DNA from: Phycisphaerae bacterium
Lineage (GTDB): Bacteria > Planctomycetota > Phycisphaerae > UBA1845 > PWPN01
Assembly (NCBI GenBank): GCA_012729395.1
Contig: JAAYDF010000141.1
Location: 1-64,000, forward strand
Direction: 5' to 3'
Length of the DNA stretch: 64,000 nucleotides
In this document: piece after piece, positions 1 through 64,000 of the stretch
Layout: the number at the start of each line of letters is the position of its first letter
Position numbering within the stretch: the first letter of the stretch is position 1
Made by a program: the position numbers and the translations under genes
The notes under the pieces: generated by a model
Database searches by the model: none
Seen by the model: the letters and a program-made list of their open reading frames with translations, nothing else
Told to the model about the DNA's origin: nothing

Positions 1-327
1 CTGAACGTCTACCCCTCGGCAAAACCCGCGGAACACACGCGCGTAGCCACACCCGTGAAATCGAAATCCCCGCTTAAGCCTATGACGTGCAACGGCTTAC
101 CTTGTCCCAGCAAGGGTAAGTTGAGTCTTTTCCTGGGACCGCAGTCCTTCTCCCATCCGCATCATCGTCAGCCCACCCCCGCCGCGGCGGGGATGGGCCC
201 CCCGGCGCAGCGGGGTCGAGGATTAGGAAGCGGACCTCGTATGCGTGGCGTTCGTCCACTCCCTTACGGTCGCGGTACGGAGCTGCGGACCCACCGGGGG
301 CTCGGGTGCGTTCTCAGGTCCGCGGGC
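1..327. other. No gene recognised at window start
   Basis: No reading frame here resembles a known protein. Open frames on the plus strand run into the antisense of the methyltransferase gene that ends at 328 and have no ribosome-binding site. The only structure seen is the GC-rich hairpin at 171-198. Confidence 0.5.
171..198 (-). terminator. GC-rich hairpin downstream of pcm
   Basis: Near-perfect inverted repeat, with arms about 171-183 and 186-198, around a CCGCCG/CGGCGG core. It lies 130 bases past the stop codon of the minus-strand methyltransferase gene. No clear T-run follows, so it may be a transcript-end hairpin or only a GC-rich palindrome. Confidence 0.3.
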
Positions 328-1221
328 TCACTGGCGCTGGGCCTCGCCGGTCATGGGGACGAAGCGGACGGTGCTGATGGTTTCGGTGCGGCGGCCGCCG
401 TCGGGGCGCTTGTGGACCACGACGAGGTTCTGGACCTGATGCTCGGGGCCAACGGGGATGACGATGCGTCCGCCTGGGCGAAGCTGATCCCACAGCGGCC
501 GGGGGATGTCCTCGGCGGCACAGGTGACCAGGATGCCGTCGAAGGGGGCTGCCTCGGGCCAGCCGCGGTAGCCGTCGCCGATGCGGCAGTGGACCTCGTC
601 GTAGCCTTGCTCCTTGAGCACGCGGGCGGCGGTGCGGCCGAGCGGGGCGACTATCTCGATGGTGTAGACGTGGGGCGTCAGGTGGGCGAGGACGGCGGCC
701 TGGTAGCCGGAGCCCGTGCCGATCTCCAGGATTCGCGATTGGGGTGTGACCGCGAGCAGTTCGGTCATGAGGGCCACGATGTAGGGTTGGGAGATGGTCT
801 GGTCGTGGCCGATGGCGAGGGGGCGGTCGGCGTGGGCCAGGCGGGCGATACCGGCGGGCACGAAGACGTGACGCGGCACGGTGCGCATGGCTTCGAGCAC
901 GCGCTCGTTGGTGACCGGTAGGCGATCGTCGCGCGGGTTGGCGATCTGCCGATCGACCATGGCGTGGCGGGCCTGGACGTGCATGCGTGCGGCGGGCGGC
1001 GCGGGGCGGAGGTACTCGGTGGGCTGAGTGGCCGGGGCGGTGGTGGGCTGAGTGGTCGGGGCGGTGGTCGCCGGTGGTGTGTCGGCCTGTTGGGGCTTGA
1101 TGGTTTGACCGCTCGGTGCCGTGGCGGGAACGCTGGTCGCGTCGCGACCGCACGCCATGGAGGCGGTCACCACGACCCCAAGAAGCCAGATACCCGGATG
1201 GCTGGTTCGTCTCTGCCGCAT
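328..1221 (-). CDS. pcm: Exported protein-L-isoaspartate O-methyltransferase
   Basis: Predicted to transfer methyl from SAM to damaged isoaspartyl residues, starting protein repair. The start at 1221 (MRQRRTSHPG, 297 aa) has a GGAGG site 8 bases upstream. The open frame extends further but lacks such a site. Residues 1-25 form a signal segment ending in an ASMAC lipobox-like stretch, then a Thr/Pro/Gln-rich linker to about residue 66, so the enzyme is probably anchored or periplasmic rather than cytosolic. The catalytic domain shows the PCMT signature (DDRLPV..RVLEAM..VPRHVFVP) and the SAM loop LEIGTGSGYQAAVLA. Upstream on the same strand lie two membrane proteins, separated by repeats at 1303-1420. 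The family call is firm; export is inferred from the N terminus. Confidence 0.88.
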   Translation of the reverse strand: MRQRRTSHPGIWLLGVVVTASMACGRDATSVPATAPSGQTIKPQQADTPPATTAPTTQPTTAPATQPTEYLRPAPPAARMHVQARHAMVDRQIANPRDDRLPVTNERVLEAMRTVPRHVFVPAGIARLAHADRPLAIGHDQTISQPYIVALMTELLAVTPQSRILEIGTGSGYQAAVLAHLTPHVYTIEIVAPLGRTAARVLKEQGYDEVHCRIGDGYRGWPEAAPFDGILVTCAAEDIPRPLWDQLRPGGRIVIPVGPEHQVQNLVVVHKRPDGGRRTETISTVRFVPMTGEAQRQ

Positions 1222-1302
1222 GGTTTGTCCTCCGGCAGTCGGCACGTGGGTTGTCTCGTTATTGTATGTCCACATGGGACGTGAAGGGTACTGAGGTACG
1301 AC

Positions 1303-1318
1303 CGCGAAGCGGCAAGCC
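1303..1318 (-). repeat. Family A repeat core, copy 1
   Basis: Exact 16-base core CGCGAAGCGGCAAGCC (plus-strand reading), shared with six other intergenic sites in this window. Read on the minus strand, as the flanking genes are, it is GGCTTGCCGCTTCGCG. It lies downstream of the gene ending at 1425 and 82 bases upstream of pcm. Confidence 0.75.
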
Positions 1319-1326
1319 GTGAGCGG

Positions 1327-1420
1327 CGATTGCACGCGCGGGCGTAGCGTCCTGGCGTGATTGCGGATGAACAGTGGAGTGACGTGTCGATTGCACGCGC
1401 GGGCGCAGCGTCCTGGCATG
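1327..1420. repeat. Pair of 33-bp direct repeats
   Basis: Copies at 1327-1359 and 1388-1420 differ at two positions. Each contains GATTGCACGCGCGGGCG followed by AGCGTCCTGGC. The period is 61 bases. They fill the gap between the gene ending at 1425 and pcm, next to the family A core at 1303. Confidence 0.75.
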
Positions 1421-1424
1421 GGGG

Positions 1425-2858
1425 TTACACGTTTGCGTAGCGAACCACGCGGAGAGCGTGCTGGAGCCGCAGCCACCAGAAGAGCAGCGTACCGAGAATC
1501 ATCAAGCCGCATAGCCCGGCGAAAAGGCACTCACCATCGAGCAGAACACCCAGGATCTGGATGGCCTTGTACTTCCAGAGCCAGGACGCCAGCGGCTCGG
1601 TGGCCAGGAGCATAGCCAGCCCGATCGCCAGGAGCGTCGGCCACATGAGCGGCGAGGCGTAGTAGCACACGATGGCCGAGTTGCGGTAGTCGCGGATATC
1701 CAGGCGATATTGGGCGACCAGGCAGGCCAGGAACATCATCATCGCCTGGAGCAGGAGGGGGACGATCACCGAGGCCACCGCCCCGAGCGTCACCACAGCA
1801 TAAGTTTCCTGGTGTATCGAGGTGCATGGCAATACGAGCAGGTGTTGAACGGCTGCCAGGATTCCCAGGCTGCCGAGCAGCATGCACAGAAAGGTCCCCC
1901 ACCAGAAGTGCCGAGCGGCGGGGAGCCCCTCGTGGACCATGATGCGGCGGAAGAAGTCCGGGTCGCGAAGCACCGGCCACTGCATGCGGACGAGATGGGC
2001 CAAGCCCCGCGGCTGGAACTGGAGTGCTTGCCAGGGCAGCGGCCCGCGCCGGCCGCCAGGCAGCGAGACGCTCACCGGTGTGCCGCATTCCGGGCAGTTG
2101 GCGTCGAGCGGCAAGCCGATGATGAGGTAGCCACAGTCGTCGCAGCGGGGCTGGCGCGGCTTGAAGGCCGGCCCATCCGGTGGCCCTACGTACCGGGACG
2201 CCCCGGTCAACAGCGCCCGCGACACGAGCACCCCCACGATCCCGACCAGTAGCAGGACGATGCCCCCCGCCAGCCATTCGGGCAGTTCAGACCTGTCGAA
2301 GGACTCAGACTGCCACAGGAACCCGTAGAGCAGGGCCATCGGCACCAGCAGCGTGGTCGCCCAGTAAACGTTCTTGAGGCTCCGCCGCAGGACCGAGCGG
2401 GTACTGTCGCCGCCGGCACACCAGGGCATGAGGGGTACGGCCAGGACGAGAAGCAGCAACTCCGAAAGAGGTATCACCGCAATGGCCAGCAGGACTTCCT
2501 CGATGTCCCCCGAGGTTGATGCGTTCGCTGCCGTGATAACTGACTCGGCCAACAGCGTGCGTAAATCGTGCAGCGTTCGTACTTCCGGGTTGGCGCTATA
2601 CAGCCCAACCGCCAGAGACACGCTAAGTACAAGCCCAACGAGCAGGATACTGAGCACATGAGCGGCCAGAGCACGTCGCCACGAACTTACGGCCAAGTGC
2701 GGCCCCAGTCGACCGGGAAACAGCCAATACAGCAGCATGGCCTTGCAGAAGTGGATGGACCGGGCCGGCTCCGGCATGGGCGCGGTGGCGGGCAGCAGGT
2801 CCGCGATGACGGTCCGGCTGCCGTCGGCCGGCGGTGCGCTGTGACCCACGATGCTCAT
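1425..2858 (-). CDS. Polytopic membrane protein with four-Cys ribbon
   Basis: Function unknown, 477 aa. It has several hydrophobic segments (about residues 66-86, 122-145, 166-181, 197-216, and more in the C-terminal third). A cytoplasmic-looking loop holds a treble-Cys ribbon, CDDCGY...CPECG, with Cys239, Cys242, Cys255 and Cys258, probably binding zinc. This short ribbon next to membrane segments is, as I know it, common in planctomycete proteins of unknown role. The start overlaps the stop of the upstream gene by four bases (2855-2858), so the two are translationally coupled and probably work together. Confidence 0.75.
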   Translation of the reverse strand: MSIVGHSAPPADGSRTVIADLLPATAPMPEPARSIHFCKAMLLYWLFPGRLGPHLAVSSWRRALAAHVLSILLVGLVLSVSLAVGLYSANPEVRTLHDLRTLLAESVITAANASTSGDIEEVLLAIAVIPLSELLLLVLAVPLMPWCAGGDSTRSVLRRSLKNVYWATTLLVPMALLYGFLWQSESFDRSELPEWLAGGIVLLLVGIVGVLVSRALLTGASRYVGPPDGPAFKPRQPRCDDCGYLIIGLPLDANCPECGTPVSVSLPGGRRGPLPWQALQFQPRGLAHLVRMQWPVLRDPDFFRRIMVHEGLPAARHFWWGTFLCMLLGSLGILAAVQHLLVLPCTSIHQETYAVVTLGAVASVIVPLLLQAMMMFLACLVAQYRLDIRDYRNSAIVCYYASPLMWPTLLAIGLAMLLATEPLASWLWKYKAIQILGVLLDGECLFAGLCGLMILGTLLFWWLRLQHALRVVRYANV

Positions 2859-4354
2859 TCAGTCAAACCCTCTCTTCGTGGACCACTGAAAAGAATGTCA
2901 AGATTCTCATTATCGTCGAAATCCTCAGGTCGCCTGCCCGTGTCCACACCGCCATCGTCGACGCCGTTGAGCCCGACGCTGTAGAGGATGCACCTATGCC
3001 CGTCCAGAAGGTAACGCAGCGTTTGGCGATCGCCATAGTCGACGGGCAGGCGGTGCATGTCATGGGGAACCAGTTGATCCAGACTTTCCGGATAGCAGCC
3101 CGCATCCCGGCAGTATTCCTCCAGGGCGAGCATGGTAACGGCAGCGTCCAGCTCGCAACGAACCATGTAAGCAAACTTGAGTGCGGAGATGTTGTAATCA
3201 ACCAGGGGGCAACCATATCCGCTGGCCAACCTGATGAATCCGTCGAGCGCTCCCGGCGGTGGCAGGACTTTGCCGCTGTCCAGACGCACAGTCTGCTGGC
3301 AGATGGCGATGTCGGTGCAGACATTGAGGGAGGCGATGTACGCGTCGACGTTGGCTCGGGCGGTGGCCAGGTTGTGGAACAGGGGCGAGGTGAGGTTCCA
3401 AAGCCTGCAAACCTGCGAGTCGGTCGGGGGACTGCCAACGCCCCAATAAGCAGACTCGGCGGCTGTGCCAACCGCCAGCCAGTCGCCGCCTTCACGTACG
3501 AAGGCTGATTCCAGACAGTGATGCAACCAGAGGCGTTCTCCCTCCAGAACCTGCGAAGGGGGCTCCAGCGGTGCGAGAATGGCATCCACGTCGCGAAACA
3601 GGGCGGCGGTATCCACCTCGCCGATTCCCTCAATGACGGCGAGGCGCATCTCGGACGCCACATCGCGTTCCATGCCGCTGGCCACCATCTGCGGCAACAG
3701 CAACTGCAGCCGATGAAGCTGTCGGGCCAAGCGCAGGGCGATCAGCCAGTCCTCGACCGCGATGGCGGGATCTCCCCGCGTCTCCCGCACCCAGCGGGAA
3801 TGAGCGACCAGCCAGCGGCTCCATGTTCGGTACGCGCCGATCGAGGGCAGGAGCCCGGTCGAGAGATCAAGTCTTTCCCGCCAACCGGTCATGGCCAGTT
3901 CGCCCATGGTACGGCGGGCCTTTTCGAACTCGTCCCAGGAGAAGATCGCGGTGGCGGCGGCCATGTCCGGCCGGTTTGCGTCCCAGGGCCCTTGAAGAAC
4001 CGTGGTGATGTCGAGATGCCGATTCGGCACGATCGCGGCCACGGCCGGGCGGGTGCTTACGTCGACACCGGAGAAGAAGTCCGTCGGGGCCTCGTCCCAC
4101 ACCCAGGGCGGGAAACTGAGCAGATCCATGGCCTGCTCGGCGATCGCCGGGTCGTCCGGCGCGGGGTCCAGGGCGAGAATGAGGGCCTCGTAGTGATGCG
4201 GCCGGGGGGTCGGCTCGAGGGTGATCCGCAGCCAGGCGAACCGGCCGAACCAGACTCCGAACATGGCTGCGAGCAGGAGCAGTGCCACGCGTACTCTTCG
4301 TCGCCTGCGGGGCGGAGAGGATGGCATGTATTGTGTCGTGTCTACCTGGCCCAT
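2855..4354 (-). CDS. Membrane-anchored hypothetical protein
   Basis: Unknown function, 499 aa from the start at 4354, which has GGAG 7-8 bases upstream. The longer frame to 4459 and an internal Met at 4327 lack a site. After about ten residues comes a basic stretch (RRRRRVR) and one membrane segment (about residues 19-37). The rest is soluble and probably outside the cytoplasm, with long helices and no motif I recognise. The C terminus has an SVGLNGVDDGG stretch resembling the last strand of type-II-secretion-like substrate or pilin-associated planctomycete proteins, but this is weak. It is coupled by ATGA overlap to the ribbon-containing membrane protein downstream. Confidence 0.65.
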   Translation of the reverse strand: MGQVDTTQYMPSSPPRRRRRVRVALLLLAAMFGVWFGRFAWLRITLEPTPRPHHYEALILALDPAPDDPAIAEQAMDLLSFPPWVWDEAPTDFFSGVDVSTRPAVAAIVPNRHLDITTVLQGPWDANRPDMAAATAIFSWDEFEKARRTMGELAMTGWRERLDLSTGLLPSIGAYRTWSRWLVAHSRWVRETRGDPAIAVEDWLIALRLARQLHRLQLLLPQMVASGMERDVASEMRLAVIEGIGEVDTAALFRDVDAILAPLEPPSQVLEGERLWLHHCLESAFVREGGDWLAVGTAAESAYWGVGSPPTDSQVCRLWNLTSPLFHNLATARANVDAYIASLNVCTDIAICQQTVRLDSGKVLPPPGALDGFIRLASGYGCPLVDYNISALKFAYMVRCELDAAVTMLALEEYCRDAGCYPESLDQLVPHDMHRLPVDYGDRQTLRYLLDGHRCILYSVGLNGVDDGGVDTGRRPEDFDDNENLDILFSGPRREGLTE

Positions 4355-4431
4355 GGGCGGACTCCGGAAGTAGTGGCCATTGTACACCGGTGGGCCTGGC
4401 GACAACACGCCCGGCGGCCGTGCCGCGACAC

Positions 4432-4447
4432 CGCGAAGCGGCAAGCC
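4432..4447 (-). repeat. Family A repeat core, copy 2
   Basis: Exact 16-base core. It sits between the DNA methyltransferase stop (4523) and the next gene start (4354), in the same orientation as both genes. A separate perfect palindrome (CGCGCAA/TTGCGCG, loop TC) lies between it and the methyltransferase stop. Confidence 0.75.
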
Positions 4448-4471
4448 GGACGACGGCATGGCACGGTGGGT

Positions 4472-4487
4472 CGCGCAATCTTGCGCG
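4472..4487 (-). terminator. Short perfect hairpin after the DNA methyltransferase
   Basis: Arms CGCGCAA and TTGCGCG with a two-base loop, 36 bases past the stop at 4523. No T-run follows. It could end or protect the methyltransferase transcript. Confidence 0.35.
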
Positions 4488-4522
4488 GCAACGTCCCGCA
4501 GAGCCGCGACCGGGAGTTGCGG

Positions 4523-7426
4523 TCAGCTTTGCCGCGTGAGGGCGTCGTAGGCATCGACGATCCGTCGGCCGGCGGGCGACAGAGCGTCTTGAGCCTCGCT
4601 CTCGGACGCCGCTCGCTGCTCGCCGCGGGTGCCTTGGAACGTGCTCAGCACATGCAGCACGTCGTCGCGCTCAAGGCCGTAGAGGACGAAGTAGGCGGCA
4701 TCGAGCTCGGCCAGGAGTTGCTCGCGCTCGGCGGGCTTCCACTTGTGCACCGGCGGCTCGAACCCGCAAGCCTCGGCCAGCGGCTTCATGTCGTCGGCCG
4801 TGCACGAGAGCTTGAGCACGCGGTTCGAGATCCATCGCTCCAGCGTCTGCTTGCTGCTCCACGGGCAGCGATCGTCGTACGCATCGGGCGGAAACGTCGG
4901 CAACTGCTCGACGATGAAGAAGTTCAGGTGCACGTTGCCCACCTTCTGACGGGCGATGAAGTCGTAGGCCAGGCTGTTGAGATTAGCCAGCAGGCAGCAC
5001 TGCCGCCGGAGCGAAGGCCCTTCGGTGAACACCAGCGGGGCCGAGTTGACCACGCCCGCCGGCGGAATGAATGAGGCGATCATGGTTCGTTGGTTCGTCG
5101 GGCTGGTCACGTCCTTGTAGCACAGCAGGGCCGGCGGCGTCTGCTCCTTGAGGCGTTCGGCCACGACCTCCGCATTGACCCACCAGCGCGGCATGGCCAA
5201 GTGTTCGGGGTTCTGGTGCTCGACCAGAGTGGTCTCGACGGTCTGGCCCTGCCTCACCCAGTTGGCCTCGACCACCTCGACGCTGGCGGCCCGGTGGTCG
5301 TAAGCCTGCACCATTTTGGCCTCGTAGAGCGGCAGGTACGTGCTCTTGCCCTTGGTCCAGCGGTTGCGGTCCACCTGGTAGCGTTTTCGTTTGAGCTCGT
5401 CGGCAGTGGTGAACAGCTCGGCGTCGTTGGTCTGGTGGAACATGGTCATGAAACGGGCGCCCCAGGGATTGCCGCCCTGCTTGCGGTTGCGGTCGATGAG
5501 CACGGGAACGCGGCGGTACACGGCGCGGGTGATCTCGGCGCTTTGGCGATCGCGAAAGATCGGGCAGGTCCCGGTATTGGGGTTCATCAGCTTCATGTCC
5601 GCCGCGGACAGCGGGATGTGCCGTTTGCGCTCCTCCAACTCCTCGACGCCGTGGGCGAAGAACACGAAGTCCGCCGTGTCGCGCCGTACCTCGCTGCCAC
5701 CGAAGTCCAGGATGGTGAACTTGAACCTGCCGTCGACGTCGGGGAAGACCCGCCGGCGGTTTTCAAAGTCATACAAGCGGTGCAGGCGCTTTCCAGCCAT
5801 GATCGCCTCGAAGAACCTGGCGCTGGTTTTATCAGTGGCGATACCGCTGGGGACGAGCAGCCCGACGCGGCCGTGGGGAGCGACGATTTGCGCGGCCAGC
5901 TCCGCGAACAAGAGGTAGGCGTTGATGTCGCCGCTGGCGGACAAGGGGAACCGTTCGCAACGCCGCACGTAGGCCAGCATCCGCTCCGCACTCGACTGAG
6001 CATCGAGATACCTTGCATGCAGTGCGGGGTTCGCGGTCTTGAGCTTCGCGATGCGTCGCCGGCGATCGGCGGCATTGACCGTCGAGGCGATCTCGGGCGC
6101 GGCCAGGGCGAAGAACTCGCGTTCTTGCAGCTTGAGGCGTTCCCAGGGCGGGTTGCCGATGACGCAATCGAAGCCGGGATGGTCGCCGCTGAAAACCCGT
6201 GGGAAGGCCTCCTGCCATTTCATCGCACGCGCGTGGACGGCGGGATCCTCGGTCAGACTGTTGCCGCAGATGATGTGGCTCGACAGGTCCGCCAGCGCCC
6301 CGCCTGGCTGGGCGGTCCTCAGCCAAAGGGCGAGTTGAGCGGTCTCGACCGCCTCCGGCTGAAGGTCTACGCCGTAGAGATTGTGGGCCAGGATAAGGTC
6401 GGGGATCGCCTCACACAGCTCCATGGTGTTTCGGGCGCCGAGGTTCTGCAACTCCGTAAGGATGTGTGCGTAGTGCCGGTAGATGGCTTCGTACGCTTCA
6501 ATCAGGAACGCCCCACCACCGCAGGCCGGGTCGCACACGGTCACGCGTTTCATCGCTTCCAGGCAAGCCCTCCAGAATGCTTTGGCGGCCTTGGCTTTCC
6601 TCGGCTCGCGAAGTTGCTCATCGGTCAGCTTGTGGGCCCTGCGTACGGCTTCCAGACGCTCAGCCACCACCTCATCGACCGTGTACGCGACGATGGCGGA
6701 GGTGAACTCGACGGGCGTGTAGTAGATCCCGAAGAGCTTGCGCTGCGGGCTCTTGGGCATCATCGGAGCTTCGGTGTGGCTGGTGTCCTTCGCGAGCAGG
6801 GCACCCTCCCTCAGACGCTCGAGCTCGGCTACCGACCGCTCGAACAGTTGCCCGAGCACGTCCACGTTCACCTCGCGGGCGTAGTCGTAGCGGGCAAGGC
6901 GGCGAAAGAGGTCCGTCCAGGGCACGTCATCGAGATCGAGCCCGTCGATCAGATCGTCCGTGCCGAAAAGGCTGCTGTGATGACTATCGATCTTCCGGAA
7001 GAGCCGGCCTGGGCATCCCACGGCTCGGAACAACTCAAGGAAGCTTCGCCACACGGGGTTGCGGACCTTGGCGAGGCGGGAGGCGCGTCCGACGGCCGTC
7101 TCGATGGTCCGCGGCTGGATCACCCCGCGGCCCTCGCAGAACGCGATGAAGAGAACCCGGTCGATGAGCTTCTGGCCGACGCGGATGGCGGTCTCGATAT
7201 CAAAGCCCTTGTTCGCATGTAGGTGCCGAATGAGTCGGAGGCGGTGGCCGCTGTAATACTCGTAGAACTCGTCGCCGACCTGGCGTTGCCGCGTCATCCA
7301 TTGCTGATCCGGAAACTGAGAGACAACATTGCCGGATGGGGAGACAAGGTAGAGTCGACGCTCATCGGCGATAGCGAAGGGGTCTCGGCGGCGGCATGTA
7401 CCTTTTGTTTGCTCTTTCTTCGCCAT
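4523..7426 (-). CDS. Eco57I-like N6-adenine DNA methyltransferase, no nuclease domain seen
   Basis: Predicted gamma-class adenine DNA methyltransferase of the type IIG/Eco57I family, 967 aa. The start at 7426 has AAGGGG 6 bases upstream. Family features are the helical segment before the catalytic core (residues about 75-105, GQKLIDRVLFIAFCEGRGVI), YYTP at 235-238, SAM motif I DPACGGGAFL at 299-308 and catalytic NPPW at 425-428. The remaining half is probably target recognition. In type IIG enzymes a nuclease domain precedes the helical part. Here only about 50 residues precede it, with no PD-ExK pattern, and no partner nuclease, helicase or BREX gene lies nearby. It is therefore either a solitary methylase or an N-terminally truncated restriction-modification protein. 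Confidence 0.82.
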   Translation of the reverse strand: MAKKEQTKGTCRRRDPFAIADERRLYLVSPSGNVVSQFPDQQWMTRQRQVGDEFYEYYSGHRLRLIRHLHANKGFDIETAIRVGQKLIDRVLFIAFCEGRGVIQPRTIETAVGRASRLAKVRNPVWRSFLELFRAVGCPGRLFRKIDSHHSSLFGTDDLIDGLDLDDVPWTDLFRRLARYDYAREVNVDVLGQLFERSVAELERLREGALLAKDTSHTEAPMMPKSPQRKLFGIYYTPVEFTSAIVAYTVDEVVAERLEAVRRAHKLTDEQLREPRKAKAAKAFWRACLEAMKRVTVCDPACGGGAFLIEAYEAIYRHYAHILTELQNLGARNTMELCEAIPDLILAHNLYGVDLQPEAVETAQLALWLRTAQPGGALADLSSHIICGNSLTEDPAVHARAMKWQEAFPRVFSGDHPGFDCVIGNPPWERLKLQEREFFALAAPEIASTVNAADRRRRIAKLKTANPALHARYLDAQSSAERMLAYVRRCERFPLSASGDINAYLLFAELAAQIVAPHGRVGLLVPSGIATDKTSARFFEAIMAGKRLHRLYDFENRRRVFPDVDGRFKFTILDFGGSEVRRDTADFVFFAHGVEELEERKRHIPLSAADMKLMNPNTGTCPIFRDRQSAEITRAVYRRVPVLIDRNRKQGGNPWGARFMTMFHQTNDAELFTTADELKRKRYQVDRNRWTKGKSTYLPLYEAKMVQAYDHRAASVEVVEANWVRQGQTVETTLVEHQNPEHLAMPRWWVNAEVVAERLKEQTPPALLCYKDVTSPTNQRTMIASFIPPAGVVNSAPLVFTEGPSLRRQCCLLANLNSLAYDFIARQKVGNVHLNFFIVEQLPTFPPDAYDDRCPWSSKQTLERWISNRVLKLSCTADDMKPLAEACGFEPPVHKWKPAEREQLLAELDAAYFVLYGLERDDVLHVLSTFQGTRGEQRAASESEAQDALSPAGRRIVDAYDALTRQS

Positions 7427-7501
7427 GCGTAGCCCCTTGGTTTCGCGGATGGTAACCGCTCACGAGGGGCGCATCCACCGAACCGTGGCGGCGGGCGGGC
7501 C

Positions 7502-7523
7502 TGGCACGCGCCGTCGCGTGCCA
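7502..7523. repeat. Perfect 9-bp-stem hairpin repeat
   Basis: TGGCACGCG and CGCGTGCCA arms with a CCGT loop. The form is typical of REP-like palindromes. Confidence 0.5.
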
Positions 7524-7620
7524 CTGCTGTGTCAGCGTGCCTCTCCCCCGAAAAACACTGCTCACAGCACGGAGCCTTGCTCAGACTGACCGATTTGCGG
7601 GTGCTGCTGATCACAACTCG

Positions 7621-7714
7621 AACGAGCCGCGGGCCTCAGCCCGCGCGGCGTCCGTACGTAAGCAACCGTTGATCCCGGACAAAGAACCGCGCGGGCTGGA
7701 CCCCGCGGCTCGTT
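7621..7714. repeat. Long inverted repeat with 29-bp arms
   Basis: Arms at 7621-7649 and 7686-7714, matching at about 25 of 29 positions, separated by 36 bases. The arms read AACGAGCCGCGGG followed by CAGCCCGCGCGG on opposite strands. Two inverted copies of a REP-like unit are the simplest explanation. Confidence 0.65.
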
Positions 7715-7954
7715 ATCCAGCATCGGTCAGTGATAATGCCTTAATGTCTGTGTGTCAGGCTGTTGCCGGTTGCCAAACGAAGCCGCAATCGGCCGCCGAA
7801 GGCTTCCGGACGCGGATGAGGCACCCTTTTGACCATGCGGGAAACGTCGGGTAATCTGAGCGTGCCCGAAGCGTAGCTGGAAACCCGGGCTCCGGACCAC
7901 GCGGCTTATCCCTGGTCCCGACGGCCTGACCTTTTCGCACAGGAGGATAACGGG

Positions 7955-8914
7955 ATGGGTATGAACTCCAATCGTCGAGAGTTTCTTCAGCATTCAGCGG
8001 TGGCCGCGGCGGCGGCGGTCGGCCTGGGAGGAACCAGCGTAGCCCGTGCTCGTGCGGACCAGGGTGCTGCCAAGAAAGCCGTTCTGCGACTCTCGAGCCA
8101 GGAAGGCCGCGTGCCGGGCGCCAACCTCAAAGAACAGCTCGATTTCATGGAAAAGCACGGGTTCGAGGGGCTCGAAGTCGGCGGTCGCGGCCTCAAGAAC
8201 CGCGTCAAGGAACTCAAAGACGCGCTCAAGGGTCGGCCGATCAAGATCAGCGCCATCTGTGCCGGCTTCGAAGGCTGGCTGATCGCGGACAAGAAGGAAG
8301 TCCGCGACCAGGCGATGGCCACCATGAAAGAGATCCTCACTGCGGCCGGTGAGTTGGGGTCGGTAGGCATGATCATCGTGCCTGCCTTCAATCACCAAGC
8401 GGCGGTGCCTCACAAAGAAGCCCGCGAGATGCTGACCGGCTTCGTGCGATGGGACCGTCGGGCGGAGAAGCCGCCGACCGGCGTGCTGGTCGAGTTGGCC
8501 GACTTTGCCGCCAAGGCCGGTACCTCGGTCATCCTCGAACCGCTTAACCGCGATGAATGCTACTTCATGCGCACGGTGGCCGACGGGGCCTCGATCTGCA
8601 AGGACATCGAGAGCCCCGGGCTCACTGTCATGGGCGACTTCTGGCATATGACCTGGGAAGAGACCAGCGACATGGGTGCGTTCCTGACCGGCGGTCGCTA
8701 CCTGAGCCACGTGCACATGGCCAGCCGAGGCACGCGCAATACTCCCGGCGAAGACGGCGAGGCGGACAACTACGTGGACGGCTTCAAGGGCCTCAAGATG
8801 ATCGGCTACCAGGGCTATGTGAGCCTGGAATGTGGCTGCAAAGGCGATAAGAGCGTGGTCGTCCCCGCCGCCGTCAAACTGCTCCGCGAGCAGTGGGGAC
8901 AGGCGAAGGTGTAA
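7955..8914 (+). CDS. Tat-exported sugar phosphate isomerase/epimerase-like protein
   Basis: TIM-barrel protein of the AP-endonuclease-2/xylose-isomerase-like superfamily, 319 aa. It begins with a Tat-type signal (NRREFLQHS, then an Ala-rich stretch ending near ARA, residues about 4-32), so it is probably exported folded. Barrel features are the FEGLEVGG strand near residue 70, VILEPLNRDECYF near 190-205 (metal Glu and Asn) and VMGDFWHM near 225-232. Only superfamily-level function can be given: isomerisation or epimerisation of a keto-sugar or hydroxypyruvate-like substrate. AGGAGG lies 8 bases before the ATG at 7955. A second in-frame ATG two codons later is possible. It is a single gene with no operon partner. 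Confidence 0.8.
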   Translation: MGMNSNRREFLQHSAVAAAAAVGLGGTSVARARADQGAAKKAVLRLSSQEGRVPGANLKEQLDFMEKHGFEGLEVGGRGLKNRVKELKDALKGRPIKISAICAGFEGWLIADKKEVRDQAMATMKEILTAAGELGSVGMIIVPAFNHQAAVPHKEAREMLTGFVRWDRRAEKPPTGVLVELADFAAKAGTSVILEPLNRDECYFMRTVADGASICKDIESPGLTVMGDFWHMTWEETSDMGAFLTGGRYLSHVHMASRGTRNTPGEDGEADNYVDGFKGLKMIGYQGYVSLECGCKGDKSVVVPAAVKLLREQWGQAKV

Positions 8915-8955
8915 CGAGTTACATACGCCCAGGGTTACGGCTGCCCAGCCAAAGC

Positions 8956-9684
8956 TCAGGGCTCCTCCCGGACGAGACGGATCAGCCAAGCGGAGGGCAC
9001 TTGCGTCTGCACCGTGAGGCGGGCCAGGTTCAGCCAACGGGCACATCGGCCGAGGATGACGCTGTCGGCGGTGACGATCACCTCGTCGGCTGCCGCGAGC
9101 AGCGCGTCGGGGTTGTCGCTGAGTTCCACGGTCCAGGGCCACTGATTCGCGGCCGCAAGTTCAAGGATGTTTTTGCGAAGCCGCCCGCTGTTCGAGACCG
9201 GTCGGTCGAGGTACCAGACGCAGCTCTCGACGGCCAACGATTGCAGCACGCCGCCGATCAGTGCGATGGCCGGTGCCGTCTCGTGGACCTTGCGGAAGGT
9301 GCCGTGCATGCTGGCCAGATCGCGCAGGCAACGGTCGCGACCCTCGATGATGACTCCGCCGGCCAGGGCTGACTCGACGGTGGTGAGGATGTTGTAGCCG
9401 TCCAGCAGGACTGGCAGGCCCGCGACATTCTCGGGCGCTACTTTCCGCTCTGCGCGACCGGCCAGGGCATCGTCCGCACAAGCGCACCGCCATACCGCCG
9501 TTCGCTGCCGCTCCGTTAGGCTGTATCGATCGCCCACCAGCTTGATCGCCGACTTCTCCGCATAGCCGCGAGTCAGTAGCCAGGAGAACTCCCCCACCGC
9601 TCGGCGCAAGGCGGGCCAGTGTGCGGGAGCAAACGCGGCGGCGTCCTCGGGATGCGGGCCGCGATGCACTCGCTTGTCGGGCAA
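8956..9684 (-). CDS. DUF434 domain protein
   Basis: Protein of 242 aa matching the DUF434 plus PIN-like DUF5616 arrangement as I know it. An N-terminal helical domain (WPALRRAVGEFSWLLTRGY..SAIKLVGDRYSL, residues about 23-56) is followed by VLLDGYNILTTVESAL (about 91-106), which resembles the acidic start of PIN/NYN nuclease folds. Biochemical function is unknown. The start is TTG at 9684, supported by AGAGGTGAG inside the end of the upstream gene, with only three bases separating them. It is the second gene of a two-gene operon with the PEBP protein. Confidence 0.72.
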   Translation of the reverse strand: MPDKRVHRGPHPEDAAAFAPAHWPALRRAVGEFSWLLTRGYAEKSAIKLVGDRYSLTERQRTAVWRCACADDALAGRAERKVAPENVAGLPVLLDGYNILTTVESALAGGVIIEGRDRCLRDLASMHGTFRKVHETAPAIALIGGVLQSLAVESCVWYLDRPVSNSGRLRKNILELAAANQWPWTVELSDNPDALLAAADEVIVTADSVILGRCARWLNLARLTVQTQVPSAWLIRLVREEP

Positions 9685-9687
9685 GAC

Positions 9688-10164
9688 TCACCTCTGGTAG
9701 GTGCCGATCAACTCGCCCTCGGCAATGACGTGGCCGGCCATGGCGTTGAGCAGGGTGGCCTTGGGCTCGCCGGGGTCAAGGGTCAAAGGTTGATCCAGGG
9801 CGTAGAGCTTGAAATGGTAATGGTGCAGGCCGTGACCTCGCGGGGGAGCCGGGCCGCCGTAGCCCACTTTGCCCCAGGAGTTCTTGCCTTGCAGTAGCCC
9901 ACCGGGCTGCGAGACACGCAACGAGGGAGCCACATTCTCGGGCAACGCCGTCAGGGCGGCGGGGATCTTGTAGAGCACCCAATGCACCCAAGGCTCGGGC
10001 GCCGGGGCATCAGGGTCGTCCACGATCAACGCGAGTTCGTGCGTGCCGGGCGGCGGGTCGGACCACTGAAGCGGCGGAGAGACATCCTGCCCGTCGCCGG
10101 TGTACTTGCGGGAGATCGTTTGGTTGTGCAGAAAAACACCGCTCTCGATGGTGAGCGTCTTCAT
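9688..10164 (-). CDS. YbhB/YbcL family PEBP protein
   Basis: Phosphatidylethanolamine-binding-protein family member (Raf kinase inhibitor-like), 158 aa, the usual bacterial length. Diagnostic stretches are GQDVSPPLQW, LALIVDDPDAP, WVHWVLYKIP and the ligand-pocket region PPRGHGLHHYHFKLYALD. Its cellular role is not established in bacteria. AGGAGG is 7 bases before the start. It is followed immediately by the DUF434 gene and preceded, 227 bases away, by rpsL. Confidence 0.88.
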   Translation of the reverse strand: MKTLTIESGVFLHNQTISRKYTGDGQDVSPPLQWSDPPPGTHELALIVDDPDAPAPEPWVHWVLYKIPAALTALPENVAPSLRVSQPGGLLQGKNSWGKVGYGGPAPPRGHGLHHYHFKLYALDQPLTLDPGEPKATLLNAMAGHVIAEGELIGTYQR

Positions 10165-10205
10165 GAGGATGCCTCCTGGTCAGGAAGCACGCCAGGTCCG
10201 ATCAT

Positions 10206-10234
10206 CGCGAGCCCACGCCGCTTGCGGGCTCGCG
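10206..10234 (-). terminator. Hairpin between rpsL and the PEBP gene
   Basis: Nine-base arms CGCGAGCCC/GGGCTCGCG with an 11-base loop, about 160 bases beyond the rpsL stop. It may end the ribosomal/RNA polymerase operon. There is no T-run. Confidence 0.35.
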
Positions 10235-10391
10235 CGAGCGGGAATCTGCACACCGCCCCGCACTGCTCACAGAGCAGCGCCACACGAGACCTTGCATGGC
10301 GCCCGCGTTGCCCGCGGAACAGCGGCACATAGCCACGCGGGACGCGCGCATCACGGGGCAAGCCAACGAGCCCCGAGCGCGAGCGAGTGGG

Positions 10392-10781
10392 TTACTTGCG
10401 GCGGCGGACGCCGTACTTGCTGCGGCTGCGGTTGCGAGGCCGGTTTTCCTTGTCGCCCTGCACACCCACGCAGTCCAACGTACCACGGACGATGTGGTAC
10501 CGGACACCCGGCAGATCGCGGACACGACCCCCTCGCACCAGGACGATCGAGTGCTCCTGCAGGTTGTGGTCGATGCCCGGGATGTAAGCCGTCACTTCCT
10601 TGCCGTTGGTCAGTCGGACACGAGCCACCTTACGCAGCGCGGAGTTCGGCTTCTTGGGGGTCTGTGTCTTGACGATCAGACAGACGCCGCGCTTCTGCGG
10701 CGAGCACTCCAGATCGCGGACCTTGGACTTGCGGACCTGCTTGGGGCGGCCGCGTCGAACCAGTTGATTGATCGTCGGCAT
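10392..10781 (-). CDS. rpsL: 30S ribosomal protein S12
   Basis: Decoding-centre protein of the small subunit, 129 aa. The start at 10781 ([10 protein letters not shown]) has GAGG 7 bases upstream. Conserved blocks are [20 protein letters not shown] and [18 protein letters not shown]. Lys43 is kept, but the residue equivalent to E. coli Lys88 is Arg (codon CGC). Asp89, the beta-methylthiolation site, is kept. It follows rpoC by 132 bases on the same strand, as in the extended rpoBC-str arrangement, but rpsG and fusA do not follow. Confidence 0.97.
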
Positions 10782-10913
10782 TCGTTTCCTCGATTCCAAA
10801 CTTCAGCCGGGAGCACGCCTGTCCCGCGCGGCGACCGGATCGCCGGGCGGACCGGGGGGGCCGCTCGAACCGCCGGCCAAACCTCACATCATACCTATCT
10901 TCGTACCCACATG

Positions 10914-13900
10914 CTACTGCTGGCTACGCTGCTCCTCCAGGACAGCCGCACCGGACGGGGCGACGGCCGTACCGGCGGTCAGGGAGGCGGTAACCGCTGC
11001 CATGCTGCCCGCGGCCGTGGCCGCCTCCTGCATCATCGCGTGGGCCTCCTCGGGAGCAACCTGCCGCTCCGGCACGGGGCGACCCAGATGCTTGATCCGC
11101 ATATTCAGGTACGGCTTGAAGGCGGTTCCCGCGGGGACCAAGTGCCCCAGGATGACGTTCTCCTTCAGGCCCACCAAATCGTCCGACGCCCCGCCGAGGG
11201 CCGCCTCGGTCAGCACCTTGGTCGTCTCCTGGAACGACGCCGCCGAGATGAACGACTCGCTGCCCAGCGAGGCTTTGGTGATACCCAGCAGCAGGGTCTT
11301 GGCCGTCGCCCGCCGCGGTTTGCGGTCCTTGGTCGGCGGGGTTCCGCCTTCTTCCTCGATCTTGGCCACCAAGGCGTCGAACTCCGCCCGCGGCAGGATC
11401 GCACCAACCTCCAGCTTGCTGTCGCCGGGATCCTTGATCTTCACGCTGTGGTCCAGGGCGTTGTTCTCCGCCCGGAACCGGAACTTATCCACCACCTCGC
11501 CCGGCAGGAACTTGCTGTCGCCGGGGTTATCAATCTTCACCTTGCGAAGCATCTGCCGCAGGATGATCTCGACGTGCTTGTCGTTGATTGTCACGTTCTG
11601 GCTGCGGTAGACCGCCTGCACTTCCGCCAGCAGGTAGGTGAACAAAGCCTCGTCGCCCTTGATCCGCAGGATGTCGTGCGGCACCAGCGGGCCGTCCACC
11701 AGCGGATCGCCCGCCTCGATGCGGTCGCCGGCATGCACCAAGAGCTGCTTATCCTGCGGCACGTGGTGTTCCTTGGTCATGCCGCCCTCGGACTTGATCA
11801 CGATGGTCATCTTGCCGCGGCGCTTGTCGGCCACGATCTCGACCTCGCCGGAGATTTCGGCCATCACAGCCGGCTCCTTGGGCTTGCGAGCCTCAAAGAT
11901 CTCCGTCACCCGCGGCAGACCGCCGGTGATGTCCTGCGTACCACCCATGGCCCGCGGCTGCCTAGCCAGCAACATACCCGGTAGAATCTCGTCGCCCTCG
12001 GCCACCTCGATCCGAGCCTTGGCGGGCAGATAGTGGTAATCGAGCACGTTGCCCTCGCGATCCTCGACGATGATCTGCGGGTGCTTCTCGCCCTTATGCT
12101 CGATGACCACGAACTTGGCACCCTCACGTTCCTGCTCCAGCCGGACGGTTTCGCCCTCGGTGATATCGTGGAATCGGACGAAGCCGGCCTTCTCGGCCAG
12201 AATCGGCGTCAAGTGCGGATCCCATCGGGCGAGCTGCGTACGCGCGGCAACCTCCTGGCCCGCCTTGACCAGGATCTCCGCACCGTACTGGATCTTGAAC
12301 CGCTCGAGTTCGCGGCCCTTGGCGTCCATCACCGCAATCTCGCCATTGCGCTTGAGCACCGTGGTCCGAGCGGGAATCTCGCCCTTCGCGGGGACTTCCA
12401 CCGCGTTGAGATCATGAAACGCGATCACGCCCGGCAGGGTGTTGGTGATCTCATGCTCAACCACCGCACGGGTCGCCACGCCACCGGTGTGGAACGTCCG
12501 CATCGTGAGCTGCGTGCCCGGCTCACCGATCGACTGGGCGGCAATAATGCCGACCGCCATCCCTTCTTCAACCACGCTGTTCGTCGACATGTCGATCCCG
12601 TAGCAGCGAGCACACACGCCCAACGGGCTTTCGCAGGTCAGCGGGCTGCGCACACGAATCGTGTCGAGTCCCAATTCTTCGATCTTAGCGGCGATGTCGC
12701 GCGTGATGGGCTGATTCTCGGCCACGATGAGCTGGTCGGTGATCGGGTTCCGAATCGAATCGCGAGCGGTTCGCCCGACGATGTTCTCACGCAACGGCAC
12801 CGCCACCTCTTCGCCCTTGTAGATCGCCCCCTTGGTGATCCCGGTGATCGTGCCACAGTCCAGCTCGTTCACAATCACGTTCTGGGCCACATCGGCAAGC
12901 TTGCGGGTCAGGTAACCCGAGTCCGCGGTCTTGAGGGCGGTGTCCGCCAACCCCTTACGGGCACCGTGCGTCGAGCTGAAGTACTCGAGCACGCTGAGGC
13001 CTTCACGGAAATTGCTCTTGATCGGCGTCTCGATGATCTCGCCCGACGGCTTAGCCATCAGAGCCCGCATGCCGGCCAACTGCCGAATCTGATCCACCGA
13101 ACCGCGAGCTCCCGAGTCGGTCATCAGGAAGATCGGGTTGAGGTGCAACCGACCGCGATCCTCGACCATGGGCACATAATCGCCCTTCTCGTCGCGGCGG
13201 TCGTTCTTCAGCTCGTTCATCATCTCCTTGGTGACTTGCTCGCGGGCATGCACCCACACGTCGATCAGTTTGTTGTGTCGCTCCATGGGGGTGATTGAAC
13301 CCTGCTTGAACTCGCGCTCGGTGCGATCGACGATCTTCTGGGCAGCGGCGATGATCTTGGGCTTGGCGGCGGGCACGCGCAAATCGTGCACACCGATCGA
13401 CAGCCCCGCCAACGTGCTCCACTTGAAGCCCAGCTCCTTGATGTTATCCAGCAGATCGATGGTCGCGCCCCGACCGAGCAGGAGGTGGCAGTCGGCGATC
13501 ACCCGGCCGGCACCCTTCTGACTCAGCGGGTAGTTGTAGAAGGCCATCTCCGGCGGCAGGACATCGTTGAAGATCAACCTGCCCACCGTGGTCTCCAGGA
13601 TATGATTGGCCGGCACCGCCTCGGCACCGCCCGTCTGTGAGGTGATGACCCGATCCTGCCGAACACGGCACAGGATCTTCTCGTGAACACTGACACGGCC
13701 CAGGTAATGGGCCAGGAATGCCTCATGGGGATGGCTGAAGAACCGACGTTGAACCGACGTCCCAGACCGTTCCGGAGCATAGTCGCACGTGAGGTAGAAA
13801 ATACCCATCACAATATCCTGCGACGGGGACATGATCGGGCTGCCGTTGGCCGGGCTGAAGATGTTGTTCGTCGACATCATCAGCACGTGGGTCTCTGCCT

Positions 13901-15317
13901 GAGCCTCGATGGAGAGGGGCAAGTGGACGGCCATCTGGTCGCCGTCGAAGTCCGCGTTGAAACCGCGGCAGACCAGCGGGTGAATGCGGATGGCGTTGCC
14001 CTCGACCAAAACGGGCTCGAACGCCTGGATACCCATCCGGTGCAAGGTCGGAGCACGGTTCAGCAGAACCGGGTGATTGATGATCACCTCTTCCAGGATG
14101 TCCCAGATCTCCTGGTCGCGGCGCTCCAGCATCTTCTTGGCGCTCTTGATCGTGTCCGCCAGGCCGCGCTCCTTGAGCTTGCGAATGATGAACGGCTGGA
14201 AAAGCTCCAGGGCAATCTTCTTGGGCAGACCGCACTGGTGCAACTTCAACTCCGGCCCGATCACGATGACCGACCTCGCCGAGTAGTCCACACGCTTGCC
14301 CAGCAGGTTCTCGCGGAACCGGCCCTGCTTGCCCTTGATCATGTCCGTCAGCGACTTGAGCGGACGGTTGCTGCTGCCCAACACGGGCCGGCGGCACCGG
14401 CCGTTGTCGAACAGGGCGTCCACCGCCTGCTGCAGCATCCGCTTCTCGTTGCGAATGATCACCTCGGGAGCGTTCAGGTCGACCAGCTTCTTGAGCCGGT
14501 TGTTCCGGTTGATGATCCGGCGATAGAGGTCGTTCAAGTCGCTGGTCGCGAAGTTCCCGCTCTCGAGCAGAACCAGCGGGCGGAGGTCCGGCGGGATCAC
14601 CGGGATGACCTCCATGACCATCCACTCCGACTCGTTCCCGCTCTTGCGCAGGTTCTCGACGATCTTGAGCCGCTTGCTGAGATCCTTGATCCGCTGCTTG
14701 CTATTGGTCTTGGCCAGGGCCTCACGCAACTCGACGCTTGTCGTGGCCAAGTCGAGCCGTTGGAGCAGGTGCTTGACCGCTTCCGCGCCCGTCTCCGCCA
14801 GGAACCCGTGCTCGCCATACTTCTCGCGCGCCGCCCGGTACTCCTCCTCGTTGAGCAGTTGCTTGGGCTTGAGCGGAGAGTCCAGCGGGTCAACCACGAT
14901 GTAGTCCTGGAAGTAGACCACCTTCTCGAGATCGCCGGTCTTCATGTCCAGCAGGGCGCCTAGCCGGCTTGGCATCGCCTTGAAAAACCAGATGTGCACC
15001 ACCGGGGCCGCCAGGTTGATGTGCCCCAATCGCTTACGCCGTACGCGAGAGTGGGTGACCTTCACCCCGCAGCGGTCGCAGATGATCCCCTTGTGCTTCG
15101 TGCCCTTGTACTTGCCGCAGGCGCACTCCCAATCTCGTTCCGGCCCGAAAATCCGCTCACAAAACAGACCGTCCTTCTCCGGCCGGTAGGTGCGGTAGTT
15201 GATCGTCTCCGGCTTCTTCACCTCGCCGAACGACCAACTGCGAATGTCGTTTGGAGAAGCCAGCGAGATCCGGACACTGCCGTAATCGTTGATCCGATCA
15301 TATACGCTGTCTGCCAT
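10914..15317 (-). CDS. rpoC: RNA polymerase subunit beta prime
   Basis: Catalytic subunit of RNA polymerase, 1467 aa. It shows the N-terminal zinc site (Cys65, Cys67, Cys80, Cys83), the clamp and rudder regions, the metal-binding NADFDGD at 454-460, and the C-terminal trigger loop and jaw region with [16 protein letters not shown]. The length indicates no very large lineage insertion. The last about 35 residues are an Ala/Thr-rich tail. The start at 15317 has GGGAG upstream. A 192-base gap containing a CCCGG/CCGGG-rich palindrome separates it from rpoB. Confidence 0.98.
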
Positions 15318-15509
15318 GGGTTCAGGCTCCCATTCAAGGGTGACCAGTGCCGTCCCCTGTCATGCCCGGCTTACGCCGGAACCCCGGGAACGAACAGGAT
15401 CTTCTCGTTTTCGTTGCCTCTGACTCCCGCCTCTCTGAGACGGGCTACGCAGTCGCATGCCCACACGCGATCGCAAGCACATGCGACCGCGGCCCAGGAT
15501 CAGTCCTCA

Positions 15510-18500
15510 TCAGAACGTCCGGGCCTTCTCCAACTGGATATTCATGCCCAGGCCCTTGATCTCGTTGCACAACACGTCGAACGACACCGGCGTCCCCGCC
15601 TCCAACGTGTTCGTGCCCTTGACCATGGACTCGTAGATTTTGGTCCGGCCCTCGACATCGTCACTCTTCACTGTCAACAGCTCCTGGAGCACATAGGCGG
15701 CGCCGTAAGCCTCCAGCCCCCAGACCTCCATCTCACCGAACCGCTGACCGCCCGTTCGGGCCTTCCCGCCCAGTGGCTGTTGCGTGATCAGCGAATATGG
15801 CCCCGTCGACCGCGCGTGGATCTTGTCATCCACCAAGTGGTGCAGCTTCATCATGTAGATGTAGCCGACAGTCACCGGCTGATCGAAAGGCTCCCCGGTC
15901 CGTCCATCGTACAGCGTCGTCTTGCCGTCGCGAGGCATCTCCACGAGGCACTCGCGAGAATCACCCGCATGCTGCACGGCGGCCGGGTCGGCCTTGCGCT
16001 TGCGAACGTGTTCGTTCGCGGTCTCAACGCTCCCCTTGATCTCCGCCTCACGAGCACCGTCAAAAACCGGCGTCACCGCCTGGAAACCCAGAACCGAAGC
16101 CGCCCAGCCCAGGTGGGTCTCCAGAATCTGTCCCACGTTCATCCGCGAGGGCACGCCCAGAGGGTTGAGCAGAATGTCGACCGGCGTACCATCCTCCAGG
16201 AAGGGCATGTCCTCTTCCGGCAGAATACGGGCGATCACGCCCTTGTTGCCGTGCCGACCCGCCATCTTGTCGCCAACCGCCAACTGCCGCTTCGTCGCAA
16301 CGTACACCTTCACCATCTCGAGCACGCCCGACGGCAGCTCATCACCCCGCTTCATCTGGGCAAGCTTGCGGTCACGCTCCTCGGCGATCTCCATAAGCCG
16401 CGGCCAGTACCGATCAACGACCTTCTTGGCTGCCGGCCGAGCTGACGCGGGCTTCACCCACTTCAACTCGCCGCCTTCCACCAAAGCGTTGAAACTCTCA
16501 AACTGCTCCATGATGACTTCGTTGGATTCCGAGTGCCCCACCTTCTGCTTGGTGCTCGGGTCAACCATCACCTGACCAGTCGCCGCCTCAACCTCCAGGC
16601 ACATCTTACGGAAGATGGCGACCATCTTGTCGTCCTGGACTTTCCTGTAGTCCTTCATCATCTTGTGAAGCTGCTTCTTCTGCTCATCCGTGAGATGGGT
16701 GCGCCGGCTGAACCACTTGGTGTCGATGACCACTCCCTCTTCGCCAGCGGGCAGTTCGAGCGAATCGTTCTTCACATCCTCGCCCGCTCGCCCGAAAATC
16801 GCGTGTAGCAGTTTCTCTTCCGGTGACAATTCGCTCTTGCTCTTCGGGCTGACCTTGCCCACCAGGATGTCGCCAGGCCCGACCCGAGTGCCCACCCGCA
16901 CGATGCCGTTCTCGTCCAGATTGGCCAGAGCTCGTTCGGACACGTTCGGAATGTCCCGAGTGAACTCCTCACGACCCAGCTTGGTCTCGCGAATCTCGAT
17001 ATCGTATTCGTCGATGTGGATGCTCGTGAACACATCCTCCTTCAGCAGTCGCTCACTGATGAGAATGGCATCCTCGAAGTTGTAGCCGTCAAAGGTCATG
17101 AAGCCGACGAGGACGTTCCTTCCCAGCGCCAGTTCCCCACGGGAGCAGGCCGGCCCGTCCGCGATGATCTGACCCACTTCCACCTTGTCGCCAATCTTGA
17201 CCAGAGGCTTCTGATTCAGACAGGTGCGTTCGTTGAGGCCCTGGAACTTCCGCAACACGTACTCGTCCGTGCCGTCCACCTCGATGCGCAGGGCGTCCAC
17301 CGCCGTCACCGTGCCGGCCCGCCGGGCGCGTATCACCATGCCGCTATTCACCGGGATCAACTGTTCCATGCCCGTGGCCACGACCGGCGGCTCAGTCCGC
17401 AGCAAGGGCACCGCCTGCCGCTGCATGTTCGAACCCATCAATGCCCGGTTCGCGTCGTCGTGCTCAAGAAACGGAATCAGGGCCGCCGAGACACCCACGG
17501 TTTGCTTCGGCGATATGTCTACGAACTCGATGGCCTTGGAATCCACCACAGCCACATCGCTATTCGCCCGGCCCAGCAAGCCTCCCTCAACCAGCTTGTT
17601 GGTCTTGGCATCCACAACCTCCGGCGGAGCCAACACCGCCCGCATCTCCTCATCCGCCCGCAAGTAGACGATCTGACCGTCGACCTTGCCTCGCTCAACC
17701 TTCCGGTAAGGCGTGACCAGAAAACCGTAATCGTCCACCGTGCTGTAGATGCTCAACGAAGCGATCAGACCGATGTTCGTGCCTTCCGGCGTCTCGATCG
17801 GGCAGATTCGTCCGTAGTGGCTGATGTGCACGTCGCGGACTTCAAAGCCCGCCCGCTTGCGGTTCAGACCACCAGGACCCAGGGCACTCAACCGACGTTC
17901 ATGCGTCAACTGACTCAGCGGGTTCGTCTGGTCCACGACCTGCGACAGCTCACCACGCCCGAAGAAGAACTCGATGCTCGACGAGATGGACTTCGAATTG
18001 ACCAACTCCGCAATCTTGCCTAGCTGCTCCGGGTCCTTCAGGCTCATTCGCTCCTGAACCGTGCGGCGAAGCTTCAGGAAGCCCTTGCGCATCTCATCGG
18101 CGGCCAGCTCGTCAATCGTGCGAAGCCGCCGGTTCCCGAGATGGTCGATATCGTCCACCTCGTATGAACTCTCACCGCTCCGCAATTGCAGCAGATAACG
18201 CAGCGAGTTGACCACATCCTCGACCCGCAGGGTCATCGCGTCCTCGCCCACGTTCTGGTCAAATTTGCGGTTCAGCCGGAAACGCCCGACCCGACCCAAC
18301 CGATAGCGATTCTCATCGAAGAACTTCTCGGCAAACAGCTTCTCAGCCTTGTCCTTCTGAGGCGGGTTGCCCGGACGCAGTCGGCCGTACACCTTCAGCA
18401 AGGCACTCTCGTAGTTGTGGCAACCATCCTCGGCCATGGTGTTGAGAATCAGCGGGTCCGAGACCTTATCGATCACCGCTACGCTCTTGATGCTCTCGCT

Positions 18501-19292
18501 CTTCTGGATCCGACCCACCGCATCCCCAAGCTGGCATCCACCCTTGACCAAAACCTCCTCGGCACCATCCTCCACCACGTCGCTCACCGCGTACATCTCC
18601 GGCTTGAGCGAGGCCGCCTTCACATTCCGGATCTTGTTGCCGTAGAACGTCTTGATGATCGCTTCGTTCGTACCGTAGTTCGCGTCCATGGCCCGCAGGA
18701 AAGTGGTCGCCGCGATCTTCGCCGACTGGTCGATGCGAATCGCCAGAATGTCACGCTTGGTGACCACGATTTCGATCCAGCTTCCGCGCTCCGGGATAAT
18801 TCGGCAGGCATGCAGAGCCCGGTCTCCCTCCGCCTGCTGCTTGACGAAGTCCACACCGGGCGAGCGGTGCAGCTGATTCACGATCACCCGCTCCGCCCCA
18901 TTGATGATGAACTCACCCCCACCCATCATGATGGGAATCTCGCCCAGGTAGATCGAGTCTTCCGCGATCTCATCCGTCGTCTTGCGCACCAGCCGGACGC
19001 GAATACGGAAAGGCATCCCGTAGGTGAGGCGAAGCTGGCGACATTCGTCCGGCGTGTAGCGCGGCTTGCCCAGCTCGTACGACACATACTGCAAAGAGGT
19101 GTTGCCATCGTAACTGTCGATGGGGAAGACCTCGCGCAGCAAGGCCTCCAGCCCCTCGCTCTTGCGATGGTGCGGCTCGGCATCGAGTTGCAGGAACCGA
19201 GCGTACGAATCCGTCTGGATCTGCGTGAGAGCCGGGATCGGAGCCGCGTCACCGATCTTGCCGAAATTCCGAATCTCCTGCATCTGGAGCAT
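15510..19292 (-). CDS. rpoB: RNA polymerase subunit beta
   Basis: Large core subunit, 1260 aa from [10 protein letters not shown]. The frame runs about 170 bases further upstream without a site, whereas AAGGAT lies about 8 bases before 19292. Rif-region residues equivalent to E. coli Gln513, Asp516, His526 and Ser531 are all in their rifampicin-sensitive form ([24 protein letters not shown]), though 514, 515 and 518 differ. The C terminus has the typical [15 protein letters not shown] segment. It is preceded by a 424-base gap with two hairpins after rplL. Confidence 0.97.
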
Positions 19293-19716
19293 GATTGCCG
19301 ATCCTTTCCTGGGGGAGGTTTGAGCGGGTGCTCCCAATCCTTGCCTGAGTCCGCGTGGCCACTGGCCGCCGACCGACCTCAGCCGGACCGGCGAACCGCC
19401 CGACGACCCGACCGCCCACGAGAAGACCGCGACGACCGAGCCATCCATACCGACATTCATTCAGGACGGGATCCCCGCGGAGCTATCCGTTTGGCTGGCA
19501 GTCCTGCAAGGCCGGATCAACCGACCTACCAGCCGTTCCCGCTCCGCGGGAGAGGAAGTCTATCAAGCCCTTGCGTGCAGGCTCGCTCTCGCAAACCCGG
19601 GCGCAGGAGCTTGCACTCCTGCCGTTGAAGGGCCCGAAGACCCTTCAATATGATAGGGCCCGCCCGGCATGCGGGGTGTCGCCCCGCCGCCGAACAGACT
19701 CCAGGGTGTTCCAAGA
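19293..19716 (-). other. Long rplL-rpoB intergenic region
   Basis: 424 bases with no credible gene. It carries two adjacent stem-loops (19603-19622 and 19625-19648) close after rplL and then the rpoB translation-initiation region. In E. coli the same gap holds a partial attenuator and an RNA-processing site that lower polymerase expression relative to L7/L12. A similar role here is inferred from position and structure. Confidence 0.5.
19603..19648 (-). terminator. Tandem hairpins after rplL, probable attenuator
   Basis: Hairpin 1 (first transcribed, 19625-19648) has 8-bp arms TTGAAGGG/CCCTTCAA. Hairpin 2 (19603-19622) has 7-bp arms GCAGGAG/CTCCTGC. Both stems are perfect. No U-tract follows either, which suits partial termination or processing better than full termination. 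Confidence 0.5.
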
Positions 19717-20124
19717 CTACTTGATCTCGACCGTCGCGCCGGCCTCTTCGAGCTCCTTCTTGAGCTTCTCGGCCTCGTCCTTGGGAAGGCCTTCCTTGAC
19801 CGGCTTGGGGGCGCCTTCCACCAGGTCCTTGGCTTCCTTAAGACCCAGGCTGGTCGCCGCCCGGACCACCTTGATGACCTGGATCTTCTTGTCGCCGCCC
19901 GCCTTCAGGATCACGTCGAAGCTGGTCTTCTCCTCGGCAGCTTCCGCGGGGGCAGCCCCGCCGGCCGCGGCCATGACCACCGCTCCGCCACCGGCCGGCT
20001 CGATCCCGTAACACTCCTTGAGGCAGTCCACCAACTCCTGGGCCTGCTTCAACGTCAAATTCGCAATCTTCTCCGCCAGCGCTTTCGTGTCGGCACTGAA
20101 CTCCTTGGCTGGTGCCTCTGCCAT
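19717..20124 (-). CDS. rplL: 50S ribosomal protein L7/L12
   Basis: Stalk protein that recruits translation GTPases, 135 aa. The start at 20124 ([10 protein letters not shown]) has GAGGAG 9 bases upstream; the frame upstream of it is not conserved. An N-terminal dimerisation helix region is followed by an Ala/Gly hinge (about residues 48-66) and the C-terminal domain [34 protein letters not shown]. It follows rplJ by 220 bases. Confidence 0.97.
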
Positions 20125-20344
20125 TGTCGCCTGCTCCTCTTCTTCTCTATGCAACCGGTTCGCGTCGCCTGATAGGTGGCGTCCCATTGACGCCTATTTA
20201 ATCCGGACTACCGGACCAATCCGCAGCGACACACCGACCGCCAACAAGTCTTCTCAAACCGCGATCGCCCACCCGCGGCATAACCCATCAACCTGCCCAC
20301 ACCGGCCGAAGACCAACGCCCCTTGGCCCCCGAGCCCAATGGAC

Positions 20345-20890
20345 TCAGTTCGCGCTCGGCTCGGCACCCTCGGCGCCGCTCTCCGTCTTCTCAATGACCG
20401 CCTTGACGCAGCCGGCAATCCGCCCGCCGGGGCTGAGCAAACACCCAGCCAGCCGGCCACCAGGACTGCGGATCAGCATGGCCACCTCAGACAGCGTCTG
20501 GCCCCGATTCTTCATTTGGGCGAGCTTCTCGACCGTGACCAGTTCCGGGTCGCCCTCCAACATGCCAACTTTCAGGTCCAGCTTGGCGTAGGTCTTCTTC
20601 AGGTCCACCAGGGCCTTGGCCACGTCGATCACCGACTCGCCACCGGTAACCAGGGCACACGGGCCGGACAGGACCGCGCCCAGCGGAGCCATCGCGCTGT
20701 CCGCGAACGCCCGACGGGCCAGACTGTTCTTCACTACCTGGAGCCGGAGCTGACGGGCCCGCAACTCACGCCGCAACAGGTTGGACGACACCGCGTCCAA
20801 CCCGATCACGCTTACCACGCACGCCCCGTTCAGATCGCCGTAACGCTCCTCGTATTCCCGCGTCATCAAGTCCTTGACTGGCTTGCTCAT
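20345..20890 (-). CDS. rplJ: 50S ribosomal protein L10
   Basis: Base of the ribosomal stalk, binding 23S rRNA and L7/L12 dimers, 181 aa. Conserved stretches are the N-terminal MTREYEERY region, LRARQLRLQVVKNSLARRAF and GPCALVTGGE, followed by a helical C-terminal tail for L7/L12 binding. In many bacteria L10 represses its own operon through the leader before rplJ. The 69-base rplA-rplJ gap is the place to look for such a site, but I cannot define it. Confidence 0.95.
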   Translation of the reverse strand: MSKPVKDLMTREYEERYGDLNGACVVSVIGLDAVSSNLLRRELRARQLRLQVVKNSLARRAFADSAMAPLGAVLSGPCALVTGGESVIDVAKALVDLKKTYAKLDLKVGMLEGDPELVTVEKLAQMKNRGQTLSEVAMLIRSPGGRLAGCLLSPGGRIAGCVKAVIEKTESGAEGAEPSAN

Positions 20891-20959
20891 CTTTTCTCGC
20901 CTTTTCCTGCTCGCAACCCAACCGGTCTACCGCACCACCGCCCGACCCACAACCGCCGT

Positions 20960-21682
20960 TCAGCTCACATCCAGCATCACCGAGGGCGTCATCGTGGCCG
21001 CGATGCACACCTTCTTGATGTACTGCCCCTTCGATGTCGCGGGCTTGAGCCGCCGGATGTGATCGATGAAGGCCTCGATGTTGGCCTGCAGATCCTCCAC
21101 CCCAAAGCTCAGCCTGCCCACGACCGCGTGGATGTTGCCGCCAGCGTCGTTGCGGTATTCCAGCTTGCCCGCGGCATACTCGGTGACCGCCTTGGCCAAG
21201 TCGGGGGTCACCGTACCCGACTTGGGCGAGGGCATCTTGCCCTGCGGCCCCAGAATGCGACCCAACTTGCCGACCTTCCCCATCACCGCGGGGTGGGCAA
21301 TGGCCACATCGAAGTCGCTCCAACCGTCGGTCACCTTCTTGACCAGCTCGTCCGCCCCGGCCTCGATCGCACCGGCCGCCTTGGCTTGCGCCGCCAGCTC
21401 GTCCGGGCAGAAGGCGATGACCTTCTTGGTCGCACCGATCCCCTTGGGCAACGACACCGAACCGCGGATCATCTGATCCGCCTGCCGAGCATCGATACCC
21501 AAGTGCATGACCAGCTCGACCGTCTGGTCGAAAGCCTTGCGGGGACGGGCCCCCTTCTTGTTCTCCACCTTCACCGCGCCGACCGTCTTGAGCAAGGCGA
21601 CTCCCTCGGATACGGAGTATCGCTTGTCTCGGTCGCCGGACTTGGCGAACTGCTCCCTGTAAAGTTTGCTGCGTCTCGGCAT
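20960..21682 (-). CDS. rplA: 50S ribosomal protein L1
   Basis: L1-stalk protein that helps E-site tRNA release and often represses the L11 operon, 240 aa. ATG at 21682 (MPRRSKLYRE) is chosen with GGGAGG about 6 bases upstream. An adjacent in-frame GTG at 21685 is too close to the site. Conserved segments are GRILGPQGKMPSPKSGTVT and NIHAVVGRLSF. It lies downstream of rplK and upstream of rplJ. Confidence 0.96.
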   Translation of the reverse strand: MPRRSKLYREQFAKSGDRDKRYSVSEGVALLKTVGAVKVENKKGARPRKAFDQTVELVMHLGIDARQADQMIRGSVSLPKGIGATKKVIAFCPDELAAQAKAAGAIEAGADELVKKVTDGWSDFDVAIAHPAVMGKVGKLGRILGPQGKMPSPKSGTVTPDLAKAVTEYAAGKLEYRNDAGGNIHAVVGRLSFGVEDLQANIEAFIDHIRRLKPATSKGQYIKKVCIAATMTPSVMLDVS

Positions 21683-21811
21683 CACATGCCTCCCACTGTG
21701 GTGTTACGCGGGCCCGTGGTCAGGCCCTTGATTGTCAATCCTGCCGACTCGGACCCCGCCGCGCGGGCCTCCCCGGCCGGTACTGCGTCCCGGAATCCCC
21801 AAGCCGACTCG

Positions 21812-22240
21812 CTATTCCGCAATCACCTCGATGCCCATCGACCGGGCGGTGCCGGCAATGATCCGGTCCGCGTGATCCATGTCGAAGGCGTTGAGATCCT
21901 TCTGCTTCCGCTCGCTGATCGTCCGGACCTGAGCCCAGGTCACCTTGCCCACCTTCTCCTTGTTGGGCACGCCGCTGCCCTTGGCCACCCCGGCCGCTTC
22001 CCGCAGCAGCACCGCCGCAGGCGGACTCTTCACAAGGAACGAAAACGTCTTGTCCTTGTAAACCGTGATCTCCACCGGGACCGTCATGCCGTTCAGCGAC
22101 GCGGTCTGGGCGTTGAACTGCTGCACAAACTGCCCGATGTTCACCCCGTGCTGACCGAGTGCCGGACCGATCGGCGGGGCCGGCGTCGCCTGCCCCCCGG
22201 GCGCCTGCAACTTGATTACCTTGGCGATCTCTTTGGCCAT
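21812..22240 (-). CDS. rplK: 50S ribosomal protein L11
   Basis: GTPase-centre protein, 142 aa, standard length. The start at 22240 has GAGG 6 bases upstream. It shows the typical [20 protein letters not shown] and the C-terminal rRNA-binding [10 protein letters not shown]. It is separated from nusG by only 10 bases. Confidence 0.97.
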
Positions 22241-22250
22241 AACAACCTCG

Positions 22251-22940
22251 TCACATCTTCTCGATCTGCCAGTACTCCACGTCAACCGGCGTTGACCGGC
22301 CGAAGATGGTCAGCAGAACCGTCACAATACCCTTGGTCTCGTCGATGCTATCGACGTTCCCCTCAAAGTTCTGGAACGAGCCTTCCTTGATCTTGACCCG
22401 GTCGCCCTTGACGAACTCGAGCCCTTGCAGAGCCGCCTCGTCATCCACCTTGGCGGCCGCCAGGAGCATCATCTCCACATCGTGCTCCCGCATGCTGGTC
22501 GGCTTGTTGTCCGACCCAATGAAATCCCCGACCCCCATCGTCTCCTTCACCACGAACCAGACATTCTCCGGTATGGAGCCGTCCGCCTCCGTGGCCATCT
22601 CGACGAAGACGTATCCGGGATACAGCTTCTTCTCGATGATGGTGACCTTGCCGGCCTTCATGCGCTTTTCCTTGGCCGTCGGCACCAACACACGCCCTAC
22701 GCGCTCACCGAGATTCTCGATGCGAACCTTGCGCTCCAGGGCCTCGCAGACTTGGTCTTCCTTGTTGCTCGCCACGCGGAGCACATACCATTTCATGCCC
22801 GGACGGGTCGGCTCCACCCCGCTCGCCGCCGGGGCCTTGGACGACTCGGCAACAGACGGCGCCTGCGCCGTCTCAGTGCCGGCGGCTTCGTCGGCCGGCG
22901 CCTCCACCTTCACGCTGTCGTCTGGCTCTACCGCACTCAT
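22251..22940 (-). CDS. nusG: Transcription elongation/antitermination factor NusG
   Basis: Binds RNA polymerase and couples it to Rho or the ribosome, 229 aa. ATG at 22940 overlaps the secE stop by four bases. The NGN domain begins at MKWYVLRV (residue 49) and includes [14 protein letters not shown] domain ([16 protein letters not shown]) is near the C terminus. The 48 residues before the NGN domain are an acidic, Ala/Pro-rich extension absent from E. coli NusG; a disordered N-terminal extension is the likely reading. Confidence 0.96.
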
Positions 22941-23452
22941 GATCCGCTTCCGAAGATCCGCTCGAGTCCCGGACCCGCCTTCAACACCTTGATCGCGGTG
23001 AAGAACAGCATGAATAGAATGTCCGTGATACAGAGAAAGGTCCCCAGCAGGACCGTGAGCACGATGACCACCTTGGTCGAACGGATCACATCCCGACGAG
23101 AGGACCAACTCACTTTCTTCATCTCCCCGTCGGTCGCGATGAAGAAATCGTTGATTCTGCGGTTCAGGCCCACGACCCAGTACAGCAGGCCGGCCATCAC
23201 CGCCAGAAACACAACCGCCGCTCCGTACTGCACCGGCAAAGCGTACGGCGCCTTCGGGTCAATGTAGCCTCCGAGCTCCGAGAACACGAAGGCCGCTCCA
23301 GCCACGACCAGAACCCCACCCCCGATCGCCGTTCCCACGCGGGTGTAGAAGCCCTGACCAGGCTTGTAAATCCGCAGCCCGCCACCGCCCAGCCGCCCTT
23401 CGCTGCGCGAGACCTTCGCCCGACTGCCGGCTCCCGGTGCTACGTCACTCAC
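22937..23452 (-). CDS. secE: Preprotein translocase subunit SecE
   Basis: Essential SecYEG subunit clamping SecY, 171 aa. GTG at 23452 is chosen because GAGGAG lies 7 bases upstream. The open frame further out runs into tRNA-Trp and cannot be coding. Two extra N-terminal membrane segments (about residues 42-60 and 76-96) precede the conserved amphipathic helix (EMKKVSWSSRRDV) and the last membrane segment, so it is the three-span form known from E. coli rather than the single-span form. Confidence 0.93.
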   Translation of the reverse strand: MSDVAPGAGSRAKVSRSEGRLGGGGLRIYKPGQGFYTRVGTAIGGGVLVVAGAAFVFSELGGYIDPKAPYALPVQYGAAVVFLAVMAGLLYWVVGLNRRINDFFIATDGEMKKVSWSSRRDVIRSTKVVIVLTVLLGTFLCITDILFMLFFTAIKVLKAGPGLERIFGSGS

Positions 23453-23509
23453 GGAAGACTCCTCTTGATGGCCCCGTCCCCAACAACCACATTCCACACT
23501 CGCCCCTGA

Positions 23510-23582
23510 CAGGAGCGGAGGGACTCGAACCCCCAACCGCCGGTTTTGGAAACCGGTGCTCTGCCAGTTGAGCTACGCTCCT
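23510..23582 (-). tRNA. trpT: tRNA-Trp (CCA anticodon)
   Basis: Complete cloverleaf on the minus strand: acceptor AGGAGCG/CGCTCCT, D arm AGCTCAACTGGCAGAGC, anticodon stem CCGGT/ACCGG around TTCCAAA (anticodon CCA), and T arm with GTTCGAGTC. Discriminator G. The 3' CCA is not encoded. It sits between rpmG and secE, the usual bacterial position. Confidence 0.97.
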
Positions 23583-23594
23583 ACGCACACCATC

Positions 23595-23762
23595 CTACTT
23601 CCGCTTGACCTTGTGCAGCGTATGCTTGCGGAGCCGCGGACAGTGCTTCTTCAGCTCCAGCTTCGGCACCCCGCCCGAGACGTTGACGGAGATACGGTAG
23701 TTCAGGTCACCCGTCTCGGTACACTGCAACCATACATACTCGCGTTTGCTGGCCTTGGCCAT
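23595..23762 (-). CDS. rpmG: 50S ribosomal protein L33
   Basis: Small large-subunit protein, 55 aa, beginning MAKASKREYVWLQC and ending KHTLHKVKRK. In zinc-type L33 there are two CxxC pairs. Here one Cys remains of each pair (Cys14 in LQCTETGD, and HCPRLRKH), so zinc binding is probably lost. It lies between tuf and tRNA-Trp. AGGA upstream gives a weak initiation site. Confidence 0.93.
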   Translation of the reverse strand: MAKASKREYVWLQCTETGDLNYRISVNVSGGVPKLELKKHCPRLRKHTLHKVKRK

Positions 23763-23782
23763 CGCTCACCATCCTGAAGCCT

Positions 23783-23816
23783 AGGATGGAGGCAGGCATC
23801 ACCCCGCCTCCATCCT
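23783..23816 (-). terminator. Hairpin between tuf and rpmG
   Basis: Perfect 11-bp arms AGGATGGAGGC/GCCTCCATCCT with a 12-base loop, about 75 bases past the tuf stop and 20 bases before the rpmG start. No T-run follows. It may attenuate or process the transcript so that EF-Tu is made in excess over downstream genes. Confidence 0.5.
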
Positions 23817-23891
23817 TCACGTCTCTAACAGTTACCCCGTCGTCAGGCAACGATCCGGGCGTCCCGCGAAGGCTCGCCCATCGCACCGTGA

Positions 23892-25097
<1,206 letters not shown>

Positions 25098-25329
25098 GTA
25101 AGCAACTCCTCCACTCTAGCTTGCTGTGCAAGTCTCAGTCCCGGACTCGCCGACCGCTTGGACGCGATTCGGCCTCGGTTCCACGCCTTCTGTTCGATTC
25201 CAAAGCCGCTTGCCCATCCAAGGACACCAGCGGCACCATATTGCCTTCCACCTCGACAACGACGAATTCTCTGTCCATCGTTGGGCCCGACTCAACCCAC
25301 CGGCTGAGCGGTCCGTGCCCCGTCAGAAC

Positions 25330-25401
<72 letters not shown>

Positions 25402-25854
25402 GGGTACCGCGACCCCAGCCGCGCTCACCGCACGCCCAGCCACCGACACGGCGGCCTACGGACAGACCGAAAGCGCCACGCCACGAGCCGAAGAACCGCA
25501 CAGTATACGCTTTGCGCGGCGGCTGTCAAACAGCGCGGCCCGCCCTTGAACCGCGCAGAGCACGGCTCCGGGCCGCACGTCCAGCCGTCAGCCAGAACCC
25601 GGCAGACAGGCACGGGTGTCGAAGGCAACAGGGCCGTGCGGAAGCGATAGCATACAACCGCACCCCACCCCGCGCCAAGTGCGAAATCTTCGCCCGCCGA
25701 TACCGTCAAATCGCTCTCCGGCGAGCCGCCCATCGCATCGCCGACCGCGCCAGAGAAGCCCTGCCGGCTCCCCGCGCTCCCCGCCCCGCCGCCATGGCCC
25801 GGCCAACCTAGTTGGCAGAAGATGCAGAACTCATGATACAGAATGAAGTTATCG
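25402..25854. other. Promoter region of the translation operon and non-coding gap
   Basis: This gap separates tRNA-Thr from the BNR-protein gene stop. It holds the sigma70-like promoter at 25502-25529. The remainder (about 25530-25854) shows no gene, repeat or RNA I can recognise. Confidence 0.55.
25502..25529 (-). promoter_or_regulatory. Sigma70-type promoter of the tRNA-Thr/tuf operon
   Basis: On the minus strand TTGACA (25529-25524) and TATACT (25507-25502) are separated by 16 bases, a near-consensus housekeeping promoter. A start near 25495 would place tRNA-Thr about 95 bases downstream. It is the best promoter match noticed in the window and sits where the strongest promoter is expected. 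Confidence 0.75.
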
Positions 25855-27096
25855 CTAATCGACGCGATCCTTCGCGGCGACCGGGTACAGCCATTCACGA
25901 CCGACGGAGACGACCTTGAGGCGGTTGAGACCGCCTACTTGGGAGTCGCCCGCACAGTAGCTGAGAATCACGCGATCGCCCACGAAAGTCATCGAGGTAT
26001 AACAGTACCAACCGTCGGGGTCGCCCTCGATCACCCGGCTGGGACTCCAGGTTCGGCCTTCGTCACGGCTGACGGCCAGGCAAAGCGGGGTTCGCTTGCC
26101 GGTCGGGAAGACATGCCAGCCCGAGTGATCGTTCCAAACCGCAAGCAGGTCTCCTGTCCACGGGACGCGTCCGACCGTCGCCGGGCTGAGCGGCGAGGCC
26201 AGCGGCCCGGGGCCGGGCGCAGTCCAGTGAACGCCCCCGTCATCGGAGAAACACTCGTATTGTGTGCCCTGGTTGGTGCGGATGTACATCATCGACCGGC
26301 CATCCTTGAGCTCGATGATTCCGGGCTCCTGCAGCATGGGGGACGTGGGACTTGGCGGTGCGGGCGCCATCGCGTCGGCCTGCCAGGTACGCCCGCCGTC
26401 GTCGGAGAAGAAGACCCGCATGATCGCCCGCGGCTGGAAGGTCTTGGCGGTACCGTCGAGGCAAGGGTGCAGCGCGGCAGGCACGACAAGTCGGCCGGTG
26501 CGAAGCTGCACCACGCGCCCGTTGTTCACGACATGGTAGCCTTCGCCCAAGGTCACACGAACCGGCTCGCTGAGCGTCGCCAGCTCGTCGGTCGAGCGGC
26601 GAACGAACATAGCCAGATCGTCCCACCCGTGCTTACGGAGATAGAAGAGCAGCAGTTCCCCCGTCTTCAGCCGGGCGAAGCTGACGGACATGACGTTGGC
26701 CTGGCCTTCGTTGGGGACGATGACGCGGTCGGCGGACCAGGTCTTGCCGCCGTCGTCGCTGGTGCGGGCCACGATATCCGCCGCCGAGTGGTCCGCGGTT
26801 CCTCCGGTAAACCGCGTGTACGCCAGGCAGAGTCGTCCGTCGGCCAGTTGCACAATGTCGCCCTCCGAGTTGCGCGGATGCTCTTTCGTGGGCTCAATCA
26901 CCAGCAAGGTCTCGAAGTCGGCAGCCCGGCCCATGCCGCCCGGCCCAAGACAGGCCACAAGAAGCACCATCACCAGCGTGCCTGTCGGCCGCGGCCCAAC
27001 CGATGCACCCACACAACCGCAACGTGACCGCCGGTGATGTTCGCCGGGCAAACGCATCATGGGGAACCAGTGTTTCTGAAGGGTCCTCATAGGCAT
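25855..27096 (-). CDS. Exported BNR/sialidase-like repeat protein
   Basis: Beta-propeller protein of the sialidase superfamily, 413 aa. The start at 27096 has GGAG 9 bases upstream. The hydrophobic export segment (TGTLVMVLLVACLG) begins about 36 residues in, so a later start is possible. Four Asp-box motifs are visible: SDDGGKTW, SDDGGRTW, SDDGGVHW and SRDEGRTW. An early Arg in the PTKEHPRNSEG segment could match the first Arg of the sialidase triad. True sialidase activity is unproven, and many planctomycete homologues are unassigned glycan-binding or hydrolysing propellers. A single gene upstream of the tuf operon promoter. Confidence 0.8.
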   Translation of the reverse strand: MPMRTLQKHWFPMMRLPGEHHRRSRCGCVGASVGPRPTGTLVMVLLVACLGPGGMGRAADFETLLVIEPTKEHPRNSEGDIVQLADGRLCLAYTRFTGGTADHSAADIVARTSDDGGKTWSADRVIVPNEGQANVMSVSFARLKTGELLLFYLRKHGWDDLAMFVRRSTDELATLSEPVRVTLGEGYHVVNNGRVVQLRTGRLVVPAALHPCLDGTAKTFQPRAIMRVFFSDDGGRTWQADAMAPAPPSPTSPMLQEPGIIELKDGRSMMYIRTNQGTQYECFSDDGGVHWTAPGPGPLASPLSPATVGRVPWTGDLLAVWNDHSGWHVFPTGKRTPLCLAVSRDEGRTWSPSRVIEGDPDGWYCYTSMTFVGDRVILSYCAGDSQVGGLNRLKVVSVGREWLYPVAAKDRVD

Positions 27097-27246
27097 GTGT
27101 TCGATCTCCACGAAGGCAGCGTCGCACCGATGATGGAGCCACGGAGGCATGCATTGAGCAAGTCGTGGCGCGGGCATTCTACAGCGACCGTGGGTGCGAG
27201 CCAAACCATCCCTGCCTCACGCGACGGTGGTGGAGTTGAGGACGGC

Positions 27247-28341
27247 TCATCGAGTGGACGGATCCTCGGCCGGTGCGGTCGCCGCGGGTGGGCCGATGTC
27301 CTCCGGCACCGCAAGGATTACCTCGCGAGTCATCTCCGCCCCTTCGCGCCGCAATCGCAGGGGCACCCATTGGCCGGCCGTGTGGCCTCGCAGAATGCGG
27401 CGAAGATCGGCAAACGAAGCGACCGGTTGGTCGGCGGCGGCGATGATCTCATCACCGGGGCGCAGATCCGCCCGCTTGGCCGGCGACGGGTCGCGCAGCC
27501 CGATGATCCGCGGCGGCCGGCCCGGCTGGGCGTCCAGTTCCAGGCCGAACATCCCCCGCCGCAGAGTGTGTCCGACGGCCAGATCGGTTGCGGATCGACT
27601 CACCTGGACGTACGGGACGGCGAATCCGATGCCCGAGTCGTACCACTCGACCCCCGCGATGGGGGCGTCGTCGAGCCCGAGAGGCACACAGAGGCCCAGC
27701 ACCCGGCCGCGGATATCGATCAGCGGGCCGCCAAAGTTGGCCGGCGAAAGCCGGGCGTCGGTCTGGATAGCCAGACCGCTCATGCGGTTGAGCCCGCTGA
27801 CGATGCCGACTCCGAGCGAGCAGTCTGGCCCGGCGAACCCGCGGCCCAGGGCCAAAGCCCATTGACCGACGCGGATCTCGGCCGGCGACTCGACCCAGGC
27901 GGGCACGGGCAGATCGGCGGCGTCGATCTTGAGCATGGCCAGCCGGCGAACCTCGTCGCGGGCCAGCAACTCGGCGACGAAGCGGCGGTCGTCGGCCAGA
28001 ATGACAGTGATCGAGACCGGCTCGCGTACGAAGTTGAACGTGCTGGCCAGGATGAGCCCATCGGCTGAGTAGACCAAGCCGGTGGTGGGCCCTTCAGCGA
28101 CGATGAACCGCGGCTTATCCGGCTGGCCGCCGGGTTCGACGGGCTGCGTCCCCCCTACCGTCTCGATCCGCACTACCGATGGGGCAACGTGCTTCGCGGC
28201 TTCACCAAACGCGGCGGCTTGAGCCTGGTGCAGCACGACGGCAGCCGAGGCTCCCTCGACCGGCTCGATGCCCTCGATCAGGCGAGCCGGATCCTGCGTC
28301 CAAGCCGGCAGCACAGTCAGCAGCAGCGGTAGAACCATCAT
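27247..28341 (-). CDS. HtrA-like pseudoprotease with PDZ domain
   Basis: Exported trypsin-fold plus PDZ protein, 364 aa, whose catalytic residues are all replaced. The HtrA NNHVV (His) region reads ASTFNFV, the DxAVLK (Asp) region reads RRLAMLKI and GNSGG (Ser) reads NFGGPL, so it should not cleave peptides. The PDZ domain (RGMFGLELDAQPGR.. ADLRPGDEIIAAADQPV..) is intact. A signal peptide (MMVLPLLLTVLPAWT) starts at 28341. The start overlaps the stop of the upstream HtrA gene by four bases, so the two are co-translated. A scaffold or regulatory partner of that HtrA is the likely role. Confidence 0.8.
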   Translation of the reverse strand: MMVLPLLLTVLPAWTQDPARLIEGIEPVEGASAAVVLHQAQAAAFGEAAKHVAPSVVRIETVGGTQPVEPGGQPDKPRFIVAEGPTTGLVYSADGLILASTFNFVREPVSITVILADDRRFVAELLARDEVRRLAMLKIDAADLPVPAWVESPAEIRVGQWALALGRGFAGPDCSLGVGIVSGLNRMSGLAIQTDARLSPANFGGPLIDIRGRVLGLCVPLGLDDAPIAGVEWYDSGIGFAVPYVQVSRSATDLAVGHTLRRGMFGLELDAQPGRPPRIIGLRDPSPAKRADLRPGDEIIAAADQPVASFADLRRILRGHTAGQWVPLRLRREGAEMTREVILAVPEDIGPPAATAPAEDPSTR

Positions 28342-30449
28342 GGCTGCGGCTCCGTCAGCGTCATGGTCAGGGAGATGAGTTCCTCGCCACGCTTGATCAC
28401 CAACGACAGACCGTCGCCCGGGGCCAGCCGATCGCATACTTCGGCAAACACGCGGGCCTGGGGCACGGCGACGCCGTTGGCGCTGATGATCAGATCGTCG
28501 GCCCGAACGCCGGCTTGGTGGGCGGGAGAACCCTCGGCCACACTACGGACAAAGGGCAGTTGCCGTCGATACCCGATACTCGATAGCCGGATGCCGTGGT
28601 AACCGGGGCCGCGCTCCTCAGCGGCCGAACGCGAGGCGGCAGGCGGGTTCGTCGTACGCGGATCACGAAGGAACGCGGCGACCTCCTCGATCGGGTAGGC
28701 ATAATTCAGGTCGGTATGCGTCAGCCGCGAGGTGACGACTTCGCCCACCAGGCCCACCCATCGGCCGGCCAAATCGATGACCGCGCTGCCCGGCGTGCCG
28801 GGGTTGCTGGTGACCGTATCTAAAAGCAGCACTTCGCCCTGATAGGGATGCGGCTGGGTTCCACGATCAGCCAGCAGCGGAGCCCGGCCGGCAATGACGC
28901 CGCGACTCACCGACACCGGCTCCTCGCCGTCGGCCACCTTGAAGGGATTGCCCGCGACGAGCACCCAATCCCCGACCGCCGGCGATGCGGCGTCACCGAC
29001 GGGGAACGGCTCCCACACCGCCGGCTGCATCTGCGTCCGCAGCGGGGCGGCGGTGTCCGGGTCCTCCGGCCGGGACGCCATCTTGAGCAGAGCAAGCTGT
29101 CGGCGATCATCGCGATGAACGACTTCGCAGCGGTAGACGTGCCCGTCGTGGGTGACGGCTCGCAGGTGCGTGGCCTCGAGCAGCAGCGAGAGAACGGTGA
29201 CCACCTCACCCTCGGGCGAGACGATGACCCCGGTGCCGTAGCCGACCTGCGTGCCGATCCGCCCGCCGTAGAGCTTGACCGTGTGCCGCTGGGCCCGATG
29301 CAGGGCCTCGGCCCAGGGATTGGTGCCGCTCAGATCTACACCTGCTTTCGCGGGCGCGGCCATCTCCCGTGCCGCTTGGCGCGTGACCTCTTCATCCGTG
29401 GGAAAGCGTTTCCGTAAGGCCGGGTCGGCCCGCACGGCCAGGCGATCCAACTCGATCACCTGCGACGACTGCTGGCCTTCGTGCTCCCAGACGACCGACA
29501 CGGGCCAGGCAGCGGGGAACGCCCCGAGCAGATTACCGAACTGGTTGGCGCTGTAGACGGTCTGATCGGCAAAGGCGATGAGCCGGTCGCCGGTGCGGAT
29601 GCCGGCCTGGGCGGCAGGCGAGTTCGCGAGCACCCGATCGAAAACCACACGGCGGTAGCCGGAGTCCATCACCGTGGCCCCGAGCGAGGCGTGTTCGACC
29701 AGCAGGCCCGCCCGCAAACCAGGCATGAACCGCCGGATCTGGTTGATGGAGATGGCGTAAGCGAGCCCGACATTGACCCGCCCGCGACGCTGGAACGAAG
29801 CCCGGCCGTTGATACCGATGACCCGGCCCTGGGCATCGAAGAGCGGGCCGCCGGAGTTGCCCGGGTTGATCGAGGCGTCGACCTGGATGCAGTCGGTGTA
29901 GACCAGGGTGCGTGCGTCCGCCCCGTACTGGTAACGATGCAGTCCGCTGATGATGCCCGCGGTGACCGTGGGCGTGTAATCCTCGGCGAGCATGAAAGGG
30001 TTGCCCGCCGCCCAGACCGAGTCGCCCACCCGCAAGAGGTTCGAGTCGCCCAGTTCGGCCGCGTCGAAGGAGTCGCGTCCGGTCAGCCGGAACATGGCCA
30101 CGTCGCCGGTCGGGTCGATGCCGATGACTTCGAGCGGGTAGCGTTGCCCGTCCGACAACGCTCCGCAGCCCGGTTCGCCCTCGGCCTTGAGTATCTCCGC
30201 CACGACGTGGAAGTTGGTCAGCCCGTAGCCATCCGGCGCGATGATCACCCCGGACCCGCCGGCCGTGCCGCCGGGATCAAGGATGCAGACCACGGAGCGG
30301 CTCGCTGCCGCGATCACCTCGACGCGGGCTTGCTCCTCGGCCAAGACGGCGCCGAGATCGGGAGTCTCCTGCGCTGCGGCGGTGATCGCGGGAACAGTCA
30401 GCCACGCAACGAGGACTCCCACGATGGCGGTGACGCAAAGTTGCGGCAT
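28338..30449 (-). CDS. Exported HtrA-type protein: one intact and one dead protease domain
   Basis: About 703 aa from ATG at 30449; an in-frame TTG lies three codons upstream. Signal segment, then an HtrA domain with an intact triad, here numbered from that TTG: His84 (NFHVV), Asp119 (TGDVAMF) and Ser202 (NPGNSGGPLF), followed by a PDZ domain (about 260-345, AAQAGIRTGDRLIAFADQTV). A second trypsin-fold domain (about 385-590) lacks the triad: VTVLSLL in place of the His motif, RRQLALLK in place of Asp, and NPGTPGSAV in place of GNSGG. A C-terminal PDZ (AHQAGVRADDLIISANGVAV) ends the protein. The fused active and inactive modules suggest regulated envelope proteolysis. No strong Shine-Dalgarno is seen; the 5' end lies in a 38-bp duplication. 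Confidence 0.84.
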   Translation of the reverse strand: MPQLCVTAIVGVLVAWLTVPAITAAAQETPDLGAVLAEEQARVEVIAAASRSVVCILDPGGTAGGSGVIIAPDGYGLTNFHVVAEILKAEGEPGCGALSDGQRYPLEVIGIDPTGDVAMFRLTGRDSFDAAELGDSNLLRVGDSVWAAGNPFMLAEDYTPTVTAGIISGLHRYQYGADARTLVYTDCIQVDASINPGNSGGPLFDAQGRVIGINGRASFQRRGRVNVGLAYAISINQIRRFMPGLRAGLLVEHASLGATVMDSGYRRVVFDRVLANSPAAQAGIRTGDRLIAFADQTVYSANQFGNLLGAFPAAWPVSVVWEHEGQQSSQVIELDRLAVRADPALRKRFPTDEEVTRQAAREMAAPAKAGVDLSGTNPWAEALHRAQRHTVKLYGGRIGTQVGYGTGVIVSPEGEVVTVLSLLLEATHLRAVTHDGHVYRCEVVHRDDRRQLALLKMASRPEDPDTAAPLRTQMQPAVWEPFPVGDAASPAVGDWVLVAGNPFKVADGEEPVSVSRGVIAGRAPLLADRGTQPHPYQGEVLLLDTVTSNPGTPGSAVIDLAGRWVGLVGEVVTSRLTHTDLNYAYPIEEVAAFLRDPRTTNPPAASRSAAEERGPGYHGIRLSSIGYRRQLPFVRSVAEGSPAHQAGVRADDLIISANGVAVPQARVFAEVCDRLAPGDGLSLVIKRGEELISLTMTLTEPQP

Positions 30450-30518
30450 CTCTATCAACCCATGTTTAGCGGTGCCGCTTGCGGTATCTCCAACAACCCA
30501 TGTTTAGCAGTGCCGCTT
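30443..30518. repeat. 38-bp tandem duplication over the HtrA gene 5' end
   Basis: Copies 30443-30480 and 30481-30518 differ at four positions. The first copy contains the first codons of the HtrA gene (ATG at 30449-30447). Both contain GTTTAGC followed by GTGCCGCTT, the left end of the family B palindrome. Confidence 0.75.
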
Positions 30519-30550
30519 GCGGCACCGAGTCGCAAGCGACACGGCTAAAC
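30502..30550. repeat. Family B bipartite palindrome, full copy
   Basis: Bounded by inverted ends GTTTAGC and GCTAAAC. Inside are GTGCCGCTTGCGGCAC and a second, smaller palindrome GTCGCAAGCGAC. It lies between the NPCBM gene and the HtrA gene. It resembles the full copy at 51042-51094. Confidence 0.75.
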
Positions 30551-30577
30551 CGGCAAGCTAAACCAGCAATCTTACCC

Positions 30578-31777
30578 TCATCGCATCACCCGGGCCTCCG
30601 CCCAGTTGGCGTGGTCGCTCACGTCGAGTTCCTCGCCGAAGTCCACCGCCAGTTCCAACGTGCGACCGCCGGGGATCGGCACGCTGACAGCGCGGACCGG
30701 ATCGCTCCCGGTGACCGGCCCGCTGTTGAAGGTCTCCTGTCCGTCGACCAACACGCGGAAGATGACATGACCCCGCGGTCGCACGGCCGAGTCGATGCCG
30801 ATCGCCGCCGCGAACCGGGTGTAGTCGCCTTCAAGTCGATAGGTCAATCGCGATTGCGAGTGCACGCCCAACCCGCGTTCGAATGTCTGCTCCGCGATGC
30901 GCAGTGGCCCGTTGGACACCGAGCGGTTGCGTCGCCATGGCCAGCGGGTGACGCCGAACGGCTCAAACTCATAGGCGACCGGCTCCAGCTCATCGAGGAA
31001 AAGCACCCGATCGTTCCGCACACGCAGTTCGGCCAGGTCGGCGACCGGCAGCAGAACCGTCGGCCCAGCGGCGAGCTTGAGGCGAAGCTGTCGCTCGTCG
31101 CCATGCTCAAGCGTGCCGCACCAGACGGTGCCGTCAGACAGCGTGCACGCCATCGGCGGCGGTTGCTCACGGAGCAACCCGGCGGCAAAGACGACGCCCA
31201 GCACTCGATCCGCTCGCAACGGCACCGACCGGTCTCGCCAGCGGAACGACCCGCCCTCCACGTGCAGCGACTCGGTCGCCCCACGAAGGCTCTGCACCTT
31301 CTCGCCAGCGATGACCAGCAGGGTATCCTGCGAAGTCTCGCGAGCGGCCAGGGCCTCGTCGAAAGCCTGCAACGTCGCCGGCTCGCGATGCGCCAGGAAG
31401 CGCATCGCCGCGAGACCGTTCAGCGGCAGTGTCAGCCGATCCGCCAGACGGGTCTGCAGCTCGACGTGCCTTGGGTCGCCGCCGGTGACGCGGGCGGCCA
31501 TCCGGCCGGTGTCTTTGAGGTAGACCAAGAGCGGCCATTCATCCTCGGCAGGCAACGACGCGGGCACGGGCGAGGCGTCCCAACGGATCGACATGACCTC
31601 GTCGCCGGCCAGCGCAACCTCGCCATCGCGAGTCGTCAGCAGAAAACCATGCTTCGCGTCATACCCACGCCAAACGCCGGCAGCTGTGCGGCCATCCAAG
31701 CATGCAACCCGAACCTCGGGCGAGGCCGCCGCGGCCAGCACCGCAACCATCGACATCAATAGGCAGAAGGCACCCAC
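30578..31777 (-). CDS. Exported NPCBM-domain protein
   Basis: 399 aa with an N-terminal export segment (MGAFCLLMSMVAVLAAAA). The C-terminal about 150 residues match the NPCBM/NEW2 carbohydrate-binding-type fold: RGLGVHSQSRLTYRLEGDYTRF..IGID, FRVLVDGQETFNSG and the closing DHANWAEARVM. The central part contains repeated short beta elements (LRLKLAAGPTVLLPVADL) of unknown fold. GTG at 31777 is the start, with AGGAG 9 bases upstream overlapping the previous gene, whose stop is 3 bases away. This indicates tight coupling to the helical-repeat protein. Glycan or peptidoglycan binding is inferred from the domain only. Confidence 0.8.
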   Translation of the reverse strand: MGAFCLLMSMVAVLAAAASPEVRVACLDGRTAAGVWRGYDAKHGFLLTTRDGEVALAGDEVMSIRWDASPVPASLPAEDEWPLLVYLKDTGRMAARVTGGDPRHVELQTRLADRLTLPLNGLAAMRFLAHREPATLQAFDEALAARETSQDTLLVIAGEKVQSLRGATESLHVEGGSFRWRDRSVPLRADRVLGVVFAAGLLREQPPPMACTLSDGTVWCGTLEHGDERQLRLKLAAGPTVLLPVADLAELRVRNDRVLFLDELEPVAYEFEPFGVTRWPWRRNRSVSNGPLRIAEQTFERGLGVHSQSRLTYRLEGDYTRFAAAIGIDSAVRPRGHVIFRVLVDGQETFNSGPVTGSDPVRAVSVPIPGGRTLELAVDFGEELDVSDHANWAEARVMR

Positions 31778-31780
31778 GGC

Positions 31781-32911
31781 TCACGGCTCCTTGGCGAGTT
31801 GGCGGTAGTACTGCTCGACCAGTTGGCGATAACGGCTGGGGAACCGCTCGCGTAGCGACTGGAGGATGCGTTCGCGTTCCTCGGGTCGCGTCTGGCCCCA
31901 CATCTCGCCCGGCCGGGCCGTCGGGGCCTGATTCAGCGGGCCTTTGGTACCGCGGCCGCCGGGCAACGCGCTCACGTCGGCGGGCGAACCACCGGCCCCG
32001 CGGGGAGGGCCACCGCGACCAGCACGGCTGCCGCCCCCACCGCCGCCGCCCTGCTGCTCACTGTCCTCGGCCTCCTTGATGAGCTTCTCCAGGAGTTCGA
32101 CCGCTCGCTGCTGTCGGCCCTGGACGGATTCGTCGGCCACGCCGCCGGCCAGCCGCCGACCGGCGTACACCATCAGGTCCGAGACCTCGCCCAGGCTCTC
32201 GGGCTCGTGGGCCGCCAACTCCTGCAGCATTTGGCGAGCGGGCAGCCGAAACTTATCCGGCGCGTCCGGGTGTCGTTCCTCGAAACGCCGTAAGGTCGCC
32301 AGGGCCTCGGCGTAACGCAGGCTGGAAAGTTGGCAGTAGCCGAGCAGGAAGTCCACCTCGCACGCCAGAAAACTGAGCCGATCCAGTTCCTCACCGCGGG
32401 CCGCCAACGCCGCCAGGATGGGCTCCGCATCTTCGGCCCGATCCTGCTCGACCAGCGAGCGTGCCAGCAGGCCCGCCGCGTGCAACGACAGATAGGGGTC
32501 GGCATCTTCGAGCAGCGTCCGCAGAGCGGCATCCGCGGTCTCGTGATCCTCGCGATCCAGCGCGGCCAGCGCGTTCTTCAAGGGCTCCGACACGATCGCC
32601 AGACCGGCCCACAAGAAGTCCTCCGGACGGTCGCCCTCGCTCGACCAGTCGTCGTCTCGATGAGCGGACCAAGCCTGCGTGACCGCCTGCCGCGCGGTCT
32701 CAGGGAACGCGGGCGATGCCTCCACGTGCCGTACGAACCGCCCGACCAGCTCGCGGGCCCGGGCCAGCCGGGCCTCGGGGGTGAGGATAGGCTGAGGCGC
32801 AGCGACCGCGGGCTGGGTGGCGGTCACGCCGGGTGCGGCGATCTGGATCGGCGCCTGCGCCCAAGTCGATCCACCGATCAGCACCACACTGAGAACGATC
32901 ACAGACTTCAT
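31781..32911 (-). CDS. Exported helical-repeat protein with Gly-rich linker
   Basis: 376 aa starting at MKSVIVLSVVLIGGSTWAQA (signal peptide), with GAGAG upstream. The frame extends further upstream, but that part reads the family A repeat. TPR-like helices (about residues 60-290) include ALDREDHETADAALRTLLEDADPYLSLHAAGLLARSL and the LSSLRYAEALATLRRFEERHPD pattern. A Gly/Arg linker follows, then a C-terminal helix (RERILQSLRERFPSRYRQLVEQYYRQLA). No enzymatic motif. Likely a protein-interaction component of the exported-protein operon that includes the coiled-coil, NPCBM and HtrA proteins. Confidence 0.7.
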   Translation of the reverse strand: MKSVIVLSVVLIGGSTWAQAPIQIAAPGVTATQPAVAAPQPILTPEARLARARELVGRFVRHVEASPAFPETARQAVTQAWSAHRDDDWSSEGDRPEDFLWAGLAIVSEPLKNALAALDREDHETADAALRTLLEDADPYLSLHAAGLLARSLVEQDRAEDAEPILAALAARGEELDRLSFLACEVDFLLGYCQLSSLRYAEALATLRRFEERHPDAPDKFRLPARQMLQELAAHEPESLGEVSDLMVYAGRRLAGGVADESVQGRQQRAVELLEKLIKEAEDSEQQGGGGGGGSRAGRGGPPRGAGGSPADVSALPGGRGTKGPLNQAPTARPGEMWGQTRPEERERILQSLRERFPSRYRQLVEQYYRQLAKEP

Positions 32912-32949
32912 GGTCAAACTCTCGTTACCGCGTACGCGTACTGGCTTCC

Positions 32950-33008
32950 CGCGAAGCGGCAAGCCGGTAGCAGAGTCCAGCTCGCTTACTCACTTGCTCA
33001 CTCGCTTA
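32950..33008 (-). repeat. Family A repeat, long copy starting at a stop codon
   Basis: In minus-strand sense the element begins with the TAA stop of the coiled-coil gene, continues through AGCGAG/GTGAG-type units and ends with GGCTTGCCGCTTCGCG. About 59 bases. The tail also contains GAGCTGGACTCTGC, shared with the copy near 41915. Confidence 0.75.
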
Positions 33009-34769
33009 CCGCCCGGTCATTCTTTCGTTCATCTTGCGGGCCATGTCGGCAACCTCCTGCTGGCGTTGGGCGAGCCGCTGCAGACGGTTGGAGGCCACGG
33101 GTTCGCTTCCCGGTTCACCTTCGAGCGTCGCGGCCAGGCTCTGCGTATGCCGATTCACTCGCACCTGACAGGCCTTGAGCAATTTGAGTTCCGCCGAGTC
33201 CGGCAGCAAAGGAGCCCCCTGCTGGCCGGGGCTGGGGTCGCTGGGCGCGTTGCCCTCGCTCAATTGCCGCCGCATCTGCTCGACCGCCTCGATCAGTTCT
33301 TCGAGAGTGGCCGCGATCTCCGCCTGGACCGCCTGCGTCACCTGGCCGGTGTCACGCTCGCGCAACAGGTCCGCCGAGGTCTGCATGTCATCCCGCAGTT
33401 GCTCGACGATCTGCGGGAACACGATGGCCGTCCCCTCCTCCCGCAAGATGTAGAGAGCGTCGGCCGCCTCGCGTCCCAGGGCGGTCTGCTCTTGGGCGAA
33501 GCCGGCCAGCTGCAATTCATCCGCGTGCACCCAGGCGGCCGGCCCCTTGCTCTCGAGCGCGACCGTGCCCTCGTTGACTGCCGTCTGCCGCGTCAGCATC
33601 GCCCGGAAGCGCGATTCGAGCCCACGCAGAATCTCCTCTTGCTGCTCGCGGCGAAGCTGTTCGAGCGTCTCCTGCAGTTCGCGCAGAGCCTGCTCGAGCT
33701 GCTCGATCGCCTTCTGCTGCTGTTGCTGGGCCTCGCCCGCCTGCTGCTGGCCGAGTTGATCGGCCGCTTGGTCCATGTGCTGCTGGGCCTGCTGCACGTT
33801 CTGCGTACCCGGCGCGGCCGGCGAGCTGGATTGCCCGCTTTGGCCAGGCTGACCGGACTGCGGCGAGGCATCACCTTGCTGCGGCGATCCATCCTGAGGC
33901 GGGGATTCACCCGGTTGCCCAGATGCCGCGTCCGCACCCTCTTTGCCCGCGGCCGGATCGGCCTGCCCACCCTGCTCGCCCGGCCGCGAGGTCGCGTCAG
34001 CGTCTGCGGACTGGTCGGCTCCATCTTGGCCGGCTCCGTCCCGGCCGGCCATGCGCCGGGCCAACTCCGCCGCCTTCTCGCTCAGCTCGCGCTGCTGGCG
34101 GGCTGCCTCGGCCGCATCGCCTGGTGCCTCGCTATCAGAATCCGCTGGCCGGCTGGTCGCCTCCGTCCGAGCCTGCAAATCACGCTGCTCACGCCGCAGG
34201 TCCTCGACCTGGTCACGGAACTCACGCAGACGTTCCAGCTCCTCCTGGAGCTTCTCCGCCTGGTCGGTGTCCTCCATGAGCACCTTGAGCAGGTGTTCGA
34301 GGTTCTTGATGACAGCCTGCTGGCGGTCCCCGGCCGTAGAAAGGTCGCCCGCCTCCAGCAGCTCGACGGCCTGCTCCATGTGCCGACGGATCAGCAACTC
34401 GCGAGCCCGCCGCAGGGCCTGCTCCATTCGTTCCGCCTGCTCGGGCTCCGTCTCACGCAGCTTCTCCGCCAGGCGGTACATGCGGTCCTCGAGCTGCGTC
34501 ATGCGGTCGCGAGCGATCTGCTGCCGAGCGGCCAGCGGATCCTGCCGCCCCGACTGCGCGGGCGGCGATACCTGCGCAGGCGACGATACCTGCGCGAGCG
34601 ACGATACCTGCGCAGCCGACGACGCGACCTGGGCGCGGGCCGACAATGGCGCGCCCAGCGAAATCACCCCCCCAAGCAGCGTCGCGAATGCGAAGAGCAC
34701 ACGGTGCGTCGGCGGAAGGACCACGGACACGGCTCGCGCGCGATGAGGCATCGTAAGAAGACGATTCAT
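33006..34769 (-). CDS. Large exported coiled-coil protein
   Basis: 587 aa from Met at 34769. A signal-like stretch (VLFAFATLLGGVISLGAPLSARA) ends near residue 46. Next come AQVSSP repeats encoded by three 18-bp units around 34566-34613, then long charged helices (about 75-210), a Gly/Pro/Gln/Ser-rich flexible region (about 215-345), a Gln/Glu coiled coil (about 345-410) and a helical C-terminal domain. No enzyme motif. Similar large coiled-coil proteins sit in planctomycete operons with vWA/MoxR genes, but none of those is here. It is the first gene of the exported-protein cluster. The start lies 11 bases after a family A core, and GGGG is the only possible ribosome-binding site. Confidence 0.7.
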   Translation of the reverse strand: MNRLLTMPHRARAVSVVLPPTHRVLFAFATLLGGVISLGAPLSARAQVASSAAQVSSLAQVSSPAQVSPPAQSGRQDPLAARQQIARDRMTQLEDRMYRLAEKLRETEPEQAERMEQALRRARELLIRRHMEQAVELLEAGDLSTAGDRQQAVIKNLEHLLKVLMEDTDQAEKLQEELERLREFRDQVEDLRREQRDLQARTEATSRPADSDSEAPGDAAEAARQQRELSEKAAELARRMAGRDGAGQDGADQSADADATSRPGEQGGQADPAAGKEGADAASGQPGESPPQDGSPQQGDASPQSGQPGQSGQSSSPAAPGTQNVQQAQQHMDQAADQLGQQQAGEAQQQQQKAIEQLEQALRELQETLEQLRREQQEEILRGLESRFRAMLTRQTAVNEGTVALESKGPAAWVHADELQLAGFAQEQTALGREAADALYILREEGTAIVFPQIVEQLRDDMQTSADLLRERDTGQVTQAVQAEIAATLEELIEAVEQMRRQLSEGNAPSDPSPGQQGAPLLPDSAELKLLKACQVRVNRHTQSLAATLEGEPGSEPVASNRLQRLAQRQQEVADMARKMNERMTGR

Positions 34770-34779
34770 ATGGCGTCCC

Positions 34780-34795
34780 CGCGAAGCGGCAAGCC
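34780..34795 (-). repeat. Family A repeat core directly before the coiled-coil gene
   Basis: Exact 16-base core ending 11 bases before the ATG at 34769, so it lies within the translation-initiation region of the coiled-coil gene. Confidence 0.75.
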
Positions 34796-34846
34796 CGCCC
34801 CCGGATTGGACTCGCGTATCAGGCATCTGCTCATCACCGATCTGTC

Positions 34847-35052
34847 ATTCGCGGTCCGCAATCCGCCATCTCCAATCTGTAATCTGCGATCTCCAATCTC
34901 CAATCCGCGATCCGCGATCTCCAGTCTTCAATCTCGAATCTGCGATCTCCAATCTCGAATCTGCAATCTCCAATCCTGAATCTCGAATCTCGAATCTGCA
35001 ATCTCCAATCTTGAATCTCCAATCTCCAATCCGCGATCCGCGATCCGCGACC
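34847..35052. repeat. Degenerate AATCTC-type short-unit array
   Basis: About 205 bases made almost wholly of short words such as CAATCTC, CGAATCTG and CCGCGATC repeated with variation. There are no unique spacers, so this is not a CRISPR array. It separates the coiled-coil gene from the methyltransferase gene ending at 35134. Together with 34796-34846 and 35053-35133, which show no gene, it fills the gap. Confidence 0.75.
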
Positions 35053-35133
35053 CCTCTCACCTTATCCGTCCGCCGCCGCCGCCCTAGAATCCCACCGCTT
35101 TCTCCCGTCGCCCGCACTCCGGTTGTCTTCGCC

Positions 35134-35922
35134 CTACTCTTTCTCCACCACGCACATGATCCTGAACCCACACAGCGGCGCGAGCCAATCCAGTCGGCGA
35201 TCCAAGGCCAACGCCAAGTCGTACAACCTCGGTCGGCCGACGAAGGCATAGGGCTTGAACCCACCGGCCAACTGGAAATCCAACAGGCTGAAGCGATGCC
35301 GGCAAATCACCCGCAACCGTGGATGCCGGGCCGGCCAAGCCGACGCCTCGCGCGTGAAGATCAGGTTGGCGATGGCCATGTTACCCGCCCACGGATCGTC
35401 CTTCTCCGGATTACGGTGGTACCCGCCAAACCACACATCCTCGTGGTGCATCAACCGATACGCCACCCGCGACGCGAGCGTGATGTACGGCTCGATGGCC
35501 AGCACACGCCCGCCCGGCCGCAAGACCCGGTCGGCTTCATCGAAGAAAATGTGTGGATCACGCAGATGGTGCAGCAGGTCGGTCACCAGCAGATTGCCCA
35601 GGCTCCCGTCCGCAAAGGGTAACCGCAGCCCGTCGGCCACCAGATCGACGTACGGCGTGAAGACCACATCGCTGGTGATCAGCCCCGGCCACAGATCCTG
35701 GTAGCAACCGGAACCCGCCCCGATCTCGACGCTCGGCCCAGCCACGATGAACGACCGCAGCCGCTCGTACCAGCCGCGATAACAGGCCCGGATGGAGTAT
35801 TTGCGGTCCCAGATCCGCCGGCGCTGCAGATGTTCACGGGCGGGATCATATTCCCCATCCTGAACGCTCTGCCCCGCTCTGGTCGTTTCGTCCTGACGCG
35901 TGAGGGTCGCTGTCGGCCGCAT
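35134..35922 (-). CDS. Class I SAM-dependent methyltransferase
   Basis: 262 aa Rossmann-fold methyltransferase: motif I VEIGAGSGCYQDLWPG (about residues 65-80), acidic motif II region, LLVTDLLHHLRDP (post II) and VLRPGGRVLAIEPYIT (motif III). The substrate cannot be told. The HHEDVWFGGYHRNPEKDDPWAGN segment is not part of the core fold and could hold substrate specificity. No ribosome-binding site is obvious before 35922. It stands alone, 200 bases from tadA. Confidence 0.8.
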   Translation of the reverse strand: MRPTATLTRQDETTRAGQSVQDGEYDPAREHLQRRRIWDRKYSIRACYRGWYERLRSFIVAGPSVEIGAGSGCYQDLWPGLITSDVVFTPYVDLVADGLRLPFADGSLGNLLVTDLLHHLRDPHIFFDEADRVLRPGGRVLAIEPYITLASRVAYRLMHHEDVWFGGYHRNPEKDDPWAGNMAIANLIFTREASAWPARHPRLRVICRHRFSLLDFQLAGGFKPYAFVGRPRLYDLALALDRRLDWLAPLCGFRIMCVVEKE

Positions 35923-36128
35923 AGATGGTGATCGCTTCCCCGGATCGGACTCCGGTCATCGCCCGCGACGTGCGGCCGATCCGTCGGCCACACAGGTCAC
36001 CCAACCATTATAGCCGCACAGCGCGTATCAGCTGTAGCGACGCATACGGCAACACCCGGGTATCGATACCATCTACCTTGACGAACCCCGAGGGCCAGCG
36101 AGTTCGCTTCCGCCTTCCCAATTGCACC

Positions 36129-36599
36129 TCATCCCTTCTTCCCCTGTGCCCGCTGGCGAGCGAAGAAATCTCGCAGCAGTTGGGCGCACTCGTCCCCCAG
36201 CAACCCGCGCTCCACCGCCACCCGGTGGTTCAGGCGGCCGTCCTCCACCACGTTGTACACCGACCCACAGGCCCCCGCCTTCGGGTCATCGGCCCCGAAC
36301 ACCAGACGTGGAATGCGAGCGTTCACGATAGCCCCCGCGCACATCACACACGGCTCGAGCGTCACATACAGCGTGCAGTCCAGCAATCGCCACGAACGCA
36401 ACGCCTCCGCCGCCGCGGTCAAGGCGATCATCTCGGCATGGGCGGTCGGATCCTTGAGCAGCTCCCGCTGGTTGCACCCACGACCGATGATCCGGCCGTC
36501 ATGCACCACAACCGCGCCCACCGGCACGTCGTCGGTCTCCAACGCCGCCGCCGCCTCTGCCAACGCCTGCACCATCATTCGCTCGTCGACGCTCTTCAT
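36129..36599 (-). CDS. tadA: tRNA adenosine(34) deaminase
   Basis: Deaminates A34 to inosine in tRNA-Arg(ACG). 156 aa from MKSVDERMM at 36599; upstream in-frame Met codons are possible, and site support is weak for all. Zinc and catalytic residues are seen in [10 protein letters not shown] (His, proton-shuttling Glu) and [17 protein letters not shown] (two Cys). [15 protein letters not shown] follows, as in TadA. The length matches the family. No functional link to its neighbours. Confidence 0.92.
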
Positions 36600-36750
36600 C
36601 CACGTCATCCATCGCCACACGTCAGAAGCCATGCACCACGATTCCAGGGGAACCGCCCGCGTGCCACTGCTCCGCAAGCGGTGCATGCGTGCAACGCGCT
36701 CTCGCCTTTGGCCAGCTTCGGCCAGCAGGCCGCGGCGGAGGGGGCGACCG

Positions 36751-38529
36751 CTACATCCCGGTCAGTCGGGCAATGTCCTCGACAAGCACCTTGATCCGGG
36801 CGGTTGCGTCTTCGCGGGCTTCGTCCAGGTCTTTCAGTGCACTACGCGTCAGCACGTAAAACTTGATCTTCGGCTCCGTGCCGCTCGGTCGGGCAATGAC
36901 CTTGCTACCGTCGGCCAGCACCAGCAGCAGCACATCCGCGGCCGGCAGATCGTAGCGACCCGCCTCCTTGCCCGTGGCCGCCTCGCGGATCTCGCCGGTC
37001 ATCAGATCCGCCACCGTGATCACCTTGATCCCGCCGATCGCCTGCGGCGGGTTCTTTCGTAGGGTCTCCATGATCTGCTTGATCCGGTCGGCACCCTCCT
37101 TGCCCGGCAGCGTGAAGCTCTTCGCCCCCTCCTGGTAATACCCAAACCGGCGGAACAACTCCTCCAGCCAATCGTACAGGTTGAACCCCTGGGCCACCGC
37201 CACCGCCGCCATGTCGGCAATGTACGCCGTCGCGGTCACCGCGTCTTTGTCGCGCGTATAATCCGCGGGCATGTAGCCGTAGCTTTCCTCGGCCCCGAAG
37301 ATGTAGGTCTTGCTCGGTCGGCCGGCGACCCGGTCCGCCTCGAATTGTGAGACCCTCTCCCCGATCCACTTGAAACCTGTCAGCACCTCGATGACCTCGG
37401 CCCCATACGAGCGGGCGATATCCTTCATCATGTCGCCGGAGACAATGGTGGTGATCAAGGCCGCGTCTGCCGGGAAGCGCCCCTGCCGCGTCAGCGTCTC
37501 GCAGATGAAGTAGGTCAGCAGGGCCGCCGTCTGGTTGCCGGTCAGCAGCACAAACGCATCGTCCGGCCCACGCACCGCGATCCCCACCCGGTCCACGTCC
37601 GGATCCGTGGCGATGACCAGATCCGCCCCTTCCTTGCGGGCCAGCTCGATACTCAGGTTGAGGGCCGGCCCTTCCTCAGGGTTGGGGAACTCGACGGTGG
37701 GGAAGTTGCCGTCGGGCTCGCACTGCTCGGGAACTTCCAGAACACTCTCGAAGCCGCGACGCCGCAGGGCCTCGGGGACCAGCGTAGAACCCGCACCATG
37801 CAGCGGCGAAAAGACGATCTTGAGCGTGCGCCCCTTGCGGCGAACGATATCCGGCAACAGACACGACGCCTGCACCTGCGCCAGAAACGCCTCGTCCACC
37901 TCCCGGCCGATCATGCGGATCAGTCCTTGGGACTTGGCCGCCGCCGGGTCCATCACCCGCACGTTGCCGAACCCGCCGACGCCGCGAACCTCGTCGGTGA
38001 TCGCCCGGTCGTGCGGCGGGACCACCTGCACGCCGTCGGACCAGTACACCTTGTAGCCGTTGTACGCCGCCGGATTGTGGCTGGCGGTGATCACCACCCC
38101 CGCCGTGCAACCCAGGTGCCGCACGGCAAAGGAGAGCTCGGGCGTCGGTCTCAACCGCTCGAAGAGATAGGCGGTGATGCCGTTACCCGCCAGCACCGCC
38201 GCCGTACGCTCGGCAAACAGATCGCTGCATCGCCGCGAGTCATAGGCGATGGCCACGCCCGCCTTCTTGGCCGCCTCGCCCTGTCGAGCCACGTAGTTCG
38301 CCAGGCCTTGGCCCGCCGCACCCACCGTGTAAACGTTCATTCGGTTGCGGCCCGCGCCGATCAACCCACGCATGCCGCCCGTGCCAAACTCCAGGTCGCG
38401 GTAGAACCGGTCGGTCAGCTCCTTCTCGTCACTGGCCCGCAAGAGCGAGCGGATCTCTTCTTTGTCGGCTTCCGCGATCGCCGGCTCGTTCAGCCACTCA
38501 CCCACCGCCTTCTCGATCATTGGGTCCAT
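36751..38529 (-). CDS. Phosphoglucomutase/phosphomannomutase
   Basis: Alpha-D-phosphohexomutase interconverting hexose 1- and 6-phosphates, 592 aa. Start at 38529 (MDPMIEKAV) with AGGTGG 8 bases upstream; a GTG eleven codons earlier has no site. The active-site serine loop is [16 protein letters not shown]. The metal-binding loop ([11 protein letters not shown]) and the sugar-binding loop (GAEESYGY) are present, and the C-terminal phosphate loop is [14 protein letters not shown]. The length and the EFGTGGMRG start match the PgcA/PGM2-like group, most often phosphoglucomutase. It fits carbohydrate metabolism next to UXS and the sulfatase. Confidence 0.92.
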
Positions 38530-38586
38530 GATGTTTTCCACCTGTTCCTTATCCGCGTCCACCTGCGTGATCTGTGGGCCGACACC

Positions 38587-40773
38587 TTATTTTGACGCCC
38601 AGGCTTTGATGCCCGGCTCATCCAATACGCCCCAATACAGGCGCACATCCTCGATCAGGCCGGTGAACCCCATCGGCGACCGGTACGCGCCCGCCGCCGT
38701 GCCAATGTCCGCCCCGACGCTGAAACCGTCCAGCGGGCCGCCAGTCACCAGGAACGCATCCTCCAGCCGGGCGACCGCCACACCGTCCACCCACAACGTC
38801 AGACAATGCTCCGCGTCGACCGTCGCCGCCAGATGCACCCACTCGTTCAGCGGGACCGTCCGCGGCCCCTCGACCAGGTAAGGGTTCTGACCCGCCTGCA
38901 CGTTGAAATGCGGTCGGCCATCCTGCAGGTACAGACTGTAGCCGAAACATTCCTCGCCATGCGAGATGACCACACCATCGCCCGACGCGGGCTTGCACCA
39001 CGCCCCTACCGTAAACGGCCGATACGTCGGGTCCAGACTGCCCGGATACCGCGTGATCTGAATGGCCCCTTTCCCGTCAAAGGCAAACGCCTGCCCTCGC
39101 CGGCCGGCCACTGACGCCACCTTCACCCGCTCGCCGTCGTGGCCTCGCCCCGATTGGTCCGGCACGCGATCGTCGGTCATCTGAGCGGCATCGTAATGCA
39201 CGATGAGTTCCAGCTTGATCGTCCGGGGGTCCGGCGGCACCGGCGGCTCCTCGAATTCATCCACCCGGTACTTGCTGCGCAGACGACCCAGTTCCTCCTT
39301 CATGGTCTTGACCACGTCGGCATAAAACGGATTGGTGTACGCGCTACGCAACTCATGGGGATCGAGTTGCAGATCAAACAGCTCCCACTCGTCAATGTCG
39401 TAGTAGTGAATCAGCTTGTAACGGTCCGTTCGCACACCGCAATGCCGTCGCACATCGTGCCAACCGGGGAACTCATAGTAATGGTAGTAGATCGAGCGGC
39501 GCCAGTCCGGCGGCGTCCGGCCCTGGAGCACCGGCACGAGACTGCTGCCCTGCATGTCCGCGGGGATCGGCACGCCCGCCATCTCCAGAAAAGTCTCCGC
39601 AAAATCGAGATTCTGCACCAGATCGGTGCTCTGCGAGCCGGGTTTCACCACACCCGGCCAACGCACGATCAGCGGCATGACCAGCGATTCCTCATACATC
39701 CACCGCTTGTCAAACCACCCGTGCTCGCCCAGATAGAAGCCCTGGTCCGACGAGTAAACCACCACGGTGTTGTCCGCCAGGCCCGCCTCTTCGAGATAAG
39801 CCATCAGCCGGCCCACATTATCGTCCACCGAGGCGATACACCGCAGGTAATCCTTGATGTACCGCTGGTACTTCCAACGCACCAGATCGACACCCTGCGG
39901 ATTCGCGTCGCGCATCGCCTTGTTCCGAGGCTCGTACGCCGCCCGCCATACCGCATACTGCTCATCATTCATCGCCAACGGCCGCACCAGCTTCAAGTCC
40001 CTGGCGTTCATGTGCCGGGCGATCTCCATCGTCTGCATCCGGGCGGCGGAGGTCCTGCCCTGATAATCGTCGAAGAGCGTCGGCGGCTCGGGAATCGTCT
40101 CGTCCTCGTACATCATGAGATGGTCGAGATTGGGCTCGAAATGCCGGTGCGGGGCCTTGTGCTGGCTCATCAACAGGAACGGCCGCGACGGGTCAGAGCG
40201 ATTCTTGAGCCATTCAATCGACAAGTCCGTGATCACGTCCGTCGCGTATCCGGTATAGGTGACGGTCTCGACCTTGCCATCCACCGGCTTGAGGAAGTTC
40301 GGGTTGTAGTACCGCCCCTGCCCCGGAAGCACCTCCCAGTAATCAAAGCCGGTCGGATTGCTCTTGAGATGCCACTTGCCGATGATTGCCGTTTCGTAGC
40401 CCGCCTCGCCGAGCAACTTGGGCAGGGTCGGCTGCGCGCCGTCGAACGTCTCCCGGTTGGAAATCATCCCGTTGATATGGCTGTGCTTGCCGGTCAGGAT
40501 CACCGCCCGGCTCGGGGCACAGACCGAGTTCGTGCAGAAACAGTTGCGAAAGAGCATGCCCTGCGACGCCAGACGATCCAGGTTCGGCGTGGTATTGATC
40601 CGCAAGCCGTAAGCCCCGATCGCCTGGCGTGCGTGATCATCGGTGAAGATGAACACGATGTTCGGCCGACGAGCACCCGCCGGCAGATCCGCCGCCCGAA
40701 CCAACACCCGCCCGCCAACAATGACCAACACGATCGATAGGAGCTGCCACATCGCCGTCATGCGTCGCGTCAT
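38587..40773 (-). CDS. Exported sulfatase with C-terminal LamG-like domain
   Basis: 728 aa. Start at 40773 with AGGAGG 7 bases upstream. A signal segment ([17 protein letters not shown]) is followed by the type I sulfatase fold with metal Asp45-Asp46 ([14 protein letters not shown]) and the formylglycine motif Cys85-Ala-Pro-Ser-Arg89, needing an FGE-type maturase not encoded here. GKWHLKSNP and the [13 protein letters not shown] loop complete the site. The last about 170 residues form a concanavalin/LamG-like domain ([44 protein letters not shown]), probably binding polysaccharide. Likely removes sulfate from marine-type or host glycans; the exact substrate is unknown. Confidence 0.9.
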
Positions 40774-40881
40774 CTCGAAACCTCCTGCACGGCGTGACAG
40801 CCTCGCCTCACACCGGCCACAAACCCCGGCGACCACAGGCGACCTCGTGGAAACCGTCGCTGAAGACGCGGCCCGACGATG

Positions 40882-41829
40882 TCACACCAACGCGCTCTTG
40901 AAGTACTCCACCGTCCGCCGAACACCTTCTTCCAGCGAGACGGCCGGCTCGTAGCCGAGGATTGTACGGGCTCGCGTCAAATCCGGGCGGCGACGAGTCG
41001 GATCATCCGGGGGCAACGGCTTGTGGATAACCTCCAGCCGGCGATCCAGCACCTTCGAGATCGCTTCCACCAGCTCCAGCATCGAGATCTCGCGATCGTT
41101 GCCCAGGTTGACCGGCTCCGGCGTGTCGCTGGCCATCAGCCGGCACAAACCCTCCACCAAGTCTGACACATAGCAGAAGCTGCGCGTCTGCTCGCCGTCG
41201 CCGTAAACCGTGATCGGCTCACCTCGCAAGCCCTGGCAGATGAAGTTGCTCATCACCCGCCCGTCGTCCACCGACATCCTCGGACCGTACGTGTTAAAAA
41301 TCCGGGCAATCCGCGTCTCTAACTTGTGCTGGCGGTGGTAATCCATCATCAGCGACTCAGCCACACGCTTGCCTTCGTCGTAGCAGCTTCGCACTCCGAT
41401 CGGGTTCACGTGCCCCCAGTAGCTCTCCGGCTGTGGATGAACCTGCGGGTCGCCGTACACCTCGGACGTGCTGGCCTGCAAGATGCGAGCCCGCACCCGC
41501 TTGGCCAACCCCAGCATGTGGTACATCCCGATCACGTTCGTCTTGATCGTCTTGACGGGGTTGTACTGGTAATGCACCGGGCTCGCTGGGCAGGCCAAAT
41601 GATAGATCTGGTCGACCTCCAGCACGATCGGCTCGATCACGTCGTGCCGGATGATCTCGAATCGGCCGCTCAGGAGCAGTTCCTGGTAACGCGGGCCAAA
41701 GTTCTCCAGTCGGCCGGTGAAGAAATTGTCCAGACAGACAACCCGATGGCCCTCGTCAAACAGCCGCAGGCACAGATGTGAGCCGATGAAACCCGCGCCG
41801 CCCGTCACCAGCACCGTCTTGCATGTCAT
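40882..41829 (-). CDS. UDP-glucuronate decarboxylase / UDP-xylose synthase
   Basis: Extended SDR family enzyme, 315 aa, turning UDP-glucuronate into UDP-xylose for envelope glycans. NAD-binding GGAGFIGS is at 10-17. The segment [19 protein letters not shown], including catalytic Tyr and Lys, is close to a signature of [13 protein letters not shown] supplies the Ser/Thr, and [13 protein letters not shown] the substrate loop. GAGGTGACTC precedes the ATG. It is 52 bases downstream of nothing on its own strand except a family A repeat. Confidence 0.93.
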
Positions 41830-42249
41830 GAGTCACCTCATCCTCTCGCCGCCGGAATCCAACGAAGTTGCCGTCCCCCCAGGACCGAACGAACTTGTTC
41901 GCGGTCGGGTTGTCCGTGAAGCGGCAAGCCGACCGCAGAACCCAGCTCGCTCATCCGCTCACTTGGCCATTTGCTGTCCCGCCGGCCAGAAGCTTACCAC
42001 ACGCCCGCCACCGCGGCGAGTCGTTATCGGACGCCCCGGCAACACGTTGACCGCCGACCCATCGGAAGGGTGTATCGTAGACTTGAGGGCATCGCGGGCC
42101 TAACATGAAAATCAGAGCCCGCGCGACACGCCCGTTGCGGCGAGTCAGATAACCATGACGGAAGATACGATGGAGAAACCCGCTTTGGGACGGACAGGAT
42201 AGAATCACGGGTATCGCAAACAGCGTACCTGATCCCGGGAGAATGGGTT
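41830..42249. other. Divergent intergenic region with a family A repeat
   Basis: 420 bases between UXS (minus) and the PHP gene (plus). It includes the family A copy at 41915-41976. The rest shows no gene or RNA I can support. TAGAAT near 42200 could be a -10 element for the plus-strand gene, but there is no good -35. Confidence 0.45.
41915..41976 (-). repeat. Family A repeat, long copy
   Basis: Contains the core with one change (CGTGAAGCGGCAAGCC) plus the extension AGCGAGCTGGGTTCTGC and AAGTGAGCGGATGAG units, which match the long copy at 32950-33008. It lies 86 bases upstream of the UXS start. Confidence 0.7.
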
Positions 42250-42993
42250 TTGCGTTTGCTCAAGACCGTCTTTCATGTGCACACCGACTTCTCCGACGAC
42301 AGTAACAACGCTGTCGAGCACCTGCTGGACTGCGCCCATCGCTGGGGGATCGACTGCCTGGCGGTGACCGACCACGACACCATCGAAGGGGCTCAGGCCC
42401 TGGCGGCCGCGGCCGGCCCTCGCCCGCGGGTCATCGTCGGCGAGGAGATCTCCACCCACGACGGCCATCTCATCGGCCTGTTCCTCAACGAACACGTCGG
42501 CCCCGGCCGGTCCGCCCGCGAAACCGCCAAGGCCATTCGGCAACAGGGCGGCCTCGTGGTCGTGCCCCACCCCTTCAACAGCATCTTCGGTTGCGGCCTG
42601 CGCAGCACCACGCACGACCTCCTCGACCTCATCGACGCCGTTGAGGTCGCCAACGCCCAGAATTTCTCCCCCCTACCCAATCGCAGGGCCCGACAATTCG
42701 CCCACCGGCATCACCTGCCCGCCCTCGTCGGCGTCGACTCGCATCATCGCCACAGCGTGCACACTTGTTACCAGCACATTCCGGAATTCGACGGGCCGGA
42801 GTCCTTCCTGGCCGCTCTGAGACATGCCCAACTGGTGCCCGGACGCCATACGCTCGGATACTTCGCCCGCTCCGCGTGGCTGCTCGCACGTTACCACCTG
42901 GGCCTCGGCACACCCGCCGACTACGGCCGACGCTGCCCCATGGCCCGCCCCAAACACCACGCCCGCTCTCTGCCCGTCCCCATCGAACCCTGA
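42250..42993 (+). CDS. PHP domain phosphoesterase-like protein
   Basis: 247 aa TIM-barrel metal-dependent phosphoesterase of the PHP family. Motifs are HVHTDFSDDS at the very N terminus, AVTDHDTIEGA (about 39-49), VIVGEEISTHDGHLIGLF (about 62-79), VVVPHPFN (about 104-111) and VGVDSHHRH (about 161-169), giving all expected His/Asp/Glu metal ligands. The substrate is unknown. The start is TTG at 42250 with GGGAG 8 bases before. No in-frame ATG can include the first His motif. The C-terminal about 40 residues are Arg/Pro-rich. Confidence 0.85.
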   Translation: MRLLKTVFHVHTDFSDDSNNAVEHLLDCAHRWGIDCLAVTDHDTIEGAQALAAAAGPRPRVIVGEEISTHDGHLIGLFLNEHVGPGRSARETAKAIRQQGGLVVVPHPFNSIFGCGLRSTTHDLLDLIDAVEVANAQNFSPLPNRRARQFAHRHHLPALVGVDSHHRHSVHTCYQHIPEFDGPESFLAALRHAQLVPGRHTLGYFARSAWLLARYHLGLGTPADYGRRCPMARPKHHARSLPVPIEP

Positions 42994-43065
42994 GCCCTAG
43001 CCGCCCGCCCCCTCGGATCAAAGCAGCAAAGGCGATCACACCGCATCCCGAGCGGCCTCTCGAAA

Positions 43066-43872
43066 TCAGGCAGACACCCACGCACGCGGGATAGCGCCGG
43101 CCTTCGTTCCCACCACCGCCACGTAGTGCAAGGGATCACCGTTGGTCGCGATGCGATGCTGGTAACGACGCTGCGTACGCAGCACCAGCAAACCCTCCGC
43201 CACCATACGACGAATCAACCCCGAGAAACCCGAAGGATCCTGGTCGTCCAGAAAATCCTCCTTGATGTTGAAGGCGATCCAGCCACCATCCGCCACGACA
43301 TTGTACGCCTCGGCGAACGCCAGCGTGGGAATGTCACCAAACCCCAAGGCCGCCACGCACGTCAAACAGTTGAACCGGTAGCTCGCCAACAGTTGACGCT
43401 GATCCGAGGCCAGATCGGTCAGATCCAGCACCTGGTAGTCCGCGTAGATCCCAGGGCGATCCCGCTTCGCGGCCTCGGCCGCCTCCTCCAGGATGTCAAT
43501 ACCGACGATGAGCTGGGCTCCCAAATCCGCCAGTTCTTCGCCGACCATTCCGTTTCCCGCACCGACGTCCAGCACGCGCAACCCCTCGGCCGGTTGACCG
43601 ACTCGCCGCAACTGGTCCTCAAGCAACTTGCGGACCATGGTCGGCGAATTGCACTTGAGAATGTCGTAGAACAGCCGCTCGTACAGCCCGGGGATGGTGT
43701 ACAGCTCACCGTAATCGTGAAACCGGATCTCGCGCCAGCCGTCGTCCTCGCGGATGACGCACCACTCCGCGTCCTGCTCCATGCTCAGATTCGGCTCCGG
43801 CAAGGCAATACACGGAATAGTCTGTGTGGCGGTACTCAGTGCCGACGATTGACCGTGGACATGTGTGGCCAT
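43066..43872 (-). CDS. SAM-dependent methyltransferase
   Basis: 268 aa. Start at 43872 (MATHVHGQSS) with GGAGG 8 bases upstream; the longer frame is not supported. Class I fold with VLDVGAGNGMVGEELADLGA (about residues 97-116), GIDILEEA and FNCLTCVAALGFGDIPTLAF. An N-terminal about 80-residue segment contains WREIRFHDYGELYTIPGLYERLFYDIL, as in small-molecule methyltransferases of the UbiE/Trans-aconitate type. The substrate is unknown. It lies 49 bases downstream of a decayed MarR regulator on the same strand, which may once have controlled it. Confidence 0.78.
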   Translation of the reverse strand: MATHVHGQSSALSTATQTIPCIALPEPNLSMEQDAEWCVIREDDGWREIRFHDYGELYTIPGLYERLFYDILKCNSPTMVRKLLEDQLRRVGQPAEGLRVLDVGAGNGMVGEELADLGAQLIVGIDILEEAAEAAKRDRPGIYADYQVLDLTDLASDQRQLLASYRFNCLTCVAALGFGDIPTLAFAEAYNVVADGGWIAFNIKEDFLDDQDPSGFSGLIRRMVAEGLLVLRTQRRYQHRIATNGDPLHYVAVVGTKAGAIPRAWVSA

Positions 43873-43921
43873 GTCATTTCCTCCAAACAAGTTGCCGCCT
43901 GGGCGGCGATTAGATTGCGTC

Positions 43922-44251
43922 TTACTTGTCCGCTGCCGGCAGGTTGGGCGGGTGCCCTTCGCCAAGAACCTCAGTGGAGGATAGGGACGGCATCTGTCCT
44001 TTGAGGTCTGCCGCACCGGCCATGACGCAACCGGTGACCAGCAGCGGGGCGGCGTCGAGATCCTCAGCCGCCATCATGTGGGCCATACGTTGCAGGGTCG
44101 CCAGGATCGTGGTCTGCTCCCACTCCTGCAGCCGGCTCAATTCGAGCCGAAACCGATCTTGCAGCAGCGACGGGGCCTCAGCCAACAGCCGCTGCCCCAC
44201 CTCCGTCACCGAGACCGCCACGCTGCGACGATCTTCGTTGTCTTGATAACA
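43922..44251 (-). pseudogene. MarR-family regulator remnant lacking its DNA-binding helices
   Basis: About 110 codons resembling only the wing and C-terminal helix of MarR regulators (NEDRRSVAVSVTEVGQRLL, then the dimerisation helix FRLELSRLQEWEQTTILATLQRMAHMM). The preceding about 80 residues of a MarR protein, including the recognition helix, are missing. The frame stays open upstream but codes for unrelated Pro/Arg-rich sequence, beginning with a family A repeat at 44260-44275. No start codon with a site is seen at the junction. Confidence 0.72.
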
Positions 44252-44259
44252 AGTTGACC

Positions 44260-44275
44260 CGCGAAGCGGCAAGCG
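44260..44275 (-). repeat. Family A core at the MarR truncation point
   Basis: CGCGAAGCGGCAAGCG, 15 of 16 matches to the core, starting 9 bases from where similarity to MarR ends. Confidence 0.7.
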
Positions 44276-44403
44276 GGTGGCAGGTTGTCTATGCTCGCGT
44301 GGCTTGCTGGGGGGGCTTGAGGTAAACTGCTGCCTTCGGCTGGGAAGGGGGACGGCACCACGGGTGTGGCACCGGCGTCGTATGTGTTTGGCGTTCAGGG
44401 GAA

Positions 44404-44518
44404 GGGGGACAGGCACTTTTTTGCCTTGGAGCTTTTCTGGCGCGGCGGCATCGCCGTGCCGTCATGTGACTGATCCGCGTAGAAAGCCTCCAGACCGGCA
44501 AAAAAGAGCCAGTCCCCC
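44404..44518. repeat. 22-base inverted repeats, REP/MITE-like
   Basis: GGGGGACAGGCAC followed by TTTTTTGCC at 44404-44425 is matched, inverted, at 44497-44518 (20 of 22 bases). The spacer of 71 bases encodes nothing. The word with GGGGACAGGCAC and a T-run is, as I recall, often found with REP-associated tyrosine transposases, but no transposase is present here. Confidence 0.6.
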
Positions 44519-44604
44519 GGCCGCTACAGGAGGTATCCCTGAGGGGCGGGCGATACGATCCGTGTCGGTGGCCGCGGGCGGGTGTTGCGGCGAGGAGGAT
44601 TCTG

Positions 44605-45366
44605 ATGGCCAACGTGATTGCGTGTCGTCTGTTGAGCTATGGCAAATATCAGGCTCGCGGGTGGTCGCACCTGCCGGAGATCGGCGTGCGGAACGTCGAG
44701 CTACCGGTACCCGCGCCGGCGGAGTTGGCCGGGGTGCGCAAACAACTGGCGGACCACGGCCTCAAGGCAACCTCGCTGCAGGCGAAGTGCGACGTGACCC
44801 AAGCCAACGCCGTCGAGGTTATGCGGCCGCAGTTGCAGGCCTGTGCGGATCTCGGAGCGAAGGTCTGCTTCCTCAGCGCCAAGGCGGGTGACACCGACCC
44901 GGGCGTGGTCTGGTCTCACCTGCGGGCGATCGGAGACATGGCGGCCAAGCTGGGCGTGACCGTGGCCCTCGAAACGCATCCCGACCTGATCACCAACGGC
45001 GACCGCGGCCGAGCGACCATGGAAGCGATCAAGCATCCAGCCGTGCGCGTCAACTTCGACACCGCCAACGTGTACTTCTACAACCAGAACGTCACCGCGG
45101 TCGGCGAACTGGGCAAGGTGATCGACTACGTGGCCTCGGTGCATCTCAAGGATACCACCGGCGGTTACCAGGATTGGACGTTCCCCACGTTGGGCACCGG
45201 GGTGGTGGACTTTCCGGAGGTCTTTCGCATGCTGAATGCCCGCGGCTTTGCCGGCCCGTTCACCATGGAGCTCGAAGGCACCAAGGGTGTGGAACTCGAT
45301 GAGGCCGGGCAGCTCAAGTACATCGCCGACTCGGTAGCCTACCTGCGACGCATCGGGGCCTTATGA
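44605..45366 (+). CDS. Sugar phosphate isomerase/epimerase
   Basis: 253 aa xylose-isomerase-like TIM barrel, cytoplasmic (no signal peptide). Metal-ligand strands are VTVALETHPDLITNG (Glu near residue 120), VRVNFDTANVYFYN (Asp near 152), VASVHLKDT (His near 178) and FTMELEG (Glu near 221). It resembles hydroxypyruvate isomerase and inositol-catabolism isomerases, but exact chemistry cannot be told. GAGGAGGAT is 5 bases before the start. Its stop overlaps the start of the enolase-family gene by four bases. First gene of a three-gene operon. Confidence 0.84.
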   Translation: MANVIACRLLSYGKYQARGWSHLPEIGVRNVELPVPAPAELAGVRKQLADHGLKATSLQAKCDVTQANAVEVMRPQLQACADLGAKVCFLSAKAGDTDPGVVWSHLRAIGDMAAKLGVTVALETHPDLITNGDRGRATMEAIKHPAVRVNFDTANVYFYNQNVTAVGELGKVIDYVASVHLKDTTGGYQDWTFPTLGTGVVDFPEVFRMLNARGFAGPFTMELEGTKGVELDEAGQLKYIADSVAYLRRIGAL

Positions 45367-46475
45367 TCGCGATTGACACGATCGAGATCTATCGGGTGCG
45401 CGTGCCCTTGGTCTACCCGTTTCGCACAGCCTACGGCAGCGACGACGCGGTGGAGTCGGTGCTTGTACGCATGGCGAGCGGCAGCCTCGCGGGGTGGGGC
45501 GAAGCGCAGCCTTTCAGCTTGCCGGCGTACAGCCCGGAATACTCGGCCGGCGTGTACCGCACGATCACGGACGTGCTGGCCCGCGGTCTTGTAGGCCAGC
45601 GTATCGCCGGCGGCGAGGACCTCCAGGCCCGCATGGCGTGCTTCAAGGGCAACTACTTCGCCAAGGCCGCTCTGGACATGGCCTGGTGGGATCTGGCCGC
45701 CCGGCAGCAGGGCCTGCCGCTGTGGAAGGTGCTGGGCGGAGTGAGGGACGTCGTCGAGGTCGGAGCCGACTTCGGCGTCATGGAGAGTCTGGACGCCTTG
45801 CTCGGCAAGATTGACGAGGCGGTGCGAGCGGGCTTTGCTCGCGTCAAGTTGAAATATGCTCCCGACTGGGATCTGGCGATGGTCGCCGAGGTCCGCCGGT
45901 CGTTTCCCAAGCTGGTCTTCCATATCGACTGCAACAGCGCGTACACGCTTGCCGATCTGCCCATGTTCCGCGAGTTGGATCGTTTCGGCCTGGCGATGAT
46001 CGAGCAGCCGCTGATGCATGATGACCTGATCGACCATGCGACGCTGCAGAAGCAGATCGCGACGCCGATCTGTCTGGACGAGAGCATCACCTCGGCGAAC
46101 AAGGCGCGCAAAGCGATCGAGATCGGCGCGTGCCGCTGGGTGAATATCAAACCGGTCAGGGTTGGCGGGCTGACGGAGGCTTTGAGAATCCACGATCTAT
46201 GTGCGGCGGCGGGTGTGCCCTGTTGGGTAGGCGGCATGCTGGAGACAGCCGTCGGGGCGGCGCACTGCATGGCCATGGCGACGCTCACGAACATCCGGTA
46301 TCCCAGCGACATTTTCCCGAGCAGCAGGTTCTTCGCGAAGGATTTGGGCAGGCCGGAGATCGCACTCTCCGGGCCCTCGCGGGTCACGCTGCCGACAAGC
46401 GTGGGCTTGGGGGCGAAGCCGGACGAAGAGATGCTCGGGCGGTGCACGGTCGAGCACGCCCGGCTCAGTGGCTAA
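45363..46475 (+). CDS. Enolase-superfamily enzyme of the OSBS/N-acylamino acid racemase type
   Basis: 370 aa member of the muconate-lactonising subgroup. Catalytic residues are the KxK pair Lys162/Lys164 (VKLKYAP), metal ligands Asp189, Glu214 and Asp239, and Lys263 (NIKPVRVGGL). GGMLETAVGAAH closes the barrel. By sequence it is nearest to o-succinylbenzoate synthase and N-succinylamino acid racemase, but no menaquinone gene is near. It sits between a sugar isomerase and a Gfo/Idh dehydrogenase, so a sugar-acid dehydration or an epimerisation is equally plausible. Translationally coupled to the isomerase. Confidence 0.85.
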   Translation: MIAIDTIEIYRVRVPLVYPFRTAYGSDDAVESVLVRMASGSLAGWGEAQPFSLPAYSPEYSAGVYRTITDVLARGLVGQRIAGGEDLQARMACFKGNYFAKAALDMAWWDLAARQQGLPLWKVLGGVRDVVEVGADFGVMESLDALLGKIDEAVRAGFARVKLKYAPDWDLAMVAEVRRSFPKLVFHIDCNSAYTLADLPMFRELDRFGLAMIEQPLMHDDLIDHATLQKQIATPICLDESITSANKARKAIEIGACRWVNIKPVRVGGLTEALRIHDLCAAAGVPCWVGGMLETAVGAAHCMAMATLTNIRYPSDIFPSSRFFAKDLGRPEIALSGPSRVTLPTSVGLGAKPDEEMLGRCTVEHARLSG

Positions 46476-46536
46476 GACCCGTTGCTCGGGCCATGAAGTC
46501 CGCGAGCGATGCGTACGGCGAGAAAGGATCGACAAG

Positions 46537-47613
46537 ATGGCGATCAGGATCGGCGTGATCGGCGGCGGGGTTTTCGGCGAGACGCACATGCAGACTTTCG
46601 CGCAAGCCCAGCGTGAAGGCCGGTGCGAGTTGGTGGCTCTGGCCGAACTGAATGAGGAGTTGCTGGCCAAGCGGCACGAGCAGTTCGGCGTGCGGACCTA
46701 CACGGATTACCGCGAGATGCTGGCCAAGGAGGAGCTGGACGGCGTCACGGTGGTGACCCCGGACCACACCCATCGCCCGATCGTGGTGGCGGCGATGAAG
46801 GCCGGCTGCCACGTCCTGGTGGAGAAGCCCATGGACGTGACCGTCGAGGGTTGCGAGGCGATGATCGCCGCGGCCCGCGAGGCCGATCGACTGCTCGAGG
46901 TGGACTTCCACAAACGCTACGACGCGTACCATATCGCCCTGCGCGAGGCGGTGACCGCGGGCAAATTGGGGCGCCCGCTTTACGGATACGCCTGGATGGA
47001 AAACCGGGTCGAGGTGCCGCGCGACTGGTGGCCCGGCTGGGCGGTGAAGTCGTCACCGGCATGGTTCCTCGGGGCGCACATGGTGGATCTGTTCCGCTGG
47101 CTGATCGGCGGGCCGCGCGGTCGGCGGGTGTACGCCAGCGGGGCCAAGCACAAGCTCAAGTCGCTCGGCGTGGACACCTTTGACTGCGTGCAGGCCAAGA
47201 TCGACTTCGACAACGGCGCCAGCCTGTCGCTGGACACCTCCTGGGTACTGCCCGAGGGGTTCGAGGCGGTGGTCAACCAAGGCATCCGCGTGGTCGGCAC
47301 CGAGGGCATCGCCGAGATCGACTCGCAGAACCGCGGGGCGGAGGCCTGCTTTGCCGGCAAAACGCAAGAGACGATGAACCTGGGTTTCAAGCTCCACGGC
47401 CAGGACAAGTGGGGCCGTCCGCGATACACCGGGTACGGGTTCGAGGCCATCGCCGATCTGATCGAGAACATCGCCTACCTCAAGAGCGGCGGGAAGATCG
47501 CGGACCTGCAGGGCAAGTACCCCGACGGCCTGGACGGCCTGGAGAACACGCGAATCCTCTGCGCAATCCACGAGAGCATCGCCACGGGCAAGTTGGTGGA
47601 GTTGGAAAAGTGA
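46537..47613 (+). CDS. Gfo/Idh/MocA family oxidoreductase
   Basis: 358 aa NAD(P)-dependent sugar or inositol dehydrogenase. Start at 46537 (MAIRIGVIGGG) with AAGGA 8 bases upstream; the frame before it is not conserved. Rossmann GVIGGGVFGETHMQTF at the N terminus, VTPDHTH, the catalytic EKP (VLVEKPMDV) near residue 96, and FLGAHMVDLFRWLIG with the expected His/Asp. Third gene of the operon, 61 bases after the enolase-like gene. A long family A repeat begins exactly at its stop codon. Confidence 0.88.
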   Translation: MAIRIGVIGGGVFGETHMQTFAQAQREGRCELVALAELNEELLAKRHEQFGVRTYTDYREMLAKEELDGVTVVTPDHTHRPIVVAAMKAGCHVLVEKPMDVTVEGCEAMIAAAREADRLLEVDFHKRYDAYHIALREAVTAGKLGRPLYGYAWMENRVEVPRDWWPGWAVKSSPAWFLGAHMVDLFRWLIGGPRGRRVYASGAKHKLKSLGVDTFDCVQAKIDFDNGASLSLDTSWVLPEGFEAVVNQGIRVVGTEGIAEIDSQNRGAEACFAGKTQETMNLGFKLHGQDKWGRPRYTGYGFEAIADLIENIAYLKSGGKIADLQGKYPDGLDGLENTRILCAIHESIATGKLVELEK

Positions 47614-47669
47614 GCGAGGCAGCGAGTCAGGAAGCGAGTTAGCTTTCCCTACCGGCTTGCCGCTTCGCG
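47611..47669 (+). repeat. Family A repeat, long copy starting at a stop codon
   Basis: The element begins with the TGA of the oxidoreductase gene, runs through AGCGAG-type units and a CCCTACCGG segment, and ends with GGCTTGCCGCTTCGCG. It is the only plus-strand copy and follows the only plus-strand gene so marked. Confidence 0.75.
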
Positions 47670-47689
47670 GTGCACAAGCCGTCACTCGA

Positions 47690-48655
47690 TCAAGCAGGTG
47701 GATGGTTCGTCTCCTCCCACGCCGCGATCACGCGGTCGGCGAGAGTCTCGGTGGCGTCGGCCTCGGTGGCGTCAACCCATCGTACATCGGGAATGCGGCG
47801 AAGCCAGGTGCGCTGACTCTTAGCCAGACGCCGGGTGCCGATTTTGATCTGCTCGATGGCCTCGTCGAGCGAGAGTTCTCCGTGGAAATGCCGGATGAGC
47901 TCGGCGTAACCGACGGCTTGGGCGGCCTGCTGGCCGATCCCGCCCGGCCCGGCCAGCAGCGACCGAACCTCGTCGGGCAGCCCGGCGACCATCATCTGCC
48001 GTACGCGGGCGTTGATTCGCCGGTTGACCTCCTCCTTCGGCCGACGCAGTGCGACCACCCGGCAATCATACTGCGAGCAGGATTGCTCCCACTGCGTCTG
48101 GAGCTCGGTGATCGGCCGGCCGCTGAGATGGTAAACCTCCAGGGCCCGCTCGATGCGCCGCAGATCGTTGGCGTGGATGCGTTGAGCGGCCTCGGGATCG
48201 ACCTGGGCAAGTTCGGCGTGCAGGGCGGGCGTTCCCTCGCGCTCCGCCCGCTCGCGGAGCGTTCGCCGGAATGCCGGGTCGGCGGCCGGCCCGTCAAACA
48301 CCCCCGACAGCAACCCGCGCACGAACATCATCGAGCCGCCCTCGGCCACAACGGGCAGATCACGGCTCGCGATATCACGGATGGCTCGGTCCGCGTCACC
48401 AACAAATCGGCCCAAGTTGTACTGGTCGAAGGGCTCGATGATGTCGATCAGGTGGTGGAAGACGTCGCGGCGTTCTTCCGGCGTGGGCTTGGCCGTCCCG
48501 ATGTCCATTCGCCGGTAGATCTTCATCGAGTCAATGGAGACCAGTTCGGCCCCCAGTTGTCGGGCAGCGGCGAGGGCCACGGCACTCTTGCCGCTCGCGG
48601 TACAGCCGATCAGCAGGTTGACCCGAATACGCACGTTTGTATTCCCGTGGCCCAT
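47690..48655 (-). CDS. miaA: tRNA dimethylallyltransferase
   Basis: Adds a dimethylallyl group to A37 of tRNAs reading UNN codons. About 321 aa from ATG at 48655. P-loop GCTASGKSAVALAAARQLGAE, SIDSMKIYRRMDIGTAKPTPEE and DIIEPFDQYNLGRFV are family hallmarks. The start codon lies inside a family B half-repeat (48651-48689), and no Shine-Dalgarno precedes it. A GTG 13 codons later is an alternative. It follows the rnf operon on the same strand, 75 bases after rnfB. Confidence 0.92.
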   Translation of the reverse strand: MGHGNTNVRIRVNLLIGCTASGKSAVALAAARQLGAELVSIDSMKIYRRMDIGTAKPTPEERRDVFHHLIDIIEPFDQYNLGRFVGDADRAIRDIASRDLPVVAEGGSMMFVRGLLSGVFDGPAADPAFRRTLRERAEREGTPALHAELAQVDPEAAQRIHANDLRRIERALEVYHLSGRPITELQTQWEQSCSQYDCRVVALRRPKEEVNRRINARVRQMMVAGLPDEVRSLLAGPGGIGQQAAQAVGYAELIRHFHGELSLDEAIEQIKIGTRRLAKSQRTWLRRIPDVRWVDATEADATETLADRVIAAWEETNHPPA

Positions 48656-48689
48656 CCGTGTCGCAAGCGACACGGTTGAACCGGCTGGG
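48651..48689. repeat. Family B half-copy 1 (over the miaA start)
   Basis: 39 bases: CCCATCCGTG, then TCGCAAGCGACACGG and an AACCGGCTGGG end. Its CCCAT supplies the miaA ATG on the minus strand. Confidence 0.75.
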
Positions 48690-48705
48690 CAGCCCAGGTC
48701 GTCTG

Positions 48706-48744
48706 CCCATCGGTGTCGCAGGCGACACCGCTAAACCGGCTGGG
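48706..48744. repeat. Family B half-copy 2 (over the rnfB stop)
   Basis: Same 39-base unit as 48651-48689, period 55, five differences. On the minus strand it supplies the rnfB TAG stop and the last codons (Gln-Pro-Val). Confidence 0.75.
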
Positions 48745-49591
48745 ACGCCGCCGCCTCCTCCTGGCGGAGCATTTCCGCGTACTCGGGTTTGGGCTTGCCG
48801 AAGTACACCATCGCGTCGGCCGGGCACTTGGCGATTACCTTCTCGCGATCCTCCTCGCCGGCGTAGTGCTCGTAGTCGATGTACGCCAGGTTGTCCTTGA
48901 TTTGGAACATATCGGCCAGCAACTTCTGGCACATCTTGCACCCGACGCACCCGACGGTGCAGACCTGCTTGACCAGACGGGCAGGCTCCTTGTTCGAGCA
49001 GGCGATGACCAGCATGCGCTCCTGCTTGAAGGGGATGCTCTCGATGATGTTCCGCGGGCAGGCCCGTACGCACGCTCCGCACCCGGTGCACTTGGCGTAA
49101 TCGATGACCGGCAGGCCGTCCTCCATCCGCATCGCGCCGTAGTTGCAGCTGGCCACACAGTCGCCGAAACCCAGACAGCCGTAAATGCACCCCTGGGTCA
49201 CGCCGACGACATTGGCCTCGACGCAGCTTCGTACGCCGTCGTATTCCACCACGCCCTTTTTGTCTCCGGTCTTCGCGCCGCAGTGGATCACCGGGCGGTA
49301 GGGGTAGCTCTGCACGACCTCGATACCGAGGATCTCGGCAATGCGGGCGGCGGTCTTGAAGCCACCGACGGGACAGCCGTCACAAGCGACGCGCTGTTCG
49401 ACGACCGCCTTGGCGAAGTCGGCACATCCGGCAAACCCGCACCCGCCGCAGTTGGCCGCCGGAAGAGCCTCGGTCACCGCCGGGATGCGAGGATCTTCCT
49501 CGACGCGAAGCTTCTCCTTGGCGATGCCCAGCAGGGTGGCGAAGACCAATGTGATGCCGAAGAGCACGGCGGCGGCCAGTAAAAGCGTCAT
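48731..49591 (-). CDS. rnfB: Rnf complex subunit B (multi-cluster ferredoxin)
   Basis: Accepts electrons from ferredoxin in the membrane Rnf complex. 286 aa with an N-terminal membrane helix (2-22). Predicted iron-sulfur binding: ANCGGCGFAGC (Cys48, 51, 56 plus Cys70/73), Cys135/139/145/149, Cys168/171/174/178 (CTGCGACVRACP) and Cys211/215/218/221. A GGAGAG site precedes the start, 45 bases after rnfA. The C-terminal SQPV is encoded by a family B repeat. Last gene of the rnf operon. Confidence 0.94.
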   Translation of the reverse strand: MTLLLAAAVLFGITLVFATLLGIAKEKLRVEEDPRIPAVTEALPAANCGGCGFAGCADFAKAVVEQRVACDGCPVGGFKTAARIAEILGIEVVQSYPYRPVIHCGAKTGDKKGVVEYDGVRSCVEANVVGVTQGCIYGCLGFGDCVASCNYGAMRMEDGLPVIDYAKCTGCGACVRACPRNIIESIPFKQERMLVIACSNKEPARLVKQVCTVGCVGCKMCQKLLADMFQIKDNLAYIDYEHYAGEEDREKVIAKCPADAMVYFGKPKPEYAEMLRQEEAAASQPV

Positions 49592-49636
49592 ATCTCGATC
49601 TCTCCATCGGACCGGGGTCTACAGCCCGTGGGCCCG

Positions 49637-50251
49637 TTACTTACCGATCCCGGTGAAGCCCATAAACGCCAGGGCGAGCATGCCGGCCATCAGCAGGGTG
49701 ATGCCCGGCCCCTGGAGACAGCGGGGCACGTCGCTGAAGCGAATGTGCTCGCGGATGCCCGCCATGATGGTGATGGCCATCATGAATCCGATGCCCCCGC
49801 CGAACGCGAACACCGTGGCGTTGAGCAGGTTCTGGTACTCGGGCTTCATATCGATCAGCAGGCACGCCCCCAGGATCGCACAGTTGGTCGTGATCAGCGG
49901 TAGAAACACGCCGAAGGCGGTGTACAGAGAGGGGAAAAACTTCCGCAAGTACATCTCCACCAGTTGCACCATCGACGCGATGACCATGATGAAGATGACG
50001 TACTTGAGGAAGTAGAGGGCTTCCGGGTTACCGAACGCCGCGCCAATGGGCGTCAGCACCGCGTGTACCAACAGCCAGGTGACAACCCCCGAGACAGTCA
50101 TGACGAATGTCACCGCGCAGCCCATGCCGACGGCCATGTCCACCTTGCGCGACACGCCGAGGAATGGGCAGATACCCATGAAGCCAGCCAACACCATGTT
50201 GTTGACCAGGGCAACACCAAGAAAAATGCCGATCAAGGCGCCGAAGCTCAT
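49637..50251 (-). CDS. rnfA: Rnf complex membrane subunit A
   Basis: 204 aa with about six membrane segments. The start at 50251 overlaps the rnfE stop by four bases. Typical NMVLAGFMGICPFLGVS and LPLITTNCAILG motifs (Cys in half-membrane helices that hold an iron-sulfur centre with RnfE). The longer open frame upstream reads rnfE out of frame and is not coding. Confidence 0.94.
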   Translation of the reverse strand: MSFGALIGIFLGVALVNNMVLAGFMGICPFLGVSRKVDMAVGMGCAVTFVMTVSGVVTWLLVHAVLTPIGAAFGNPEALYFLKYVIFIMVIASMVQLVEMYLRKFFPSLYTAFGVFLPLITTNCAILGACLLIDMKPEYQNLLNATVFAFGGGIGFMMAITIMAGIREHIRFSDVPRCLQGPGITLLMAGMLALAFMGFTGIGK

Positions 50252-50901
50252 GCCGCACCTCCCTTGACCTTGCGGTAACGGAGTTGGTTGACGATGCCAA
50301 TGACCACGCCGAGCGTCAGGAACGCACCGGGTGGTAAGACCATGATGATCCAGGCGTGCGGCTCGAACGCGGCCGGTAGTTGCACCAGCTTCAGGCTGGT
50401 AGCACCGCCCGGCAGGGTAAGCGAGCCGGAGCCGAGGATTTCGCGAATCGCTCCGAGGATGCTCAGGGCGGTGGTGAAGCCCAGACCCATGCCGAAAGCG
50501 TCGGCCAGCGAACGGGCCAAGCCGTTCTTGATGGCCACGACTTCCGCTCGGCAGATGATAATGCAATTCACGATGATCAGCGGCACGAACGGCCCGAGCT
50601 TCTTGCTGACCTCGTACATGTTCGCCTTGAGCACGAGGTCCGCGATGGTCACGAACGTCGCGATGGTCAGGGTGAAGACCAGGATGCGGACGTGCGGCTT
50701 GATCTGGTGGCGCAGCAAACTGGTGACCAGGTTGGACATGACCAGCACGAAGGTGACGGCGGCGCCCATGACCAAGGCGTTCTCCAGCGTGTTGGTCACC
50801 GCCAGTGTCGGGCACATGCCCAGGAGCTGGACCAGCACGGGGTTGTTGCCGATCACCCCATCCCGAAATTGCCGGAAGTTCGAGCCGTTTTCTTCAGCCA
50901 T
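50248..50901 (-). CDS. rnfE: Rnf complex membrane subunit E
   Basis: 217 aa paralogue of RnfA with six membrane segments. NNPVLVQLLGMCPTLAVTN and FVPLIIVNCIIICRAE are family motifs with the paired Cys. Start at 50901 with AGGAG 9 bases upstream; an in-frame GTG six codons earlier is less likely. It is separated from rnfG by 275 bases containing repeats. Confidence 0.94.
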   Translation of the reverse strand: MAEENGSNFRQFRDGVIGNNPVLVQLLGMCPTLAVTNTLENALVMGAAVTFVLVMSNLVTSLLRHQIKPHVRILVFTLTIATFVTIADLVLKANMYEVSKKLGPFVPLIIVNCIIICRAEVVAIKNGLARSLADAFGMGLGFTTALSILGAIREILGSGSLTLPGGATSLKLVQLPAAFEPHAWIIMVLPPGAFLTLGVVIGIVNQLRYRKVKGGAA

Positions 50902-50993
50902 CAATGCAGTCTCCTGCACGGATACGCACGTTGCGTGCTACACACGTTGATCGATACACACATTCAGTGCTAAACGCGTTGAGCAACGCGCAC

Positions 50994-51041
50994 GCTTAGC
51001 GACACACACGTTCAGCGACACACACGTTTAGCGATACACGC
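50994..51041. repeat. 16-bp tandem repeats abutting a family B palindrome
   Basis: Three units at 50994-51009, 51010-51025 and 51026-51041, each GYTYAGCGAYACACRC. They run straight into GTTTAGC at 51042, the left end of the full palindrome. More diverged units extend to about 50936. Confidence 0.75.
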
Positions 51042-51094
51042 GTTTAGCGGTGCCGCTTGCGGCACCATCCCGGTCGCAAGCGACCGGGCTAAAC
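51042..51094. repeat. Family B bipartite palindrome, full copy
   Basis: 53 bases bounded by GTTTAGC and GCTAAAC. It contains two perfect palindromes, GGTGCCGCTTGCGGCACC and CCCGGTCGCAAGCGACCGGG. It lies in the rnfG-rnfE gap, where it could form two stem-loops in the operon transcript. Confidence 0.8.
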
Positions 51095-51176
51095 GACATC
51101 TCTCTCATGTCTTACCCGCGTCTCTCTAGTGTCTTGCCCGCGTTTCTCTCATGTCTTCCCAGATCTCACTGATGTC

Positions 51177-51734
51177 TCACCGATGCTCCGCCAGTTTGGG
51201 GCGAACGCGATTCGCCACCTCGTTCACGATGTCGGTCACGTAGCGGCTCGACCAGGTCGCCCCGGTGATCGCCTGAATCTGATTGCGGGCGGGATCCGGC
51301 GGGCCCTTCTCCACCTGGATGGCCTTGGCGAAACTCAGCCCTTCATACTGACTCGCCCACTCCCCTTCGATCTTGTTGCCCAGGCCGGGCGTCTCCACGT
51401 TCTCGATGACCTTCAACCCGGTCACCCTCTCGCCGTCCGGGCTCAGGCCGACCACCAACGTGATCTTGTCGACGAAGCCGGACCCTGAAGCCCTGACCGC
51501 CCAGCCGCTGAGCTGGCCCTGCTCGTCGTGGCACTTGAAGACCTGGTAGCCTTCGATCTCGATCACCTCAGTGCGGCTCACATGGGGCACGACCTCGCCG
51601 ATGGCCTCGTTGAGCGCCCGTTGCTGGTTCTCGCGAATGCGAGCCGACAGGGTAGTCTGCGCGCCCGCCAGCATCAGAGCGAAGACCACGCCCAGCAGCA
51701 GGATCAGCCAGGATTCTTCGACGAATTTCTTCAC
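51177..51734 (-). CDS. rnfG: Rnf complex subunit G (covalent FMN)
   Basis: 185 aa with one N-terminal membrane helix (about 8-28) and an extracytoplasmic FMN-binding domain. ITGATWSS ends the domain; Thr160 is the expected FMN-phosphothreonine. ENVETPGLGNKI is also typical. A flavin transferase (ApbE-type) would be needed and is not in this window. Lies between rnfD and rnfE. Confidence 0.93.
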   Translation of the reverse strand: MKKFVEESWLILLLGVVFALMLAGAQTTLSARIRENQQRALNEAIGEVVPHVSRTEVIEIEGYQVFKCHDEQGQLSGWAVRASGSGFVDKITLVVGLSPDGERVTGLKVIENVETPGLGNKIEGEWASQYEGLSFAKAIQVEKGPPDPARNQIQAITGATWSSRYVTDIVNEVANRVRPKLAEHR

Positions 51735-51781
51735 GGCAGTATCCTTCCTCGAAGCATGACACCTCTAGCGGCATCGGTGTG

Positions 51782-51802
51782 GCACCGGCGTCTCGCCGGT
51801 GC
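51782..51802. repeat. 9-bp-stem hairpin between rnfD and rnfG
   Basis: GCACCGGCG/CGCCGGTGC arms with a TCT loop, preceded by GTGTG. A half copy of the same unit is at 44364-44379. It could be a mobile palindrome or an intra-operon RNA stem. Confidence 0.55.
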
Positions 51803-51825
51803 TGCCGCAACCACACCTCTATCCC

Positions 51826-52860
51826 TTATCCCGCAGCCGCCACATGCCCGCCGAACGGCGTTGGTACCGTCCATCGCTCAATCAGCGGGGTCAGCGCGTT
51901 CATGATCAGGATCGCGAACATCACCCCCTCGGGGTACGCCCCGAACAGGCGAATAGTCATCACCAGTCCGCCGACGCCGATGCCGAACAGGATCCGACCC
52001 ACCGGGGTGATCGGTGCCCCGACGTAATCGGTGGCGATGAAGAACGCCCCGAACATCATCGAGCCGGCAAACAGGTGGAACATCGGCCCCTCGAACTCGG
52101 GATTGATCCGGTGGGCGATGGCCGCATACACGAACGCGGTGGCCAGCATGCCCAGCACCGGCCGCCAGTCGGCCACGCGACGGAACACCAGGAACAGCCC
52201 GCCGATCAGCACCGCCAAGGCACTGGTCTCGCCCAGGCTGCCGCCCACGCGCCCGCAGAACAGATCCCACAACGACGGGATGAGGACGCTCGGATCCATC
52301 GCCGCACCGAGCGGCGTCGCCATAGTCACCCCGTCCACGGCGGTATCGCCGATACGCGCCAGCGTGACCGGCTCGGTCCAGATGCCCATCGCCGCCGGGA
52401 AGCAGATCATCAGGAACGCTCGCCCGACCATGGCCGGGTTGAACAGATTCTGCCCCAGCCCGCCGAAGATCGCCTTGGCCAGTGCGATGGATACTACCCC
52501 GCCGATGAACGCCATGTACGGGTTGAGATCCGGCGGCAGCGAGAACGCCAGGATCAGCCCGGTCACGATGGCCGACCCGTCGGTCAGCGAACGCTGGTCC
52601 CGGCCGCGCATCGCGTTCGCGACCGCCTCGGCGATCAGGCACGCCGCCACCGTGACCAGCGGCAGAATCAGCGCATCGAGCCGATAGAAGTACAGCGCCG
52701 CCAGCCACAGCGGCACCAGCCCCAGCACGACCTGAAACATGATGCAGCGCGTGGATGTCCCGCTCGCCAGGTGCGGCGCGGAACTCACCAGGAAGGACCG
52801 CGGTCCTTGTGGTTGCTCCGCATTCGCGTTCTCCTGGGTTACCGTCGGTGCTTCGCTCAT
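51826..52860 (-). CDS. rnfD: Rnf complex membrane subunit D (covalent FMN)
   Basis: 344 aa with about nine membrane segments. Start at 52860 with AGGAG 11 bases upstream; the frame before it is not conserved. SAPHLASGTSTRCIMFQVVLG, GGLGQNLFNPAMVGRAFL and the FMN attachment region DGVTMATPLG (Thr182) fit RnfD/NqrB. FFIATDYVGAPITPVGRILFG ends the family region. The mechanism couples to Na+ or H+ translocation. Confidence 0.94.
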   Translation of the reverse strand: MSEAPTVTQENANAEQPQGPRSFLVSSAPHLASGTSTRCIMFQVVLGLVPLWLAALYFYRLDALILPLVTVAACLIAEAVANAMRGRDQRSLTDGSAIVTGLILAFSLPPDLNPYMAFIGGVVSIALAKAIFGGLGQNLFNPAMVGRAFLMICFPAAMGIWTEPVTLARIGDTAVDGVTMATPLGAAMDPSVLIPSLWDLFCGRVGGSLGETSALAVLIGGLFLVFRRVADWRPVLGMLATAFVYAAIAHRINPEFEGPMFHLFAGSMMFGAFFIATDYVGAPITPVGRILFGIGVGGLVMTIRLFGAYPEGVMFAILIMNALTPLIERWTVPTPFGGHVAAAG

Positions 52861-52975
52861 ACCCGTTTCAACTCCTGGTTCTCGGGTCCATCGTCCCATC
52901 GTGTGCCTTCATACAGCGGTCCACGCAGAGCCGTGCCCGTAAGGAAGCGGAAATCGCGTCGACCGCTCCTTCTCG

Positions 52976-53026
52976 GTCGCAACTCTGCCAGTGTCGCAAC
53001 TCTGCCAGTGTCGCGGCTCTGGCCGG
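52976..53026. repeat. 17-bp tandem repeat between rnfC and rnfD
   Basis: GTCGCAACTCTGCCAGT occurs twice exactly (52976-52992, 52993-53009), then a diverged third unit to 53026. It lies in the 183-base gap between rnfC and rnfD. Confidence 0.75.
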
Positions 53027-53043
53027 CTTCCTCGCACACTTGC

Positions 53044-54429
53044 TCATTTCTTCGCCGCAGCCTTCAGACGCACTTGGTCCTTGCCCGCTCGGATGTACTG
53101 GGCCAACGGTATATGGGCCGGGCAGACATACGAGCAACAACCGCATTCGCAGCACGCGTTCATGTCGTACGCGCCGGCCAGACCGTAGTCGCGGAACTTC
53201 ACCGCGTGCGCGATCTTGGTCGGCGAAAGATGCAGCGGGCAGTTGTCCACGCACAACCCGCATCGGATGCACGGCGTCTCCTGCCAGCGGGCGGTCTCGG
53301 CCTCGGTCATCACCGTGATGCCACTGGTACCCTTGACCACGGTCACGTCGAGGTTGGGCACCGTCGGTCCCATCATCGGGCCGCCGGCCACCACCTTGAG
53401 CGCCGCCTCGCTCACGCCGCCGCAGTGCTCGATCAGCTCGCTGAACCGCGTCCCGAAGGGCACCAGCCAATTCCCCGGCCGCGATACGCCCAGCCCGGTC
53501 ACCGTCACCACGCGATGGGTCAGCGGCTGACCCCGCACCACCGCTCGGGCAATACTGTGCGTGGTCGCGCAATTGACTACCACCACGCTGACATCCAGCG
53601 GCAACCCCTTCGGAGCGCTGGGCACCGTCCGCCCGAGTACTGCCGGTATCAACTGCCGCTCGCCGCCCATCGGGTACTTGGTCGCGCAAACGGCCACCTC
53701 GACGCCCGGCCGATCACGCACCACCTGACGCATAACCTCGATCGCGTCGGGCTTGTTCGCCTCGATGGCCACGATCGCCCGCTGCGCCCCGCACGCCCGA
53801 GCCGCCAGTTGCAGCCCCACCACGATCGCCTCCGGCGACTCCAACATCAGCCGATGGTCGCTGGTCAGGTAGGGCTCGCACTCGCAGCCGTTCATGATGA
53901 CTGTATCGATCGGCTTGGCAGGATTGCGCTTCAGCTTGATGTGCGTCGGGAAGGTCGCCCCGCCCATGCCCACCACGCCGCACTCGCGGATCTTCTGGCA
54001 GATCTCGTCCGGATCGAATCCGCTCGGCTCGACGCCGCCCCAGTTGCGGTCCAGGTACTGCTCCAGGAAATGGGCCGGGACGGGCTCACCCTCGGCAGCC
54101 GGCGTCAGGGGAATGGCCGGCACGCGCCGCCCGCTGGGCAGCACGGCCATCGTACCCGCACCCACCTTGCCCGCCAGTGGAGCATGGATCGGCGCCGCCA
54201 CCGGTGCAGACGCGTCCGCGATCTTCTCCCCGTAGGCAACGTCCTGCTTAGCCTTGACGATCGGTTCGCACGGAGCCCCAATGTGCTGCACGAAAGGAAT
54301 CAGCAGATCCTGCTTCGGCGAAAACAGCCGGATGGGCTCCGCCTCGGCGTAGCCCTTGCGATGCGGAGGATGAATCCCACGAGGAAAGCTCTTGAGACCC
54401 TTCAGACCGTCCAACAACTCGGCGATCAT
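53044..54429 (-). CDS. rnfC: Rnf complex subunit C (NADH/FMN and iron-sulfur)
   Basis: 461 aa peripheral subunit exchanging electrons with NAD. The NADH/FMN region has GVVGMGGATFPTHIKL (151-166) and NGCECEPYLTSDHRLM (180-195). Two 4Fe-4S motifs follow: CIRCGLCVDNCP (Cys387, 390, 393, 397) and CCECGCCSYVCP (around 426-436). The start overlaps the stop of the small upstream membrane protein by four bases. First canonical gene of the rnf operon. Confidence 0.95.
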   Translation of the reverse strand: MIAELLDGLKGLKSFPRGIHPPHRKGYAEAEPIRLFSPKQDLLIPFVQHIGAPCEPIVKAKQDVAYGEKIADASAPVAAPIHAPLAGKVGAGTMAVLPSGRRVPAIPLTPAAEGEPVPAHFLEQYLDRNWGGVEPSGFDPDEICQKIRECGVVGMGGATFPTHIKLKRNPAKPIDTVIMNGCECEPYLTSDHRLMLESPEAIVVGLQLAARACGAQRAIVAIEANKPDAIEVMRQVVRDRPGVEVAVCATKYPMGGERQLIPAVLGRTVPSAPKGLPLDVSVVVVNCATTHSIARAVVRGQPLTHRVVTVTGLGVSRPGNWLVPFGTRFSELIEHCGGVSEAALKVVAGGPMMGPTVPNLDVTVVKGTSGITVMTEAETARWQETPCIRCGLCVDNCPLHLSPTKIAHAVKFRDYGLAGAYDMNACCECGCCSYVCPAHIPLAQYIRAGKDQVRLKAAAKK

Positions 54430-54731
54430 GCCTCATCTCCCAAAGGACAGGCTTGCGGTCGCCACCACCGGGCGATCAACATTCGAGCCACGATGACCCC
54501 GGCGGCCAGCCCGGCCAGCAGCCCGACGCCCTGCCACACCGCGGAGCCGGCCCAGCGATCCGCCAAAAACGCACCCACAATCCCACTTGCCAGCGGCATC
54601 AGAAACACGGTGATTGAAGGCAGAACAAGACTCGGGCCACTATCGATCGGCGTGTCCTCGCCCGACTCGGGGGCGTCGCACGTGGCCGGACACCTGCCTC
54701 GTTGAAGGCAATGCTCGCAGCCAAAACGCAT
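54426..54731 (-). CDS. Small RseC-like membrane protein
   Basis: 101 aa from ATG at 54731, with GGAG 4 bases upstream (a GTG at 54782 is possible). An N-terminal Cys cluster, CEHCLQRGRCPATC, is followed by two membrane segments (about 33-53 and 61-81). This order is that of RseC/SoxR-reducing-system proteins, which are often encoded with rnf genes. The beta-rich part normally before the Cys cluster is absent, so it is a short form or only an analogue. Coupled to rnfC by ATGA overlap, so it probably assembles or regulates the complex. Confidence 0.68.
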   Translation of the reverse strand: MRFGCEHCLQRGRCPATCDAPESGEDTPIDSGPSLVLPSITVFLMPLASGIVGAFLADRWAGSAVWQGVGLLAGLAAGVIVARMLIARWWRPQACPLGDEA

Positions 54732-55031
54732 GTTCTCCAGAAATGACACCTGCTCTGCTCCTGCCTGTCGGCTCTGCGCCACGGCGACACCACATCCGCA
54801 TCTATGCCGACATCGTGTTCAATGAGTGGGCCCGTCCGCTGTGCGGGTGGGGCCAGCACAATTGCCGGGGATGCGTTTGCCAGGAGTCTCGGCCGTTATT
54901 GTATGGCCACCCAGCCGCATTGCAAATTGGCCCGCCGTCGCTGAGAATGCGTTCACCCCCAGACCGCAGCGGAGACGATCGGATCGGCCTGGGTGACGCA
55001 GCTTTCCTCCTTTTGGCGGGTAGTGTGACGG

Positions 55032-57083
55032 ATGACCGTGCCCAAGACCCAACCCAGGATCGATGGCACCGGCCTCATCGAGCTGGATCCTTATCTCGAA
55101 CCATACGCCGATGCCCTGCGCAGTCGGTATCAACGCTACCAGTCAGCCCTTGCACGCATCGCCCGGCTCGCCGGCTCGCTCAATGCCTTCAGCCGCGGAC
55201 ATGAGTACTTCGGTTTCAACCGCGGTTGGCACGAAGACCGCAAGGGGATCTGGTACCGCGAGTGGGCTCCCGGAGCGGACGCTCTCTTCCTGATCGGAGA
55301 CTTCAACCATTGGGACCGCTACGCGGCCCCCCTGACCCGCGACAAGAACGGCGTCTGGAGCATCTTCCTGCCCGACACCCAGGCAGGCCCCTGGCTCGTT
55401 CACGGCCAGGAGGTCAAGGTGCACGTGCACGGCGCCTTGGGCCCGCTGGATCGCGTGCCTGCCTGGATCCGTCGCGTGGTCTACGATCCGAGCACCCACA
55501 ACGCCAGTGGGCAGTACTGGCACCCGCCCAAGCCCTACGAGTGGCAACACCCGACCCCGCGCATCGCGGGAGGCATCCGCGTCTACGAGGCCCACGTCGG
55601 TATGGCCACCGAGGCCGAACGCATCGGCACCTTCACCGAGTTCGCCGACAACATCCTCCCGCGCATCGCCGACGCCGGATACAACACCGTCCAGCTCATG
55701 GCCATCCAGGAACACCCGTACTACGCATCCTTCGGCTACCACGTGAGCAGTTTCTTCGCCGTCTCCTCGCGCTTCGGCACGCCGGAAGACTTCAAACGTC
55801 TCGTGGATATCGCCCACCGGCACGGCCTGCTCGTCCTGCTCGACCTCGTCCACAGCCACGCGGTCAAAAACGTCCACGACGGGCTCAACTTCTTCGACGG
55901 CACCGGGCATCAGTACTTCCATGCCGGCCCGCGCGGGCAGCATCCCGCCTGGGACTCCATGCTCTTCGACTACGACAAGGACGAGGTTCTCCGCTTCCTG
56001 CTCAGCAATGTCCGCTTCTGGCTCGATGAGTACCACGTCGACGGCTTCCGCTTCGACGGCGTCACGAGCATGATGTACCGCGACCATGGCTTGGAACGGG
56101 GGTTTCACTCTTACGACGACTACCTCCGGTCGGACAATGTGGATGCCCAGGCCGTCACCTACCTCCAGCTCGCCAACCAGGTCGCCCACGACGCCAATCC
56201 CCACGCGATCACCATCGCCGAGGATGTTTCCGGCATGGTCGGCATCGCCCGCCCGCTCGATGAGGGCGGATTGGGCTTCGATTACCGCCTGGCCATGGGC
56301 ATCCCCGACTATTGGATCAAGATCCTCAAGGAAAAACGCGACGAAGAGTGGCCCATGGGCGAGCTGTTCAGCGTGCTCACCAATCGCCGGCAGGGAGAGA
56401 AGCACGTCGCCTACGCCGAGAGCCACGACCAGGCCCTCGTCGGCGACAAGACCATCGCCTTCCGCCTCATGGACGCCGACATGTACTGGCTGATGAGCAA
56501 GGGTTGCCCGGGCAACATGATCATCGAGCGGGGTATCGCCCTGCACAAGATGATCCGTCTGATCACCTTCGCCCTAGGCGGCGAGGGCTACCTCAACTTC
56601 ATGGGCAACGAGTTCGGGCACCCTGAGTGGATCGACTTTCCGCGAGAGGGCAACAACTTCTCGTACCAATACGCCCGCCGCCAGTGGTCCTTGGTCGACG
56701 ACCCCGCCCTGCGCTACCGCGACCTCGACGCCTTCGACCGCGAGATGCAGAACCTCGATGAGAAGTACAACCTCCTGGCCGAGCCGCTCATCGAACTCAT
56801 CCAGGTGCACGAGGACCACAAGATGCTCGTCTTCCGCCGCGGGGCGATGGTCTTCATCTTCAACTTCCATCCGCACCATTCGCAGAGCGGATACCGGTTC
56901 GGCGTCCCCGAGCCTGCCAACTACCGCCTGGTGCTCAATACCGACGAGTTTTGGTTCGGCGGACACGGCTTGGTCAACACCGGCCAGGTCTACCCGCGAC
57001 AGACCATCCCCGCCGACGGCCGCAACCAGTCTGTCCAGATCTACATCCCCTGCCGAACCGCGCAGATTCTGATGCCTGTTTGA
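55032..57083 (+). CDS. glgB: Eukaryotic-type 1,4-alpha-glucan branching enzyme (GH13_8)
   Basis: Introduces alpha-1,6 branches into glycogen, 683 aa. The N-terminal CBM48-like region has WAPGADALFLIGDFNHWDR. The barrel has GYHVSSFFAVSSRFGTPEDF, nucleophile Asp342 (GFRFDGVTSMMY), acid/base Glu397 (IAEDVSGM) and Asp466 (AESHDQAL). GNEFGHPEWIDFPREGN is typical. The GVTSMMY context and overall layout match plant/animal branching enzymes (GH13_8) rather than E. coli GlgB (GH13_9). The start has only weak site support. No other glycogen gene is adjacent. Confidence 0.9.
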   Translation: MTVPKTQPRIDGTGLIELDPYLEPYADALRSRYQRYQSALARIARLAGSLNAFSRGHEYFGFNRGWHEDRKGIWYREWAPGADALFLIGDFNHWDRYAAPLTRDKNGVWSIFLPDTQAGPWLVHGQEVKVHVHGALGPLDRVPAWIRRVVYDPSTHNASGQYWHPPKPYEWQHPTPRIAGGIRVYEAHVGMATEAERIGTFTEFADNILPRIADAGYNTVQLMAIQEHPYYASFGYHVSSFFAVSSRFGTPEDFKRLVDIAHRHGLLVLLDLVHSHAVKNVHDGLNFFDGTGHQYFHAGPRGQHPAWDSMLFDYDKDEVLRFLLSNVRFWLDEYHVDGFRFDGVTSMMYRDHGLERGFHSYDDYLRSDNVDAQAVTYLQLANQVAHDANPHAITIAEDVSGMVGIARPLDEGGLGFDYRLAMGIPDYWIKILKEKRDEEWPMGELFSVLTNRRQGEKHVAYAESHDQALVGDKTIAFRLMDADMYWLMSKGCPGNMIIERGIALHKMIRLITFALGGEGYLNFMGNEFGHPEWIDFPREGNNFSYQYARRQWSLVDDPALRYRDLDAFDREMQNLDEKYNLLAEPLIELIQVHEDHKMLVFRRGAMVFIFNFHPHHSQSGYRFGVPEPANYRLVLNTDEFWFGGHGLVNTGQVYPRQTIPADGRNQSVQIYIPCRTAQILMPV

Positions 57084-57227
57084 CCCGTCCGCTGCGGGGC
57101 GATCATCGGGGGTCCGCCGCTTTCCGCGCGGTTACCCTGGCGTGCACTGAGTCTCGGCTTTCTGGAATCGATCCCCATGGGCGGTAAGATGGCTTCTTGG
57201 GAAGTGGACGGTTCGGGAGGATCGGTG

Positions 57228-58319
57228 ATGGCGAAGTACCGCGTGGCATGGCTGCCCGGCGATGGCGTGGGCCCCGATGTACTGGCGGCCGCCCGCGTCG
57301 TGCTGGACCGCATCGGGCTCGATGCCGAGTACCTCCCCGGCGATGTCGGGTGGGAGTTCTGGCGGCGCGAGGGCGATGCGCTACCCGCCCGGACCATCGA
57401 GCTATTGGGCAACACCGACTGTGCCCTGTTCGGCGCCGTGACCTCGAAAACCAAGTCCGCCGCCGAGGAGGAACTTGATCCGCGACTGCAGGGCAAGGGC
57501 TTCTCCTATCGCAGCCCGCTGGTCCGTGTCCGCCAGTTGCTCGATCTGTTCGTATGCCTTCGACCGTGCAAAGCCTTCCCCGGCAATCCGCTGAACTACC
57601 GCGATGACACCGATCTGGTCGTCTTTCGCGAAAACACCGAGGATCTCTACGCGGGTATCGAGTTCAACGGCGTGCCTGAGGAAATGAAGCTTCTTCCAGG
57701 CATGGACCGCGTGCCCCCGGACGCGGCCATCTCACTCAAGATCAACACCCGCGGCGGCTCCAAACGCATCGCCCGTGCCGCCTTCGAGTACGCTCGCAAG
57801 CATGGCCGGCGCCGCGTCACCTGCGTACACAAGGCCAACGTCGTCCGCGTCAGCGATGGGCTCTTCCTCGATACCGTTCATCAGGTCGCTCACGAATACC
57901 CGGACATCGCCTTCGACAACGCCGCCGTCGACGCGATGTGCATGAGCATGATCCGCCATCCGCAGAACTACGATGTGATCGTGGCCCCGAATCTCTACGG
58001 CGACATCGTCTCAGACTTGGCGACGCAGCTTGTCGGCGGACTGGGCTTCGGCTGCACGGGCAACATCGGCAAGCACTACGCCCTCTTCGAGCCGTCCCAC
58101 GGATCCGCCCCTAAATACGCCGGCCAGAACAAGGCCAACCCCATCGCCGCGATCCTGGCCGTGCGCATGATGCTCGAATGGCTCGGCGAAACCGACAAGG
58201 CCGCCCGACTCGAAGCCGCCGTCGCCGACACTATCCACGAGGGCCAAGTCCGTACCCACGACATGGGCGGCAGCGCCACCACGCAGGAAATGACCCAAGC
58301 CATCGTCGCCCGGCTGTGA
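57228..58319 (+). CDS. NAD-type isocitrate dehydrogenase (or homoisocitrate dehydrogenase)
   Basis: 363 aa beta-decarboxylating dehydrogenase. Start at 57228 (MAKYRVAWLPGDG) with GGAGG 8 bases upstream. RENTEDLYAGIE favours isocitrate or homoisocitrate over isopropylmalate. The active-site Lys/Asp are in VHKANVVRVSDGLFLD and APNLYGDIVSDLATQLVGGLG. The nucleotide loop, GSAPKYAGQNKANP, has no clear NADP-type basic pair. Isocitrate is the best guess given the lack of leucine or lysine genes nearby. It stands alone between glgB and a pseudogene. Confidence 0.85.
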   Translation: MAKYRVAWLPGDGVGPDVLAAARVVLDRIGLDAEYLPGDVGWEFWRREGDALPARTIELLGNTDCALFGAVTSKTKSAAEEELDPRLQGKGFSYRSPLVRVRQLLDLFVCLRPCKAFPGNPLNYRDDTDLVVFRENTEDLYAGIEFNGVPEEMKLLPGMDRVPPDAAISLKINTRGGSKRIARAAFEYARKHGRRRVTCVHKANVVRVSDGLFLDTVHQVAHEYPDIAFDNAAVDAMCMSMIRHPQNYDVIVAPNLYGDIVSDLATQLVGGLGFGCTGNIGKHYALFEPSHGSAPKYAGQNKANPIAAILAVRMMLEWLGETDKAARLEAAVADTIHEGQVRTHDMGGSATTQEMTQAIVARL

Positions 58320-58355
58320 CCACTGACCGTGTTCACCCCGTCGCCGCAGACTCTC

Positions 58356-58647
58356 TCACCACAGAGGAACCGCCTTTCCCACGACTTCGTCTCTGAAGTA
58401 CCGACTGAGGTCTCCCGGCGTTCGGAGGTCAACCGTCCGTCCCAGCATGTCGGAGAGTTCGATCTCCAGCCATGGTGAACAGGCTCGGGGTCTGTCCCGG
58501 CTCGAACTCGACCAGGAAATCGACGTCGCTGTCCGGCCCGAAGTCGTCCCGCAGAATGGAGCCGAACAGCGAGAGCCGCTGGATATGATTGCGCCGGCAG
58601 AACTCCGCCAGCCGTGCCTTCGGTATCTCGATTCCGTGACAGCCCAT
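58356..58647 (-). pseudogene. Frameshifted MNT-type nucleotidyltransferase
   Basis: The first part from ATG at 58647 (AAGAGG 7 bases upstream) encodes [40 protein letters not shown] and SLFTMA. This includes the nucleotidyltransferase GSxxR..DSDxD pattern, although with LR. The expected continuation [15 protein letters not shown] and [14 protein letters not shown] lies in another frame. The break is near 58467-58471, consistent with loss of 2 or 5 bases (mod 3). Such proteins are usually antitoxin-like partners of HEPN proteins; no HEPN gene is next to it. Confidence 0.7.
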
Positions 58648-58706
58648 GGCCATGCCTCTTGGCTCGTCGCATTCCAGCCCGAATTGCCCATCGGAACCAC
58701 TGATGC

Positions 58707-58825
58707 ACACAGATGAACACGGATAGAAGAATGGGCTGGAGATCACATCACATCCTGAGCCCGCAGCGGGCTGTGCTTGGTGCCGATCTCCTGCTTCATC
58801 CGTGTTTGTCCGTGTTCATCTGTGG
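58707..58825. repeat. Inverted copies of an ACAGATGAACACGGA-type repeat
   Basis: CACAGATGAACACGGATA at 58707-58724 and its inverted relative (CATCCGTG..CGTGTTCATCTGTGG) at 58797-58825. I recall this word from many bacterial intergenic regions. It flanks about 70 bases with no gene. Confidence 0.6.
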
Positions 58826-58976
58826 TTTGTTTTCAGTCGTGCACAATCAGGACTAGCCGACTTCGATTTCCGCCGTCCACGGGCTCTGGCCGGGTATCTC
58901 ACCGTGGCCTCGTGCGATCCACCTGTGCCGGAGCGAGTGTGCCGGGGCCGGCCGGGGCGGCGGATGGCGAAGTCAG

Positions 58977-59750
<774 letters not shown>

Positions 59751-59758
59751 GGCGTCTA

Positions 59759-61060
59759 TTATATCGACCGGATGAGCGTTTGGGTCCGATCCGGCCCGAC
59801 ACTGGCGATGGCCACAGGCACCCCGACGAGGGCTTCGATGCGATCGAGGTACTGCCGGGTTCGGGCGGGCAACTCCTCAAAGGAGCGGACCTGACGCAGA
59901 TCCTCGTCCCAACCGGGCAGAAACTCGAAGACCGGCGTAGCTCGTTCCAGGAGCGAACAATCGGCGACGAAGCCCGATAGCGGGCCTTCGGGGGTGGTGT
60001 AGCCGGTGCAGATGCCGATCCGCTCAAAGCCGGCCAAGGTGTCCAGGTGCATAACCGCCAGGTGAGTGATACCGCTCAAGGCGGCGCTGTAGCGGGCGGC
60101 GACGGCATCGAACCAGCCGCAGCGGCGCGGGCGGCCCGTTGTCGTGCCGTACTCGTGACCGCGCTCGCGAATGGTGTCACCGATCTCGTCGCGCAACTCA
60201 CTGGGGAAAGGCCCGGCTCCGACCCGCGTGGTGTACGCCTTGAGCACGCCGACGCAGGATTGCAGCGTGCTGGCGGGCACGCCCGCGCCGGCCGGCACGC
60301 CGATCGCACTCGTCGTGCTGCTGGTCACATAAGGGAACGTGCCATGATCGATATCCAGCAGTGTGCCGTTGGCCCCCTCAAACAGCAGCCGCTTGCCGCC
60401 GGCGATGGAATCGAGCAGCAGGCGCGTCGTATCGCAGATGTTCCCGCGCACCCGCTCGCCGCAGGCCAGGTACTCATCCGCCATCGCGGAGGCGTCCATC
60501 GGCTCCCGGTCGTCGTACAAGGCCGCGAACAGGCGGTTCTTCAGCTCGACGATGCGGGTGAGCTTCTCGCGGAACTCATCGGGCCGCAGCAGATCCCCGG
60601 CCCGCAGAGCCGTGGATCGAAGCATCTTGTCGGCATAGCACGGGCCGATGCCCCGAGCTGTCGTCCCGATCTTCGCATTGCCCAGGGCCGCCTCGGACAA
60701 CTGGTCCTGCCGCTTGTGGTAGGGCATGACCAACTGGGCCCGGTCGCTGATTCTGAGACTGTCGCCGACATGGATGCCGCGCGCCCCGAGGGCCTGGATC
60801 TCCTCGAGCATGCGGGGCAGATCCAGGGCCACGCCGGTACCGATGGCCGCCATCTTGTTCGGGCTCAGCACACCAACCGGTAAAAGGTGCAGAGCGAACT
60901 TCTCGCCCGCGATCTGCACGGTATGGCCCGCATTCCCGCCACCGTTGTAGCGGACCACAAGGTCGAAATGCTCGGTCAGCAGATCGACGATCTTGCCCTT
61001 GCCCTCGTCGCCCCAGTGCAGACCAACGACGCATGTATGCCCCAGCCTGGTGAGATCCAT
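59759..61060 (-). CDS. purA: Adenylosuccinate synthase
   Basis: GTP-dependent IMP to adenylosuccinate step, 433 aa, standard length. GDEGKGKIVDLL (P-loop), NGGGNAGHTV, ATARGIGPCYADK-type segment TTARGIGPCY and TTTGRPRRCGWFD are all in place. The start codon has only GGGAA-type site support. First gene of a two-gene unit with uppS. Confidence 0.96.
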   Translation of the reverse strand: MDLTRLGHTCVVGLHWGDEGKGKIVDLLTEHFDLVVRYNGGGNAGHTVQIAGEKFALHLLPVGVLSPNKMAAIGTGVALDLPRMLEEIQALGARGIHVGDSLRISDRAQLVMPYHKRQDQLSEAALGNAKIGTTARGIGPCYADKMLRSTALRAGDLLRPDEFREKLTRIVELKNRLFAALYDDREPMDASAMADEYLACGERVRGNICDTTRLLLDSIAGGKRLLFEGANGTLLDIDHGTFPYVTSSTTSAIGVPAGAGVPASTLQSCVGVLKAYTTRVGAGPFPSELRDEIGDTIRERGHEYGTTTGRPRRCGWFDAVAARYSAALSGITHLAVMHLDTLAGFERIGICTGYTTPEGPLSGFVADCSLLERATPVFEFLPGWDEDLRQVRSFEELPARTRQYLDRIEALVGVPVAIASVGPDRTQTLIRSI

Positions 61061-61281
61061 CGTTGCAGATTCCCGTTCAAGAGGTCCGCGATTCGGTGGG
61101 TTGACCCGGAATACCGCCCAACGTAGCGGGCTTCGGGGGGCAGGTCAAGCAAGCCAGTGCCCCGTTTGCGCAAACTCATGCTCAACCGCCGCTTAAGTTC
61201 TTGATCTTGTCGACCGCTCGGCCGACAATAGGCCCCAGCGGAGTGCGAAAATCGTGTTGTTCTTCGTAGGATCCACTGCCG

Positions 61282-63453
61282 GTGCCCGCTGAAGTTGCCA
61301 ACCCATCGCTGAGTTACCTCGAGCAGCGGATGCTGCTGCGCAGCCGGCCCGAACGACGGCGAGACCTGCTCGTATCCTGTGGCTTGCTGCTGGTGGTGCT
61401 CGCTGCGCACGGAACCAGCCTGTGGGACGGCCTATTCCTGGAGGACCACTGGCACCGGGCGGTGATCCGGACATCGGGCTGGGGGATGGACGCTCAGCGG
61501 CAATCGGCCACGTTCGATCTGCCCGGCCAGCTCGCTCAGCTCTGGTGGCAGGAGCAGCCGTTGCACCAGAGCTGGGCACGACCGGTGGCCATGCTCATTC
61601 TCAAAACCGAGTACCACCTCGTCGGGGGCTCGCCGGTCGGCCTTCATGCCTTCGGCTTGCTGTGGCACACGGTCGCAGCCATTCTGGTCTTCCATCTCGC
61701 TCGCTGGATGATGCTCAGTCGCGGATGGTCCTTCCTGGCCGGCACTTGCTTCGCTCTCAATCCGCACTCCGCGGTGACCGCCAGTTGGATCTCCGCCCAG
61801 GCAGCCACGATCAGCACGTGCTTTCTCATGGGTGCGGTGCTCGCCTACGCGGCCGCCTCGGCAGTCGAACGTACCCGGCGATCGCGCCGCTCACATCGGC
61901 TTTACCAGATCGGATGGGTGCCCATCCGTCTCGCTTGGCTGGCCACCGCCCTGGCCCTGTGGCTGCTGGCGGTCCTGAGCTTCGAGGCAGCAATCATCTT
62001 CCCGATTCTGGTGATTGCTCTGGACGCAGGCTATGGCCGCTGGCCGCTACTGCTGTACCGCCTGCCCATCCATGCCGCGTTCTGGTCGCTCAGCCTCGCG
62101 TATGCCTACTGGCGGCTCAGAATCTTCCCCGGCACGACGGCCCCCCAGATGCCGCTGCACATGCCCGCCGACTGGTCTCTTGTGCCCTGGGCCGCTTACC
62201 GACTCGTGCAACTCGGCTTCAGCCTTATTTCGGGCCTGCCCATGTTCGCTTCCGGCTTCCACATGTCGGCGCTCACCCAAGACCACGTTGCCCTGCTCAT
62301 GGCGATGGTCCTCCCGGTCGTGTTGGTGTTGGCGTGGTACGAGTGGTCCTCGCGCACGTCGCGATGCCGCCTGCTCTGGCCCATGTGGGCTTTGGCCGGG
62401 CTGGCGGTCACACTGCCGCTGTTCACCACCCCGATGTGTGGGTATCTGCCGTTCGCCGGCTTCGCGATCATGCTCGCCCTCATGCTCTCGCGATTGCCGC
62501 TTCACGCACGAGCCGTCGCGACGGGAGCGTTGATTCTCGCGATGCTGGTGCCGCTGACCGTCCAGCGCAGGCTGTGGCGGGGAGTGTTACGCTCGGAACA
62601 ACTGCTCTACGCCGACGTCCCGACGAATAAGTCAGCACCACAGCCCGGCGGTAAGGCCTTCTTCATCAACCTGCCGCTCGTTGGTCTATACGCCCCGGCG
62701 GCTCTGCGCGAGATCTGGAACATGCACGACCTCGCCAACCCGCCGGACCTCGAAGGCCACATCCTCACCCTGTCCCCCCACCCCCTCATGATGGACCGTC
62801 CCTGCGTCGTGGAGCAGACAAGTGATGACACGCTCATCGTCTCCCTCCCCGCCCCCGGATATTTCGCTGAACCTGTCGGGCGGATGCTCCTGGAATGCGT
62901 CCGACCACACTCGCCGCTGACCGTCGGCACGGTGATCCATGGCGAGGTGTACGACACAACCATCCTCGAAGCCGATGAATCCGGCATCCAGCGACTCAAG
63001 TTCACCTTTGTCCAGCCGCTAGACAGCCGGCATTACCACTTCTACTTATCTTCGTCCGCACACCCCTTACATCGCCTGCGCTTCGACCGGGCGACAGCCC
63101 CCATCGCGGACGCGCACCGCGAGCTGTTCGGCAAGGCCCGCTCCGGCGACGCAACCAATCAAGCCAGGCAAGAGCTCGTGAACCTCGCCCGCCCGATGGC
63201 GATACAACAAGGTAATCCCATTCAAGAGATGCTATCCGAAGACAGCCCCATCTCCGACGAGAACCTCGACCGGCTGGAGCTCTGGTGGGCGTCAACGGGC
63301 ACGTCCGAACTACTCGCCGAACGCGAGCAATCACGCGGTCGATTGCGCTCATTCCTGGCTGAACAGCAACGAGCTCTGAACCTGATCCGCCTGGCTCGGA
63401 CCGTCGCGCCCGTGGACCTGTTCGTGCAGGGGCGGTCTTCGCCTGAAGAATGA
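61282..63453 (+). CDS. Polytopic GT-C-like membrane protein
   Basis: 723 aa from GTG at 61282 (a Met at 61330 is an alternative). About ten membrane segments fill residues 30-430, and a soluble C-terminal part of about 290 residues follows. The first loop has GLFLEDHWHRA and the next RPVAMLILKTEYHLVGG then LHAFGLLWHTVAAILVFHLARWM. This is reminiscent of the GT-C glycosyltransferase/TMTC-like N-terminal pattern, where acidic residues in the first loop bind lipid-linked sugar. Direct function cannot be named. It is divergent from purA with a 221-base gap. Confidence 0.65.
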   Translation: MPAEVANPSLSYLEQRMLLRSRPERRRDLLVSCGLLLVVLAAHGTSLWDGLFLEDHWHRAVIRTSGWGMDAQRQSATFDLPGQLAQLWWQEQPLHQSWARPVAMLILKTEYHLVGGSPVGLHAFGLLWHTVAAILVFHLARWMMLSRGWSFLAGTCFALNPHSAVTASWISAQAATISTCFLMGAVLAYAAASAVERTRRSRRSHRLYQIGWVPIRLAWLATALALWLLAVLSFEAAIIFPILVIALDAGYGRWPLLLYRLPIHAAFWSLSLAYAYWRLRIFPGTTAPQMPLHMPADWSLVPWAAYRLVQLGFSLISGLPMFASGFHMSALTQDHVALLMAMVLPVVLVLAWYEWSSRTSRCRLLWPMWALAGLAVTLPLFTTPMCGYLPFAGFAIMLALMLSRLPLHARAVATGALILAMLVPLTVQRRLWRGVLRSEQLLYADVPTNKSAPQPGGKAFFINLPLVGLYAPAALREIWNMHDLANPPDLEGHILTLSPHPLMMDRPCVVEQTSDDTLIVSLPAPGYFAEPVGRMLLECVRPHSPLTVGTVIHGEVYDTTILEADESGIQRLKFTFVQPLDSRHYHFYLSSSAHPLHRLRFDRATAPIADAHRELFGKARSGDATNQARQELVNLARPMAIQQGNPIQEMLSEDSPISDENLDRLELWWASTGTSELLAEREQSRGRLRSFLAEQQRALNLIRLARTVAPVDLFVQGRSSPEE

Positions 63454-63576
63454 GTATGATGGCATCCTGACGTCCCCCCATCACGGGTACGCCGTGCGGG
63501 GCTGCATCCGCCATCAGACAGCGCTTCTCGGCGGTCACGCGCGAAACCGTAGAGGGAACGAACCGGAGCAACGGTC

Positions 63577-64000
63577 ATGAAAACGATTCGCGTAGCGGCG
63601 TTCGGCGATCCAGAGGTCATGCGGCTTGAAGAGGTACCCGATCCAGTACCGGCAGCCGGGCAGGTCGTCGTCCGCATTCACGCCGCCGGGGTCAATCCGG
63701 TCGATACCTACATCCGCGCGGGTTGGTATCCACACTCTCCAACCCTCCCGTACACCCCCGGCCTGGATGCGGCCGGCGTGGTTGAAGCGACCGGTGACGA
63801 AGTCTCGCGCATTCGGGTCGGCGATCGGGTCTACCTTTCGGGCTCGCTGACCGGAACCTACGCGGAGATGGCCCTCTGTACCCAGGCCCAGGTCCATCAT
63901 CTGCCCGATCGCCTCTCCTTCCAGCAAGGAGCGGGAGTGTCCGTGCCTTGCGCCACCGCGTATCGGGCCTTGTTTGACCGCGCGGGTGCGCGGGCAGGCG
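63577..64000 (+). CDS. NADPH:quinone oxidoreductase-like protein (5' part)
   Basis: Zinc-free medium-chain dehydrogenase/quinone oxidoreductase, cut by the window end after 141 codons. Start at 63577 with GGAG 9 bases before. The N-terminal GroES-like domain includes VVVRIHAAGVNPVDTYIRAG, LPYTPGLDAAGVVEATGDEV, RIRVGDRVYL and the beginning of the Rossmann part PCATAYRALF. No Cys ligands at the usual catalytic zinc position, as in zeta-crystallin/QOR. Confidence 0.85.
   Translation, partial: MKTIRVAAFGDPEVMRLEEVPDPVPAAGQVVVRIHAAGVNPVDTYIRAGWYPHSPTLPYTPGLDAAGVVEATGDEVSRIRVGDRVYLSGSLTGTYAEMALCTQAQVHHLPDRLSFQQGAGVSVPCATAYRALFDRAGARAG

Follow-up and report, generated by a model that had tools for sequence, protein, structure and literature searches.

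The closest described counterparts of the repeats reported here are the GTAG-tagged REPs (Di Nocera et al. 2013, PMC3733652), which, in the parts of that account drawn on here, are short palindromes with loops of 2-4 nt and complementary stem variants that form head-to-head dimers and clusters and lie after genes, between codirectional or convergent ORFs. According to section 15 of the same work, flanking ORFs often take their TAG stop from the end of a REP, and for many REPs seen at the N-terminus of an ORF translation may begin further downstream, which would leave the REP extragenic; some are falsely placed within the reading frame. Typical REP families use GTAG or GTGG, and CnGA occurs in a rare class from Planctomycetes and others, according to portions of PMC6006769 and PMC8266576; these portions also describe REPtrons, in which a Y1 transposase with an HUH pair and a single Tyr carries identical palindromes on both sides. 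In E. coli, REPs less than 16 nt away from a stop codon stall ribosomes and lower translation, as stated in a passage of PMC12306157 that cites earlier work.

The boundary between rnfB and miaA in a Phycisphaerae bacterium, studied within a window of 64,000 nt (the whole stretch of DNA analysed), carries repeats that share the palindrome, loop size, stem variants, dimers and genomic placement outlined above for the GTAG-tagged REPs, including the donation of a TAG stop to one neighbour and a probably false position inside the N-terminus of another. Unlike the elements described in that part of PMC3733652, they bear the tag GTTTAG(C), and tandem pairs are as common as head-to-head ones. The linked transposase has the composition and the flanking palindromes given for REPtrons in the portions of PMC6006769 and PMC8266576 cited, whereas the foot here is TTAG or TAGC, depending on stem closure. 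As with the stalling REPs of E. coli in the passage of PMC12306157, a hairpin stands one base after the rnfB stop; in contrast to these, it belongs to another organism and another REP family and is known from sequence. A literature search for a GTTTAGC REP family found no description of one. The rnfB/miaA finding is a known REP phenomenon in a new REP family, both halves of it being in print as general REP behaviour. The apparent oddity of this gene boundary is thus ordinary for REPs and warns against annotating starts inside them, whilst the family adds to Phycisphaerae and related Planctomycetota a REP with an unusual foot motif and a likely transposase.

The repeat pair and the end of rnfB

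The explanation that best accounts for the whole feature, and very probably the correct one, is that two REP elements (RAYT-associated palindromic repeats) lie in the rnfB–miaA spacer. Two copies, 55 bases apart at the gene boundary as the preliminary description had proposed, are indeed present on the minus strand (window 48651-48690 and 48706-48745), each of 40 bases and identical to one another at 34/40 positions. The features concerned are:

47690-48634, minus strand: miaA, 314 aa (IPPT, 267 bits), with its homology-supported start, GTG 48634-48632, outside the repeat
48651-48690, minus strand: REP copy A, 40 nt; core 48657-48681, with a decayed tag, GTTCAAC, and an intact hairpin, 48657-48674
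48653-48655, minus strand: in-frame ATG in copy A, previously taken as the miaA start and probably unused
48691-48705, minus strand: spacer of 15 nt between copies A and B, of a sequence not common to the flanks
48706-48745, minus strand: REP copy B, 40 nt; core 48712-48736, with the tag GTTTAGC at 48730-48736 and the hairpin at 48712-48729
48731-48733, minus strand: rnfB stop codon TAG within the REP tag GTTTAGC, the hairpin starting one base after it
48731-49591, minus strand: rnfB, 286 aa, with Pfam FeS/Fer4 domains; its last codons, TCC CAG CCG GTT TAG, lie within copy B

One frame of the GTTTAGC tag contains TAG, and this serves as the rnfB stop codon (48733-48731); the repeat also supplies the last sense codons, Ser-Gln-Pro-Val, of which Gln-Pro-Val had been claimed along with the stop. 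Both copy A and copy B are flanked by CCCAGCCGG and GATGGGC, sequences missing from the other window copies. Throughout the window, the core pattern GTTTAGCNNNNNCGCTTGCG has 8 matches at up to 3 mismatches, whereas 100 shuffles averaged 1.88 and never exceeded 5.

The end of rnfB was compared with that of other RnfB proteins. A search of 61 genomes gave some match in 30, from which ten close relatives (64-77% identical) were used. RnfB is conserved in these to about KPxPEYAxxL, ~7 residues before the repeat; beyond this motif, the tails are short and unrelated and have different stop positions in 10/10 relatives. No REP core was found at the rnfB ends of these ten, and the sole pattern matches at relatives' rnfB loci (L074 and L076, with 3 mismatches) lie >450 bases from the rnfB end. 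As the tail is unconserved, variable in length and REP-free in the relatives, the repeat therefore appears to have replaced, or been appended to, a dispensable tail. The claim that a mobile repeat has become coding sequence thus holds for rnfB, but does not extend beyond this dispensable end. A second RnfB-like gene, 54% identical to that of the window, is present at G000:C23:8756-9532.

The arrangement probably arose in two steps. Insertion of a REP at the very end of rnfB would have placed the tag GTTTAGC there, and a local tandem duplication of 40 bp would then have yielded the second copy, a step suggested by the two flanks shared by copies A and B and absent from the other window copies. 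We infer the insertion, rather than see it, because the genomes searched, none of which is from the same genus as the source, yielded no close relative whose rnfB site is empty. The movement of the REP may be attributed to a Y1 transposase flanked by repeats of this family (see below).

A dispersed palindrome family and a linked transposase

The genome (5.74 Mb, 370 contigs) contains 30 matches to the core at up to 1 mismatch, compared with 0 for the reversed control, and these many dispersed copies, as expected of REPs, make up 20 sites spread over the window's contig and 14 further ones. The core comprises 25 nt, namely GTTTAGC and a hairpin whose commonest form is GGTGTCGC-TT-GCGACACC. Its stem was analysed in 31 copies, 26 of them distinct (the 30 matches and the copy at 48662, which has two mismatches), across which the consensus of the tag is GTTTAGC. 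Changes on both sides of the stem number 28, versus 9.7 in shuffled sets, and the covariation score is 0.504 versus 0.206, with 0/500 shuffles as high; within the stem, G-C alternates with C-G and U-A with C-G, and sliding the stem partner by one to three columns abolishes the covariation. The hairpin is of 7-8 bp with 94.5% of cells paired, in keeping with the palindrome of 20-40 nt and short loop that characterize a REP. The C just ahead of the stem is invariant, and in 21/31 copies a G following the stem is able to pair with it.

Copies are single, dimeric or tandem, and neighbouring pairs comprise 10 head-to-head, 10 tandem and 1 tail-to-tail, with 6/10 of the head-to-head pairs spaced by 28-29 nt, as in the opposite-orientation dimers of REPs. 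Two further groups in the window illustrate this:

30464-30550: REP trio (30464 plus, 30502 plus, 30526 minus strand), past the stop of the gene at 30578-31777
51042-51094: head-to-head REP dimer in the rnf cluster (cores 51042-51066 plus, 51070-51094 minus strand), between rnfG and rnfE, both named by eye

With neighbouring genes called by a home-made codon model that was trained on the window and scores several of these neighbours weakly, 19/20 sites are flanked by codirectional genes and the remaining one by convergent genes, with no site between divergent ones, which is the mainly extragenic, downstream placement of REPs. The unpaired GTAG (or GTGG) foot of the GTAG REP superfamily is absent from the consensus, GTTTAGC, and the family is not filed under that superfamily because its foot is GTTTAG(C). 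The ~30 copies found at the stringency used are few for a REP family and count, like the tag, against calling the repeats REPs; nevertheless, the GTTTAGC palindromes are, from their sequences, best read as a REP family. Outside the source genome, the loop variant GTTTAGCNNNNNCGCGTGCG is present in 11/101 genomes, and a scan of named genomes returned 25 stretches, 23 of which come from MAGs labelled Phycisphaerae, Sedimentisphaerales or Planctomycetota, the remaining two being labelled only bacterium and Verrucomicrobiales, respectively.

The genome has 11 Y1_Tnp matches. Eight Y1 loci were fetched (L001-L008), and the GTTTAGC repeat lies near one of them only (L006, on C148); none of the genome's own GTTTAGC REPs was found beside the other 7 (L001-L005, L007 and L008). 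The C148 gene has one REP copy upstream and an opposed pair downstream. Its Y1 domain (PF01797) scores 37.7 bits against a cut-off of 23, and His106, His108 and Tyr173, invariant in 12 aligned Y1 sequences, provide the HUH pair and single Tyr of a RAYT; we take these three to be the catalytic residues of the transposase. A phmmer sequence search of this protein against PDB chains gave no match at E 0.001. Its best relative among 101 genomes, in G100, is 54% identical and also REP-flanked, and a transposase remnant in G042 is likewise flanked by these REPs, so that a gene bordered by the genome's own REPs, another mark of a RAYT, is seen at C148, in G100 and, as a remnant, in G042. We read the GTTTAGC repeats and the C148 transposase as a REP/RAYT system, and the mobile character ascribed to the repeat in the preliminary description is supported by the dispersal of the palindromes and by their link to a Y1 transposase gene. 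At three loci of relatives (L145-L147), other Y1 genes lie between hairpins of a different type, whose feet resemble GAG, which hints that the order has several REP/RAYT systems.

Genes end inside a REP at 3/20 sites. Besides rnfB, these are, at C325, a gene named by eye as lysS-like, which ends Val-TAG (GTT TAG) in GTTTAGC, and part 1 of uvrA at C148, which ends in the TAA of a reversed copy, and in all three a hairpin adjoins the stop; the tag offers a stop in one frame per strand, TAG forward and TAA in reverse. Among 78 distinct cores from the source genome and related loci, 2 strict cores give a called gene its stop (TAG/TAA), the lysS-like case being a decayed copy outside the strict pattern used for this count, and stop donation is thus occasional. 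Over all loci, no enrichment of gene stops at the TAG of the REP was found. It is improbable that the family serves as a cassette combining stop and roadblock, fixing gene ends and tuning translation termination in Phycisphaerae, with its transposase kept at one old locus. At rnfB itself, the hairpin one base after TAG 48733-48731 falls within the 15 nt of the stop that mark translation-regulating REPs. By analogy with those of E. coli, a modest effect on rnfB expression is plausible; that the hairpin in the rnfB mRNA may slow terminating ribosomes, and so trim rnfB output, is put forward tentatively, as one possibility on the less likely side.

The miaA start and alternative readings

In the preliminary description, the repeat supplied both the rnfB stop and the miaA start, the latter as ATG 48655 in copy A. 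This ATG, in frame with miaA, precedes any other ATG of that reading frame, but comparison with relatives places the start outside the repeat and leaves the double role unlikely. MiaA was found in 57/61 genomes and 29 relatives' loci were fetched, of which 28 were counted, L046 being left out because its miaA is truncated by the contig start. At the column of GTG 48634-48632, 14/28 relatives have ATG or GTG, and 17/28 have a start codon no more than one codon away, whilst 5/28 offer no start codon further than three codons upstream of this column. Just 2/28 have a start codon where ATG 48655 aligns (L045, where a stop codon follows, and L067), and the six residues from ATG 48655 to GTG 48634 are 0-14% identical to the query in relatives. 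On account of these start columns, missing upstream starts and unconserved intervening residues, miaA most likely starts at GTG 48634, 16 bases beyond copy A, and the repeat pair would be extragenic for miaA; mis-annotation of this kind, with a start placed inside a REP, is described in the section of PMC3733652 cited above. The comparison that had been proposed as decisive, of MiaA N termini in relatives lacking the repeat, gave the same answer, the N terminus being kept and beginning at the GTG downstream of the repeat. The remark that miaA has no Shine-Dalgarno sequence is nearly true, with a 3-base match at both candidate starts, but it is uninformative since 21/44 scored genes of the window also match at 3 bases or fewer, counts that rest on longest-ORF starts and are correspondingly imprecise. 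In the 29 relatives' miaA loci (the match and up to 1.5 kb on each side) rnfB was not found, and the rnfB–miaA adjacency is therefore not conserved.

Two further readings were considered. One takes the hairpins, instead of being mobile repeats, for regulatory or terminator structures that arose in place in the rnf operon, and in its favour are strong local folding and another dimer within the rnf cluster (51042-51094): as DNA, the repeat strand folds with z -4.5 (0/200 shuffles as stable) and, as RNA, the region folds moderately better than shuffles (z -2.0; 9/200 as good). Such an origin is nonetheless very unlikely, given that the 25-nt core recurs at 20 sites on 15 contigs and is linked to a transposase gene, that it is missing from the rnfB ends of the ten relatives, and that a scan of 48400-48900 for promoters and terminators found neither a T-run terminator match nor a promoter match. 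The repeated palindromic units might also recall a CRISPR-like, tRNA-like or known structured RNA element, the least credible reading and one of almost negligible probability: an Rfam search of the window returned two tRNAs only, with nothing for the repeat; there is no Rfam or cas association; the spacing is irregular; and the copies are dispersed in both orientations. A pair of REP elements accordingly remains the preferred reading.

The split uvrA and other repeats

The GTTTAGC-family REPtron (L186:1929-9001, on C148) occupies the spacer of a split, tandem-fused uvrA, of which part 1 ends at the linker between the UvrA halves and part 2 consists of the second half and a second UvrA. The spacer holds a RAYT or its remnant at the matching place in G100 and G042, and REP cores also occur there in G003 and G016. 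Breakage of uvrA by the REPtron was considered and rejected: in 30 loci (L201-L230, including the source genome and fetched from 30 of the 101 genomes with a match), the first uvrA unit stops after its first half in 29/30, the sole read-through being the continuous gene of L218 (G013), so the split is older than, or independent of, the REPtron. For 13/30 loci, no second part was recovered or it falls outside the locus; where it was found, the spacer measures from -3 to about 1000 nt.

Other repeats were encountered alongside the GTTTAGC family. In G014 (L112), which has no match to the C148 RAYT, there are 47 matches of a different family, nearly all ATTTAGCCGGCTCGCTTGCG among the matches listed, a repeat of related appearance whose foot has A in place of G. 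The window has a low-complexity run at 34825-35064, built of 7/14/21-base units like AATCTGCGATCTCC, and copies of a second REP-like family, GCTTGCCGCTTCGCGG, at 1302, 4431, 32949, 34779, 41914, 44259 and 47655. This second family has 72 matches in the genome at up to 1 mismatch, with 0 for the reversed sequence, and one of its copies lies inside a second RAYT-like match, C31:2013-2567.
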